NCBI GenBank assembly: GCA_947184155.2
Contig: CAMXCT020001857.1
Span: forward strand, 124,001 to 188,000
DNA length: 64,000 bases
Source: Cladocopium goreaui
Taxonomy: Eukaryota > Sar > Dinophyceae > Suessiales > Symbiodiniaceae
Direction of reading: 5' to 3'
This document shows, piece by piece, positions 1 to 64,000 of the stretch; positions within the stretch are counted from its first letter, which is position 1; the number at the start of each line of letters is the position of its first letter. A program made the position numbers and the translations under genes. The notes beneath the pieces were generated by a model. It was not told where the DNA came from and did no database searches. It saw nothing but the letters and a program-made list of their open reading frames with translations.

Positions 1-1569
1 TTCTTTCGGAAATTCCGGGTTGATGCCTGGAATCCCAAAGTTCTTCCAAGGAATCCTGTGTCTTAATCAGCGATTCTTTTGTTTTTTTTGTAATGGCCCC
101 TGGGTTCCCAGAAAGTCGTGAATCCCTAGGATTCTGCGATGTTTTCAATACGAGGAAAGAGGTTCAGGGATGTTCAAGGGATCACTTGCAGAAAGACAAA
201 TAAATCTTAGAGCAGAGCCATGCTTTGCCGGAGGCCAATGAATTGGTTTGAGGGAGAACCTGCGGGAAATATACATCTATTTTAGATCTATTTAGTATGA
301 TTCACTAGTTCAAACCAAACCCAATTCAACTGGTATTCACAGCTCCGAGGGGCTTTTCACCACAACCGAGTTCCTCTGAAATCTTGCCCCACTTGCATAT
401 AGACGGATTGGACAGCAGCTACTGCCTGTTCCGATGGAAGGACCCGATTGGCGAACGTCTCTGACCTTGGCATGGAGAAAGTGCAACATGTTGGGTAGAC
501 GGAAACGCTCATTTTTGAGCATGTGCACTTTGCATTTGACAAACAGATGAAACAAGACGGATGGACAATCCCCCCCAACTTGGCTGTTGAGTTCCGGAGC
601 ACGCTGCCCCTGCCCAGGATATGAGTCGCTTGTTGGATGACACCTAGCTGACAGCTGAGCGCTGGTTCGGGCGTCAAGGGCTGCAGAAGCTTATTGGTTT
701 AACACCAGAAAGAAGGGTATAATATGAGATACAAGCATGTATTGGGATTGTTTCTCTTAAATTTGGTATTGAAAATTGGCAATATCTTGCGGCGGCTTCA
801 AAAACTGTTTTTTTTTCACACCATAATTGAGACTATGACCCCCAGCGAGTAATATCTATTCAATCTTGAAACCACAGAACAGTTTTCAATATTTTCTTCT
901 GCATGAACGTGCGTGAAATGGACTAGTTTTAAGGTAGACTGCTTTGTTTGTGTACGAGGCGCATGGCTCAAGTTTTGCACTGCAAATTCAGATGGTTTTG
1001 GATCCCCCGTTTAAAACAATGGGTCGGTGCTTTGAGTATGTGCCCAGCTGCTGGTGCTGTTGGATATGTGATCAAAAACTGATTCGGAAACCAAAATTTG
1101 CCCCACTCGGAGATGTCTTGGGAGGGCCTTGGTTTTCTATACTGAAGCTTTAGTTTGACAAAAATCGGTGTTTGACGAAGAACCCTTTTTTGTTTGACGA
1201 AGAAATCCTGGGTTGAAGCTATATTTCCCGCAGTTGGCAAAGCAGACTTTTTGGTCGGTTTATGATTTTTTTTGTTCGGTTGCCGCAGTTTTTGGGGAAG
1301 TATCTGATGACATAGAATTCAATTTCCACCTGAATTGTTTTTTTTTTGCGTTTGACTTGTTCACTGGAAAAGATCAACTGGCATGAATTGGGTCGTTTGT
1401 TTTTTTCTTGGTGCCTGCAGTTTGGTGCCCGCACCTAAGGACAGACTATCTCCAACGAACGTGGTTTTCGCTGGTAGTTTCGAAGAAGAGGACCATGGTC
1501 ATGGACGGTCACGGAAACGAAACTGGGGAGGTCACAACAGGAAAACATATTCGGGATTTACAGCAACCA

Positions 1570-1695
1570 TGTTACCATGTTAAAACATGTTTAAAACATG
1601 TTTAAAACATGTTTAAAACATGTTATCAAAACTGTTAAAAAAAGTTATTAAAACATGTTAAAACAGGTTAAAACAGGTTAAAACAGGTTAAAACA
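1570..1695. repeat. TTAAAACATGT minisatellite
   Basis: An 11-bp unit, TTAAAACATGT, recurs about ten times with drift towards TTAAAACAGG. It is simple-sequence DNA with no reading frame of interest. Confidence 0.8.
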
Positions 1696-1796
1696 TGTCT
1701 GGAACCCTGAAGTTTTTCCATGCTGATCCCGCATATCTTTTGACATGCTCCAATCCCTGCGCAGGGCAAACGTGTTTAATTTGTCCATGCAAGGCA

Positions 1797-1858
1797 ATAA
1801 ACCCTAGAAACCCTAAACTCTAAAACCCCAAAAACCAAAACCCTAAAACCTTAAATCC
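1797..1858. repeat. Interstitial telomere-like repeat
   Basis: Degenerate units such as AACCCTAG, AACCCTAAA and AAACCCTAAAACC resemble the plant-type CCCTAAA telomere repeat, which is also reported for dinoflagellates. The stretch is short and imperfect, so a true telomere is unlikely. It could be a healed break or chance drift. Confidence 0.4.
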
Positions 1859-2676
1859 AGAAACCTAAAGTCAAAATCGCTGCGTATGGCCGGTGTTTTC
1901 GTTCATCCTTTTGTGACAAGTATATGATACTGTTTGGGTGTGTTTTGTGGATATGGAGAAACGTCCGGGTTGGGGCGAACATGTTCCATTTTTTTTTAGA
2001 CACATCAAAATTTTGGACAACTATGACACGGGCATTGCCAACACAATGATATTTCGACATTTGTGGGTTACGACAGCGACATGTAACAACAACAATCATC
2101 CCACTGGTACATTTAGTAAATACTGTCAGTAGGAGGATGGTCAAGGTGGGACCATGATCAATTCAATCCCGGTCAAACAATATTGCAGAGAAGGGATGAA
2201 ATTTTTAATCTGATAAATCAGGGATTGATTCAAAAAACGTCGGTATTTATATATGTTTATTATTTTGCGCACCATATGTAAAGAAATATTTTGTAGAAAC
2301 ATTAGATGTTCAGTGCTGGACTGGTCAACTGTAAAATTGTGGACATGATCGTGATCTGCCAAGACGGATTGGGATGAAGGTCCCAGAGAATGCCGTAGCA
2401 TGCCGTAGCTATTGACATCATGAATAACGAGTCGCCAAAACCATGATTTCCCTATCGATTCAGCTATTGAATTTGAACCATTTGTTTCAGGTGGCCTGTT
2501 GCTGAACATGGCGGCTCAAAAAACCCAAAGCAGTGTTTCCTTGCCTACTCAAAAAGTTCTTCCTGAACGGTGCGCATGTATGTTGCGGCCTGAATGGTTC
2601 GAAACTGCAAAGCAACCCTTAGCAAATTGTTTGCATTGTTGACAAAATTTGAAGGAATACTGGAAATTAGTAAATG

Positions 2677-2801
2677 CAATGTGAGGCCCCCCAGTTATAA
2701 GTTGGTTTATAAGCCCCAGTAACTATAGTTATAAGTACCATAAACCATAGCTATTGGAGTTATGTTCACCAACTTAGCTATCGAACGGGGGCCTCACATT
2801 G
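2677..2801. mobile_element. Foldback element, family CAATGTGAGGCCCCC
   Basis: Terminal inverted repeats CAATGTGAGGCCCCC and GGGGGCCTCACATTG bound a 125-bp AT-richer core containing a second inverted pair (AAGTTGGTTTA and CACCAACTTAGC). The same family recurs at 14936-15063, 20580-20703, 21204-21321, 23381-23521, about 47051-47244, 50927-51053 and, interrupted, 54700-55378. It has no coding capacity and looks like a non-autonomous MITE. Confidence 0.85.
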
Positions 2802-2986
2802 TAGCATAATGTGACCGCTACGGAAAAGATCAGGTCATCCTGATTCCTGGGTGAATCTACCAGCCACGGATGAAGCTGTGACATGGGTATACCGAGTATC
2901 AGTGGGGGACGTCACAACGGAATGCTGGAATCATCCCATAAAATACCTGAACTTTTCAGATTAGAGATAGGGAAAATGGATGAAAA

Positions 2987-3057
2987 TGGTTGGTGGTTTG
3001 GAGTTTGGAACATGATGTTTATGACTTTCCATAATATATGGGATAATCCTTCCCATT
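2987..3057 (+). mobile_element. Left half of a split TGGTTGGTGG foldback element
   Basis: This is the left part of the TGGTTGGTGGTTTGGAACAT family, ending at ATAATCCTTCCCATT. The missing right part starts with the same 15 bases at 13313 and ends at CCACCAACCAG (13372). Joining the halves gives a normal 116-bp element, so the LINE between them is the later insertion. Confidence 0.9.
3043..3057 (+). repeat. Left target-site duplication of the LINE
   Basis: ATAATCCTTCCCATT here is repeated exactly at 13313-13327. Its length is typical of target-primed reverse transcription. The final T is also the first base of the spliced leader, so the exact junction is ambiguous by one base. Confidence 0.9.
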
Positions 3058-3078
3058 CCGTAGCCATTTTGGCTCAAG
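3057..3078 (+). promoter_or_regulatory. DinoSL: Complete dinoflagellate spliced-leader sequence (relic, genomic)
   Basis: T, C and then CGTAGCCATTTTGGCTCAAG match all 22 positions of the dinoflagellate spliced leader, whose first base may be A, G or T. In dinoflagellates this exon is added in trans to nuclear mRNAs and is normally not next to genes in the genome. A genomic copy directly upstream of a 5' UTR therefore marks reverse transcription of a mature, trans-spliced mRNA. There is no GT-containing intron after it, as a true SL RNA gene would have: CAAGAACG follows. Confidence 0.95.
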
Positions 3079-3135
3079 CAAGAACGACACGAACTGCGAA
3101 ACTTGAGGGACGGGTAAGCTTGCATCTTTGAAAAG

Positions 3136-5103
3136 ATGGCAGCTCAGGAAATCACACGCAGGATGTTCCCAGACGTCACTCTGATTCAACAACGTGTGGC
3201 CGCAGCGTCAAAGATGAATCCTGCAGTGCCAGAGCTTGCGGAATTTTTGGAAGAACTCCAGGTCACAGCGACCCCAATGGATTCATACTCTCTCCCGGCA
3301 AATGTCACGAGGAGGTTGCCAGAGAGCTATTTCAAGAAGAAGTCGCTGACTCTCTTTTGCTCAGAGGCCAAGGACATGGATGACCTGATCGTGAATGTGA
3401 GGACATCGTGTTCACGAACCAGCTGACAAGGATTTCGGCTGCCAGCCCAGGTGGACGCAAGATGCCTGTCTTGGTCGTGCGCCCATATGACAGGCCAGAC
3501 GCGGATCTTTTGGCAGACGAACGATTTGTCGAGACAATTCGGCCCAAGGGGCAGATGGTGTTTGATCAGACTCCGTTCCAAGGACTGAAAGTGCTGTCTA
3601 GAGGGTCCGCCCTGGGAAACAAGATCGTGAGGACACGTCACCGAGACCCGACTTCGGAGGACAGCGCAATCTACGTGGAACTCGATTTCCTCGGTGACCC
3701 GAGCGACATGCGAGTCGTCATTCACACTGAGCCTCCTGATGCAGACTGCATCCGCGAATTAATGGCATGTTCGATTTTGGTTGCCAAGGACGTGGTCTCA
3801 GAGGCATTGGGCACGGAATGGCACGGAAGATTTGCTGGACGCCGGGGAAATTCGAGGCGCATTGGCAGACATTGCTTGCTTGCATTTCTGGTGTGCGCTC
3901 CTATATCCTTTGCATCTGAGTTATAATATTGTATGCTCTGTGCAAGAGAGTCCGTTTCTGGCGCTTGAGGAGGCGCTGAAGCAGCCGATTGCCGCGTATG
4001 AGAACGCACCGAAGCTGTCCGAAGTCCTTGACGATCAGGTCATTCCTGGTGCGGCAAATGCAGTGCTTTTCCAATTTTCGTTTGAATAAGTGCGTTGCGC
4101 AGGAGACACCATTGGGCCCAGGCGGGGCAGGGTCCGCCAGAGACCCTGATGACCGCGCTTGGCCTGTGCGGTCTCAAGCATTTTTCAGGAGTGGACTTCC
4201 GACCCCTCCGCAAGAAGGGAGCGTTGGCTTCGGCGGCCTTCGGAGCAATGGATGCCCAGTCCGAAAAATTGAAGGCCCAAAGTAAGATGATGCACAGGGT
4301 GTCCCACTTTCCGATGGAATCGATGATTGGCATGGACTACCTCGATCCTGCCTCGCAACCACACGTCGCCTACATCTCATGCTCTGCCAGGTTGCCGAAC
4401 CACAATGTCTCTGGATATGGACTTGTGCGCCTCCCGGCATCAGTGAATGTTGTGGCGAGGATCCTCGAAACCGCCGCGGTGCTGGATGTTTTGGTGACGC
4501 TCAAATTGCACGGATTTTTTGAAATATAAAGTGGGGCTCCCGATGCTTCTTTCCGAAATCAGGGCAGTGCACGTGGCAGGATTCAAGAGGGCCACGAATT
4601 CCTCTTTCCATTTGCTCACCACCGGCCTATCAGGCTCGGGGAGCAATCAGGTGTTTAGTAACCCTGGCCTTGAAAATTTGATCTCGGAACTTTTGGCCAC
4701 GGGGTTTGTCTTCGTCAGCAAAGCCTCCGAGGGGCATTCCCTGCGAGACGCAGGATGGCTCCGCGAAAATGCCACGTATGCGAATCAGCTGGTCGCCGGG
4801 TTCCTCACAGAATTGGCAGGAGGAGCGGCATTGCCTGATGATGTCTCGAAGGAGATCAAGAAGAAGCTTGCGCTCTCTGCAGCGGAGACACCTGCGTATC
4901 TGGCAATGTCACATGAATTCGAAGACCGACGTCACAGCGATGCTGCGCGCAGTATCTTGGAACTCAACGAGAGGATCGTCGATGTCGGAGACATCAGGGA
5001 GTTTGTCCAGGCGAATGCCGGGCTGATGGAAGAAGAAGGAACGCCGGCTGATCTGAAAGCGGCATACCAGGAACTCAAGGAATTCGCGGAGGCTTGCGCG
5101 TGA
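3136..5103 (+). pseudogene. LINE ORF1, frameshifted, family not recognised
   Basis: The ATG at 3136 is the first after the spliced leader, and the protein starts MAAQEITRRMFPDVTLIQQR. Coding alternates between two frames: frame 1 to about 3400, frame 3 to about 3820, frame 1 to about 4088, frame 3 to about 4520, then frame 1 to the TGA at 5101-5103. Each segment has sensible composition and together they give about 650 residues. The C-terminal part (from 4519) is acidic and helical. I see no zinc knuckle, coiled coil or RRM, so the usual ORF1 RNA-binding role is only inferred from position. The frameshifts may be decay or sequencing indels. Confidence 0.7.
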
Positions 5104-5171
5104 ATGGCCAAGCCCTTTCTCCAAATGTGCCCGAGCAGCATCTCGCATGACGCGCGCGAGAAAACCGGGCT

Positions 5172-5417
5172 ATGACGCGCCCCTTTCGGTTTTATGTGGC
5201 ATCATGGTTCTGTGATCACGACAGATTCCCCCGTACCAATCGAGGGCGTGAGGTCCTGCTTCCACCTGATCCTGACACTTGGAGACAAGTCTTGATTGAA
5301 AAGTGGCAAGACATGCTTGATCCTACAGCTGAGGTTTTCATTTATGTGATCTCCCCAGCTCCCATTGGAGGTCCAAGTGAAGTGCTAGCACAATCCCCGT
5401 GGCAATTTCCACTCTAG
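5172..5417 (+). pseudogene. LINE ORF2, N-terminal fragment
   Basis: It starts at ATG 5172 (MTRPFRFYVASW) and contains the block DPDTWRQVLIEKWQDMLDP followed by VFIYVISPAP. This matches my memory of the N-terminal region of long dinoflagellate retroelement proteins. The frame ends at TAG 5415-5417 just after a break in homology. The protein should continue into the segment that opens at 7107, so a 1.7 kb repeat block separates the two pieces. Function of this region is unknown. Confidence 0.65.
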
Positions 5418-6011
5418 AACTGGTGAACCTGTGCATAGTTTAAACAAAATTCTTAATGTATTGGAATTTTAAAATTGATGTCAGGCTAGTCATTTTATTG
5501 TTGGGGGGTTGGGCTAAGCATTTTATTGTAAAGGTAAACCCTGATGATTTTTAACATGTTAAAATTCCATTCTCATTTTATTGCAAAAACATGTTTGCTT
5601 GGAGCATTTTATTGCAGAATGGAACCAGTGTTTTTCCAGGAGCTTTTTATATCGATTTTATTGGGCATGTCATTTTAGATCAGCGAATTTTCAGGAATTT
5701 GAAGGCATTCTAAGGAATTTTAAGGAATATTAGGGAATTTTAAAGGAATTATAAGGAATATTAATGAATTTTAAAGGAATTATAAGGAAATTTAAGGAAT
5801 TTAGAGAGTTTTAAGGAATTTTAAGGAACCTTAGAGGAATTTTAAGGAATTTAAAGGAATTTGACGGAATTTGAAGGAATTCGGAGGATTTTTAAGGATC
5901 TTTAATGTTTATTTAATGATTTTTAAGGAGTTTTTTGGAATTTTAAGGATTTTTAAGGAATTTTAAGGAATTGCCACGAAAGAATGCCACCGTATTTTGT
6001 TGCTATAGAAT
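5418..6011. repeat. AT-rich filler with AAGGAATTTT minisatellite, part of nested insertion
   Basis: From 5690 to 5970 a 9-12 bp unit (AAGGAATTTT, with AAGGAATTTA variants) repeats about 25 times. The stretch 5418-5690 is AT-rich and unique. No coding frame is present. The region interrupts LINE ORF2. Confidence 0.75.
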
Positions 6012-6084
6012 GCTATTTAAAATTACTTTACTTCGTGTGATCCCCACCATGACATTTATACATTTTCTTACTGGCAAATCTTCT

Positions 6085-6515
6085 GGCATTCTATCTGACA
6101 TATCTTCTGACATTCTATTTGGCATTCTATCTGGCATATCTTCTGGCATATGATCTGGCATATCTTCTGGCATATCTTCTGGCATTCTATCTGGCAAATC
6201 TTCTGCCATTCTATCTGGCATATCTTCTGGCACTCTATCTGACATATCTTCTGGCATTCAATCTGGCATTCTATATGGCATATCTATCTGGCATATCTTC
6301 TGGCATATTTTCTGGCATTCTATCTGGCAAATCTTCTGGCATTCTATCTGGCATATCTTCTGGCATATTATCTGGCATTCTATCTGGCATATCTTCTGGC
6401 ATATATTCTGACATATCTTCTGGCATTCTATCTGGCATTCTATTTGGCATTCTATCTGGCATATCTTCTGGGATATCTTCTGACATTCTTTCTGACATTC
6501 TTTCTAACTTTCTTC
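6085..6515. repeat. 24-bp tandem array, copy 1
   Basis: Alternating 12-mers, ATGCCAGAAGAT and ATGCCAGATAGA on the minus strand, run about 36 times with point variants. Because 12 and 24 are multiples of three, long frames stay open on both strands (for example MPEDMPDR repeats), so open length is not evidence of coding. Confidence 0.9.
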
Positions 6516-6544
6516 TGCACATTCTTTGTCCCATATCTTCCTAC

Positions 6545-6785
6545 ATGAGGTCCGGCAGGGAACACTTGGCATGGATACCCGCGGTTGAGGTCCGGCAGGG
6601 AACACTTGGCATGGATACTCGCAGATGAGGCCCGGCAGGGAACACTGGGCGTGGCTGGTCGTGGTTGAGGTCCGGCAGGGAACACTGGGCGTGGCTGGTC
6701 GTGGTTGAGGTCCGGCAGGGAACACTGGGCGTGGATGGTCGTGGTTGAGGTCCGGCAGAGAACACTGTGGATCGCGGGTCGCAGT
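6545..6785. repeat. 40-bp minisatellite, copy 1
   Basis: About six units start TGAGGTCCGGCAGGGAACAC, with a 40-bp period measured between 6666 and 6706. The period is not a multiple of three, so each frame cycles through all three readings. A purine-rich GAC/GAG triplet tract follows at 6788-6915. Confidence 0.9.
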
Positions 6786-7106
6786 TGGATGAGGACGAGA
6801 GACGACGAGGACGACGAGGACGACGAGGACGACAAGGACGACAAGGAGGACAAGGAGGACGAGGAGGACGAGGAGGAGAGGAGGAGAGGAGGAGGAGGAG
6901 GAGGACGAGGCAGGAGGAGGCAACTGACATAAAATCTAACAACCCTCACCTGGCAGGTGGGGAAAAACACACTAAATATTTGGGCACCTTCACTCCAAAA
7001 TACACCTATCTAAAATGGATTTCCTGACCTCTTTTTAAAGATGCGTTTCTGAGGGTCTTCAAAATTGGATGAAATTGGATGATGTTGGATGCACATTCAA
7101 GCATGA

Positions 7107-10100
7107 ATTTGGTGGCAAGGCATTTTATTTCAGAGCCAGTTTTCATTGTTTTTGTGCATTTTAAAGCCTGAGGCCTATGCACAAAAGTTAGACCGCTCTA
7201 AAACTCCTGCACAGCTTCACATAATGAATTGGCACCCCGATCTAGCACATGTGTTACTGGCACAACACCAGCACAGAGGGTTTGTTTCGGCCCTCATCAC
7301 CACCATGGCGCCAGGTGATGACATTTGGGACCCACCCAGGGTCGCATTGAAGCTGCCTTCGGTAGTTGACAAAGGTCTTTTAATCCAAGAAAGTGGACTT
7401 TTCATGTTTTGCCCGCCATTCATGCCCAATACAGTGTGCACTGCCACACATGGGGATCAGCCGGTCGTGCAAGATGCTCTACGAGATGCCAGATCTGGAG
7501 ACAGCTTTCTTTGTGTTGCTGAGACTTTGCCGCTTGTTGGGTCTGAGGTTTTGTCTGGTTCTGACAGTTTGAGTGACATTCACAGCCTATTTGATGCAGT
7601 TGGGCGTGTTGTTACTTCTTTGGTCAAGACGGTTGTTCAGGCTAGCCACTCTTTCCCGGAATGGACTCAGCAGGTGGATCAGTTGCAGTCTGACTTTTCG
7701 TCTACCATTGTCAGTATTGAAACAAGTCTTACCCGCTTTTCTCCATGGTATCAGTCGGTCCCTGCTCGGTATGGCCGGTTTGCCTTCGACGAGCCCTGCA
7801 GTTTTAGACCTTTGTTCCTGCGGGAATGTGCTCTTGTCCCCAGCCAAGATGACTCGGTCCAAAGATCCCCTGTGAGCGAACCAGTGATTGGAGCGCACTT
7901 GCATGATCTGTTCAAGTCTTGTCACACCTTGGAAGTGCCTGTTTGGTATGTTGACCCTTTTCGGTTTCCTGTGTGTAAGCAATGCCGGTCTGCCAGTTTG
8001 GCCGGTCCCGACAATACATGGTTTGAAGCGTTGACTCTGCCTTGGTCGCAGGAAATTTGGCCTCAAGCAGAGGTCCAGGTTGTTCTGTTTCAAACATTTG
8101 ACAAGTCTAGCTCGACCGAAAGGCATACACATGTCATCTTATTGCAGCATTCTCTTCCGGGCCTTATGCCAGTTATGCTCAGTAATGTGACTCCGCACTG
8201 TTTGGCATTTCCTCGTCGGTGTGTGATTTTGGCCCCCATGGATTTGACTGCCTTCGCAATGCGGGCGACCCTTGTCACTGTCTTTCCTGAAGTCAGTGAT
8301 CGAGATGATTATGGTTTCTCGTTCCAATGTGGAGACACACAGTGGAGTGCAGGCCAGCGAAGGGACCATTTTGCAGTTACCGTGCATATTGCTTCAAAGG
8401 AAAGTCACGATGACTCCCCTGCTTTCTTGGATGACGGTCTAGCCAGCGACCTTCAGGCAGCTTTTGGGACTGATGGCCTATGCCTTTCTACCCCCCATGC
8501 GTCCAATGGTGAAATGCTGCGCACAGCAGCTGAGATCCCTTGTCCTGGCTTCCCAGCTTGATGCCGTTTTGCCTAGGTCTCGTCCTAATGCTGACATGCC
8601 CTTGGATGACCAGCTATCCACCCTTGCTTGGTCACATTCGGACGATTGGAGAGCACAGGTGTCCCAGTCCCTTGACCTTGCACTTTGTCCCGTTTCGCCA
8701 CAGCTGCCCTTGCTGCCTCAACCATCAACGCCATCTTTGAAGCTATGGCCGGGCCCATTGGGCCTTATGAGATTGTGGAAATTTTCGTTGATGGAGCTAC
8801 CTCATGTACTGCGGCAGGGTGGAGTGTGGTCTTGGTTGCCCAGCATGCCTCTTCAGCTAGGTTGCTAGGTACTCTTGCGGGCCCTGTGGTCCTTGGCCAT
8901 CAACATCCTCAGTGGTTGGGAGCGTCTGCAGTAGATAACATCGCTGCGGAATTGTCTGCTCTTGCTGCCGCTTTGGCGGTAGTGTTGCAGTTGCATTTTC
9001 CTTGCCCTGTTTTCATTCGCCCTGACTTATCATTGAGTCGACTTCTGGCTCAGGAGTTGGTTACCACAGTTTCTAACCCGGGGCTAGCCAAGCTCTGTCG
9101 GGTCCTTTCCTCTTGGGCTCCGTCGAATGTAGGCTTCTCAGAAGTGCGGGGGCATACCAACCATGCTTGGAACGACCTGGCCGACGCCCTGGCTAAGCAT
9201 GTCCTGACCCATCCGGATGACTTTCCTGCCGTTGACTTTGGAAAGCTGCATGATCTTGCCAAGGAACCGCACGACTTGGACTGGGCTTGGACTCAACACT
9301 TGCCGCCTTCCATGCAACATTGCTTTCCCAATTGTGTGCAGAACGCAGTGTGGCAATTTAGCCCCTCGCTTAGGCGGGTGGTTGCGCCGCCTGTCGAGGA
9401 GTCTCCGTTTTGTGCCCCTATCGCCTTTGCCTGCAAAATGGCTACCATTAATGTACTTGCACTCGACAATCTTGAAAGCCAGACTGAGATTGGCAGACGC
9501 ATGGGCACCCGCACGCTCCGTCTCGACCACCAGCTGCATGCTGCAAAATTTCATATTGTTGGTTTGCAGGAAACGAGAACTCTTCAAGGGCAATTTCAAT
9601 CGGAGCATTTTCACATCTTTTCGTCGGGTTGTGTTGGGCCTTCTGCCGCCCGATTGGGATGTGAGTTATGGTTGCATCGCAGTTTACCGATTCTGACTAC
9701 GCAGGATGGACGACCGGTGACCATGATCGATTGCACCTCGGTTGTCACTCATGCTGATCCGCGGAGGCTCTTTGTACGCCTCGAGCACGCAGCTTTGCAG
9801 ATCACCGCCGTAGTCCTCCACGCTCCTTGCTTAGGCAAAGCCACTGGTGATGCAACTGCCCCAATCGATGCAGTCAAAGCATGGTGGGCTGATACCTCTC
9901 AGATTTGGCATCAACAAGTTGACACAGAGTTTGTTTGTGTATTTGTTGACGCCAATGCCACCCTTGCTTCTGAAACTACGCAGTATTTCCAAGAACATCA
10001 TGCTGATTCAACTACGGCTCAGAGCTTGGTTTTTGAGGAGTTTCTCGTTGACCATGAAATGTATGCTCCCTCGACTTTTGCCGCACACCACAAGGGTCCT

Positions 10101-12431
10101 TCCTATACTTGGACGCACTCGTCTGGCAAACGTATGAGGTTGGATTATGTGCTTCTCAACAGCCGACTGTTTGAAATGGTTGCGACGTCTGAGACCTGGT
10201 TGTCCTATGATGGCACGTTCACGCATGAGGACCATATCCCGGCTTGTCTTGACCTTATTGGGTGGATTCCATGCCCTAGTCCCCAAGAAAAGGTCACCTG
10301 GGATGAGAATGCCTTGCTCGACCCACGACGTTGTCAAGCATTTCAAGAAGCCCTGGCCACTTTGCCGGTCCCTGCTTGGGAGGTGTCTGTGGATGCACAC
10401 TGTCAAATCTATGAAGGTCAGTATTTTCAACTTGCCAGGCAGTTTTTCTCCAAAGTTCCAGGGAGCCGCAAGAGACCCACCCTGAGTTCGGATACTTTGA
10501 GTGCAATCGCTTTCAAAAGGCATATTTTGGATTGCGGCCGCTCCTGGGAACTCATGACCAGTGTAGAATTCCGTGAGGAGTTAAAAGCCATCGAGAGTCA
10601 AGTGCGCAAGATGGTTACCAGAGACCTGCAAATCTTCTATGACCAACTCCTTGTGAAGCTGCAGGAAGCCGGACAGTTGCATGATCATAAGCAGATGTTC
10701 CGTACCCTGTCTCGCCTCGGCGGCAAGCGGCACAAGAGAAATGGTGTTGCAAAACCCCTTCCCATGTTGAGAGACCCTGAGGGACAACTGGTCAAGTCTT
10801 ATGTGCAGCAACAGCAACTGTGGCTCCATCAATTTGCGGCAATCGAGGCTGGAGTGCCGATTAGTCAGCAAGCCCTTCGTAGTGCAGATTCTGCGGGATT
10901 AGGGCTGGCTCTTGATTTGCCGGAAGCATGTTCTTTTCCGTCAGACTGGCAGTTGCAAGAAGCAGTCTCCAAACTCAAACGAGGCCGAGTGCCTGGTCCT
11001 AATGGGATCACGCCTTGTCTTTTGAAAGCAGGAGGCAGTGTCTTCACAAAGCAGCTCACCACCTTGACTACAAAGACAGTTGCGCATGGGAAAGAGCCTA
11101 CCTCTTGGAAAGGAGGCAAATTGGTCCCTTTATTTAAAGGGCGTGACTCCCCGCCTGACCCCCATGCTTACAGAGCCATCTATATTTCGGACCATACTTC
11201 GAAGCTCTACCACCGCATGTTGCGTCAGCGTCTCGAAGTCCCATGGATGAAACATATGGATTTGTTGCAGTTCGGAGGCCGTAAATCGCTTGGCACGGAC
11301 ATTGCCCACCACATGCTTGAAGCCCATCAGTTTTGGTGTCGTTGCCAGAAGTTGCCTTCAGCAATTGTCTTTTTTGACTTGCGTGCAGCTTTTTATTCGG
11401 TGCTTAGGCAGGCATTGACCGCTGTGGTTATTGATTCTACTACACCCACTGTCGCCTTGAGTAGATTGGGCATTTCACCGCAGATTTGGGCAGCCTGGCT
11501 TGATCAAGCCTCGCAGGATCATGCCCTCATTGAGGCTTCACCGCACTTAGAGAAGCTGATCCAGGATTGCATGACCAACACTTTTTTCACGATTGAAGGC
11601 TTGCAAGGGGTCTGTAAGACTACCCGTGGCACACGTCCAGGGGATCCCTTAGGCGATTTGCTTTTCAACTTGATTATGCGGTTGGTGCTGAAAGACACCC
11701 ATGCCTTCCTACAAGACCACACCAATGCCGTATGGATGGGCGCACCCGATTCCTGTGAGTCTTTTGCGGAAGGCAATGGCATTCCCACAAGTGCTTACTT
11801 CGATGTCTCATATGTAGATGATGCAGCCGTAGCACTGCATGCAGAAACTGTCCAAGAAACTGAGAACATGATTACCGGTTACCGCCGTTTAGTCAAGCAT
11901 TTTGCGGTTGACAATGTTTGCAATGCGTGTGCCAAAATCTACCACACCCGAAAACGGCTGATTGAGCATTTGCGAGATGCCACTTCCTGCCTTCAGGTTT
12001 TGCAAGCATGTTTTCCACCTCTTTCTGATGAACAGGTTGTTGCCATGGACGCTCAAGATCATGCTACCACACTGGATCTTCGCTCTCAGGGGTGGGGGGC
12101 TAGTAAGGCCCTCATTCCAATGCGCAAAGTTAGTGGTCCACTGTTGCCACCACCTGGTTCCGCTGGAGCCTTGGCGATGTTTGCAAAGTGGTCTGCCAGG
12201 AATCCAGTCAGTGGCACTGCGTACAACCATTTCCAAGGCCATGCGCTTGCGCAAGCCGAGGTAGAGCAGCCCCGTGTGATGCTTTTTGAGGAGGACATGC
12301 CGGCATTCATCTTTCAGTCAGGTGGTGGTATGAACCAAGGTGATGGCAGATTTTCAATGTTTGGTTTGGCACGTGAGACCGCTTTGTTGCACATTCGCTG
12401 CCAGGTGTTCGTGCATTTCTATTCTGGCTGA
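7107..12431 (+). pseudogene. LINE ORF2, main part: RNase H, APE endonuclease, reverse transcriptase, zinc finger
   Basis: The frame opens at 7107. It shifts out at about 8520 and back at about 8690, where ASQLDAVLPRSRPN and following codons lie in another frame. RNase H (about 8780-9200) shows FVDGATS, AELSAL, RPDLSLS and RGHTNHAWNDLADALA, giving the D-E-D-D set. APE endonuclease (about 9440-10260) shows GLQETR, FVDANA, RLDYVLL and HEDHIP. Reverse transcriptase (about 10930-11910) shows FFDLRAAFYSV, RGTRPGDPLGDLLF and YVDD. After FAVDN the sequence jumps to a C2H2-like finger, CNACAKIYHTRKRLIEHL, so the RT thumb appears deleted. RNase H lies before the endonuclease, unlike the usual LINE order. 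The active sites look intact, yet the frame is broken. Confidence 0.85.
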
Positions 12432-13236
12432 GCAAAGAGTTTTTCCAGATGGGCAGCAGCTTTTTGTGCTGTCAGTGGATATGTGCTTACAACGTGAGCG
12501 CGGCGATCTTGCCACATCAAGTTCCCTGTCATGGTGGATTCAACGCATTAAATCTGGGCAGATATGCGGCGCCGGGGGAGGACCCCCTTGTGAGTCCTTC
12601 TCCGCGGCCCGCTTGCTGGAAGGAGGTCCTCCCCCGGTCCGCTCAGGTACATGGCCGGAGGGCATCCCCAACATTCCGTTGCAGGCTTGGCGACAAGTGA
12701 TGGTTGGGTCGAGACTTATGCGTTTTATCCTTGACGTATTCCTTACGCTGGTTCTTGTTGGCGGTTGTGCCTTTATTGAGCACCCGCAGTATCCTTTGTG
12801 GGCGCGTGCCATGGACCCCTCCAGCGTATGGTCCAGTCGACCCATGAGACTGCTCAGGACCATTGCTGCGGTCGGTGTGACGAGTTTCGACCAGTGCATC
12901 TTCGGATGCCTGGCACGTAAACCCACTACAATCATCCATTTACGGCTGCCGTTGTTGCGGAAGACTATTTTGGGCACTGGCTACATGGGCAGGTGCCATC
13001 ATTTGGCTTCTCATCACGAGGCGCTAGCCGGCAGAGATGGTGCTGGGATCTTCAAGACCGCTAGGGGCAAGGTGTACCCCCCAGGGCTCAATAGAGCTCT
13101 GGCGAATGCCGTGGCAGACTTTGTACAGCAGACGTTTGCCGGCTCCCAAACTCAGACTCTACCATCTGAGTTCTTGGATCTGATTGCGAATGATTTTGTG
13201 TCCGATGAGATTGTACAGCCAGATTTCTATGGATGA
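12410..13236 (+). pseudogene. LINE ORF2 C-terminal domain, cytosine-methyltransferase-like motifs
   Basis: The preceding frame ends VHFYSG-stop at 12431, and the protein continues in another frame (EQRVFPDGQQLFVLSVD...) to the TGA at 13234-13236. Visible motifs are HFYSG (compare motif I, FSG), VLSVD, GGGPPCESFSAAR (compare motif IV with its PPC), FIEHPQYPLW, and CLARKPTTIIHL (compare the KPT block of some C5 methyltransferases). I recall this block as the usual C-terminus of such dinoflagellate LINE proteins. About 15 residues between HFYSG and EQRVF seem lost at the frameshift. A methyltransferase fold is inferred from motif order only. Confidence 0.6.
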
Positions 13237-13312
13237 GACATCGGACTGCACAGAGTAGCATCAGTTCCCTTGCATGAACCGAGCAAGACCTCCTTGCAGT
13301 ACGCGAAATTAA

Positions 13313-13372
13313 ATAATCCTTCCCATTGACTAACTCATATTTTTCAGAGGGGTAGGCTTAACCACCAACCAG
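13313..13372 (+). mobile_element. Right duplication and right half of the split foldback element
   Basis: 13313-13327 repeats the 15 bases at 3043-3057. 13328-13372 then completes the TGGTTGGTGG family, including the conserved CATATTTTTCAGAGG and the terminal CCACCAACCAG. Confidence 0.9.
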
Positions 13373-13950
13373 AAATGGTTTATGACTGCGCTGTTCAATT
13401 TGAATGCTGGAGATTCACCACTGCAGTTGAGTGAAATTAACCCGACAACAAAATTGGGGAGGCTTACCAAACGTGTATTTTCAAGGTCTTTTTCTTTCCA
13501 GGTTGACACATGGGATTCATGATTCGCCACGAGTTGTAGCCTAAGTTAAATAGTGAACAATGAAAACTGATTCTGAAAACATGTCTTAACCACTTCCGAC
13601 ATCATCCTATAACTAGATATGATATAACATTATATTATATATATATATGACCAATTTAACCATGGAGAAATCCAAGCAACATCGCATGATTTTCATTTTA
13701 ACAAACTAGAACAATCTTAAACGGGTAGAAACTAATCCAAATCCAAAATAGTCTTTTGGAATCAATTTTTGATCATCTACGTTCACCATTTTTTTTTTTC
13801 AGGGTATCTAAGATTGGCTACAATAAATAAACGTATATACACATACTTAATGTGGTTAAAACAATGTCATAAACCACCCATTTGGGAACGGTTTGTACCA
13901 GCTATGAATCATTCCAACAAAAAAAACGTCAATCACCAAGATCAGCACAG
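13373..13950. other. Intergenic or intronic AT-rich DNA
   Basis: No gene seen. It contains a TA run near 13630-13650. The segment 13740-13830 also occurs in similar form at 60460-60555 (AATAGTCTTTTGGAATCAAT, then a T-run and AGGGTATCTAAGATTGG), so it is a dispersed repeat. Confidence 0.5.
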
Positions 13951-14023
13951 GAGGCTAAGCCACAAGAGCTGCAAGAAATTCCGCACAGTCGCTGGTTTTG
14001 CCGTTGGGGTTTCCGACCCTCAG
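13951..14023 (+). CDS. Putative exon A
   Basis: The acceptor is ATCAGCACAG and the donor is GTGACT. Two frames are open. The one that fits the next candidate (starts with one base of a split codon, leaves none) reads RLSHKSCKKFRTVAGFAVGV and on to SDPQ. GC content rises sharply against its surroundings. Protein family unknown. Confidence 0.3.
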
Positions 14024-14935
14024 GTGACTAAAAATACCCAAGGGTTGATTGGTTAAGAACTAGGGAATAATACCAACAATTATAGTGGTTTTATGGGTGT
14101 ATTTCTTTTAACTATGAAAGATAGGACATATAACATCAATACATGATGGTTGAGTGGATTATGATAAGAACTAACAAGCTATACGAATGGCTCGAGGTAA
14201 TTTGTTACTTTGCAATGGAATATGGATTGTTTATTGATGATATACCATGATATACTGAAGTTCAGAATGGTTTTCGATTGCTATATTGAATTACCAGAAG
14301 GGGAAAGTGGACAGATATGGATAGATGACAGTTTTTTGCAGGAGTTGGGTGAAGTTAAGCAACCAAAGATGTGAATGGTTTATAATACTGCGAAGTAGCC
14401 CAGGCAAAGTAGGATGACTTGTTGTACAGTTGAGTGAGCATGGAGCAACTGTTTTGTTTTTCCTGGGGAGCCTGTCACCTGTCAGTTTCATCAAGTTGTT
14501 CATACTGGTTGAGGAGCTTTGGACTGGCATCATTGCATCATTTTCTACTATTTGGTGAACATTCTTCGGCAGAAGTTAAGTTGTCTTTGTTTCTTTTTCT
14601 CGCACCCCAAGATGGCTTGGGTATGCACAGCTGGAGTCTAGAAAACCGTGAGGTCCAGTAATTGTTTCCCAATTTTGCAAAGTTTGTGCTGGTCGTTAGT
14701 CTCTGCAAGTCGTAGGGAAAACACATTTTCGAGAAATCAATGGATTCTTCAGCAACATGGGGGATTCTAGCGTCTGACGAATCGGATATAATTCATCTGT
14801 AGAACAACTCATCTGGTTTATGGTTTGACGTATGTGAACTTCAAGCGTCGTTTCATTGGGATGATCCCCAATGACAAAGTCATGGGGCCCAAAGACTTGG
14901 ATCGGAGAGAACTCTTGGATTCCCTCAATGTGAAC

Positions 14936-15063
14936 CCCCCAGGGCCCCAGTGATGTGAATGTTGGTTTAGATTCGCCCCAGTAACTATTGTTATTTGCGT
15001 ACCATAAACCATAGTTGTTGGAGTTACAAACCAACTTAGCTATCGAACGGGGGCCTCACATTG
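14936..15063. mobile_element. CAATGTGAGGCCCCC-family foldback element
   Basis: The right end GGGGGCCTCACATTG is intact and the left end is CAATGTGAACCCCCC. The internal GTTGGTTTAGATTCGCCCC and CCAACTTAGC pair is present. It lies just upstream of putative exon B. Confidence 0.8.
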
Positions 15064-15089
15064 CTTGGATCACTTTGGCGAAGTCTCAG

Positions 15090-15161
15090 GCTGGAGTGAG
15101 AATTATTGGCCATCTGGCCCCATTGCACGCGGCTGGGATGGAGATCTGTGAATCACATGGG
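15090..15161 (+). CDS. Putative exon B
   Basis: Acceptor GAAGTCTCAG and donor GTACCG bound 72 bases that are open in phase (24 codons): AGVRIIGHLAPLHAAGMEIC, then ESHG. Exon A in its favoured frame ends at a codon boundary, so A>B>C would join in phase. Not recognised. Confidence 0.4.
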
Positions 15162-15816
15162 GTACCGGTGCAATACGAATACAGTAAACCGAGGGGTGAA
15201 CATCATAGGTGAGATTTCTCCATTGTTTTCGTTCCAGCGGGAGGAATGCCAAATCTACAGATTTGGATAATGACATGTTTGACCATCAAAAGCACAAAGC
15301 AGAATCTACCCTCTGGTAATTGCATAGCGAACTGGAAAGATCCACCATTTTCAATGGGAAATTCCACTATTTCTATGGTAATCTCTACCATCCCCAAGGT
15401 GCCCCGAAAAAAAAAAAATCGTGCGGCTCTTTTTCGTTTATCAAAGACCCATGGATGTCAGGGTTTTTATATACGGTATACTATTAATAAAGGGGCTCAG
15501 AAAGGGGTCATGTTACTAAGCCCAATATCTATCCATCATTGGCAGGTGATATTATTAGAGTATCATTATATACATATATACATACTATATGTTCCCATAA
15601 TATCCCATCATATTATCTCCATTAATGTTAGTAAAGCAGTAGAAACCCATTCCCCAATTTTACCATACAATGGGTAATTAAAACGAAAGCATCAATCCAT
15701 TTTTTGGTGGCTCATAATTGCTTGACTAACCGACTAACCCCATTTTGCTTGGTTGAATCACTTAGCCACTGGTAATTTAACAAAGCTATTGAACATTGCC
15801 ATTTATAGTTGATTTA

Positions 15817-15922
15817 ACCTCTGGTAAACTAACATGACCATGGAAAATCAATCATCATTTTTAAAAGGAACATCAACTATAAATGGCAATTTTCAATAGC
15901 TATGTTTGTTTACCAGGGGGTA
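15817..15922. mobile_element. TACCCTCTGGTAA-family foldback element
   Basis: The ends are ACCTCTGGTAAAC and GTTTACCAGGGGGTA. Arms extend inwards through CTAACAT, CATGGAAAA and AGCTATG. The family (about 108 bp, ends TACCCTCTGGTAA and TTACCAGAGGGTA) has about twenty copies in this window. Confidence 0.8.
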
Positions 15923-16179
15923 GCCATCAAAAATAGTGAATTTCCACAGCTATGTTAGTTGTCCAGAGGGTATCTTCCATTTTGGTCATTTGTTTCCCCC
16001 GTTTCCTAGGTACAGGACACTTGGCGCAGTTGTTCCTCTGCGAGGCGGGGGGAGTTGCATGGAAACATCCTATATATATACCTGGGTTGGTTTAAGGTTA
16101 TTTTTTATTTTCCAACTGGAAAATCCACTATTTGGGGAATCTATAGTGAATATGTGTTTTTTTTGGGGATCCCTTAAGC

Positions 16180-16242
16180 GTATAATATATATATATATAT
16201 ATATGTATTATATATATACGATATATATATGTATATATATAG
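16180..16242. repeat. TA microsatellite
   Basis: Nearly pure (TA)n with small interruptions. Similar runs occur near 17575-17650, 18150-18185, 18855-18900, 22450-22515, 39537-39590, 45425-45465 and 48625-48665. Confidence 0.9.
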
Positions 16243-16464
16243 TACCCCCAAAAAAATAATGGTATATTATATGTAGGTATATAATGCTATAAACCATATT
16301 TAGGTATTATGGTATATAATCTATACTTTATTATACATAGGGGTTTCCATAAACGGGCTACCTTGAAAAATGGATGGTTTATAATGGAGACAATGCTATT
16401 AAAATGGATGATCTAGAGGTATCCCTATTTCAGGAAATCTCCTTATACATACTACATACATATA

Positions 16465-16579
16465 TTTGGGTAAAAAACGGTGACCTTATTGTGACCTCAC
16501 TGGATTCATGGCTAGTAAGGGGAATCGTCACCCAATGACCACAAGCTTCGGGTTAGTCAAATATTATACTTCACCCAGA
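16465..16579. mobile_element. TCTGGGTAAATT-family foldback element (degenerate)
   Basis: The ends TTTGGGTAAA and TTCACCCAGA flank the family core GGATTCATGGCTAGTAAGGG. Better copies are at 37953-38073, 48670-48792, 51243-51370 and 55492-55604. Confidence 0.65.
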
Positions 16580-16605
16580 TATATAGATATGGAATGAGAT
16601 GCAGT

Positions 16606-16710
16606 CTGGTTGGTGGTTTGGAACATGGCTTTTATTTGTCTATTCAGTTGGGAATTTCATCATCCCAACTGACTTTCATATTTTTCAGGTGGGTTGAAAC
16701 CACAGACCAG
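16606..16710. mobile_element. TGGTTGGTGG-family foldback element
   Basis: The ends are CTGGTTGGTGGTTTGGAACA and GTTGAAACCACAGACCAG. The middle pair CAGTTGGGAAT and CATCCCAACTGA gives a second hairpin. The family motif CATATTTTTCAG is present. Confidence 0.9.
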
Positions 16711-16922
16711 CAGTATAATTATCATACCCCACAAATTGTTGTTTTCACTTACTTTATTCAAACAATCAATCCTGGCGGCCTATCATTGTACTGTAGTCTA
16801 TAGCCACATCTAACCATAGATATATGATATCTAACCATAGATATATCATATATGTATGGTTCGATGTGGCTAATATTGTATATCTACATGCCATAGACTT
16901 TGCCTTCATCGCATCTTCACAG

Positions 16923-16964
16923 GTGGCGATTGTGCTACTTTCTTGGAAGTTCTCGGCCTTCTTT
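16923..16964 (+). CDS. Putative micro-exon C
   Basis: Acceptor GCATCTTCACAG and donor GTGAGT bound 42 in-phase bases, VAIVLLSWKFSAFF. The peptide is strongly hydrophobic and could be part of a membrane helix. It is short enough to be a chance match despite good splice signals. Confidence 0.35.
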
Positions 16965-17289
16965 GTGAGTCGTTTGCTGCGTAGCTGGGTTGCTATCCAG
17001 TGTTGTTGTTTTTTGGGGCATGGTGATTACCCTGCAGCAATCAAACATGGAAAAATCAATAGAATTCCTGAGTTATTTCGATGATTTCCCAGCTAGAAAC
17101 CTCCATAAACAGTGCAGGGATCTCCCAGCCTGCCACGATAAATCCAAAACTACACCAGTCTAGTCTAGGAGAGAATTATTGTGTATACCCCCAACTTCAA
17201 GGATGCTGGTCATCATAGCATGATGGCAGAAAAAATGGGCAATAATTGGGGATGGTGACTATGGCATTGGTGGCATTGGGTTTTATCAG

Positions 17290-17372
17290 ATTGGTGGATT
17301 TGATTGGGGTGAAGAATCAGGCCATGTTTTTGTTTGAAACCGACACATGGTTCTCAGATTTCATTTTCCCAG
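17290..17372 (+). CDS. Putative exon D
   Basis: The acceptor is TTTTATCAG and the donor is CCCAG/GTAGGT. The peptide reads LVDLIGVKNQAMFLFETDTW, then FSDFIFP. It starts with one base of a split codon and leaves one, which fits exon E. It does not fit exons B and C, so two transcripts or missing exons must be assumed. Confidence 0.4.
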
Positions 17373-18346
17373 GTAGGTTTATTTTGTGGTTCGTATCTAT
17401 GATCAGCCATCCAGAGCCGGATGTTTTTTTTGTAGACCCAAAATTATGGCAGTTCAGTTGGGGTTGTCTGAGGCCAGCCATTCTCCCAGCGATGTTTGTG
17501 GGTTTAGCTCAGTCTCAAAGGACAATGAAGACCAGTTCCCAGTTGCTCAAGGGATGTGTGATATACATGTATACAATATGATATAACTATATATATTATA
17601 ATTATATGTATATGTATATATTATAATTGCATATTATATATATATTATAATTATCGAATGAACATGAATGGTCTAAATAGATTATCTAAAGGCTAGCTTG
17701 ATGAGCAAGGTGCTTGATAGGTGAGCTAGATGACACTCTGAAATATCCATTGTGATAGGCGAAGTTCCGACCACGTGCTAGCCGTATTTTGGGAACCTGC
17801 ACAACTCCCATGATCCTGAAAGAAGCCAAAAAAACGCCTGCGCTTTTCGGTTGAAACCTCAGATGCCACGCTTATGCCACGCTTCAGCCCCTGACTTCTA
17901 TGGATCCTTTTCCTTAGTGCAGATCTGCTGTTCGTCGACCCTCAGGTCGCCGGCTCGTGGTCGTTTGCTTGAAACCACTTTTGACTGGCCGATTTCTGAG
18001 ACCTGGCCGCTGAGTCGCTGAAATCTGGAATCTGTTGGAACGAACGCTGGGGAGATGTTCATTTTTCCAGATTTTTCCAAATGTAACATGGGGTCCATTT
18101 TAAACAAAGTTATAGAAAATCCCAGAGTGATGCGTTGGCATTTTACTATATAATATTATATATATATATAATTATATATATTTATTCTATCAAAAATGGC
18201 ACTTTTTTCTCAGGAGGGTAGTTGGCTGCGTCGAAACAAGTTGGGACCATGTTTGCCAGCCCATTGCATCACCCAATGGTACCCAATTTCAGGTTGGTGA
18301 AGTGTTATAATTCTGCCAGACATATATATATATAGCAGCCTCAAAT

Positions 18347-18513
18347 CAATGGGAATAAAAAAGGATCATAACATGGAGGTACTGTACCATATTGTTGGCC
18401 ATATTTTATGGGGAAATTCCCTGAAATTTAAGCCTAAAAAATAGGCCCTACAGTATATATGGTAGGTACCTCCAATCAATCGGTTCCTGACATGGCCATT
18501 GACCAAACATGAT
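18347..18513. repeat. Dispersed repeat with GGAGGTACTGTACCATAT core
   Basis: The block from GGGAATAAAA through ATGGAGGTACTGTACC to GGTACCTCCAATCAATCGG and GGCCATTGACC recurs at 48467-48622 and 60630-60760. GGAGGTAC and GTACCTCC form inverted arms. Confidence 0.75.
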
Positions 18514-18569
18514 AGAAATGTGTGCAACCATGGTGAAAGTTCGATGAGGTTTTCTCCATGGTTCTTCAG

Positions 18570-18665
18570 GATTTCCTTCCAACTCTTGTATTTGCTTGGG
18601 AGCTGCTACATATGTTTTCTTTCCCCAAAATGGATCGTTTGCGCGGATCCACGATTGGCTATCAA
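18570..18665 (+). CDS. Putative exon X
   Basis: Acceptor CCATGGTTCTTCAG and donor GTTGTC bound 32 in-phase codons: DFLPTLVFAWELLHMFSFPK, then MDRLRGSTIGYQ. Composition is protein-like with a hydrophobic first half. Not recognised. Confidence 0.45.
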
Positions 18666-19149
18666 GTTGTCGTTTTTTTAAGTGTGTCTCAAAATTCTGA
18701 ACCCCCAAATCCCCTTTTTTGTTTCTATTGAAATCCCCGTTTTGGGTATCCCGTGTCCAGTGTGATCTTGGACAAACTCCCATGTAGTTGGTGGTTGGAA
18801 CTATATTCTTGATGTTCAACCCTTTTAAACACGAGATGATCATCCCGAACCCACCATATATATATGTATATGTATATATATATATATTATATATATATTT
18901 GAGTTTTTTTGATTTTCAACCCACAGAATGGGATGATGATCCTAAACACACCATAGATTTCAGAGGTTTCAACCCTTCAAAAATGGGACCCAGACGTCTG
19001 ACTTTGCTGAGGACGCTTCTTTTTCGACACCGACGGGCTAGGAGGGCGATGCTCCTTGGCGAACCAGGATTGATGGTTGATATATGGAGGTTTCCTAAGT
19101 GGGGGTGCCCCCAAATCATCCCAACGGACCTTTTTATTTTATTTAGGGG

Positions 19150-19257
19150 TACCATCTGGTTATGACTAACATAGCCATGGAAAATCCCAACCATCAATGG
19201 AGGTTTCTAGCTGGGAAAATGATCTATAAATGGGCTATGTTAAATCACCAGAGGGTA
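19150..19257. mobile_element. TACCCTCTGGTAA-family foldback element
   Basis: The ends are TACCATCTGGTTATGACTAA and AAATCACCAGAGGGTA. It sits inside a second inverted pair, ATATATGGAGGTTTCCTAA (19078) and TTTTAGGACACCTCCATATA (19264), so it was inserted into another small element. Confidence 0.8.
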
Positions 19258-19337
19258 CCACTATTTTAGGACACCTCCATATATCGTTGGATGGATTTTT
19301 CAACCGACTCAGAACTGCTCCCCGCACCAGTTTGCAG

Positions 19338-19395
19338 GAAGTTTGGTTCATGATATTTGCGCACGGGCGATGTCCCAGTGCCTGAATTCCGTCGG
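19338..19395 (+). CDS. Putative exon E
   Basis: Acceptor CCAGTTTGCAG and donor GTATCA. The peptide reads SLVHDICARAMSQCLNSV. It starts with two bases of a split codon and leaves two, compatible with D before and Y after. Not recognised. Confidence 0.4.
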
Positions 19396-20250
19396 GTATC
19401 AGCAGCATTTCCCATCAAATGAAGGCTCTCGTGCACTGACAGGCCCCGTCTGACAGGCAGCCAAGCAACTACAAAGGGGAAAGGCTTTTGGATAGCCATT
19501 CGCCCGGCTTGACCCGTTGCCACGTTCCTTGCGATGTGCATTGTAGTCTACACTTAGCTTGAAGATATGATGATGGTATAACTGCCACAATATATAACTG
19601 TATAACATGGTATAACATGGTATAACCACAATTTATATGTATATATAACTGGAAGATACCTACAGCTAACTTATATCACCCAGCACATTTAAATATCTTG
19701 GGATATCTGGGGATCAGCCCAGCTCCCAGAATCAGCCAGCAGCCAGCCGGAGAAAAATGGGGATGTCACGATGTAACCGCAACAAAAAAAAGGACTTATA
19801 GATACTTACAGAATCTAAAAAAGGTACTTATAGACACTGTTATAGCTGATTTGTGAGAACGGCGGTTTTGGTGTATCGTTGGAATGAGAGCTCCACTAGA
19901 CTTGCAGAGAGCTTCAGGAGGCCCACCATGGCGACCATGGTGCTGTTTGTATCTAGGTCCGACCATTGGTTACGCCATTGATTTTAGGATGGCCAAAAAA
20001 CGCTTCAACAACATTTATGGTTTTGATATTATAAATATGGTTAACAGAACGATAACCTACCAATGAAATACCAATGAACTCCAAACATTCAAGGATAAGA
20101 ACACATGATTTCTGGAAACATGTGACATTTTCTGACAATTCTTACCATTCTGACCATTCTGATGCTGCTACAACTAAACTGGCTCGGTTAGTCATGGAAT
20201 CCATTGAACTAAATGGGCCATTTGCCAGTTGTAATGTGTTGATTTACCAG

Positions 20251-20328
20251 GAGGCTACCGTATATGATGCGCATCTGAATGAAGACCAAATCTACCTCAC
20301 CAAAAGCATTCGCAAGCCGTTCGGAAAG
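20251..20328 (+). CDS. Putative exon, frame uncertain
   Basis: Acceptor TTGATTTACCAG and donor AAG/GTTGGT. In phase it gives EATVYDAHLNEDQIYLTKSI, then RKPFGK. An overlapping frame that starts at an ATG (20279) runs on through VEHGVVNALWLARNKGLSFS, so either frame could be the real one. Confidence 0.35.
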
Positions 20329-20444
20329 GTTGGTGTTTCTTCGTACAGAAGGAGTGGAACATGGCGTCGTCAATGCACTTTGGCTGGCACGCAACAAGGG
20401 CCTGTCCTTTTCGGGCCCAAGGGGCCCAATTTTGTGGAATTAGT

Positions 20445-20558
20445 TACCCTCCAGATCCCTCCAGTAAATTAACATAGACCCTGGCAGATGGGGGTTGGAA
20501 GATTAGTTTCCACTAAAATTGGTCATTTTCAGGGTCTATGTTTATTTACCATAGGGTA
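20445..20558. mobile_element. Foldback element, TACCCTCC variant
   Basis: The ends are TACCCTCCAG and ATTTACCATAGGGTA. The inner arms ACATAGACCCTG and CAGGGTCTATGT are shared with the copy at 49003-49107. These two form a subfamily. Confidence 0.8.
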
Positions 20559-20579
20559 ATTAGTTTGCTGGAAAACTTA

Positions 20580-20703
20580 CAATGTGGCCCCCCCAATTAT
20601 AAGTTGGTTTAGATTCGCCCCAGTAACTATAGTTATAAGTACCATAAGCCATAGTTATTGGAGTTATTGGCACCAACTTAGCTATCTTGGGGGCCTCACA
20701 TTG
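20580..20703. mobile_element. CAATGTGAGGCCCCC-family foldback element
   Basis: The left end is CAATGTGGCCCCCCC and the right end is GGGGGCCTCACATTG, with the usual GTTGGTTTAGATTCGCCCC core. Confidence 0.85.
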
Positions 20704-21046
20704 TAATAATATATAATCATTCATAATAATTATATCTACCATAAACCCCAGTTGAAAAAATGTCATGATTCACGATCATGCCATCATATCCCCGCAAGGT
20801 GGTGCCCTCCAGTTATAAGATGTTATAAATAGGTTTGCAACTCCGTCGATATCTACCATAAACCCTAGTTGACCTTGTTATGAACGGACCTAGCTATCAG
20901 TTTGGGGACCTTACCCCGTGTCCAAAGGTGCTTTACCTTGACACAGCCTTGGTCGAACTCTGTCGAGAGCAGGTTTCGGGTGGGCAGGTGATCCAACAAC
21001 AAAAACCATTGTGATATTAGGGGGACGAGATTACCATAATCATTGT

Positions 21047-21152
21047 CTGGTTGGTGATTTCAAACATGGCTTTTATTTTCCATAATATATAGGATATATA
21101 ATCCTTCCCATTGACTTTCATATTTTTCAAGATGGTTGAAACCACCAACCAG
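21047..21152. mobile_element. TGGTTGGTGG-family foldback element
   Basis: CTGGTTGGTGATTTCAAACA to GAAACCACCAACCAG. This copy has the ATAATCCTTCCCATTGACTT centre, the same subfamily as the one hit by the LINE. Confidence 0.9.
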
Positions 21153-21203
21153 AAAATTCTTATGGGATCCGAAGACTTCCAAAAAGTTTATTTGTGGTAA
21201 TTA

Positions 21204-21321
21204 CAATGTGCCCCCCCCCAGTGATGTGAACGTTGGTTTAGATTCGCCCCGTACCATAAACCATAGTGAAATTGGAGTTATGTTCACCAACTGAACGCTA
21301 TCGAACGGGGGCCTCACATTG
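21204..21321. mobile_element. CAATGTGAGGCCCCC-family foldback element
   Basis: CAATGTGCCCCCCCC to GGGGGCCTCACATTG. Slightly shortened in the middle. Confidence 0.8.
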
Positions 21322-21413
21322 TATATATGTAATTATTATGGTTATCAATTTCCAAGATTCCATAAAAATGATCAAACACTTCCAAGACTTCCAAAACCCA
21401 CAACAATTATTTG

Positions 21414-21518
21414 CTTGGTGGTTTGGAACCTTTTCTATTTTTCCGTATTTTGGGAATTTCATCATCCCAACTGACGAACTCATATTTTTCAGAGGGGTAG
21501 GTTGAAACCACCAACCAG
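21414..21518. mobile_element. TGGTTGGTGG-family foldback element
   Basis: CTTGGTGGTTTGGAACCTTT to GAAACCACCAACCAG, with CATATTTTTCAGAGGGGTAG near the right end. Confidence 0.9.
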
Positions 21519-22773
21519 TAACTTATATGATTTCACATCTTCAAACACAACTGTTAAACAACCGCAAGCCTCATTTGGTATTTGTTTAATCCTATCCCCC
21601 AAGGGTAGTAGGTTGAAACCACCGTTGCGAGTTGTGGTTTGTTCTCTTCCAAGATTTTTCACACCCCCTTCAAAGCATCTTCGCAAGATGTCAGGGATGA
21701 CACGTTTTTTTCATCACTGTCAGTGGGTGTTTTTTCTTGATGGGGGACGGGATAAGGTTATGACCAACAAACATTGGGGTTAAACATTGGGGTTTTCTAG
21801 GAGGGGGGGAAGAAGGGCTAGGGGGGGGTTGGCTGTCCATGAATGATGTTTTTTTTTGCTAAGCATTTTCAAAAGTCTCTGGTTGTTCTGAATTATGTTC
21901 ATAAAATTATGGGATTTGAATTTGAAGATCATTGCTCATTGGGGTTGTATCCATCAAACATACCGGGACAAAATCGCCAACTGATGGTTGGTTCATGATC
22001 ATGTGATCGAAGGGGTTATACTGCTAGAAATACTACAATATACTACTATACAATGTACTTTTTTGAGGAAGATAAATGATTATCGAATCATAATCCATTT
22101 CTTGGAATGTTTACTGGGTAACAAATCTCGGCTTGGCATTCCTTTTCCCGCTTGTTGGTCTATAGAGGGGAATCCCATTGAAAGACCATCCTGATCCAGA
22201 TTGCTGGTATGACCGGCCCTATTTGTCAGATTCGTTGCCTTCAGTTTGGGTACCTGAGATGTTTCAAAATCCACATTATTGTTTGTAAATCCCTTCCATT
22301 GTTTGGTTTTTGGCATCCTCTTTCTACTCATTGCCTACAGAGTGGTGCTCAACTCAAAGTTGGTTTAGATTCACCCCCAGTATCTAGTTTGGTATATCTA
22401 ACATATACCTTAGGGTCAATATATACTTATCATAGATGGGGGTCATAACTTATAATATTATATATACATATATATATATATTATTTATGTATATACATAT
22501 ATATATATATATATGTAATCCCCATACTTACCATGGTTCAATGTATCTACCATAGACCATACTTCGCCTAATTACCAGCTTAGCTTCTTAAAGGCTCCCG
22601 CCTATTTTTTCAAGTTCTTCGACCAGCAGGGCCCATTTTTTTTGTTGAGTCCTACTCAGTAGGCAGTTGGAGTGACTACAATGCCTAAGAAAGGTATGGT
22701 GGATAGATCACTCAAGGTGACCGGCTGATGGCTGAAACTCTCAAGCCGCACCTTTTCTGACTAAAAATCCCAG

Positions 22774-22861
22774 GGCACTCTGTGCTGTCCCAGATTGCTT
22801 TGATTCGTGCAGGAAACGCATTTTGGGAAACAGATCCGCTAGATGTTTGCACAGTTTCATA
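22774..22861 (+). CDS. Putative exon Y
   Basis: Acceptor AAAAATCCCAG and donor GTGTTT. The peptide is Cys- and Arg-rich: ALCAVPDCFDSCRKRILGNR, then SARCLHSFI. It starts with one base of a split codon and ends in phase, compatible with E before and F after. Confidence 0.35.
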
Positions 22862-23380
22862 GTGTTTCCCTACTGAAACTAATCCATTGATAGGACATCC
22901 AATTAACCAAGCAACGATTTTGTTTGCGGTTTCTAAGTGATCAATAGTTGCTACTAAATATTATGGGATAGGGTGATTAGTACATCACTCACATATCCAA
23001 TTCAATAGTATGTCACTATATATCACTATGTATAAATCACGCAGATCATGATCATGATCAGTAGTGCTGAAATATGTTCTTACATTGGACCACGTTTTTT
23101 TTAAATATTGAGCAACACACATATCTGGAACCCATGATAAACCACTGAATATTTTATTGGAACCCCCTATATTTTATTGGTAAAGGCCACTTAAAAAATT
23201 GGTTTAGTAGGATTTTGCCTTTCAATCTTTTTGGGAGCTGCTATACTTCATTGGACCCCCCGATATTTTTGGGAGAACAACACATTTTTTGACTGGTGCT
23301 TAGCAGGGAATTTTCGGGAATGATCCATAATCACTAGTAATAATCATCCCAGCAACCCCCAGCAACCCATCCATTCCCTA

Positions 23381-23521
23381 CAGGATGGGGCCCCCAAGAT
23401 AGCTAAGTTGGTTAGTTGGTTTACAAGTGGCTTAACAATGGTCTATCGTAGATAAAACTATAGTTAATGGGGATTATAATGGTTTATAAACCAACAAACA
23501 TCACTGGGGGGCCCCATCCTG
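23381..23521. mobile_element. Foldback element, CAGGATGGGGCCCCC variant
   Basis: The ends are CAGGATGGGGCCCCC and GGGGGGCCCCATCCTG, with the inner CAAGATAGCTAAGTTGGTT shared with the CAATGTGAGGCCCCC family but different outermost bases. It is in reverse orientation to most copies. Confidence 0.8.
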
Positions 23522-23677
23522 TACGTTTAGCACCAGGAAGTTTTCCGTCGGATTTTTCCATCGCCGAAATGCACAGTTATGGCCATTTATTAGTTATAAC
23601 TGGTTATAAATGGGATTATACATTCTATAAATGGGGTTTTCTAAGTACTTATAACTGGTAAAGGGCCATAACTGCAG

Positions 23678-23782
23678 GATACTGCTGAGATCCTTCTTCA
23701 GATCGTGGGGCGTCGGGGCATGGGCTCCTTCCTGCGACGTGCTTCGGCGATGGACGAAGGGACGAAGACTTGGGGAATCACC
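23678..23782 (+). CDS. Putative exon F
   Basis: Acceptor CATAACTGCAG. The peptide reads DTAEILLQIVGRRGMGSFLR, then RASAMDEGTKTWGIT. The first half looks like an amphipathic helix pair, similar in style to exons M to O. The donor is weak (GTCAAA), or a GA-type donor lies a few bases earlier. Half of a foldback element (23812-23862) follows directly. Confidence 0.45.
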
Positions 23783-24858
23783 GTCAAAAATGGCCATAGA
23801 AATAGTGGACCCATTAAACATGGTGATTTTCCACAGTTTTTTGTATGTTTACCAGAGGGTATACATATTTAAGCGGGTGAACTGGGTACATGGGGATAGG
23901 ATCAATATGGATCAATCAATTTAGGGTTATACTTAGGATATACTGGGGAAATACAGTAGCCCAAGTATGAAGACATCACAACGAGGTCAGAACAGATATG
24001 GCTAGTAAAGGGAGAATCATTCCCAAATGTGTGTGTTCAGGTTGGTGCAACATTGTAATTTATCCATTACCATTGTCAAAATCGATGAACTGGGGCTTGC
24101 CATCAGCATTATCATTGGATTTTTCCTAAGTTCAACCAAAAGAGATGAAATTTGAGATGGGTTTGTCTGAAAAAAAGGGTCGGACCCCCAAATTCAGGGC
24201 AAATTCAATGGGACAATTATGATAGATCATGAGATTTCGGGATGCTAGGCAGTGCTGTTTTCTTTTCTTGAGGGAGGCCACATTAAAGGGGTGAAAAATC
24301 ATTGAATCTTAAGACCCATTATTGAAAAATGGACAGTTCTAGCGTAAATCTAGGTGTTATGTAGTGTAAAGTCACACCGCCTTTCATCAAGGTCAATTCT
24401 TTTGTGATGTATTGTTATGTAGTGTAAAGTCTCACACCACCCTTCATCAAGGTCAAGTCTCACAATTCTATTTGTCCGTAGCACGGAAGTATTGCTTCCC
24501 AACTTCCTTTGATTAGTCCCATTAATTCTCATTGATCCAATTATAAATCTCATTATAAGTCCCATTGTCACTCCCATTAATTACAATTAGAAATCCCACT
24601 AACTTCCATTAGTTACCATAAATTCCCATTGGAAATTCCATATTGGAGATCCCACGAAGTGTCATGAATTCCAATAAATTCCATGGAAAATCCCATTTTT
24701 TCACATCAATTCCAGTGGATTGATTTAGACCCTGCTTCCTCGCTGGAGGTTTCATCGTGGCCGTGCCTCCAGACCTCATCAGGAGATGGGGCAGAAGGGT
24801 GATTGCACGGAAACCTTCAGATGAGGAAACCTGGAGTTTAGGGGGATGTTGAGTGATT

Positions 24859-24968
24859 CTGGTTTGTGGTTTGGAACATGACTGGGTTCTTTTGCCATAT
24901 ATTGGGAATGTCATCATCCCAACTGACGAACTCATATGTTTCAGAGGGGTAGGTATACCACCAACCAG
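24859..24968. mobile_element. TGGTTGGTGG-family foldback element
   Basis: CTGGTTTGTGGTTTGGAACA to GGTATACCACCAACCAG. Confidence 0.9.
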
Positions 24969-25779
24969 TATATGTATTATCAAAACATGATAGTTCAAAT
25001 TGTATATGTATTATCAAAACATGATAGTTCAAATGACCAACAGAAAATGACATATAAAGTGACAATATCTAGTGATACTTCGTGAATTTTCATGATATCT
25101 AGTGAAGCTGAGGGTCATATTTCGTGAATTTCAGTGAGGACTGTCTCCTTGGGGGGATCGAATCCCTTTCCTCTTTTTTCACGCACACTATATGGGGAGT
25201 CACCATATGGTGGATGTATGGGGATGAAATCAACGCAATGGGGGTGCATTTTGGGGGAATGGGATTGATGATCTCTGGGATGAGGCGCTTCTTTTCATGT
25301 TTTTTTCAGCATTTTTCAATAAACACATTGTGGAGTGTAAGTTTTTTTCAGCATAAACATTGAAATTTTGATAATGTATGAGTTAAGGAAATATTTACGG
25401 CATCCAAACAGGGTCAAACGACTGGAGACTCCAGTAGTGTTAGACAACTTTTGATGTCTTGCCGATGGCAAAACCTCACGAATTTTGCAGGGCATCTAAC
25501 ACTGACCATGAACATACTTGCAAGGTTTTTAGCCGCATAAATCGATCGTGCTATTGAAGTAGAATGACATTCTTCGAAGAACATGATTGGTTGGTCTCCA
25601 CCCTCCTTTCTTGACGGGTCTCTATGCATCATTAGCAAATACCAACCCTGCCTGCCTTTGAAATTCCTGACATGTCCGCCGAAAAATGGGTTTGTCGGAG
25701 TACCCTCACTTCCACTGGGTTATCAATGTTTTCCAAATGTTATTATTGGATTCCCAAAATCATGGGATGACCATGACAG

Positions 25780-25835
25780 GCGGTTTCTGCAACACAAGGC
25801 CACTGCCAAGCTGGTGGCGCCTGGGACAGCCGGAG
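25780..25835 (+). CDS. Putative exon G
   Basis: Acceptor ACCATGACAG and donor GGAG/GTACTG. The peptide is RFLQHKATAKLVAPGTAG. It starts with one base of a split codon and leaves one, which fits exon I. Confidence 0.4.
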
Positions 25836-25873
25836 GTACTGTTCCAACTTTCAAGCCATAGAAACTGAGGGTA

Positions 25874-25985
25874 TACCCTCTGGTAAACTCACATAACTAT
25901 GGCCATTCAGCATGTTTAAGTTTGGTAAATCAACGAACTCAATGGCCATGTTCATTGTAGCTTTTTGTATGTTTACCAGAGAGTA
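25874..25985. mobile_element. TACCCTCTGGTAA-family foldback element
   Basis: TACCCTCTGGTAAACTCACA to TGTATGTTTACCAGAGAGTA, 39 bp after putative exon G. Confidence 0.85.
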
Positions 25986-26017
25986 TCTCCCGCGAATAAA
26001 AGGCCCTTACTTTCCAG

Positions 26018-26084
26018 GACGAGCTTTAGAACTGGGAAAGTTATGGGATGCTGTGGGATGGCACTGGGAAAGTTGCGACACATC
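26018..26084 (+). CDS. Putative exon H (weak)
   Basis: The acceptor is CTTACTTTCCAG. The peptide reads RALELGKLWDAVGWHWESC, then DTS. The donor (GTGCTT) is ordinary. It breaks the phase agreement between G and I, so it may be false or alternatively used. Confidence 0.22.
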
Positions 26085-26154
26085 GTGCTTTGTCATTTTA
26101 CCCTCTGGTATATAATGGGATTTTATAGTGATTTAATGGGATATTAATGGGATA

Positions 26155-26262
26155 TACCCTCTGGTTAAACTAACATAAATATTGAACATGGCCATAGAAA
26201 AAGTTGATTTATCCATTAAACATGATGATTTTCCATAGTTTTTTGTATGTTTACCAGAGGGA
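26155..26262. mobile_element. TACCCTCTGGTAA-family foldback element
   Basis: TACCCTCTGGTTAAACTAAC to TGTTTACCAGAGGGAA. A short partial copy lies just upstream at 26098-26110. Confidence 0.8.
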
Positions 26263-27525
26263 AGATGCTTGGGAATCGGGCAAATCTCCAAGTGCCCTCT
26301 TCAGGTTGATGAATGATTCAATGGATTGGTTTGTTGGGGAAAAAATACAATCCCCATGATCTGAAGATGGGAAAATCGATGGTTTCTTGTAGATTTTCCC
26401 TTAAACCAATTGATCTTCATGGGAAAATCGAGGGTTTCCGGTGAAGATTTTCCCTTAAACTTAAACCAATCCATTGAATTATGATTTCTCCAGATGAACT
26501 GGTGATTTTTCATCAACCCAAAATCGGAAGTGAACCAACTGAGATACTGTATGGTTTCAATTCTTTTTAATACAGACCTGGATATGAATTGCACACAGCT
26601 GAATACATCTGAATACTATGTTTGTAATACTCTACTTGGTCAATGCAACAACATGCGGAAACTATGTTTTTTGGCCAGGGTGATCATCTGATCCAAGCAA
26701 ATCCAAGTAATGAGTTTTATGCACTTTTGTTCCGGGAGACCAAGACATCGAATGCCGATGATGCAGCTGTTTTTTTGGCCAGTTTTACCAGCACTGAATC
26801 CTCCTGTGTCAAGAATTTGAGGCATGATTTCTTGAAATTATCCATGGAAATGGTCGGATATCCATTGAAGTGAAATATGTCTTGATATTTGAGGCATTAT
26901 TTCTTGAAATGGTGTTCGACGAGATATCCACTGAAAGTATCTGAAACATCTCATCTGGTTGACGTCACTGGAATGATGATTAGTAAGGATAATCATCCCC
27001 ACATGGCCTTACTTCAGCTATTTTCGGTTTTGTGAATTGTCACAATTCAGCCAGGCCTAAGGTTAGCGCAGGTGCCTACAGAAGGCACATACAAAAAGGA
27101 ACAGATGAGGGTTATGTAGTTTTGACCACCAAGAATCTGAGTTTCCCTGGTGAAAAATTGGGAAACACCTAAAGGAACCTAGCCCTGAAAGGATCAACAT
27201 CTGCATCAGGTAAGAAGTATCACTTCCAAATTGCCATATCCATTAGTATGATCTTCCAAAGACTATGTTTAAAGTTCAATGTTTTTTTGATCGATCAACT
27301 GATCCGCAACTCCACAACCAGATGTTTGGAATTCCATCGGATGAAGCCAGTCCTTGGGGGATGGCTATCAATGCAATAATAGGGGTGTATATATATATAT
27401 ATATAGATGTATAGATACTGTATAGTAACCCCGAAAAGATAGAACAGTAATTGATTACTATTTTAAGATTTTTTACATTTCAATCTTTTTGGACATCTAT
27501 ATGCCCATTATTTTTGGATTTCCAG

Positions 27526-27611
27526 ATGACTATTGGCACCATATACCATGTAACTTGACCGTGGCACAAGCATTGGTTGGAACTGAGGCGCAGGTTGTGC
27601 TGAAGACGAAG
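27526..27611 (+). CDS. Putative exon I
   Basis: Acceptor TTTTTGGATTTCCAG and donor AAG/GTGCGA. The peptide reads DYWHHIPCNLTVAQALVGTE, then AQVVLKTK. It starts with two bases of a split codon and ends in phase, matching both exon G and exon J. Not recognised. Confidence 0.5.
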
Positions 27612-28342
27612 GTGCGATCATAGAATGATTTTTTTCCCATGGGAAAGTCATGTGTAAATGGCGTTGTTAATTGGATTATCATTAGTAAGATTGTGATTAA
27701 ACAAAACAATAATTAGTGGGGAAGTCATCTGCACAGTCGGGATGTTGAGGGGAACATCATCTATAAATGGAATTCTTGCATTGGAAGATCAACTGAAACA
27801 ATGGGAATTTAGTCAGCGTATAGTAGTTATATATCTGGATCACGGTCTGGATAACTCTATATCTTTAGCGAATACTGAACATCAATAGAAAGTAAGACAA
27901 CATTCCAATCGCCTTTTTTTTTCATGGGTCCAGAATGGCGCTGGACAGTCACCGGAGGGTTTTTTAATGTTACCCCTATGACACTGCTTAAGATTCAAAC
28001 TCGATATATGGGCAAATTGATATATGGGTCTGGGTCGATTCTTAACATCATCCTTATTCATCCTTATTCCAGATAGATTCTTAGCATCGATTCCTTCAAA
28101 TAGACCCGCACGAAGATCCTGCTTAAGTAGGCTGCTAAGACCTGTCTTGTCAACGTTTACGGAGTTTCCGGTTTGCGAACTGGGAAATTTCCCATTTTAG
28201 TTCGGTAAATCAACAATTTCGACCGGGCCATTTTCAGTAATGTTAAATTACCAGAGCTATGTTTGAATGGCAATTTTTCAACCAAGCTTCCAGATCCGAG
28301 ATGAGCTCCATCATGATCATATCGATAAGTCCCTCCACTGAT

Positions 28343-28458
28343 TATCCCTCTGGTTATGACTAACAGTTCGCCATGGAAGCCATGGCCCATTGAAATAGAT
28401 GGTTGACCTATTAGAAATTGTGATTTTCCATGGCGAACTGTTAAATAACCAGATGGTA
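28343..28458. mobile_element. TACCCTCTGGTAA-family foldback element
   Basis: TATCCCTCTGGTTATGACTA to AAATAACCAGATGGTA, with arms CAGTTCGCCATGGAA and TTCCATGGCGAACTG. Confidence 0.85.
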
Positions 28459-28557
28459 ATTGGTGATGCTTTGAACAATTCATGTCAAAAATATTGCACG
28501 ATGAATCATCCAACTGATGATTGACGCTTATGAGATCCGACTATCCTTGCGATTTAC

Positions 28558-28559
<2 letters not shown>

Positions 28560-28592
<33 letters not shown>

Positions 28593-28600
28593 CCATCATC
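28560..28600. repeat. ATC microsatellite
   Basis: About twelve ATC triplets, shortly upstream of putative exon J. Confidence 0.9.
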
Positions 28601-28698
28601 ACTATCCATTTTTGAATACCATAATCACCATCACAGAATAATATCAAACAAATCCAGATCATGAACATGCCTACTGGCGTCAGGATGCCAATTTCCAG

Positions 28699-28942
28699 GT
28701 GGAGCAGATTCCCCCGGAATATCGGCTCACAATTTATGAAAGAGTGCTCATGTGGGAGAAGAGACTTGCCACCATCAGGGGGGCCTGCGTGGCCTGTGTG
28801 TTCCCCGATGGGTATGAGGGGGCCAATAAGATTGGGTCGGGGCAAGTGCCGATTGGCGACATCGTGGACGCCTTGATTACGAAAGACTCCAATGAGACCC
28901 AGAAGACGTACGGTGATTTCGTTGAGGTCGTCAAAGACAATA
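28699..28942 (+). CDS. Putative exon J (longest of the set)
   Basis: The acceptor is GCCAATTTCCAG and the likely donor GTAACATT. About 81 codons start VEQIPPEYRLTIYERVLMWE. Later segments include ACVACVFPDGYEGANKIG, VPIGDIVDALITKD and TYGDFVEVVKD. GC content is far above the flanks and composition is clearly protein-like. The exact 3' end is uncertain: a GTGATT at 28913 is an alternative donor. Family unknown. It joins exon I in phase. Confidence 0.55.
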
Positions 28943-29367
28943 GTAACATTATATTCATAATAACAGTATTTTCCAAGAATATCCACTAATATCCACTACA
29001 TCATATTATGGTACACATTTATAATCATACCATGGTATATCATACTTATCCAGGTCCATATCAAATAGTCAATACCGAATGACCATTTTCCAATGACATA
29101 AGAACAATACAAATAATTAGTACAATTAGTAGATCATGGTGTACATATACATATCAGACAGTATTTTCCAATAATATCATAAATATCCAGATCATTGGCT
29201 ATCATATGGCTTATACTATTGGGTGTGTATAATATCAACTATTGTGTCCAATGGTATTATAACCCAATGATCCACATCTTTCTCCACATATATCATATTA
29301 TATATATACATAATAATTATGCTAAATCACCATCATAATGCCAACCAATAATCACTCATACATTATT
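28943..29367. other. AT-rich intron-like DNA
   Basis: No gene and no clear element. Short repeated words such as CATATATCA and ATAATATCA occur. Confidence 0.5.
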
Positions 29368-30532
29368 CCCCACCTGCCAGGTGAGGGTTGTTAGATTTTA
29401 TCAGAGCTGTTCTCCTCCTCCTCCTCCTCCGCCTCCGCCTCCTCCGCCTCCACCTCCGCCTCCTCCGCCTCCTCACCTGCCGCCTCCTCCTCGCAGTCCA
29501 GATCCCAGTGGGCACAGCCGGACCTCCACCGCGAGCTCCAGATCCCAGTGGGCATGCCGGACCTCCACCGCGAGCTCCAGATCCCAGTGGGCACTGCCGG
29601 ACCTCAACCGCGACTTCCAGGTTGCAGTGGGGACTGCCGGACCTCAACCGCGACTTCCAGATCGCAGTGGGCACTGCCGGACCTCAACCTCGACTTCCAG
29701 ATCGCAGTGGGCACTGCCGGACCTCAACGGGAAGAATGTGAGAAAAGATGTCAGATAGAATGTCAGAAGATATGCCAGATAGAATGCCAGAAAGAATGTC
29801 AGAAAGAATGTCAGAAGATATGCCAGAAGATATGCCAGAAGATATGCCAGAAAGAATGTCAGAAGATATGCCAGATAGAATGTCAGAAGATATGCCAGAT
29901 AAAATGCCATAAGATATGCCAGATAGAATGCCAGAAGATATGCCAGATAGAATGGCAGAAGATATACCAGATAGAATGCCAGAAGATATGCCAGATAGAA
30001 TGCCAGAAGGTATGCCAAATAGAATGCCAGATAAAATGGCAGATAGAATGCCACAAAATATGCCAGATAGAATCCCAGAAGATTTGCCAGATAATATGCC
30101 AGAAGATATGCCAGATAAAATGTCAGATAGAATGCCAGAAGATTTGCCAGATAGAATGCCAGACAATATGCCAGAAGATATGCCAGATAGATATGCCAGA
30201 AGATATGCCAGATAGAATGCCAGATAGAATGCCAGATAGAATGCCAGAAGATATGTCAGAATATATGCCAGATAGAACGCCAGATAGAATGCCAGAAGAT
30301 ATGTCAGATAGAATGCCAGAAGATATGCCAGATAGAATGCCAGAAGATTTGCCAGATAGAATGCCAGAAGATATGCCAGAAGATATGCCAGAACATATGC
30401 CAGAAGATATGCCAGATAGAATGCCAAATAGAATGGCAGAAGATATGCCAGATAGAATGCCAGAAGATTTGCCAGTAAGAAAATGTATAAATGTCATGGT
30501 GGGGATCACACGAAGTAAAGTAATTCAAAATA
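29368..30532 (+). mobile_element. Composite repeat element, copy 2
   Basis: It starts at the palindrome CACCTGCCAGGTG (29371-29383) and GTTGTTAGATTTTATCAG. A CTC/CGC triplet tract follows, then about six 40-bp units (29510-29735), the 24-bp array (29744-30477) and the unique tail ATGTCATGGTGGGGATCACA. It is in opposite orientation to the copy inside the LINE (6012-6962) but has the same module order. The triplet and 40-bp modules have diverged more between copies than the 24-bp array and the ends. Confidence 0.85.
29744..30477. repeat. 24-bp tandem array, copy 2
   Basis: About 60 alternating 12-mers, ATGCCAGAAGAT and ATGCCAGATAGA. It is longer than copy 1. All six frames have long open stretches for arithmetic reasons. 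Confidence 0.9.
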
Positions 30533-30659
30533 ACTGAGGGGGGCACCACCTTGTATCATGAATACCCAATGATCCACAATAATGTCATAATGATTCTAAT
30601 CAATCGTAGATCATGATATATCATGTTTATCCATAATTGACAATAAGTGACATTCATAA

Positions 30660-30757
30660 CTGGTTGGTGGTTTGGAACATCTTTTATTTTTCCGTATATT
30701 GGGAATAAAAATCCCAACTGACTAATATTTTTCAGAGGGTTTGAAACCACCAACCAG
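30660..30757. mobile_element. TGGTTGGTGG-family foldback element
   Basis: CTGGTTGGTGGTTTGGAACA to GAAACCACCAACCAG, slightly shortened. Confidence 0.9.
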
Positions 30758-31634
30758 ATAATCAAGCATTAATAACATATATATTATTCCCGGGTCAACC
30801 TTTGTTAGATACGAACTAGTACTTCAATATTTTGCTATACATGGTAAAATTGGTCCTGAGGACCAGCTAAAATTAGTTGCTTTTTTTGGCAGGTACCTAA
30901 GATTGACCATGGTTCATCATAGGACCATACTCAGTTTTGATAATTCATATATTCTGCATAAATTGACTTTTCTTCATATAATCATGATTAAGCAATTTTC
31001 ATAATATTACCATAATCAGTCACCATCATTCTCCATTGAATTCTCCATCCATATTATTGATATTCTAATAATGATATCATCTGCTACACCATTGATATCC
31101 ATTTTGGGTAATACCATATTACCATCAGCACATGAATTATGGTCATTAATTAGCCATATCACACCATCAAATGGATATTAACCATGTAAATATGATATAC
31201 CATTTGACCATACATTTATATTATAAACTTATATCCACATTAAACCATATGTGTGTGTGGGTATACTGATAACCATTGATATAATGATAACCATTAGGCC
31301 ATTAATTAACCATACATTAAATCCATATATGTTCATGTGTCAATGGATAATCAGCCATAGAATTGACCATATACTATCTAACAATGTAAATATGATATAC
31401 CATAATTGAACCATGTAGATGCACAGTATATATATATGACAAAATCAAACCATACCCTTATATAAAGCAGATATTAAATCCATATATATAATGGATGCTT
31501 AAGATAAAATATAAATAATTAACCATATTTAACTATATAGAATCAGCCATCTTTTATCCACATGACCATATGATATATGAACCAAATGGATATTGACCTT
31601 ACACTAACCATATAAAATATGATAATTAACACAT

Positions 31635-31915
31635 TAATTCGCCATCAAAATTACCATCAAAATCCATCAAAATCTAGAAACAATCCATCAAATCAAAACC
31701 TAGAAAAATCCATCAAATCAAAATCTAGAAAAGTCAATCAAATCAAAATCTAGAAAAAATCAATCAAAATCTAGAAAAATCCATCAAATCAAAATCTAGA
31801 AAAATCCATCAAATCAAAATGTAGAAAAATCCATCAAAGTCTAGAAAAATCAATCAAATAAAAATCTAGAAGAATCCATCAAAATCTAGAAAAATCCATC
31901 AAAATTACCATCAAA
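31635..31915. repeat. CATCAAAATCTAGAAAAATC minisatellite
   Basis: About fourteen degenerate units of roughly 16-21 bp built from CATCAAATC, AAAATCTAG and AAAAAT. Adenine-rich on the + strand. Confidence 0.85.
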
Positions 31916-32075
31916 ATTGTAGTATAACCATAATTATCCATATTTATATAATCCATATTATCACATATATATATATATATATTAACCATAGACAAATCAC
32001 CCAGTTTTGTAGGTAAATATACCATACATAGAGCATTATCATCATCCCGACATATAGAAAAAAAACATCAAAATC

Positions 32076-32190
32076 TACCATCTGGTTATTTTTCACATGA
32101 CCATGGAAAATCACCATGCTATTCATAGGTAAACCATCTACTAAAAATGGCCATCTATACCATGGCGAACTGTTAAATAACCGGAGGGTA
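32076..32190. mobile_element. TACCCTCTGGTAA-family foldback element
   Basis: TACCATCTGGTTATTTTTCA to AAATAACCGGAGGGTA. Confidence 0.8.
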
Positions 32191-32466
32191 ATAGACATAC
32201 GATAATAACCACATCTAACCATAAATATATTTGATATATCTATGCTTAGATATCATTAATATCTATGGTTAGATATGGCAAAAAAAACTACAGTACAATG
32301 ATAGGCCGCCAGGATTGATTGAGGGTATCATAGAATTGGATGATGGGAAAATTTACAGGAAAACCCTATATTTGATGGTAAAAACCATGGTTTCCTGTAA
32401 ATTGTCCCTTAAACCAATCCAGTGAGGGTAGAAAAAAACCCTGAAAATTACCATGTCAAAACCCAG

Positions 32467-32568
32467 GCCGAAGCCTCTGCCGCCTGGGCCCACCGCCGGC
32501 GCCAGCAGCTGCCTGCGGCCGTGTGTCGCGCCTGTCGCGTGCCCGGCGCGGAGCTCTGGGCGCCCTGG
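32467..32568 (+). CDS. Putative exon K at the satellite edge
   Basis: A 100-bp island with very high GC sits between AT-rich DNA and the A-tract satellite. After CCCAG it is open for 34 codons: AEASAAWAHRRRQQLPAAVC, then RACRVPGAELWAPW. It would use a GC donor (GCGAAAAT) or a GA donor, both of which dinoflagellates are known to use. If real, the 3.6 kb satellite lies in the following intron. Confidence 0.4.
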
Positions 32569-32570
32569 GC

Positions 32571-35500
32571 GAAAATCGATGGAAAATCAGGGGAACATCT
32601 GTGGAAAATCTTGGAAAATCTGAAAATCTGGGGAAAATTTGGGAAAAACTTGGGAAAAACTTGGAAAAAATTGGGAAAATTTGGGAAAATCTGAGAAAAA
32701 TATGAAAAATCTGGGATGGGAAAATCTGGGAAATTTTGGGGAAAACTTGGGAAAATCTGGGAAAAAACATGGGAAAGTCTGGGAAAATCTGTGGAAAAAC
32801 TTGGGAAAAACTGTGGAAAATCTGTGGAAAAACTTGGGAAAAAACTTGGGAAAATCTGTGGAAAAACTTGGGAAAAACATTGGAAAACCTGGGGAAAACT
32901 GGGGAAATCTGGGAAAAACATGGGAAAAATCTGTTGAAAATCTGGGAAAAACCTTGGAAAATCTGGGGAAAAACTTGGGAAAATCTGGGAAAATCTGGGA
33001 AAAACCTGGGAAAATCTGGGGAAAAAACTTGGGAAAATCTGTGAAAATTTGGGAAAGACTTGGGAAAATATGGGAAAATCTGGGAAAAACTTGGGAAAAT
33101 GTGGGAAAATCTGGGAAAAACTTGGGAAAATCTGTGAAAATCTGGGAAAAACTTGGGAAAATCTGGGAAAATCTGGGAAAAACTTGGGAAAACTTGGGAA
33201 AATCTAGGAAAAACTTGGGAAAATCTGGGAAAATCTGGGAAAAACTTGGGAAAATCTGGGAAAATCTGGGAAAAACTTGGGAAAATATGGGAAAATCTGG
33301 GAAAATCTGGTGAAAAACTTGGGAAAATTTGGGAAAATTTGGGAAAATCTGGGAAAGACTTGGGAAAATATGGGAAAATCTGGGAAAAACCTGGGAAAAT
33401 CTGGTGAAAAACTTGGGAAAATTTGGGAAAATTTTGGAAAATCTAGGAAAGACTTGGGAAAATATGGGAAAATCTGGGAAAAACTTGGGAAAATGTGGGA
33501 AAATCTGGGAAAAACTTGGGAAAATGTGGGAAAATCTGGGAAAAACTTGGGAAAATCTGGGAAAATCTGGGAAAAATTTGGGAAAACTTGGGAAAATCTA
33601 AGAAAAACTTGGGAAAATCTGGGAAAATCTGGGAAAATCTGAGAAAAATATGAAAAATCTGGGATGGGAAAATCTGGGAAATTTTGGGGAAAACTTGGGA
33701 AAATCTGGGAAAAAACATGGGAAAGTCTGGGAAAATCTGTGGAAAAACTTGGGAAAAACTGTGGAAAATCTGTGGAAAAACTTGGGAAAAAACTTGGGAA
33801 AATCTGTGGAAAAACTTGGGAAAAACATTGGAAAGCCTGGGGAAAACTGGGGAAAATCTGGGAAAAACATGGGAAAAATCTGTTGAAAATCTGGGAAAAA
33901 CCTTGGAAAATCTGGGGAAAAACTTGGGAAAATCTGGGAAAATCTGGGAAAAACCTGGGAAAATCTGGGGAAAAAACTTGGGAAAATCTGGGAAAATCTG
34001 GGAAAATTTGGGAAAGACTTGGGAAAATATGGGAAAATCTGGGAAAAACTTGGGAAAATGTGGGAAAATGTGGGAAAATCTTGGGAAAATCTGTGAAAAT
34101 CTGGGAAAAACTTGGGAAAATCTGGGAAAATCTGGGAAAAACTTGGGAAAACTTGGGAAAATCTAGGAAAAACTTGGGAAAATCTGGGAAAATCTGGGAA
34201 AAACTTGGGAAAATCTGGGAAAATCTGGGAAAAACTTGGGAAAATATGGGAAAATCTGGGAAAATCTGGTGAAAAACTTGGGAAAATTTGGGAAAATTTG
34301 GGAAAATCTGGGAAAGACTTGGGAAAATCTGGGAAAATCTGGGAAAAACTTGGGAAAATGTGGGAAAATCTGGGAAAAACTTGGGAAAATCTGGGAAAAT
34401 CTGGGAAACACTTGGGAAAATTTGGGAAAATCTGGGAAAGACTTGGGAAAATATGGGAAAATCTGGGAAAAACTTGGGAAAATGTGGGAAAATCTGGGAA
34501 AAACTTCGGAAAATCTGGGAAAATCTGGGAAACACTTGGGAAAATTTGGGAAAATCTTGGGAAAGACTTGGAAAAAATTGGGAAAATTTGGGAAAATCTG
34601 AGAAAAATATGAAAAATCTGGGATGGGAAAATCTGGGAAATTTTGGGGAAAACTTGGGAAAATCTGGGAAAAAACATGGGAAAGTCTGGGAAAATCTGTG
34701 GAAAAACTTGGGAAAAACTGTGGAAAATCTGTGGAAAAACTTGGGAAAAAACTTGGGAAAATCTGTGGAAAAACTTGGGAAAAACATTGGAAAACCTGGG
34801 GAAAACTGGGGAAAATCTGGGAAAAACATGGGAAAAATATGTTGAAAATCTGGGAAAAACCTTGGAAAATCTGGGGAAAAACTTGGGAAAATCTGGGAAA
34901 ATCTGGGAAAAACCTGGGAAAATCTGGGGAAAAAACTTGGGAAAATCTGTGAAAATCTGGGAAAATTTGGGAAAGACTTGGGAAAATATGGGAAAATCTG
35001 GGAAAAACTTGGGAAAATGTGGGAAAATCTGGGAAAATCTGTGAAAATCTGTGAAAATCTGGGAAAAACTTGGGAAAATCTGGGAAAATCTGGGAAAAAC
35101 TTGGGAAAACTTGGGAAAATCTAGGAAAAACTTGGGAAAATCTGGGAAAATCTGGGAAAAACTTGGGAAAATCTGGGAAAATCTGGGAAAAACTTGGGAA
35201 AATATGGGAAAATCTGGGAAAATCTGGTGAAAAACTTGGGAAAATTTGGGAAAATTTGGGAAAATCTGGGAAAGACTTGGGAAAATCTGGGAAAATCTGG
35301 GAAAAACTTGGGAAAATGTGGGAAAATCTGGGAAAAACTTCGGAAAATCTGGGAAAATCTGGGAAACACTTGGGAAAATTTGGGAAAATCTGGGAAAGAC
35401 TTGGGAAAATATGGGAAAATCTGGGAAAAACTTCGGAAAATCTGTGGAAAATCTGGGGAAAAACTTGGGAAAATCTGGGAAAATCTGGGAAAATCTGGGA

Positions 35501-36180
35501 AAAACCTGGGAAAATCTGGTGAAAAACTTGGGAAAATTTGGGAAAATTTGGGAAAATCTAGGAAAGACTTGGGAAAATATGGGAAAATCTGGGAAAAACT
35601 TGGGAAAATGTGGGAAAATCTGGGAAAAACTTGGGAAAATGTGGGAAAATCTGGGAAAAACTTGGGAAAATCTGGGAAAATCTGGGAAAAATTTGGGAAA
35701 ACTTGGGAAAATCTAAGAAAAACTTGGGAAAATCTGGGAAAATCTGGGAAAAACTTGGGAAAATCTGGGAAAATCTGGGAAAAACTTGGGAAAAACTTGG
35801 GAATATCTGGGAAAATCTGGGAAAAAGTTGGGAAAATTTGGGAAAATCTGGGAAAAACTTGGGAAAAACTTGGGAAAATCTGGGAAAATCTGGGAAAAAC
35901 TTGGGAAAATCTGAAAATCTGGGAAAAACTTGGGAAAAAATCTTGGGAAAATCTGGTGATAATCTGGGAAAATCTATGCAAAATCGATGGGAGAATTTGA
36001 GAAAAAACAAGGGAAGATCGAAGGGAAATCCCAGGAACATATGGGAAACGGAAAACTGAGAGAAAGTTGGGAAAATCTATTGAACGTCTGGAAAAATCTA
36101 CGAAAATCAGCGAAAATCCCAGAATTATTTCACGAAAAAATTGGGAAATTGATGGAAAATAATGAAAATTGGAGGTTTCT
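32571..36180. repeat. Phased A-tract satellite with ~950-bp higher-order blocks
   Basis: The array is built from TGGGAAAATC (10 bp) and TGGGAAAAACT (11 bp) units, mostly in a 10-10-11 order. A marker block with GAGAAAAATATGAAAAATCT recurs at 32693, 33641 and 34600, spacings of 948 and 959 bp, and the sequence around it is nearly identical each time. A further partial block ends near 35760 without the marker. Edges decay into GGAAAATC-type words by 36180. Any translation (GKIWENLGKTWEN-like) is a by-product of the repeat. Confidence 0.95.
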
Positions 36181-36930
36181 TCCTAGTTTTAACTAGGACA
36201 GATCATGGAATGGCAATCTTTGAGAAAAATTGAGGTCTGACTGGAAAATAGACAGTGTAAATCCCAATTCACTGGTTTTAACATGTTTGAACTCAGTTTA
36301 TGTGAGACATGGGTGTTCACTCATAATGTGAATTGATATACCTGTTACACCTTTGAAAGAACAATTATTTTTCTTGGAGCCAACTATTAATAATCGTTGT
36401 TTTGGAGAATAATTATTCTCCCAGCCAATAAAAACCGGTACAATATTTTTTGGGAGAAAATATGCATATTGAAACAAACCACAGCAAGCCACTACTGAAC
36501 TGTTCAGGAATGTTCAGAGTCATTAAAGATCGTAATGTTTACGTTGTTTCCCATGCGAAACTGTTCTCCGAAATCCAAACCGTTCAGATTGCGTTCAGAT
36601 TGCGTTCAATTACGTTGAGATTGCGTTCAATTGCGTTCAGAATTGCGTTTTTTTTTGCATAAAAAATGCTTTAAAAAAACACGTTTGGCGGTAGCCGGTT
36701 TTTTCATACCAGAAGGGGCCAGATACGTAAAGAACCGTTCGAGGTCGTTAAAAACCGTTCTGGTAGAATAAAACATCAAAAAAGGACAAACGATTAATAA
36801 AGGTCATCCCGTTGAATAATTACCTTCTTTAGGGTGGAACAGGTACGCATCAAAATATGGAAACTGAGGGGAACAAGTCGAACAAGTGCTGGAAGTCGAT
36901 GGTTTTCGGGGTGGTTGCTGCAAGATGCAG

Positions 36931-37023
36931 CAAGTTGTCTGGCAAAGTTCTGGGTGAATTCTTTGATTTCGAACTCATGGAGAACCAACTGGAGAGTTAC
37001 TTGAGCAGCTGCGATCTACCCTG
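36931..37023 (+). CDS. Putative exon L, helical repeat
   Basis: The acceptor is CAAGATGCAG and the donor CTG/GTTGAT. The peptide reads KLSGKVLGEFFDFELMENQL, then ESYLSSCDLP. Upstream in the same frame VAARCS precedes it, and exon O has AAASCSNFAGPSK in the matching place. It starts with one base of a split codon and leaves two, which fits exon M. Confidence 0.42.
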
Positions 37024-37544
37024 GTTGATGATTAGTTCGGGGATTTTGTTCTACGGAGTATGGGGATTATAAGAATCCAAGACCGGGGAATCCCGTTCAT
37101 AACCAACCAGTATTTCATGGAATGATGGAGGAATTTTGAACACTGCTCACTTTAGTACTTTAACCTTTCACCATACATGGGGACATCCAACCAGCTCGAA
37201 AAATTGATGATGTCTAAGATTATCCAAGATTGAGGATGTATTGTAGCTGCTGGTCTCAAAGTGAATTTAGAGTTTCAAACCAGCCAGTCGAACCTCAAAA
37301 TCTTCAGGCTGTTGGGCTGCAGTCAGTTTTCTGTTTTCCTCCGGTGATCGAACTTTGCGTTTAGAGCGTTCCCCATTTATATTCATTCATGGGCCTTAAA
37401 CTCCTATTATATAGATATTTGTGATTTCCAGCAGGCCATGTTAGTCTACCAAAGGGTAGCTTCATCGGAATTTTCCCCACTTCGTGGCCAAAGTCCTTAT
37501 GAATTCTCCCGAAAAAGGTGACCTAAGAAGTACCGCTTACTAAT

Positions 37545-37651
37545 TACCCTCTGGTAATTTAACATAACTATGGAAAATCACCATTTATAGTGAAAATTCC
37601 CATGAAAAAAAGTGATTTTCCATATGTTTTGTTATCGTTTGCCAGAGGGTA
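37545..37651. mobile_element. TACCCTCTGGTAA-family foldback element
   Basis: TACCCTCTGGTAATTTAACA to CGTTTGCCAGAGGGTA. Confidence 0.85.
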
Positions 37652-37952
37652 CCCACCAGCAAGGTATAACCAGAGCTTGTTGATGGCTTATGGACCGTCT
37701 GTTGTGAGGTCGCCGTTTCCAGGGGTTTAGTTGAACTTTTATGGGAGTATGCAAGCATATATGCAAGTAGCCAATGGAAACTGAGAGACAATATGGACTT
37801 TTAGACATATCTATAACTACGAAAATTGAAGAGATCATGGGGGTTCACCCATTAACATCCATTAACTTATATCCATATTAAACCATATGTGCGTGGGTAT
37901 ATTAATAACCATTAATATCATAACAACCATTAGACCATTAATTAACCATATA

Positions 37953-38073
37953 TCTGGGTAAATTCTAACGACCTCACTGTTCTCCCGAACCCTGGAATCA
38001 TGGTTAGTAAGGGGAATCATCCCCAAATGGCCCAACAATTCAGGTTAGTGAAATATTATGTCATTTACCCAGA
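37953..38073. mobile_element. TCTGGGTAAATT-family foldback element
   Basis: TCTGGGTAAATTCTAACGAC to GTCATTTACCCAGA, with core GGAATCATGGTTAGTAAGGG. The short inverted ends (TCTGGGTAAAT) are the only symmetry; the core is asymmetric and conserved. Confidence 0.8.
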
Positions 38074-38340
38074 TTAATTAACCATATATTAACAATCAGA
38101 AGATATAGAGTTATTATCACCAACGAACTCGGATCATCCACGGATCACAGCTGGTTGGTTTTTGGCCTTGGTCATGTTAGTGCCGCGCCCACTAACATCC
38201 ACTGGCTACCTGATTAGGAAGGAAAAACCCACCCAAAAAAAGGTAGAACGATATTTTTTAGGTTTGCTAGGGATGTTACTATATGTTACTTCTTTAGTAC
38301 ACATTAAAGTCATTTATTCTTTACTGGGTTGCTATATCAG

Positions 38341-38514
38341 GAACACTAAAGTGGCACGATCCACCGCTGAGGCCATGAATTTCTGTGCTACTCCTGGCAT
38401 CGACCAATGGTTAGGGGAGCTGCTGAACGATCCACGCGGCGCTGGCTTCGCGAAGCGCTTGCTGTTACAAGACGGCTTTCTGGACGGGTGGACGGCTGAC
38501 CTGCTGCTTTTCCG
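38341..38514 (+). CDS. Putative exon M, helical repeat
   Basis: Acceptor GGGTTGCTATATCAG and donor TTCCG/GTGTAA. 57 codons read NTKVARSTAEAMNFCATPGI, then DQWLGELLNDPRGAGFAKRL and LLQDGFLDGWTADLLLF. The alternating hydrophobic pattern and LLNDP / LLQDG turns suggest a pair of antiparallel helices. It starts with one base of a split codon and leaves two, so L>M>O join in phase. One of the best-supported exons. Confidence 0.55.
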
Positions 38515-38859
38515 GTGTAAAAATAACCCCAGTTGTTACATTTCATGAACCAGTCATCAAACAAAATAAACGGTTGTTTGTTTTTCCGCTTTGTATTCCG
38601 TGAAATTGTTCCATGAAATTTCATAATCCCCATGGTTGTTTCTATTTTTATATCACCATGTTGAAAAGCCGGTGGTTTATCCCCCAGTCAACCCTGTTAC
38701 ACCCCCTTCAACGTTCAACCCCTATAAAAACTATATCGCATGTTCTATGGTTGTTTTAGAAAAACTGTTTCTGTTGTTCCCAGCATATCCCTTTCCCATT
38801 GGTTCAATGATGATGGTATACCAAACCGGCCCCTCTATTTTTTACCAAAAGGACATTAT

Positions 38860-38967
38860 CTGGTTGGTGGTTTGGAACATTTTTTATTTTTCCATTCCGT
38901 TGGAAATGTCATCATCCCAACTGACATAACATATTTTTCAGAGGGCTAGTTTGAAACCACCAACCAG
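38860..38967. mobile_element. TGGTTGGTGG-family foldback element
   Basis: CTGGTTGGTGGTTTGGAACA to GAAACCACCAACCAG, 44 bp before putative exon N. Confidence 0.9.
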
Positions 38968-39011
38968 TTATTGGTTCCCAGTTGTTTTTCTATCCCCCCG
39001 TGCCATGGCAG

Positions 39012-39108
39012 GACAAGGTGGCGGATTTCTTGAGCCTTTCCGAGGCGCGCCGCTTCGTGCTGCGCCTGCTGCGGCAGCCCGGGGTCTATCGCTTTGTGAC
39101 GTCGCTTG
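39012..39108 (+). CDS. Putative exon N, helical repeat
   Basis: The acceptor is CCGTGCCATGGCAG. In phase it reads DKVADFLSLSEARRFVLRLL, then RQPGVYRFVTSL. Several GT donors follow (39109, 39124, 39133), so the end is uncertain. The motif EARRFVLRLLRQPGVYRF closely parallels DAARRLVDLVQRSCYAGF in the exon at 44293. Its phase does not fit directly between M and O. Confidence 0.5.
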
Positions 39109-39819
39109 GTGACGGCGGCTGTGGGGTGCCGGGGGTGGGCAGGGACTGGTGGAAGAAAACTGGAACAGGAAAAACTTCAGGAATCTTTTGGGAATAGTTT
39201 TTTTTTTTTTGATGAGGTTAATCTCAAGCAAATCCAATGTGTGGTTTACTTTCAATCATTTAGTTTATGGGTTTCCACGCTAGAAATGAGTTAAGAATGA
39301 GAAACATGGGCTGAACAAGCAAGACATATGGGATTTTAAGATTATTCATAAACGCATTATGCATCGAAATACATGGAGGTTAAGCTATGTTACACCAAGG
39401 AGGATCCCAGGGAACCAATGTCCTACCAGATCCTGAAGTATAGTCAGATGGGTTTATAAAAGTTTGTTCCAATATAAAGATACATCAACATACCATATAG
39501 AATATAGTTATGTAATGATCAACATATCCATAGCAGATTATATATATAATTATATATATACACATATCATATATATATATATATACCTAGTTGATTTAAA
39601 TTTTGGAGACCCCAACTTAATGACCAGCAGGGATCCCTGCAAATCTCCAAAGTTGGGGTTCCACTTTTTAGATGGGATCTAGAAAACAAGTCTAGCCAGT
39701 GGGGCTGGAGGATATGTTTTTATAACCTTGTTTTTTTTTGGGCGACGTTTCGGATGTTCTGAATTTTCGACCAACCGGCAGAGATCAACTTGATATCTTT
39801 GATTTTTGGAGCAGTTATA

Positions 39820-39924
39820 TACCCTCTGATAATTTAGCATAGCTATTGAACATGGCCCATTTATAGTTGATTTACCTATTAAAGATGGTGAATTTCCATA
39901 GCTGTGTTAGTTTACCAGAGGGTA
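39820..39924. mobile_element. TACCCTCTGGTAA-family foldback element
   Basis: TACCCTCTGATAATTTAGCA to TTAGTTTACCAGAGGGTA. Confidence 0.85.
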
Positions 39925-39976
39925 ATATAGATATTGATCACGGTTTTGAAGATGTTGAAACGTGCATTTTCTGCAG

Positions 39977-40059
39977 CGCCTGTGAGACCACCTATCTTGG
40001 TCCAATGTTACTGTAATGGGTTCTCCCAATTTGTGAGGCACCTTTTCAATACCCATATT
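39977..40059 (+). CDS. Putative exon (weak)
   Basis: Acceptor GCATTTTCTGCAG and donor GTGTAA. The open frame reads PVRPPILVQCYCNGFSQFVR, then HLFNTHI. Splice signals are good, but the phase does not match exon O. Confidence 0.3.
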
Positions 40060-40472
40060 GTGTAAATACCTTATACCAAACCTTCATGGTAGTTGGGGTA
40101 TATGGAAAATGTTCATCGGTTTCCCATGTACCTTCAAATTTGTGCAAATAGCACAGTCAGTTGTTCGGAGTCTTGACTCTGTAATAATATAATATATGTT
40201 GACCTTCACGAGTTTCAGTGCTGGCTTGAGTGAATTACAATTCCAGTCGTTAACCATGTACATCAACCATGGTTTAGTAGCTTAGGTGATCAATTGTTAG
40301 CCACATCTGATGTACATATATATATATAAACCTATAGCTATCAAGAAACAGACACTGAAAGGTGATGCCTGTTGCTTTAGAATACCCATGATTTCTAATT
40401 CATTTATATACGCATATATATATACCATAAGCATCCATAAGCCATAGAAGCCCAGGCTGCTGCAAGTTGCAG

Positions 40473-40609
40473 CAACTTCGCGGGTCCCAGCAAAGCCATT
40501 CTACTCAGGTGGCTCAACAGGGACAAGGAAATGCAGAAGTGGTTCGCGCGCATCGCCAAGCGTGAGGATGTGATGCTCTTTATCACCGAGATGTTACAAG
40601 AGCCAGGCG
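40473..40609 (+). CDS. Putative exon O, helical repeat
   Basis: Acceptor GCAAGTTGCAG and donor GGCG/GTGAAG. The 45 codons read NFAGPSKAILLRWLNRDKEM, then QKWFARIAKREDVMLFITEM and LQEPG. The helical pattern and the MLQEPG turn echo LLRQPG in exon N. It starts with one base of a split codon, which fits exon M. Confidence 0.55.
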
Positions 40610-40981
40610 GTGAAGGTTTTTTTTTTTTTTCGGGAGACTGGGGATTTCAAACATTAACGGCTACGGAGAGATGGAATATGATAGAGAATTCATGAGAATT
40701 CCAGATTTCAGCTACTTCAACATTTTTTTTCCAGCTGCTAGGAACACGTTTTTTCTCCAGTCTTTTCCTGGAAAAAATGCGGCCTCACAGAGTCGACCGG
40801 TGATTTTTCGGGTGATCCCGGGTGATCCAACAGATTCCACATGGCTTTTGTTGGGATGACATCTGGGTAAATTTGCATAGCCTAACTGACGTTACTATAG
40901 TGAAAACCATAGGAACATGGTGGTTTAATGGTGGTTTAATGGGGTTTAACCAACAAAATTGTGGTTTTAATGGAATATTAC

Positions 40982-41112
40982 TACCCTCTGGTTATGACTA
41001 ACAGGGCAAGCCATGGAAGCCATGGCCCAGTATGGCCCATAGAAATAGATGGTTTATAGCTATTAAACATGATGGATCTTTCCATGGCGAACTGTTAAAT
41101 AGCCAGATGGTA
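40982..41112. mobile_element. TACCCTCTGGTAA-family foldback element
   Basis: TACCCTCTGGTTATGACTAA to AAATAGCCAGATGGTA, slightly enlarged by a duplicated GGCCCA word. Confidence 0.8.
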
Positions 41113-42123
41113 ATTTGCACCAAAAAGGGGTGAAATGGGTATGACAAAAACCAGCACCATAATCAACACCAACAACCCGGATCAACAAATGTGAATTGTG
41201 GGATCTTTAAGCATTCAAGAATCTGGCCAGATGTGTTTGCAAGCCACAGAAAAGATTGTGTTCTTACCAGCCAAACACTGGATTCAATCAACCTGGGAAT
41301 TAGACCTGAAGAACAGTTAAAGCCACCATTTTAGATAATAATGACTAATGATAACACTAATAAGTCATTCAGGTTAATTAAAATGGGTCTTTAAATGGTG
41401 ATTAGTTAAATCAAGCCGCCATTTGTTGGATGAATCCCTGGTACTTGTCCAACGAGAACGTTTCTGCTGCCGCAGCGATTTTGATGTTTGCTTTAGAAAG
41501 CCCACTGTAGATATGTCTAGCATACACATCATAAAGCCTACTCCTGCTAGATACAAGCCATTCAGAAATTCACGTCATGTGATCTGGCCACAAAATTCAC
41601 TATGATATATGAGACTTTGGAGACTACTATTGATACTGTAGCCCGCCAAAATAGGGATCACACAGAGTCCATATTGAACAAGAACCTGCCTGGCCTGTGA
41701 AGACATAGACGTGTGACCCACAGATCTACCACAAAACCCTGAGGGACTTGGCTATAGATACCTTCATCAACTCTTGAGGTGGAGTCATGTGCTGTATTCC
41801 CTGGGTGAACAGAGTAATGCTACTGTAACTTAGTGAGTTTGTTTTTTGCCATCAATTCTTGGGGTGGAGGATAACCAACTCAAAATCAGTATTTTTCTAG
41901 GACATCCAAGATTAGCACGTTCATCCATGATGCCCTAGCACGTGTAGGGCCTCAGAACTGATTCCCAGATATTTCTCCAAAGACAACGATGAAAGAGCAT
42001 GTAACCCCCGAAAATCATTCTGTGGAGGTGCTGGCGACCACAGATCTGGTGTTGGAAGAGCGCGAGCACTGGAAATCACTGTTAGCGCATAAAACTTCGC
42101 CACATGGATATCAGGAAATGTTG
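41113..42123. other. No gene supported; upstream flank of the RCC1-like retrogene
   Basis: Mixed-composition DNA. Open stretches near 41400-41600 on both strands match no family I know. The words GTGGAGGTGCTGGCGACCAC (42023) and CGTGAACGTGCTGGCAACCA (45882) hint that 41890-42060 and 45830-46080 belong to one dispersed repeat. Confidence 0.4.
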
Positions 42124-42137
42124 CAGTTTGGCTCAAG
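42124..42137 (+). promoter_or_regulatory. DinoSL: Partial spliced-leader relic
   Basis: CAGTTTGGCTCAAG matches the last 14 bases of the spliced leader (CATTTTGGCTCAAG) with one difference. It lies 44 bases before the RCC1-like start codon, where a leader would sit in a mature mRNA. The 5' part of the leader is missing or unrecognisable. Eleven of the bases match without a gap. Confidence 0.6.
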
Positions 42138-42181
42138 ATCCAATTGCAGGGACTGCTGGTAGTGTAGTGTTTCGTTTACAG

Positions 42182-43648
42182 ATGCTTCGGGTCAGTGTAG
42201 CGTTACCAAGCGGTCAAGCTGAGACATTTTCGCTTGAACGGTCCTCCAAAGTAGGGGACTTGAGGGTTCTGGCGCAGAAATCATTTCAACGTGGCTTCTT
42301 GAAACTTGTGGCTGCAGACCATAGCGTGGTGGATCCTGCAGTGTCTCTACAAGCTGCAGGACTTGAAGATGGAGACCACCTGACAGCTATTGCTGTGGAG
42401 GCAAAACTAGCGGCAACAGACGAAGCTTTTGCGTTGTTTTGCCCTGGAGGTGACTGGGTTATGACCTGGGGCAATCCAGATTATGGTGGTGACAGCTCTG
42501 AAGTCCAAGATCAGCTCAAGGATGTCCAGCAGGTTCAAGCAACTGGCAGGGCATTTGCTGCTATCCTGGCAGATGGATCCGTTGTGACTTGGGGCGATGC
42601 AGATGATGGTGGTGACAGCTCTGAAGTCCAAGATCGGCTCAAGGATGTCCAGCAGGCTCAAGCAACCTACTCTGCATTTGCTGCAATCCTGGCAGATGGC
42701 TCGGTTGTGACTTGGGGCAATTCACATCATGGTAGCGACAGCTCTGAAGTCCAAGATCAGCTCAAGGATGTCCAGCAGGTTCAAGCAACCTATCATGCAT
42801 TTGCTGCGATCCTGGCAGATGGCTCGGTTGTGACTTGGGGCAATTCACATCATGGTAGCGACAGCTCTGAAGTCCAAGATCAGCTCAAGGATGTCCAGCA
42901 GGTTCAAGCAACTCTTAATGGAGCATTTGCTGCAATCCTGGCAGATGGGTCGGTTGTGGCTTGGGGCGATCCAGGTTGGGGTGGCAACAGCTCTTTTGTC
43001 CAAGATCAGCTCAAAGGTGTCCAGCAGGTTCAAGCTTCCTCTGGCGCATTTGCTGCAATCCTGGCAGATGGCTCGGTTGTGACTTGGGGCGATCGAGATT
43101 ATGGTGGTGACATCTCTGAAGTCAAGGATCAGCTCAAGGGAGTCCAGCAGGTTCAAGCAACTCGCAGGGCATTTGCTGCTATCCTGGCAGATGGATCGGT
43201 TGTGACCTGGGGCAATCCAGATTATGGTGGTGACAGCTCTGAAGTCCAAGATCGGCTTAAGGATGTCCAGCAGGCTCAAGCAACTGGCAGGGCATTTGCT
43301 GCTATCCGGGCAGATGGGTCGGTTGTGACCTGGGGCAATCCAGATTATGGTGGTGACAGCTCTGAAGTCCAAGATCGGCTTAAGGATGTCCAGCAGGCTC
43401 AAGCAACCTACTCTGCATTTGCTGCAATCCTGGCGGATGGGTCGGTTGTGACTTGGGGCGGTCCAGATAGTGGCGGTGACAGCTCTTATGTTCAAGATCA
43501 GCTGAAAGGTGTCCAACAGGTTCAAGCAACCTATGGTGCCTATGGTGCATTTGCTGCAATCCTGGTGGATGGGTCTGTTGTGACTTGGGGCGATCCAGAT
43601 AGTGGCGGTGACAGCTCTTATGTTCAAGATCAGCTGAACGGTGTCTAA
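42182..43648 (+). CDS. Ubiquitin-like plus RCC1-like repeat protein, retrogene, C-terminally truncated
   Basis: The ATG at 42182 is chosen because the upstream in-frame ATG (42104) lies before the spliced-leader relic. Residues 1-80 (MLRVSVALPSGQAETFSLER...) look like a ubiquitin-like domain. Ten tandem 41-residue repeats follow with the pattern VVTWG...GGDSS.VQDQL..VQQ.QA......AFAAILADGS. These are shorter than classical RCC1 blades. I recall many such genes in Symbiodiniaceae, often labelled HERC-like, but no HECT domain is present. At 43646 a codon that is CAG in sister repeats is TAA; the frame then continues for 22 more codons to a TAG at 43715. No introns are seen. It is likely a retroposed copy; expression is uncertain. 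Confidence 0.85.
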   Translation: MLRVSVALPSGQAETFSLERSSKVGDLRVLAQKSFQRGFLKLVAADHSVVDPAVSLQAAGLEDGDHLTAIAVEAKLAATDEAFALFCPGGDWVMTWGNPDYGGDSSEVQDQLKDVQQVQATGRAFAAILADGSVVTWGDADDGGDSSEVQDRLKDVQQAQATYSAFAAILADGSVVTWGNSHHGSDSSEVQDQLKDVQQVQATYHAFAAILADGSVVTWGNSHHGSDSSEVQDQLKDVQQVQATLNGAFAAILADGSVVAWGDPGWGGNSSFVQDQLKGVQQVQASSGAFAAILADGSVVTWGDRDYGGDISEVKDQLKGVQQVQATRRAFAAILADGSVVTWGNPDYGGDSSEVQDRLKDVQQAQATGRAFAAIRADGSVVTWGNPDYGGDSSEVQDRLKDVQQAQATYSAFAAILADGSVVTWGGPDSGGDSSYVQDQLKGVQQVQATYGAYGAFAAILVDGSVVTWGDPDSGGDSSYVQDQLNGV

Positions 43649-43717
43649 CAGGTTCAAGCAAATTGTGAAGCATTTGCTGCAATCCTGGCGGATGGGTCCG
43701 TTGTGACTTGGGACTAG
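43649..43717 (+). pseudogene. Eleventh RCC1-like repeat, cut off by a stop
   Basis: In the same frame after TAA 43646-43648, QVQANCEAFAAILADGSVVT continues the repeat exactly, then WD and TAG. This shows the stop is a recent substitution in a longer gene. Confidence 0.75.
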
Positions 43718-43872
43718 TTGCAGCCCGGTTCGCATACCTCTAGCTTAGCTGGCGGGCGAAACGTCATCTTGTATTCCAGGGTCCTGCAGTGTTTTTGATT
43801 GACTGTCGGAAGTGCGTTTGAAGAGAAGATGGAGCGACGTGTTGCAAATCCAGTGTCAAAGTCAACACAACA

Positions 43873-43985
43873 TACCATCTGGTTATTTAACATAGCCATG
43901 GAAAATTGCCCATAGAAATAGATGGTTTACCTATTAATAGCATGGTGATTTTCCATGGCAAACTGTTAGTCATAACCAGATGGTA
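43873..43985. mobile_element. TACCCTCTGGTAA-family foldback element
   Basis: TACCATCTGGTTATTTAACA to AGTCATAACCAGATGGTA. Confidence 0.85.
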
Positions 43986-44292
43986 ATATTGTCCCACATA
44001 GTTGATTGGGTTTGACACCATGACACCATGGTTGAATTTCTTGGATTTAAAGATCATTCGTTGGCAACCCCCCTGAAACTCAACACGGACCCCCGACAAT
44101 GGGTTTGAACAACCTTTCCTCTGAATTTCTTCCTACTGAAGACTTGAAAATAGCAACTTATCAAAGGAAGTTTAATTAGAAAACTTCCGAGTTATGGATG
44201 ATGGTCATGATTAGCATTCACACCATTATGTCAACCACATCATCATGTGAACCACCCCCGATTTCACAAAAAAAAAACGTAAAAACCTTCAG

Positions 44293-44390
44293 GGCAGCGC
44301 CGGATTTGCGCGGTCGAGTTTGCACTGTTGACGCTGCGCGAAGGTTGGTCGATTTGGTGCAACGCTCCTGCTATGCAGGGTTTGCAATCG
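44293..44390 (+). CDS. Putative exon, helical repeat
   Basis: The acceptor is AAAAACCTTCAG and the donor ATCG/GTTGTG. The peptide reads AAPDLRGRVCTVDAARRLVD, then LVQRSCYAGFAI. The core DAARRLVDLVQRSCYAGF parallels EARRFVLRLLRQPGVYRF of exon N. It starts with one base of a split codon and leaves one, compatible with the exon at 46397. A second small open piece (44436-44482, LELEVARRIVTSSRK) follows too closely for a normal intron. Confidence 0.45.
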
Positions 44391-44734
44391 GTTGTGACAA
44401 AACGCAGGCAATGCGGAGACTCCCCTGCTATTCAGGATTAGAGCTGGAAGTTGCTAGACGCATTGTAACATCTTCGCGAAAGGTAGTTTTAGATCATATT
44501 GCTACTCTTGTGTTTTGCGGCATAGCAACTGGAGGTTGCAAAACGTCCTGTTCTGCCTGCGCGAAGGGAAGAATTGAATGCAGAAGCTCAAGAAGAGGTA
44601 GCTGGGAGGCAGTCAAGAGCAGAACGAGTCCAGATAAGAAGCTGCTCAGATAAGAAGCAGCTGAGACAAGAGGTATCTCAGCGAAGAGGTCGCTCAGTGA
44701 AGAAGTAGCTCAGCAGAAAAGTAGCCCACCCATC

Positions 44735-45205
44735 CATCCGTCCGTCCATCCATCCATCCATCCATGCGTTCATTCATTGAGTCATTGATCATTGATTCAT
44801 GGATTCAAAAAATCTCTGATTCATTGATTCTTTGATTCACGGCGTCATGGGTTCATTGATTCAGTGCTTCGCTGTTTCACTGATTCACTGATTCATTGAA
44901 TCACTGATTCATTGGTTCATCGGTTCACTGAATCACCAATTCGTTGACCCATGGACGATTCATGGATTCACTGGTTCATTGTTTCACTGGATCATTGATT
45001 CACTGATTCATCGACTCGCTAATTCATTCATTCATTGGCCCATTGGTTCATTGATTCGCTGATTCGTTGATTCATTGATCCACTGATTCATTGATTCATT
45101 GCTTCGTTGCCTCACTGGTTCATTGATTCTGTGATTCAGTGCTCATGCATTCATTGATTCATTGATTTATCGATTCATTGCTTCTCTGGTTCATTCAATC
45201 AGTTG
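44735..45205. repeat. ATTCATTG tandem array
   Basis: After a short CCATCCATC run (44728-44764), degenerate 8-9 bp units such as GATTCATTG, GGTTCATTG and GATTCACT repeat about fifty times. Thymine-rich on the + strand. Confidence 0.9.
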
Positions 45206-45210
45206 TGCGT

Positions 45211-46396
45211 GGCTTCCTTCTCTCATGTCATTTCATTGGCATCTCCACCAGCATGTGCTCATTCGTTGATGCACCTCACAACTTCAACACTTCATTGCTT
45301 CTGCATCTCAAGAACTGTCCTAGCGGCCATTCATTTCTTCTAGTTGGTTTAAAATGTTTCGCACCTTCCGCCCCGGCATGGGCCGGGCACTATCTGGTAT
45401 ACATTTACATATACTTGCAAGTTTTTTTTAAATATATATATATATATTATAATATATACATATATGTTAAGGGTTCCAGTGGGTGAATTTCCAAGGGTTG
45501 TTTGATTCATTTAATTCAGAACCAAGCCCCCCAGCCTCATGTGATTCTCATGTGGGATCCCTTGTTTCATGTCTCATCCCTGTGACTGTCAATCCGATCA
45601 TGTTGCAGACTGGAAAAATTCATTAAAATCTGGGCCAAAACTGGATGTGAACCCTGAGTAGTATTTTTGCCTGGCACGATTTCCATTTCTAAGATATCTA
45701 TTGGCCGTGCTCAGAGTTTGAACTTGTTCAACCCATATGCTGGAGATATCATTCAGCCAATGATTTTGTCCCTTCAACTACTATAAGGTTACTTCTTAGT
45801 TGTCGTTTTTGGGCCCCAGCACCGAACCCGTCCCATTTCTCCAACGAAGATGAAGGGTTATACAACTCCGATGTATCACTCCGTGAACGTGCTGGCAACC
45901 ATGGGTTTCACATAGGGTCGTTTCGAAATTTGCACCCGATCAATTCCATCAAGAGTTTTGACATTCCTTGAGTAAAATTGCCGTGGGGTAGACTATGGGC
46001 CCTACACAAGTAAGGCACTTCCAAGCGGTATTTTTACCAGTCCTCCACAAGACGGGAGAAGAAGGCCCATGATTTGGGGTATAAGTAGGCAGCGATAGCA
46101 AATCCTAGCGGGTCATTGTACTCCGGGCGGTTACATTTGGACATGGATCCGGGCAAGTTGCAACCTCACTGTCATAAAATGCTGCAACTGGAAGTATATG
46201 ATTGGGATGTAGCGTAATCAACTAGCAGCCCTGAATGGCCCTCACATCATGGCCAGTTTGCTAATTCATTCCAACTGTTACTTGCAAGCCTCGCTATGAT
46301 TCCAATTATTAACCAATTTTAACCATTATTAACCATTATATATTAGCGATAGATTGACCAGTCATGGCTGGTTTATTCCAGTTACACCAACGACAG
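45211..46396. other. No gene supported
   Basis: It contains a TA run (45425-45465) and unique DNA of mixed composition. 45830-46080 shares words with 41890-42060. No credible exon was found. Confidence 0.45.
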
Positions 46397-46462
46397 GTCT
46401 GGATAAGTTCATTGTGAAGTTGCTGCTGCGTCGCGGCAATGCATCTTGTTGGAGCGGATTTT
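46397..46462 (+). CDS. Putative exon
   Basis: Acceptor ACCAACGACAG and donor GTAGCG. The peptide reads LDKFIVKLLLRRGNASCWSG, then F. KFIVKLLLRRG resembles the helices of exons M and N. It starts with two bases of a split codon, fitting the exon at 44293. Confidence 0.38.
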
Positions 46463-46520
46463 GTAGCGTTTTTTTTGGACCATGGATATCCATATGTGGG
46501 TTTCCAGAAATGATAAATTG

Positions 46521-46622
46521 ATATAAATGGGGGTATCTCCAAATGGACGGTTTATAATGGAAAATCTCATTAAAATGGATGATTTGGCGATACCACCATT
46601 TATCGGAATCCCGGAAACCCCC
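46521..46622. repeat. Small foldback repeat, TTTATAATGGA core
   Basis: GGGGGTATCTCCAAATGGAC, TAAAATGGATGATTTGG and GGAATCCCGGAAACCCCC are shared, with changes, by 16339-16442 and 48286-48372. Confidence 0.6.
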
Positions 46623-46755
46623 ATAATCCCTGTTCTAATCGAGAGCCTTTAAAACTTTAGGAGCTACGAAGTTTCCCAACCACATGATAGTGATGTGTCA
46701 GGTAAGTTAACCATGATCCATAGTGTATACATATATTATATTATAAGCATAGATG

Positions 46756-46866
46756 TACCCTCTGGTAAACATACAAAAAGCTATTGAAAATGACCCATCT
46801 ATAGTTGATTTACCCATTAAAAATGGTGGATCTTTCCATAGTTATGTAAACGTTTACCAGAAGGTA
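46756..46866. mobile_element. TACCCTCTGGTAA-family foldback element
   Basis: TACCCTCTGGTAAACATACA to AAACGTTTACCAGAAGGTA. Confidence 0.85.
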
Positions 46867-47050
46867 GTAATTTGATGGTGATTTACCTATAACCACATGG
46901 TGACAATCAGCTAAATCCGATGTCAAGAAGAAACCACGCTGGAACCATGGTTCGCAGGTAGATATATACAGATCTGTGACACACTGTGGGGCTGGATCAG
47001 AAATCACCATATGGATTTTCCGGATATCCAGAGATCCCAAGCTATTTTGG

Positions 47051-47244
47051 TCCCCCCAGGGATGTGAATGTTGGTTAACAAAAGCCCCAGGAACTAGTTC
47101 GTTATCCAGTTATAAGTTGGTTTAGATTCGCCCCAGAAACTATAGTTATAAGATGTTATTTGCGTACCATAAACCACTTCGTGAACTTGGAGTTATTAGT
47201 GAACCCCAACTGAACGCGATTTCGTGGCCGGGGGCCTCACGACT
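47051..47244. mobile_element. CAATGTGAGGCCCCC-family foldback element (degenerate, enlarged)
   Basis: GGTCCCCCCAGGGATGTGAA to CCGGGGGCCTCACGACTTG. The left part of the core (GTTGGTTTAGATTCGCCCC) appears twice, suggesting an internal duplication. Confidence 0.6.
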
Positions 47245-47675
47245 TGCAGCGATTTTGGTATGAAGAGAAGGATACGAGGCTTTTGACGCTATAGAGAAGA
47301 CGGTCGCCATGCAAGGTTCACCCTGGCCACAGCTTGTCCTATCTCAAAGATGCTGCTACAATCAAGCCATCCTCGTAAATGAAGTAAAGCTGTCACTGAC
47401 TCCCATGTCAAAATGTCATGTTTTTTTGACTTGAAGATACCTTGGACATATGGTGTTTATTTTGTTTACAGCTGGAACATGTTTTTCCAGAGCAAGTTTC
47501 CTTGGTACGAAATACAGACATTCCACAATGCTACCTTTATTTCTTGCATTGAGGAAATCAAATTAAGATTGACTCAGATAGTTATATAGATTGTAATCCA
47601 TATATATATATACTGTATATATAATAGTATCCCAATATAATCCTATTAAAATTGGATTGACTCTCTCTTTATCAG

Positions 47676-47817
47676 AAATCCGATTTTCTATCTCCATTTG
47701 CTCGACGTGCTCCGAATGGATCCTGCAATGTTCGATTTTTCAAGCGGGGTCTATGGTGGTGCATGGGTCAATGGGGTATCTAAGGCTAGTCAGCCACGAC
47801 TTAAAAAGGTGGTGGCG
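47676..47817 (+). CDS. Putative exon P
   Basis: Acceptor CTCTCTCTTTATCAG and a consensus donor, GTGAGT. The 47 codons read NPIFYLHLLDVLRMDPAMFD, then FSSGVYGGAWVNGVSKASQP and RLKKVVA. FYLHLLDVLR faintly recalls the pore-domain HLLD stretch of IP3/ryanodine receptors, but the following residues do not continue that match, so I do not assign a family. Strong splice signals on both sides. Confidence 0.5.
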
Positions 47818-47908
47818 GTGAGTCACAAACAGTTTCAACTGGTGTTTTTTGGGATCATGAATATATTGTTTTTAATCAGTCAAGTCACTCAAAACCAACC
47901 AAAAATCG

Positions 47909-48021
47909 CTGGTTGGTGGTTTCAAACATTAATTTTTGTTTTCCATGTCATATATGGGATGTCATCCTTCCCATTGATGAACTCCATGATTTTTCAAGAT
48001 GGTTATTGCACCACCAACCAG
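47909..48021. mobile_element. TGGTTGGTGG-family foldback element
   Basis: CTGGTTGGTGGTTTCAAACA to TTGCACCACCAACCAG. A broken right end of another copy (48078-48112) follows. Confidence 0.9.
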
Positions 48022-48112
48022 ATATATTATAAGTATAGATGTAGTAATTTGATGGTGATTTACCTATAACCACATGGAAGTTTTCAGAGGGGTAGGCTCA
48101 ACGAGCAACCAG

Positions 48113-48260
48113 CAGCGCTGCCAAACGCTTCCGAGGACAAAGCCTTGCGATCCATGTTGGACTTCTGGGTCCACACCGAGGGATCCTTCGTGTCTTGGCC
48201 GGCTTCACAAGAGCAAAAATTCCGGGCTCTGCCGGGAAGAGCAACCAGCCTAGGCCCTAG
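48113..48260 (+). CDS. Putative exon Q, starting at the edge of a foldback fragment
   Basis: The GC-rich segment begins directly after the CAACCAG end of a foldback remnant. In one frame it reads ALPNASEDKALRSMLDFWVH, then TEGSFVSWPASQEQKFRALP, ending before GCTTAC (possible GC donor). All three frames are open, so the choice rests on composition. The acceptor would be supplied by the element. Confidence 0.33.
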
Positions 48261-48669
48261 GCTTACTGTTGGATGTAGATGGATGTAGTGGGGGTTTCCT
48301 AAAAGGGGGGAGTTATAGGGAAAATCCTATTAGCATGGATGATTTAGGGGTAGCCCCATTTTAGGACACCTCCATATCATGATATATCTTTCAGAAACGG
48401 ATATTTGAATATATTTGAATGGTGATTGGGATAGCTGAGAGAACGATGAATCTGAATATGAATCAATGGGAATTTCAGGACCCTAAAATGGAGGTACTGT
48501 ACCATATAAGGCGATATTTTGTGGGGATATTCCTGAAATTTAGGCCTAAAAAATAGGCCAAAAATATATGGAATCGGTACCTCCAATCAATCGGTTCCTG
48601 AAATGGTCATTGACCAAACATGGTATATATATATGTATATGTATATTATATGTGTATATATATACTGTA

Positions 48670-48792
48670 TCTGGGTAAATTATAACGACCTCACTGTTCT
48701 CCCTCACTCACTGGAATCATGGTTAGTAGGGGGAATCATTCCCAAATGGCCCAACAATTCAGGTTAGTGAAATATTATTTCATCTACCCAGA
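48670..48792. mobile_element. TCTGGGTAAATT-family foldback element
   Basis: TCTGGGTAAATTATAACGAC to TTTCATCTACCCAGA. Confidence 0.85.
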
Positions 48793-49002
48793 CCTATGGA
48801 AAGATCCACGATTTTTCATGGGTAAATCCACTAAAAATTGCCATATTATATATACCATTATTGATATTGATATGGTTTATAGTGAATGAATGATGGATAG
48901 CAACCTCCAGAGTCGCGGTCACTGAAGACCGGTCGTGGTGGTTGACCATGACTTACCCGGCCTGGTAAACGTTAACAAAAAACTCAATGGGCCATCTATT
49001 TC

Positions 49003-49107
49003 TACCCTCCGGTAAATTAACATAGACCCTGGTAGATAGGGGTTGGAAGATTAGTTTCCATTAAAAATTGGTGATTCTCAGGGTCTATGTTAATTTACCA
49101 GAGGGTA
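49003..49107. mobile_element. Foldback element, TACCCTCC variant
   Basis: TACCCTCCGGTAAATTAACA to TTAATTTACCAGAGGGTA. Sister of the copy at 20445-20558 by its ACATAGACCCTGGTAGAT core. Confidence 0.85.
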
Positions 49108-49214
49108 ATAGATAAACAATAATAGGTAAACCATCTATTAGACTAATATGGTAAACCATCTATTTCAAAAAGGGCCATAGACTATACCCAAATGCCCGAA
49201 CTGTTCATGCTGGT

Positions 49215-49326
49215 TACCCTCTGGTAAACGTTTACCTAACTATGGCAAAGATCCAGCATTTTTAATGGGTAAATCAACTATAGATGGGTCATTTTCAATA
49301 GTTTTTTGTATGTTTACCAGAGGGTA
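49215..49326. mobile_element. TACCCTCTGGTAA-family foldback element
   Basis: TACCCTCTGGTAAACGTTTA to TGTATGTTTACCAGAGGGTA. Confidence 0.9.
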
Positions 49327-49656
49327 GCAGTTCAAACATCTGGAATATCTGGGATGGAACTGACCTGTAACAAAGTGGGAATCAGGGCAAGATGTTTTGA
49401 GTATATCCCAACCCAAGAGTTCACCGTTCTGTGCTCCGTGTCCCAGGCCTCCGTCTTCGGGTCCTTCTCCAAGAAACCAGGTGCCTTCTCCAACAGGGGC
49501 TGGGATGATCTTTTTTTTTTGGTGCCCCCACCAATCCACCAATCCTCAACCACCAATGTGACGCATGTGCGAAGATCTTTGGAAAAGGAGGTGTGTTCCA
49601 AATTCGATCAAACTCAGGGATGCATTTTGTGCATTTGCCCAACGAGTTAGTAGTTA

Positions 49657-49946
49657 CAGTTAGATGGCATGATGGGGGGTATAAACCAAGTGACTATCTC
49701 AGTATCTAACTCGTTCAACCATAGAAAAAGTTTCACTGGTTGGTGGTTTGGAACATATTTTTATTTTTCCATAGTATATGGGAATGTCATCATCCCAACT
49801 GACGAACTCGTATTTTTCAAGATGGTTAAGTCACCACCAACCAGATAAAATATGTCACTCACTATAAACCAACTTTTTCTATGGTTGAACGAGTTAGATA
49901 CTGAGATAGTCAGTTGGTTTATACCCCCCATCATGCCATCTAACTG
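49657..49946. mobile_element. 76-bp inverted repeat with a foldback element in its loop
   Basis: The arms 49657-49732 and 49871-49946 are reverse complements with a single mismatch. The loop contains a TGGTTGGTGG element (49736-49844). This gives a two-step history: a long hairpin element, then insertion of a second element at its centre, or capture during hairpin formation. Confidence 0.88.
49736..49844. mobile_element. TGGTTGGTGG-family foldback element
   Basis: CTGGTTGGTGGTTTGGAACA to AAGTCACCACCAACCAG, in the loop of the 76-bp inverted repeat. Confidence 0.9.
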
Positions 49947-50366
49947 CATCTAACTACTCACAGGGGGATCCCTGAAATATGACGAAAAAGTCCCACTTCT
50001 AGCTACTCACCAGCTGTCCGAATTTGTCCGGGGATCCAACTCGTAGGTGATGAGACTGTTTTTTTTTTCTGAGGGGCAAAGACAACTATATAAATGTATC
50101 TAAATCATTTTAAATCTATATAAATCTATATAAATCATTTTATCACATTTTTATTTAGGGTTATATTGATATCACAGTTATATTTGTTTACTATTTTTGA
50201 CTATAAATTGTTATTGCACTTCGTCATGCTAGAGTTTAAAGATTAGGTGTCTTTTTTACAGGGTATCTAAGAAGTGCAATGAATCTGGGGTAGAGAATGG
50301 CACAGTGAATCACTGAACAGAGAATTGGAGAATCTATAGGATACCATGGATTGATCAACATCTCTA

Positions 50367-50480
50367 CTGGTTGGTGGTTTGGAACATGAATTTTATGACT
50401 TTCCATTCAGTTGGGAATATATAATCACCCCAACTGACGAACTCATATTTTTCAGAGGGGTAGGCTCAACCACCAATCAG
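50367..50480. mobile_element. TGGTTGGTGG-family foldback element
   Basis: CTGGTTGGTGGTTTGGAACA to CTCAACCACCAATCAG, 62 bp upstream of putative exon R. Confidence 0.9.
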
Positions 50481-50542
50481 CCATAGATTACATTAGGATT
50501 GCCCTCCGATCATCAAACCTTGCTGGAAAATCCCCATATCAG

Positions 50543-50618
50543 CTGGGAGTTTCCAGCGGAGCTGATGACCCGAGGGTCTCCAAATTTCTTGTGCAAGGCG
50601 GTGCTCCGTGAAATGGAG
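50543..50618 (+). CDS. Putative exon R
   Basis: Acceptor CCCCATATCAG and donor GAG/GTTGGT. The peptide reads WEFPAELMTRGSPNFLCKAV, then LREME. It starts with one base of a split codon and ends in phase. Not recognised. Confidence 0.42.
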
Positions 50619-50926
50619 GTTGGTTTATAGAGTTTATGTAGTTTGACCCCATTATGATCCATTGTGTAGTTCAATGCGATAAACCATACAAGTCACCGCA
50701 AAGTTGCACCAACTTAGCTATGGATGAAATGGGCCAGTGGGCCACCCATTTCATCCCATTCCTATTGTTACCGATCAAATATCCTATTTTTGTTTAACGA
50801 TATGTAACCATGCATATCGTTAAATAGAATGGTTTCATGGTTAAATACAAAGCATACAATTTGTTCATTGTCAAATACCATGTTTTCATGGTGAAATACC
50901 TATATGTTTCATTGTTAAAATATCTA

Positions 50927-51053
50927 CAATGTGAGGCCCCCAAGATAGCTAAGTTGGTTTATAACTCCAATAACTATGGTTTATGGTACGCAAATAGCTA
51001 AAGTTACTGGGGCGAATCTAAACCAACTAACATCACTGGGGGGCCTCACATTG
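50927..51053. mobile_element. CAATGTGAGGCCCCC-family foldback element, reverse orientation
   Basis: CAATGTGAGGCCCCCAAGAT to ACTGGGGGGCCTCACATTG. The core runs in the opposite sense to the copy at 2677. Confidence 0.85.
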
Positions 51054-51242
51054 TAACTATCTTCGTTCGCGGATCCAGCGGATCATCCAGCGGAGGAGTG
51101 GACCGAGCCTTAGCACGGGTGGTCATCAGTCCAGGCCTGGTGACGATTCCAACGGATTGATATTAAGATATAGCGTAATAGTATATAGAGGTGATGAATA
51201 TTTATGTATATGTATATGTGTATATATATATACAGTACAGTA

Positions 51243-51370
51243 TCTGGGTAAATTATAACGACCTCACTGTTCTCCCTCGCTGGAATCATGGTTAGTAAGG
51301 GGAATCATCCCCAAAGGGCGCAACAATTCAGGTTAGTGAAATATCATAAAACTAATAATTTACCCAGATA
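51243..51370. mobile_element. TCTGGGTAAATT-family foldback element
   Basis: TCTGGGTAAATTATAACGAC to AATAATTTACCCAGA. Confidence 0.85.
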
Positions 51371-51444
51371 GTATATATAGATTATATTATTGAATAATTT
51401 GTTTTTTTAAAGATATTTAGTATTGATATTATTGAATACTATAC

Positions 51445-51544
51445 CTGGTTGGTGGTTTGGAACAGTTTTTTCCATTCAGTTGGGAATTTCATAATCCCAA
51501 ATGACTTTCATATTTTTCAGAGGGGTAGGTATACCACCAACCAG
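51445..51544. mobile_element. TGGTTGGTGG-family foldback element
   Basis: CTGGTTGGTGGTTTGGAACA to GGTATACCACCAACCAG. The ~80 bp that follow also follow the copy at 59520, so the two share a longer unit. Confidence 0.9.
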
Positions 51545-52022
51545 TATATATAGTATACTTATTACATATCCATATATTAGTGTAATTATTACCATAATAC
51601 CAATAATGACTATAGTATAATTATTACTATTAGACCAATAAATAATTATAGGACTATTAATAGTATCAATACATATCATGGTATAATAGCAATAATAATG
51701 CTGGATAGTGATAATGATAATTTCAATAAATATCAATAATATTCAGTCCAATTTCTTAGTATGATAATCGAGGATTAGTACTAATAATACTGGATTATTG
51801 ATACAATTAGTAATAATAATTATTGATTAGTACTAATAATATTAGATTATTGATACTATACAATAATTATAGTAGTGATTAGCATTAAGATGATCCAATA
51901 ATTATCATACTAATATAGTAGTACTTATCGATTGTGATTATTGGTTATCCATAAATATTGGTATATGACAAAAAATATCCTTTATATATATTATCTACAA
52001 ATATGATCAATAATGATGTAAC
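51545..52022. other. Very AT-rich DNA
   Basis: Repeated ATTAGTACTAATAAT and ATTGATACTA words. No gene. Confidence 0.6.
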
Positions 52023-52032
52023 TGTATTATTA

Positions 52033-53259
52033 CGGCCAGGCCCCTTGTGTTGCCCGGAGATTTACAGAGACGTTCCCGGCATGTTGATGATGATGATGAT
52101 GATGATGACAATGAATGTAAGAGTTTAACGGAGTTGGGAGAATTAAACCCTTATTGAAGATCTTCAATGAATGTAAGAGTTTAACGGGGTTGGGAGAATT
52201 AAACCCTTATTGAAGATCTTCAATGAATGTAAGAGTTTAACGGGGGTGGGAGAATTAAACTTCCGGGGGTTATTGAAGATCTTCAATGAAGATCTTCAAT
52301 GAATGTAAGAGTTTAACGGGGGTGGGAGAATTAAACCCTTATTGAAGATCTTCAATGAATGTAAGAGTTTAACGGGGGTGGGAGAATTAAACCCTTATTG
52401 AAGATCTTCAATGAATGTAAGAGTTTAACGGGGGTGGGAGAATTAAAAACCCTTATTGAAGATCTTCAATGAATGTAAGAGTTTAACGGGGTTGGGAGAA
52501 TTAAACCCTTATTGAAGATCTTCAATGAATGTTTTAACGGGGGTGGGAGAATTAAACCCTTATTGAAGATCTTCAATGAATGTAGAAGTTTAACGGGGGT
52601 GGGAGAATTAAACCCTTATTGAAGATCTTCAATGAATGTAGAAGTTTAACGGGGGTGGGAGAATTAAACCCTTATTGAAGATCTTCAATGAATGTAGAAG
52701 TTTAACGGGGGTGGGAGAATTAAACCCTTATTGAAGATCTTCAATGAATGTAGAAGTTTAACGGGGGTGGGAGAATTAAACCCTTATTGAAGATCTTCAA
52801 TGAATGTAGAAGTTTAACGGGGGTGGGAGAATTAAACCCTTATTGAAGATCTTCAATGAATGTAGAAGTTTAACGGGGGTGGGAGAATTAAACCCTTATT
52901 GAAGATCTTCAATGAATGTAAGAGTTTAACGGGGGTGGGAGAATTAAACCCTTATTGAAGATCTTCAATGAATGTAGAAGTTTAACGGGTGGGAGAATTA
53001 AACCCTTTGGAAGAATTTAACTTCCCTTATTGAAGATGAATGTAAGAGTTTAACGGGGGTGGGAGAATTAAACCCTTATTGAAGATCTTCAATGAATGTA
53101 AGAGATTAACGGGGGTGGGAGAATTAAACCCTTATTGAAGATCTTCAATGAATGTAAGAGTTTAACGGGGGTGGGAGAATTTATATGAGATGTATAGTGT
53201 GAACAAAAAATCCTTGTAATTTACGCTATTCTGGGCTTGGGCAACACAAGGGGCCTGTG
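52033..53259. mobile_element. Inverted-repeat element filled with a 56-bp tandem array
   Basis: Perfect 19-bp inverted ends CAGGCCCCTTGTGTTGCCC (52037-52055, reverse complement at 53239-53257) enclose about 19 copies of a 56-bp unit (52110-53180). TGTATTATTA flanks on both sides (52023-52032 and 53260-53269) and may be a 10-bp target duplication, although the surroundings are rich in that word. No transposase frame is present. Confidence 0.8.
52110..53180. repeat. 56-bp tandem repeat
   Basis: Each unit contains GTTTAACGGGGGTGGGAGAA, TTAAACCCTT and the 14-bp palindrome TTGAAGATCTTCAA. Variants (TGTAAGAG or TGTAGAAG) cluster in neighbouring units, as expected from local unequal exchange. Confidence 0.95.
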
Positions 53260-53269
53260 TGTATTATTA

Positions 53270-54699
53270 GTATATCATAATTATGTTTGTGAGTACATTA
53301 TTAGTATTATTAGTATTGTTTGAATTATTAGTATTATTAATATTTTTAGCATTATGATTGCAATTCATGATAATTATGAATTGTGATGTATTATTGATTA
53401 TCCATAGTATTTTTAGTGTAGACCGATAATTATCCTTAATATATCGTCATATATCAATTATGACTATTGATCATAATAAATAATTGCCCATCCAACTATG
53501 ATTGTAAACTATGTAGATTAGTATAATAAGCATAATTAATCAACAATTAATCCAAATAATTTTGACATGTATAATAATAATATAATAAACATCCAAATTA
53601 TTTGATGATCAGTCATATGCAACTATTTTTATATTACTATTATAAAGTGATTCATGATAGATTATGGATTTGACAAATGTTTCTTGAACATGGGGAATAT
53701 ATGTCAAAACTGTGAATCTGTTTTGGAAAAAACTAAATAACTGCTTGAATAGATATAACATGGATGAATATGGATTTCTTTTCAAAACGCATAAAAACAT
53801 AAAAACATGACCATATTCATCATGACCTCACGTGTTATAATTGTGACTCAGTATTCATGACCAAAAATGATGACCTAACCACAGTTCACCATGACCATTA
53901 GGTGATGGATATGGTCATGAATATGGGTATGTCTGAAAATGGGGTATACCCCCAATTATAGCCATTTAGTAGGGATAATGATCATTAACCATTGGGTGTA
54001 GGGGTACACTATTTTCAGACAAACCCATATGTTATAATGTATCACTTATACATGATCAATGGATGAACTTGATCATGACCTCACGTCGTTTTCCATCGGA
54101 ATGATGGTTTTCCATGCTCACGTTGCTGGGCTACGCGACGCTGCGACGCTATGCTAGTCGTATGCGTAGTATGTCAACGGGAAAAACGTACGTAACTTTT
54201 GGGTAAAACACTCCATGTATGGTATATTTACCTACATTTGGGTGATTTTTAGGGCAAATGTTGGTAACTATTCCATACATGGAGCATATGGGTTTGGGTA
54301 AAACAATGTCATAAACCAACCATGATTGGGAATTGTAAACATACCACCTATAAAAATGATCATGACTGTGGGGATGGTGCAAATGGCATTGTTTCACCCA
54401 CATTATTTTCACATGATATGTTTGTCCAAATGCGGATTTTTTTTTACCCAGCTGAAAGAAAAATGCAGTTTTTTTTTTGTTTGGATTGATCAGATACTGG
54501 ACCTTGAAACTTGCAACCACAGAAACTATGATTGATAATGGTTTTATGTTTTGCCATAAAAAAAAAAAAAACTACACTTCCCAAATAAAAACTAAACTTC
54601 TCTGGCGGGCAGTTGTTTAGTTTTTTTCTGCTGTACAGTGGAGTTTATCTGAAAATAAGGTACCTCAAAACACACAATTTCTCATCGTAGAGTTCATTC
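53270..54699. other. AT-rich intron-like DNA
   Basis: No exon is supported. It includes repeated ATTATTAGTATTATTAGTAT words and two inverted 20-bp-scale pairs around 53940-54030 and 54210-54290 (for example CTCCATGTATGG and CCATACATGGAG). Confidence 0.5.
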
Positions 54700-55378
54700 A
54701 AGATGGTGCCCAGTGATGTTTGTTGGTTTACAAACACCAGTCACATCCATTAACTATAGTTATATCTACCATAAACATCCATAAACCATAAACCAGTAAG
54801 TATATATATATAGCGCCGGACAACTACTTAGAACATCGTTTTGGAAATTTTTCGGTGGGTACGCGCCCTCTACTTAGAACATTTTCGGCGAATAGGGGAA
54901 CGTATGTTCTAAGTGACTTAGAACATATGAGGATTCTCTACTTAGAACATGCCATCATATATACATGTAAATATATGTATATGTATACATACATACAACT
55001 TAACACTGCATATTTATATTATATATACAGGAGGTGTGATGTTGCGTTAAGATACATGGGGATGTCTATATTGAGGTATATTGAAATTATATGACCGATT
55101 GAGCGGTTGGAATGGTCCAAAGCACAGGATTTTCCAAAAATGCACGTAGATAGCTGGGGGGATTCTTACTTAGAACACGGGGGAACCCCCAAAACCTCTA
55201 CTTAGAACATATATGAACATATATGTTCTAAGTAGTGGTCCAGGATCTCTACTTAGAACACGTTTTGGAATTCCAAAACCAATGTTCTAAGTAGTTGTCC
55301 GGCGCTATATATATATATCCCCCTATAAACCATAGTTGTTGGAGTTATTTGCACCAACTTAGCCATCGTAAACGGGTC
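54700..55378. mobile_element. CAATGTGAGGCCCCC-type foldback element split by another element
   Basis: The left part (GGTGCCCAGTGATG..., to about 54800) and right part (CATAAACCATAGTTGTTGG..., from about 55325) are the two halves of one family member. The element at 54812-55306 sits between them in a TA run. Confidence 0.7.
54812..55306. mobile_element. Element with 25-bp perfect terminal inverted repeats
   Basis: The left end starts AGCGCCGGACAACTACTTAG; the 25-bp repeat spans 54812-54836, with its exact reverse complement at 55282-55306. TATATATATA lies on both sides, compatible with a TA target. The interior has about eight more copies of CTACTTAGAACA in both directions, including a perfect 18-bp-arm palindrome at 55198-55235. 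No transposase is present; a Tc1/mariner-like non-autonomous element is one possibility. Confidence 0.88.
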
Positions 55379-55382
55379 GGGG

Positions 55383-55413
55383 GCTACGCGGCTACGCGGC
55401 TACGCGGCTACGC
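55383..55413. repeat. GCTACGCGG 9-bp repeat
   Basis: Four direct copies of GCTACGCGG in an otherwise AT-rich area, just before a putative small exon. Confidence 0.85.
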
Positions 55414-55423
55414 TTGGTGCCAG

Positions 55424-55472
55424 GCTTCCTCGATGGTTTTGTCTTCAGGACAGACGGTTGGGTCGGACAATG
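55424..55472 (+). CDS. Putative small exon (weak)
   Basis: Acceptor TTGGTGCCAG and donor AATG/GTATGA. One frame gives FLDGFVFRTDGWVGQ. All three frames are open, so support is limited to splice signals and base composition. Confidence 0.25.
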
Positions 55473-55491
55473 GTATGAACATGGCATATAA

Positions 55492-55604
55492 TCTGGGTAA
55501 ATTATAATGACCTCACTGCGGCCTCACTGGAATCATGGTTAGCAAGGGGAATCATCCCCAAATGGCCTTAATTCAGGTTAGTGAAATATTAGAATTTACC
55601 CAGA
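55492..55604. mobile_element. TCTGGGTAAATT-family foldback element
   Basis: TCTGGGTAAATTATAATGAC to TAGAATTTACCCAGA. Confidence 0.85.
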
Positions 55605-56217
55605 TATAATGAAGAACTAATTATTATTAATGGTATACTAATTATTTAATGGTATAATAATGTATAATTAGTAATGGCCGTTAACTATAATACAGTATTA
55701 TTTTTATTAATTGGATGAACATTGCCATTAACTATTAATGGTTAACTATTATTAACTAACAGATAATGGCATGATACAGTATTAACGTTAACTATTCTTA
55801 TCTATTCTTACTAAAATAATAGTTAAGGTTAATAATTCATTATACCATGATTTTTTTAGCAAGAATGTGTCCCATGTATATTAATCATGTTAAGAATATA
55901 TCCCTATTAATAATGTTAACGGGATCATATTATATACATATATTGTACATATAGATCCAATTAACCACAATAGATGTTGGATGTGTAAATCTACAGCTGG
56001 AAAGGTTTATAAAATGGAGATTTTCCAAGTCAGGGGGTCCCCCAAATCATCCAAGTAATGGATGACCATGACTCAGTATTGAAGCAACCATGGTGACGTG
56101 TGGATCCTCCATTTTTTAACCCCCCATACACAATGCATATATACACAACTAAACTTCTTAGATTCTTATCCTTGTTCCTTCCTCGGCTCTACTATTTCCT
56201 AGAATCTCTATAGGATT
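55605..56217. other. AT-rich DNA without a recognisable gene
   Basis: Repeated TTAACTATTA and TAATGGTATA words. Nothing else seen. Confidence 0.5.
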
Positions 56218-56604
56218 GTGCTTCGTCTGTACAGAACCTATCAGAGGGATTCAGTGGGTGCTGGACGACAGTTGCCGCTCAATGCCCTTGGCCATGACCT
56301 TCCTGACGATCTATGTATCTATGTCATGACCTTGATCCTACGTCTTCAAAGTTTGATGCGTCAGTCTGCCTACGACCTTGATGCTGTTGCGAAATTTCTA
56401 CCAAATGCGATCTCAACATATCTCAAAAAACTCGGTCGGATTGCTAGAATTTCGGCATTGCTGCCGTGCTACGTGACATCAAACGGCTCATGCATGCGTA
56501 TTGCACTTCTTCCGGAAGTGGAGGAAACTGCACGAGAGCAGAAGATGTTTGTGCAATCGAGTGGATGGAACAATTTCTCTCATTGGAAGCAGCTGGTTCT
56601 GTGA
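56218..56604 (+). CDS. Unrecognised open segment
   Basis: About 128 codons without a stop and with protein-like composition, for example LILRLQSLMRQSAYDLDAVA and ISTYLKKLGRIARISALLP. No ATG stands at its start, and a TTG or an upstream acceptor would be needed. It could be a larger exon or a gene fragment. No family recognised. Confidence 0.35.
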   Translation: MLRLYRTYQRDSVGAGRQLPLNALGHDLPDDLCIYVMTLILRLQSLMRQSAYDLDAVAKFLPNAISTYLKKLGRIARISALLPCYVTSNGSCMRIALLPEVEETAREQKMFVQSSGWNNFSHWKQLVL

Positions 56605-57005
56605 TGGAGATGATACAGAACGTCAGACAAGAGCACGTTCTGTGTGCTTTTTCATCCCTCCTGCTCTGATCCCATCATCGCTCTCCAAATGAAGCATGGC
56701 CTTTGTTTCACGCTTGAGTTGCCCACATCATATCCTCATGCTTCACACTGTTCTGAACCATGGTACACTTGAGTTGCCCAAGAGTCCAGCGCTGGACTTT
56801 CCTCAATTTTTTCTGTTCTTTCTCATGGCTTTTCCATACTTTGAAAACGATCGAAGCACCCACTCATAGAATTGGATGATGGGAACAAAAATCACAGCAA
56901 ACCCATACATTTGACGGTAAAAACATGTAAAAACCATGGTTTCGGGTAACAAAAAAATGACAAAATCCCAACGAAAACCCATTGGACTCAGCCGTTTCGC
57001 GTCAG

Positions 57006-57076
57006 GAAATTCCTGTGGCAAGAGGGTCTGGCCAACTTGGCTCTTGAAGCGGCCGCCTTGGCTCCTCGGACGGCTG
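57006..57076 (+). CDS. Putative exon T
   Basis: Acceptor GTTTCGCGTCAG and donor GCTG/GTGTCC. The peptide reads KFLWQEGLANLALEAAALAP, then RTA. The helical, alanine- and leucine-rich pattern resembles exon M (LLLQDGFLDGW). It starts with one base of a split codon and leaves one. Confidence 0.48.
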
Positions 57077-57169
57077 GTGTCCATGGCAGTCCATGGCTAC
57101 GGCGAATTTTTTTTGGGAAACTGGAAGCATAGGTGAAATAGATGGACTACTAGGAATCTTAGCCCAAAT

Positions 57170-57280
57170 TACCCTCTGGTAAACTAACAGTTTGCGAACT
57201 GGAAAATGGCCCATAGAAATAGTTGATTTACCTATTAAAAATGGTGGATCTTTCCATATGTAAACGTTTACCAGAGGGTA
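57170..57280. mobile_element. TACCCTCTGGTAA-family foldback element
   Basis: TACCCTCTGGTAAACTAACA to TAAACGTTTACCAGAGGGTA. Confidence 0.88.
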
Positions 57281-58111
57281 ACCCAAATTTTCGGATTTTT
57301 GTTCATGGACATAAGCAGTTTTTTTGGCAGATGGGAAGATTACCACCGATGCGAAACTGGTTTATTTTGCCAGTTTCCGATGGACACACCAACAAGGTGG
57401 GAATAAATCCTTCAAAATTCACCAGCGTTTATGGCAAATCTATAACTTACACCTATATATAGTCATGGGCTGAATCTCAAGCATTTCAACATGTCAACAT
57501 GTCGAAGGGCTGGTGTGGACCCAGATCACCTGTTAATCTGCCAATCCTATCCTCAACATCAAATAACTGGGCTTCGCTTCACATAAATTGGGTCCCTTTT
57601 TGATTCGGGCAACATGTTTGCTTCTCGGGGATTGATCGAATCGAATGAGAAAATCACACTTTTTCCCAAGGAAAGTGCTGATGCCACGGGGGATTTCACC
57701 CTGGATTGCTGCTTTTCATGATGCTATTTCTGTCGTCGATGTATCCTACCGGTAAACCAACATGGCAACGGAAGATCCAAATCCGAAGTGAAAATTCCTC
57801 CGTGAAGTGATCCAAGGCGTCAAGCCGATTTCCACCAAATTAGCGCCGATTTCACCCACAACAATGGGGCTTTTGAGAAAAAAATACTGGCTACCCCCAG
57901 TCATCATCCAAATTTTCGATGGGCTTTTCATGAAATCAACGATCCAGCTGGGCGAAAAACCTCCACTCTGGAACCTAATGAGACCTGAGGTTGGCGTGCG
58001 CGGTCTGGTCGACACAGTCTCTCGGAAAAATCTGGGATGGTCAGACGGTCCATCGAACAGAGGTCCGATTCTTGACCTTTGTGGAACTGTGGTGGATGGA
58101 TCAGGGTAAAT

Positions 58112-58207
58112 TACCCTCTGGTAAACGAACATAGCTGTTGAAAAGCACCACCTTCAGTGAATAAATCAACTATAAATGGACCATTTTCCAGTTCGCAAAC
58201 TGTTAAA
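58112..58207. mobile_element. TACCCTCTGGTAA-family element, right end lost
   Basis: TACCCTCTGGTAAACGAACA runs to AGTTCGCAAACTGTTAAATT and then changes directly into the ATAACGACCTC core of the TCTGGGTAAATT family (58213-58326), itself lacking its left end. This is a junction of two broken elements. Confidence 0.7.
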
Positions 58208-58617
58208 TTTTCATAACGACCTCGCCCTGTTCTCCCGAAGCCAAAAAAATCATGGTTAGGATTCGGGGAATCCCAATAGAACGCCGAACGAACTTCAGGT
58301 TAGTGAATTAGTATGATTTACCCAGATGGAATGGATGCAAAGATGTAGCACTTTAACCACAAACATCCACAAACAATGGGATATGTGCTGATTTCTGCTG
58401 ATGTTTATCAACAATTGTGTCTATGTTCACCACATTTAAAAACACCATTATATGTTTGAATACGAATATTATATATACATATATATATATACTATTATAT
58501 ACTATCACATACCATATAGATCTATTAAACCATGATATACCATGATACTGTTAAACAATCCAATACGGATTAAGCACTGTACTCCAATCTGGATCCAAAT
58601 TTTTGTGCTTCTCTGAG

Positions 58618-58672
58618 GTCCTACCCTTGGCCTTTGGCGTGGTTTTGGCCATCGTGGCCTTCTACTTCCAAG
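58618..58672 (+). CDS. Putative exon U, membrane-helix segment
   Basis: The acceptor is GTGCTTCTCTGAG and the donor CAAG/GTGCGA. The peptide VLPLAFGVVLAIVAFYFQ is a typical length and hydrophobicity for a transmembrane helix. Upstream in the same frame SKFLCFSE also stays open, so the acceptor could lie further left. Confidence 0.4.
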
Positions 58673-59519
58673 GTGCGACGAACGCTTGGGGCAGCAGTTG
58701 GCTGCGACAGAGAACCACTGTTGGCAGATGATTAGTTCATGTTTTTAGTTGTTCCCGGTTTTCATGGTCAAATAATGTCAAAAATCTTGAGGAGATCGTT
58801 GACAAATGAGTTGTTGTTTGATGACTTTGGTTTACACTGCCCTTTAGATTCATTGGGAATGATCGGTTCTTCGCCAATATTTCATGGGACGACATGTTGA
58901 TTTTTTGAACATGCCCCGCTTCAGGGGTAAATATCGGTTGGCTTCATGTAGATCCAATTTACTCAACATGCGAAAACGTGGTGTTCTCAGATACTGGTCG
59001 TTAAGGATTGATGTGGTAGACTAAACCCAATAATTGTTGATTGATGTAGTAGGATGTTAATAGACAAATATTGATTGATATAGGATAATAGTGGGATAAT
59101 AATGCATATATATATATAATTATGGTCTAACAAAAACAAACCACCCCCAATAGAGGTTTAAGGTTTATGATTGAGTATACCCAATTTCAAGGGATTCTGT
59201 AAAACACCCCTCAGTGGTTGTCTTAGGAAGCTGGTTCCCCCAGCAGTGATGGAATGAACGTCGGTTTTTTTCAACGCAACTCGTAAGTCGTTCGATATCT
59301 CTACGATGTAAACCCGTTCACCAGTCGTGAGTTCTGTGCGTGCGTCAACTTGGATAATAGATTTAGCTGCTATAGCTATAGATCCCATTGGATCTCCATT
59401 GTTTCTTGGAACTTAGCCATAAATCAGCATAAATCAGCAAAAAAGATCCCATGAAAAATCATATTGAATCATATATAAAAAAATATCCATAGTTCTTGGT
59501 TAAATTGACATGTTCCTAT

Positions 59520-59628
59520 CTGGTTGGTGGTTTGGAACATGAATTTTATTTTTCCATTCAGTTGGGAATTTTATAACCCCAACTGACGAATTCATATGTT
59601 TCAGAGGAGTAGGTATACCACCAACCAG
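59520..59628. mobile_element. TGGTTGGTGG-family foldback element
   Basis: CTGGTTGGTGGTTTGGAACA to GGTATACCACCAACCAG. Confidence 0.9.
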
Positions 59629-59664
59629 TATATATATAGTATATTTATTATATCTTATTACATT

Positions 59665-59761
59665 ATATCCATATATCAGTATAATTATTACCATAATACC
59701 AATAATGACTATAATAGTCATTATTGGTATTATGGTAATAATTATACTGATATATGGATAT
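59665..59761. repeat. 97-bp perfect palindrome
   Basis: Arms of 48 bp (59665-59712 and 59714-59761) are exact reverse complements around one central A. The left arm also occurs, with changes and without its partner, after the related element at 51445-51544. Confidence 0.95.
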
Positions 59762-59857
59762 TATAGATTATTATAGTATATAGTACTATAGTATAATTAT
59801 ATGACATGTTCCTATTGTTGGGGCGCCCGTTGCACTCCAAAATGAGGAGATCTCCAG

Positions 59858-59946
59858 CATGGCACCACACCGGCCAGGCGTCTTTCGCGAGCTGGACTTT
59901 GGAAGCCTGGACTTCGGAAGTCTGTCACTTGGCTTGCGGAGTTATG
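59858..59946 (+). CDS. Putative exon V
   Basis: Acceptor GAGATCTCCAG and donor TATG/GTTGAG. The peptide reads MAPHRPGVFRELDFGSLDFG, then SLSLGLRSY, with the internal repeat LDFGS. If the donor is not used, the frame ends at TGA 59949-59951 and this would be a last exon. Confidence 0.4.
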
Positions 59947-60144
59947 GTTGAGATTTAGCCTCTGGTCATTTAACAGTTGAACAACTTTCTTTCACTTTCA
60001 GAATAAACAGTTGTTGAAGATTTACCCTCAGGATTTTGAATGATCCTCTGGTAAGACTAAACAGCAATAGTTGAAAAAAACAGAATAAACAGTAACAAAC
60101 CATCCAGCTATTGGGGATCGTTGATTTTTTCAGACCACCAGAAA

Positions 60145-60427
60145 AGCCCTCTGGTAAGTTAACAGTTCGCTATTGGAAATGGCCATAGACACCATTGTCA
60201 ATGACAATTCTAAACCAACTTTGGGGATTAACCTACTGTGGATGGTTGCGAAATCCTGCACCACCTGGGATGGTAGAAAACCTGTAGATAAAGCACCTAT
60301 GAACTGGTGCAGGATTTCGCAACCATCCACCAATCCATCCGTAGCTATTGGAAATGGCCATTGAAATAGTTGACTTACCTATTAAACATGGTGATTTTCC
60401 ATAGTTATGTTAGTTTACCAGAGGGTA
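60145..60427. mobile_element. TACCCTCTGGTAA-family element split by a 26-bp-arm hairpin element
   Basis: CCCTCTGGTAAGTTAACAGT to TTAGTTTACCAGAGGGTA forms the host element. GCTATTGGAAATGGCCAT is present twice (60169-60186 and 60344-60361) around an insert that contains perfect 26-bp inverted arms (60238-60263 and 60305-60330, starting GTGGATGGTTGCGAAATCCT). The 18-bp repeat is probably a target duplication. Confidence 0.82.
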
Positions 60428-60629
60428 TCTCCAGTTGACTAGGACAATCGACTAGATGGGCAGAAACTAATCCAAAATAGTCTTTTGGAATCAATGGGAT
60501 TATCTACCAACCAGCTAAGTTTTTTTTTGGCAGGGTATCTAAGATTGGCCATGTTGAATGGGTGAAACTAAGCTAACAAAAGTATGCTGGTATTTAGTCA
60601 AAAGCCAAAGGAATGACCCAGCTATTTCA

Positions 60630-60760
60630 ATGGGAATTTCAGGATCCTAAAATGGAGGTACTGTACTATATAAGGCCATATTTTGGGGGAATATTCCCTT
60701 ACAAAGGCCTTACATAGGCCTTATATATGGTAGGTACCTCCAATTTAGGTTCCTGGAATG
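60630..60760. repeat. Dispersed repeat with GGAGGTACTGTA core
   Basis: Shortened relative of 18347-18513 and 48467-48622, ending AGGTACCTCCAATTTAGG, just upstream of exon W. Confidence 0.7.
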
Positions 60761-60781
60761 GCCATTGACTATTGCTTACAG

Positions 60782-60887
60782 GAATGCCAGTTATAGAGGT
60801 CTCAACTTACCACGTGGGATGCACATCCAAGTCGATAGGATGATCGAGTTCTGCTTGGTGGTCTGCCTCCACAAGGGCCCGCTGTCT
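60782..60887 (+). CDS. Putative exon W
   Basis: Acceptor CTATTGCTTACAG and a consensus donor, CT/GTGAGT. The 35 codons read NASYRGLNLPRGMHIQVDRM, then IEFCLVVCLHKGPLS. IEFCLVVCL is hydrophobic. It starts with one base of a split codon and ends in phase. One of the clearer exons. Confidence 0.52.
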
Positions 60888-61551
60888 GTGAGTTTCCGAA
60901 ACAAACCTTGATATAGACCCTTCACATCTCTATATCAACATCCCTCAGCCATTCCAACACATCCCTAAAGACTAAAACCTTCAAGGTCAAACCAAATGTC
61001 AATGCCCAGTGTCGACCAACTGCGCAAGATTGATCTTCAATTCGAATGCCAGGGCAACACCTAAGCACTGGAACATAGCCCAGTTAGTTCGATGATTTAC
61101 CGATTGAACCTGCTGATGGTCCACTTCGTAAACTCTTAAATCACCAGAGGGTACATATGGGTACATCAATTTTTGGACCGTGGATTCTTTGGATTGAAAA
61201 ACATCACTGTTTCATAGTTGAAAGTGGTTTATCACCTACCTTAGATGATGGTCAGCGACTCTACCATGCTGTAAAATGGAGTGGCCAGTCGCCACATGTC
61301 GCCAGGTAAGCCAGTCACCTGCTTTCGGAGAGTAGGATGATCCCTTTCAGCTCCTTTTTCAACATGGGAATTCTGATCTGAAAAAAATCTCTGGTAGATA
61401 CCCTCTTTTTATTATAACATGTCTGTAGTGACAAGGACCAAAAAATCAAACCAGTTCTCACCTTCTATTGAGCAGTTTCTTCAAAACCCCTGGTTGGCTG
61501 ATTCGATGAGTTCGGGGATTTTTTTTTACTACTCAAAATTTTGGGGGACCA

Positions 61552-61725
61552 TACCCTCTGGTAAACGTTTTGCCAAAACACTATGGAACATCACCATGCG
61601 ACAAAAAAAGCTGGGTAAATCTATGTAAATCCACCATTAAACTATGGAAAATCACAATTTTTCATGGGAAAACTCACTAGAAATTTCCATTTTCAATAGC
61701 TATCTATGTATGTTTACCAGAAGGA
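61552..61725. mobile_element. TACCCTCTGGTAA-family foldback element (enlarged)
   Basis: TACCCTCTGGTAAACGTTTT to TGTATGTTTACCAGAAGG, with a duplicated middle (ACTATGGAACATCACC and ACTATGGAAAATCAC). Confidence 0.75.
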
Positions 61726-61867
61726 AAGTCCTGAAGTTCCAGAGATGTCCATTCTTCCAATTTTTTTGGAAGATTTTTTTGGAAGATCTGGTAGAAAAAT
61801 AGTATATAAGTATATAACTAGTGTATATATATATATAGATACGTAGATGTTTTTTTTCATGGCGCAG

Positions 61868-61958
61868 AAAGATGTGGTTTTGTTATTGCTCAAATTGTCC
61901 ATCGAAACTCAATACATCTGTCCATCCCGGGTTCATCGGTGGGTTTCCACATGACCAC
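61868..61958 (+). CDS. Putative exon
   Basis: Acceptor TTTCATGGCGCAG and consensus donor CCAC/GTAAGT. Two frames are open: one ends in phase and reads KMWFCYCSNCPSKLNTSVHP, and the other reads RCGFVIAQIVHRNSIHLSIP. The frame remains undecided. Confidence 0.38.
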
Positions 61959-62532
61959 GTAAGTTTCCAAGCCAGACCGCAGCCGAGGGAGCCTTTCCTA
62001 GGTGCAGCAGTGGAAGAGGCGCCGAGAGGGTTGAACTGGTTACTGTAGGACTTAGGGCATTTGAACTGTAATACAGTATATTATACTCTGGGTGTATGGG
62101 GGTGTATAAATACTGTGTATAGTAACTAAAACTCTAGATGTCACTTTGTCAGTAAGCATATAGTATATAACAGTGTGTATATATATATATAGAGGGATTT
62201 CTGGTGAGGGAATGGTAGTATAATGGAGAGATAACTAATACACATTTTTCACCAAACATGGGCCAAATCATGGGAATGATTTCACTCATTAAGTGATTTT
62301 TAGGGTGGTCAATGAATAACCAACTTAAGTTGTCTACGCTATCTACAACTGGGATTTTTTTTGCGGTGGGGACGAGGCCCAAACGGTTTTCTGAGTCGTG
62401 AACTTGGGGATATATGAAAAAAAACGTTGCTAGTCTTAAAATGAATAAACACTAAAGATGTGAACATCCAAACGGTTTAGGGTTTTTCAGATGGATCCAG
62501 TACTGGGATGTCATGGGGATTTAATGGGGATT

Positions 62533-62639
62533 TACCATCTGGTTATTTAACATAGCCATGGAAAATCACCATTTTTAACAGGTAAACCATCTATTTCTAT
62601 GGGCCATTTTCCATGGCTATGTTAAATAACCAGAGGGTA
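62533..62639. mobile_element. TACCCTCTGGTAA-family foldback element
   Basis: TACCATCTGGTTATTTAACA to GTTAAATAACCAGAGGGTA. One of the most symmetrical copies. Confidence 0.9.
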
Positions 62640-63129
62640 GATGCATAGCTAGTGGGATAAAAAACAAAGATGGGGAGTGATGCCGAAAACCCCAAGTGAT
62701 TAAAATATCGACCCCAAGAATCGCTGTTTAAAAACTGTCAGGCCCAAGCCCCAACTCATGGGGGGATTGTAAATGCTTGCCATAGATGGGGATATTTAAC
62801 ATCGAATGCACTCATGAAATATATACTAGTACTGAATTTTCAGGGTTTGAATCTAGCCAGCTGAACATATTGTTTTGCAAAACATGTAAGATTGGCCACG
62901 AAATTGGATGGATGCCAGGAACATGAATGGATGGATCATTTGACAACCAAATTCGTCACAATTCTTCTGGACATATGATTTTGTAGTACCATGAATTAAC
63001 CAATTGGGTTGTGAAGTACATCTCAATTATATGAACTGACACGTGTACAGTGTACAGGAAGTAGTTCTAAGCTCCAAGCCAGCAATTTGTGCGCAGAACC
63101 TTGTCACTGCTGGATTCGCACACTTTTTT

Positions 63130-63241
63130 TACCCTCTGGTAATTTAACATAGCTATTGAAAATGACCATAGATATAGTGAGTTTTCCCATTAGAAAAGGT
63201 GGATCTTTCCATTGGTTTTTGTGAACGTTTACCAGAGGGTA
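63130..63241. mobile_element. TACCCTCTGGTAA-family foldback element
   Basis: TACCCTCTGGTAATTTAACA to GAACGTTTACCAGAGGGTA, 24 bp before a putative exon. Confidence 0.9.
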
Positions 63242-63265
63242 CATTTTGTTTCGGTGGATTTTCAG

Positions 63266-63334
63266 ATGAGTCTGATCCGAATCCGCCTGCAAGTTGAAGA
63301 TGGAAGATGCTCCATAAAACCATTGGATTTCAAG
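63266..63334 (+). CDS. Putative exon
   Basis: Acceptor GGTGGATTTTCAG and donor AAG/GTGTTC bound 23 in-phase codons: MSLIRIRLQVEDGRCSIKPL, then DFK. It begins with ATG, so a first coding exon is possible, but the strong acceptor suggests an internal one. Confidence 0.45.
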
Positions 63335-63792
63335 GTGTTCCCTAATTTGTTTCAAAAAACATGCCAGAAGGTACGGTTTTGCCCCTAAATCAGCTAAAGT
63401 ACGGCTGGATCCATAGAGATGTTTGATACTTTGTGGTTCTATGTTTCTTACTAGATGTATATCACCTCCAAAAAATATGAGTAATTCACCATGACAGATT
63501 CAGCATCTTCAAAATTATGGATCTCCAAAATCCCCCATGGAAATCCCCATGAATTTGATCAATGGATTGGCTTACGGGAAAAAATACAGGAACCTCCAAA
63601 ATATTTATTTCATGGGAAAATCAATGGTTTCCATGGTTTCCGGTGAAGATTTTCCCCAAGAAACCAATCCAGTGATTTTACCCATAGGATCCATGTATGC
63701 TATATATGGTAACATTTACCATCAATATACCCCCAATGTTATGGATCCATTGATTTTATCACAGAAAGAACAGCGGAATTCCATGAATTCAG

Positions 63793-63840
63793 GTGAGCTT
63801 TTTGGACTTCGTGGTGCCTTTTGTAGTGCCGAGCCGAAGG
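63793..63840 (+). CDS. Putative exon, window edge
   Basis: The acceptor is CATGAATTCAG. In phase with the previous candidate it reads VSFLDFVVPFVVPSRR, which is hydrophobic. The donor (GTCCGA) is weak. Another frame stays open further right, to about 63930. Confidence 0.3.
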
Positions 63841-64000
63841 GTCCGAAGGGTTGGTTGAAAAAGCCATGGGTTTCACCAAAGGTGGCGCTTTGGGTGATGG
63901 TTTCATCCAATTTAACCAATTTGACCGTAGAAAATTGGAACTTCATGGGATTTCATAGTGATTTCATGGGATTTCATAGTGATTTCATGGGATTTCATAG

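Follow-up and report, generated by a model that had tools for sequence, protein, structure and literature searches.

The stretch of DNA analysed here (hereafter the window; 64 kb, contig C1857:124001-188000) contains an insertion of 10,255 bp that opens with an exact dinoflagellate spliced leader (SL) and sits inside a foldback repeat between identical 15-bp duplications. Coordinates are positions in the window, features lie on the plus strand unless stated otherwise, and genome searches were made in the 1.17-Gb assembly of 6,202 contigs. The insertion is composite, consisting of the SL, ~2.1 kb without LINE similarity, and a 5'-truncated LINE that carries a secondary insert and ends at 13312. 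This anatomy is firm, the leader, the duplications, the target and the border between LINE and non-LINE sequence all being established for the window copy.

The 15-mer ATAATCCTTCCCATT occurs exactly at 3043-3057 and at 13313-13327, forming a pair of target-site duplications (TSDs), so that the first-pass annotation was right in placing the same 15 bases at both ends. A third exact occurrence in the window, at 21098, lies within an intact empty foldback copy (21047-21152), and the 15-mer is therefore part of the target repeat. The left half of the target (2986-3057) ends in the 5' TSD, and similar left halves precede the SL on contigs C2458, C1319 and C2646; the right half (13328-13372) matches empty copies in its arm. 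Joined without the insertion, the flanks (2986-3057 plus 13328-13372) give 117 bp with the arms of complete empty copies (CTGGTTGGTGGT-like and ACCACCAACCAG in the outer sequence), which confirms that the outer halves rebuild a foldback element. Another intact empty copy at 47909-48021 carries GGGATGTCATCCTTCCCATTGA, the form found around C2458 and C1319.

An exact copy of the leader, CCGTAGCCATTTTGGCTCAAG, occupies 3058-3078, and T3057, common to the SL and the duplication, completes the 22-nt form (3057-3078), which begins DCCGTAGCC... in the consensus of PMC6050394, D being T in the window copy. Thus, as had been claimed, a full SL opens the insertion directly after the target. It is the single site in the window, where no other was found with four or fewer mismatches. 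An SL RNA gene as its source was rejected, there being no GT behind the leader.

LINE part and secondary insertion

LINE similarity begins at ~5168, within ORF2. The first retained part of ORF2 (5168-5392; RPFRFYV...GGPSEVLA) ends in the 8-bp CTAGCACA, behind which a secondary insertion of 1,849 bp follows (5393-7241, strand unassigned), flanked by CTAGCACA as an 8-bp TSD at 5385-5392 and 7242-7249. The secondary insert is rich in tandem repeats and has imperfect terminal inverted repeats, and its right end is also found in P0007-P0011 with 76-98% identity over 45-49 residues. An intron or spacer of the LINE was rejected as an explanation of 5393-7241 on account of the 8-bp TSD and of P0004, a 577-aa database relative whose ORF continues unbroken through the stretch split in the window at 5385-7249. 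The secondary insert, by which ORF2 is split, came later.

ORF2 continues at 7242-13236, broken by stops or a frameshift and by an internal deletion of ~1 kb at ~11868, for which a spliced intron was rejected after inspection of the borders by eye. It comprises an endonuclease-like part (~9495-10169), a reverse transcriptase (RT; ~11160-11828) and a C-terminal GGPPCES domain. The window ORF matched Pfam RVT_1 at E 3.6e-06 (27.3 bits, below the curated cut-off of 29.6) and Exo_endo_phos at E 4.4e-04 (20.5 bits, below the curated cut-off of 24.5). With both parts in one ORF and in the expected order, the element has the make-up of a non-LTR retrotransposon of the APE type. A 3'UTR of 76 nt without poly(A) (13237-13312) completes the LINE. 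Neither a PDB sequence search with the RT ORF nor a search of viral_contigs for RT relatives gave a match.

Stretch between leader and LINE

The stretch without LINE similarity (3079-5165) contains a broken coding sequence with an ATG at 3136, a first frame break at ~3390-3402, later breaks, and a stop at 5101-5103. Compared by tblastx (E ≤ 1e-3) with the LINE 5' regions L062, L063, L064, L069 and L070, it matched none. The zone joining it to the 5'-truncated LINE lies at 5128-5172; ~25-65 nt separate the stop from the LINE border, at which there is no poly(A). The coding nature of the first part is backed by P0014 (from JGI, on a contig of no more than 2,528 bases), which is 87% and 85% identical on either side of the first frame break; this similarity is restricted to 3136-~3632 (the first ~500 bases), with divergence beyond. 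Two ENA entries, P0013 and P0001, are 99% identical to the window stretch, and the broken frame is found again in P0013 (on a contig of no more than 2,739 bases), with 170 of 172 residues identical. Since they probably represent the same copy in another assembly, they do not count as independent support.

In the assembly, a DNA search with 3058-3300 matched the window only, and no parent of 4498-5100 was found; for dinoflagellate retrogenes, PMC6050394 quotes a parent found for 6.4 and 9.8%. Pfam searches with pieces of 3118-5414 and with P0014 gave nothing, or matches far below cut-off, and no family could be assigned. We read 3079-5165 as a retrocopy of an SL-capped mRNA, its status as an RNA copy resting on the SL; the frames together with the SL suggest that it derives from a single mRNA.

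These results do not agree with the earlier description of the insertion as one LINE: 3079-~5165 is without LINE similarity, the LINE starts inside ORF2, and a secondary insert interrupts it. Nor could the ORF from 3136 be upheld as ORF1 of the LINE, being unlike the ORF1 of the two full-length relatives, on C2458 and C1319.

LINE family and its target

A genome search with the RT ORF gave 38 matches at 37 loci at least, 37 having been scored of 1,514 candidates, and the LINE family is therefore larger than the loci seen. The 5' ends of the LINE were read at five of the 37 loci, namely the window, C2458, C1319, C3263 and C5108. All five copies sit at, or a few bases from, the same foldback position; a look at ~1.5 kb of upstream sequence from 29 other loci showed the target motif at C5108 only. 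On these 5 of 37 loci, then, the LINE is target-specific, with different copies at one position of one repeat. Target-specific LINEs such as R1 or Tx1 use one site in a repeated sequence and have an APE-type endonuclease; the present family is alike in both respects, its target being a dinoflagellate foldback repeat of ~106-117 bp. TSDs are exact in three of the four copies with both ends read (15, 14 and 13 bp), and at C3263 12 of 13 bases are alike. Short TSDs, variable 5' ends and a fixed 3' end are found here as in LINEs generally.

The 3' ends of the C2458 and C1319 copies adjoin the same target, with a 14-bp TSD (ATGTCATCCTTCCC) and an 88-nt 3'UTR in the former and a 13-bp TSD (TGTCATCCTTCCC) and a 78-nt 3'UTR in the latter, neither with poly(A). 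Open frames spanning the RT reach 4,187 aa in the relatives. The nearest genomic relative read, at C3263 (~75% DNA identity to the window LINE), lies in the same foldback, with GGGATGTCATCTCAAC on its 5' side and ATGTCATCCCAACC on its 3' side. Its ORF2 runs on upstream across the 1.2 kb examined, past the border at ~5168 in the window, and the element starts with AAGGTTTTGGATCGAG at the target, with a CAAG-like remnant at most and no SL. An SL start is therefore not universal in the LINE family. The C5108 copy, also without SL, is 5'-truncated and joins the target directly inside ORF2, the left half of the foldback preceding the LINE.

Leaders at the target

Exact sites of the 21-nt leader (SL21) number 172 in the genome (81 + 91), as against none for the reversed control. 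Among the 100 of these sites for which positions were listed (contigs up to C3001), an SL lies upstream on the same strand in 3 of the 16 LINE loci on those contigs: the window, C2458 and C1319. An exact search of the whole genome for the junction of target and leader (ATCCTTCCC, 0-8 bases, SL21) gave four matches, in the window and at C2458, C1319 and C2646, and none for the control; 3 of the 37 LINE loci thus have the exact junction. An extension of most copies well beyond the leader with shared non-leader sequence, which the first-pass annotation had held to speak against its reading, was not observed: at all four exact junctions the target repeat stands immediately 5' of the leader. The base between them is A or T, in keeping with a leader whose first base varies.

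Of the five LINE copies whose 5' ends were read, three have an exact SL there, followed in the window copy by non-LINE sequence. At C2458 and C1319, where CATATATGGGATGTCATCCTTCCC and the SL are separated by CC or C and a following A or T, the leader precedes the LINE's own 5' region (5'UTR and ORF1). Over 431 aa the two ORF1s share 31% identity (E 5e-39), and by eye they seem to contain a zinc-finger-like motif; tblastn with both found nothing similar in the window element. In the RT ORF, C2458 is 73% and C1319 46% identical to the window, so that the leader and the target are common to deeply diverged copies.

At C1319, the SL exon is complete to its 3' end and the LINE 5'UTR stands directly behind it. 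There, GTGTTTGGCTCAGG resembles the SL 3' end at 10 of 12 positions, a score (≥10) reached in 1 of 5,000 random placements and also at 8 of 30 other genomic SL sites, as expected for retrogenes with relics; it is likely to be an older leader relic. The scores behind the SL at C2458 (8) and in the window (4) are not notable. Between SL and 5'UTR, C2458 has U2 snRNA-like repeats (Rfam RF00004, 83.4 and 65.9 bits), and its SL may therefore have another history. The suggestion that other copies might begin with the leader or its relics is accordingly borne out by C2458 and C1319, with the likely relic in the latter, and not by C3263 and C5108. At the fourth junction, C2646, the target is followed by T plus the SL and then by unrelated, non-LINE coding sequence starting MAGILGLVNLLG (781 bases examined), in the ORF of which Pfam found nothing, or matches far below cut-off. 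C2646 could be another chimera, or else a simple retrocopy that the enzyme of the LINE family inserted.

Origin of the composite insertion

We consider it likely that the LINE is a site-specific element whose RNA can be SL-capped and that the window copy is a chimera of an SL-capped mRNA and the LINE, made by template switching. Trans-splicing of LINE RNA, the template switch and copying to the 5' end are inferred from the arrangement of the DNA. Target-primed reverse transcription is established for LINEs. As judged from the boundaries, the LINE enzyme would cut one spot in the abundant foldback repeat, presumably at CATCCTTCCC(ATT), and prime reverse transcription at the cut from the 3' end of the LINE RNA, which would explain the common 3' ends, the TSDs and the 5' truncation. 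If the LINE RNA is an SL-capped mRNA, copies that reach its 5' end would finish with the leader, and the SL at the TSD with a variable first base (A or T) would mark the end of such a capped RNA. In the window copy, the enzyme would have left the LINE RNA inside ORF2, switched to another SL-capped mRNA (2.1 kb), copied this to its 5' end, and been followed by sealing into the target with the 15-bp duplication. Such a switch would explain the order of SL, mRNA and truncated LINE inside one TSD; indeed, the non-LINE stretch is joined to the truncated 5' end of the LINE within one TSD, as fits a template-switch chimera. RNA-level trans-splicing may be an alternative route to it.

The original proposal that the LINE RNA was trans-spliced and copied to its 5' end thus stands in part. 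An SL-bearing RNA was copied to its very end with TSDs, and at C2458 and C1319 the SL stands before the LINE 5' region; the window leader, on the other hand, is on non-LINE coding sequence and most likely came with the non-LINE mRNA. For C2458 and C1319, a trans-spliced LINE RNA is the simplest reading, and their DNA suggests that the RNA of this foldback-targeting family can probably be trans-spliced. That these leaders came instead from template switching onto SL RNA or SL mRNAs, as the non-LINE sequence behind the SL in the window and at C2646 (<700 bases read behind the SL) and the U2-like repeats behind it at C2458 might indicate, we regard as unlikely, in view of C1319, where the SL exon is intact to its last 3' base, with the LINE 5'UTR directly behind it and an SL-like relic next.

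Three further accounts concern the window copy itself. A 5'-truncated LINE might have resided in a host gene's 3'UTR, and the trans-spliced host-LINE mRNA would then have been retroposed as one unit, in the manner of a 5' transduction; the border ~25-65 nt past a stop codon and its lack of poly(A) fit this. A resident LINE should, however, be preceded by the left half of the foldback, as at C5108, and no foldback half was found at 5081-5200, between the stop and the LINE, which makes residence in the 3'UTR less likely; as no donor carrying 4498-5100 was found in the assembly either, we hold this course to be decidedly improbable. It is very improbable that the entire 10 kb is one LINE with its own trans-spliced RNA and 3136-5100 as its ORF1. 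The SL at the start, the TSDs enclosing the whole unit and the two other LINE copies that begin with an SL speak for it, but the ORF1 of C2458 and C1319 is a different one, unmatched in the window element, 3079-5165 is unlike the LINE 5' regions compared, and P0014 matches the first part of 3136-5100. An unrelated SL retrogene and a LINE brought together in assembly or by a deletion would agree with a 5' part that is single-copy in the assembly as far as searched; since a single exact 15-bp TSD encloses the two parts, neither target half is missing, and the same broken frame occurs in a separate database contig (P0013), so that at least that part recurs, we give such an artefact hardly any credence.

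Beyond the mRNA-LINE chimera, we would give about even chances to a wider proposal, in which a long-lived LINE lineage depends in each cycle on the host SL for its 5' end, older leaders decaying to relics at the start of the 5'UTR, while the same foldback-aimed enzyme takes up leader-capped mRNAs of the host, by themselves or joined to the LINE, and so makes some of the dinoflagellate retrogenes.

Comparison with known systems

DinoSL retrogenes are well known (PMC6050394, PMC12014239, PMC3229502, PMC7245778, PMC8045281), dinoflagellate genomes containing thousands of leader-tagged retrogenes (PMC6050394), and several SL relics in one of them count rounds of retroposition (PMC6050394). The present copies resemble these recycled processed cDNAs (PMC6050394; Slamovits and Keeling 2008, cited there) in that what is probably a retroposed mRNA begins with an SL or its relic. 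The earlier cases were described for genes, whereas here the SL stands at the LINE's own 5' end in C2458 and C1319 and on the mRNA-LINE chimera in the window, and TSDs point to an enzyme and a target. Retrotransposons are named only as likely makers of dinoflagellate retrogenes in PMC12014239; copies with leader, LINE 3' end and shared target link retrogenes to a retrotransposon and make the link testable. Moreover, where a copy starts with the leader, its DNA sequence is enough to show that the 5' end of the mRNA was reached in reverse transcription, and for a LINE with a 5' end borrowed from the host leader, a cap signal of its own would be dispensable and the location of its promoter becomes a question.

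RNA-LINE chimeras of Magnaporthe (PMC2104539), one of which has 14-bp repeats, and of LINE-1 (PMC13174262) likewise combine a 5' part from cellular RNA with a 3' LINE fragment inside one TSD; RNA-level trans-splicing is favoured in PMC13174262 for the LINE-1 mRNA chimeras. Unlike these, the 5' part in the window ends in a trans-spliced leader, which makes the 5' end of the copied RNA recognisable in the DNA, and the LINE is target-specific. A host SL on transposon RNA is known from Hydra, with SL-bearing transposon transcripts (PMC12220107), and in transposon genes from Schistosoma, where the authors call the SL-containing retrotransposons possible assembly chimeras (PMC5832876). The evidence consists of reads in Hydra and of genes in Schistosoma, in contrast to the divergent genomic copies with leader, TSD and shared target described here. 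Dinoflagellate LINEs, including SymbioLINE-Dnmt (PMC5890265), are alike in having an endonuclease and an RT; the DNA methylase domain (PF00145) that is the hallmark of SymbioLINE-Dnmt upstream of the RT ORF had no Pfam match in the window ORFs scanned. A literature search, covering little of the subscription literature, yielded no description of a dinoflagellate LINE that begins with an SL at its TSD. PMC10235124 reports a dinoflagellate RNA virus that bears an SL, as well as SLs close to endogenous copies of this virus. Our search of viral_contigs with the SL matched one contig.

Foldback targets and spliced-leader junctions

Within positions 2986–59628 of the 64-kb window there are nine complete CTGGTTGGTGGT / ACCACCAACCAG arm pairs, with at most one mismatch per arm and arm starts spaced 86–102 bases from each other, and a tenth, beyond these nine, is the pair split by the LINE. 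The CTGGTTGGTGGT / ACCACCAACCAG pairs are a dense foldback family and the landing site of the LINE. On another genomic contig, C2646 (L070, 347900–348680), the foldback target used by the LINE copies is occupied by a non-LINE coding sequence that carries a full spliced leader and is either a retrocopy made by the machinery of this LINE or a second chimera. In the LINE relative on contig C2458, tandem U2 snRNA-like fragments directly follow the leader, lying between it and the LINE 5'UTR (positions 211–544 of L062, the 5' region of this copy); these fragments are possibly promoter monomers or a template-switch product. One IMG/VR contig from the viral collection (L068) carries two spliced leaders on the minus strand with a spacing of 147 bases.

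Internal organization of the LINE

Compared with relatives aligning on both sides of the site, the window LINE lacks about 1 kb internally at ~11868, between the reverse transcriptase (RT) and a zinc-finger-like region. An intron was considered for this gap and rejected, the border sequences, as judged by eye, being not intron-like. The open frames over the RT in three relatives (L003, L006, and L024) span 3,965–4,187 aa, which is very long for a LINE ORF2, and inspection by eye revealed repeated 'WYVDH...' units of ~100 aa in these frames. A conserved C-terminal domain with GGPPCE(S/T)(F/Y) and EHPQ(Y/W/F)P motifs is present at 12334–13233 and also in L065, L066, and L067; it bears a faint likeness to cytosine methyltransferase motifs, and a Pfam search with the window copy gave no match. 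The LINE also contains a secondary element of 1,849 bp (5393–7241), flanked by an 8-bp target site duplication (TSD). Its inverted ends are imperfect and it holds four or more arrays of tandem repeats; it either entered the LINE after its landing or was already present in its source.
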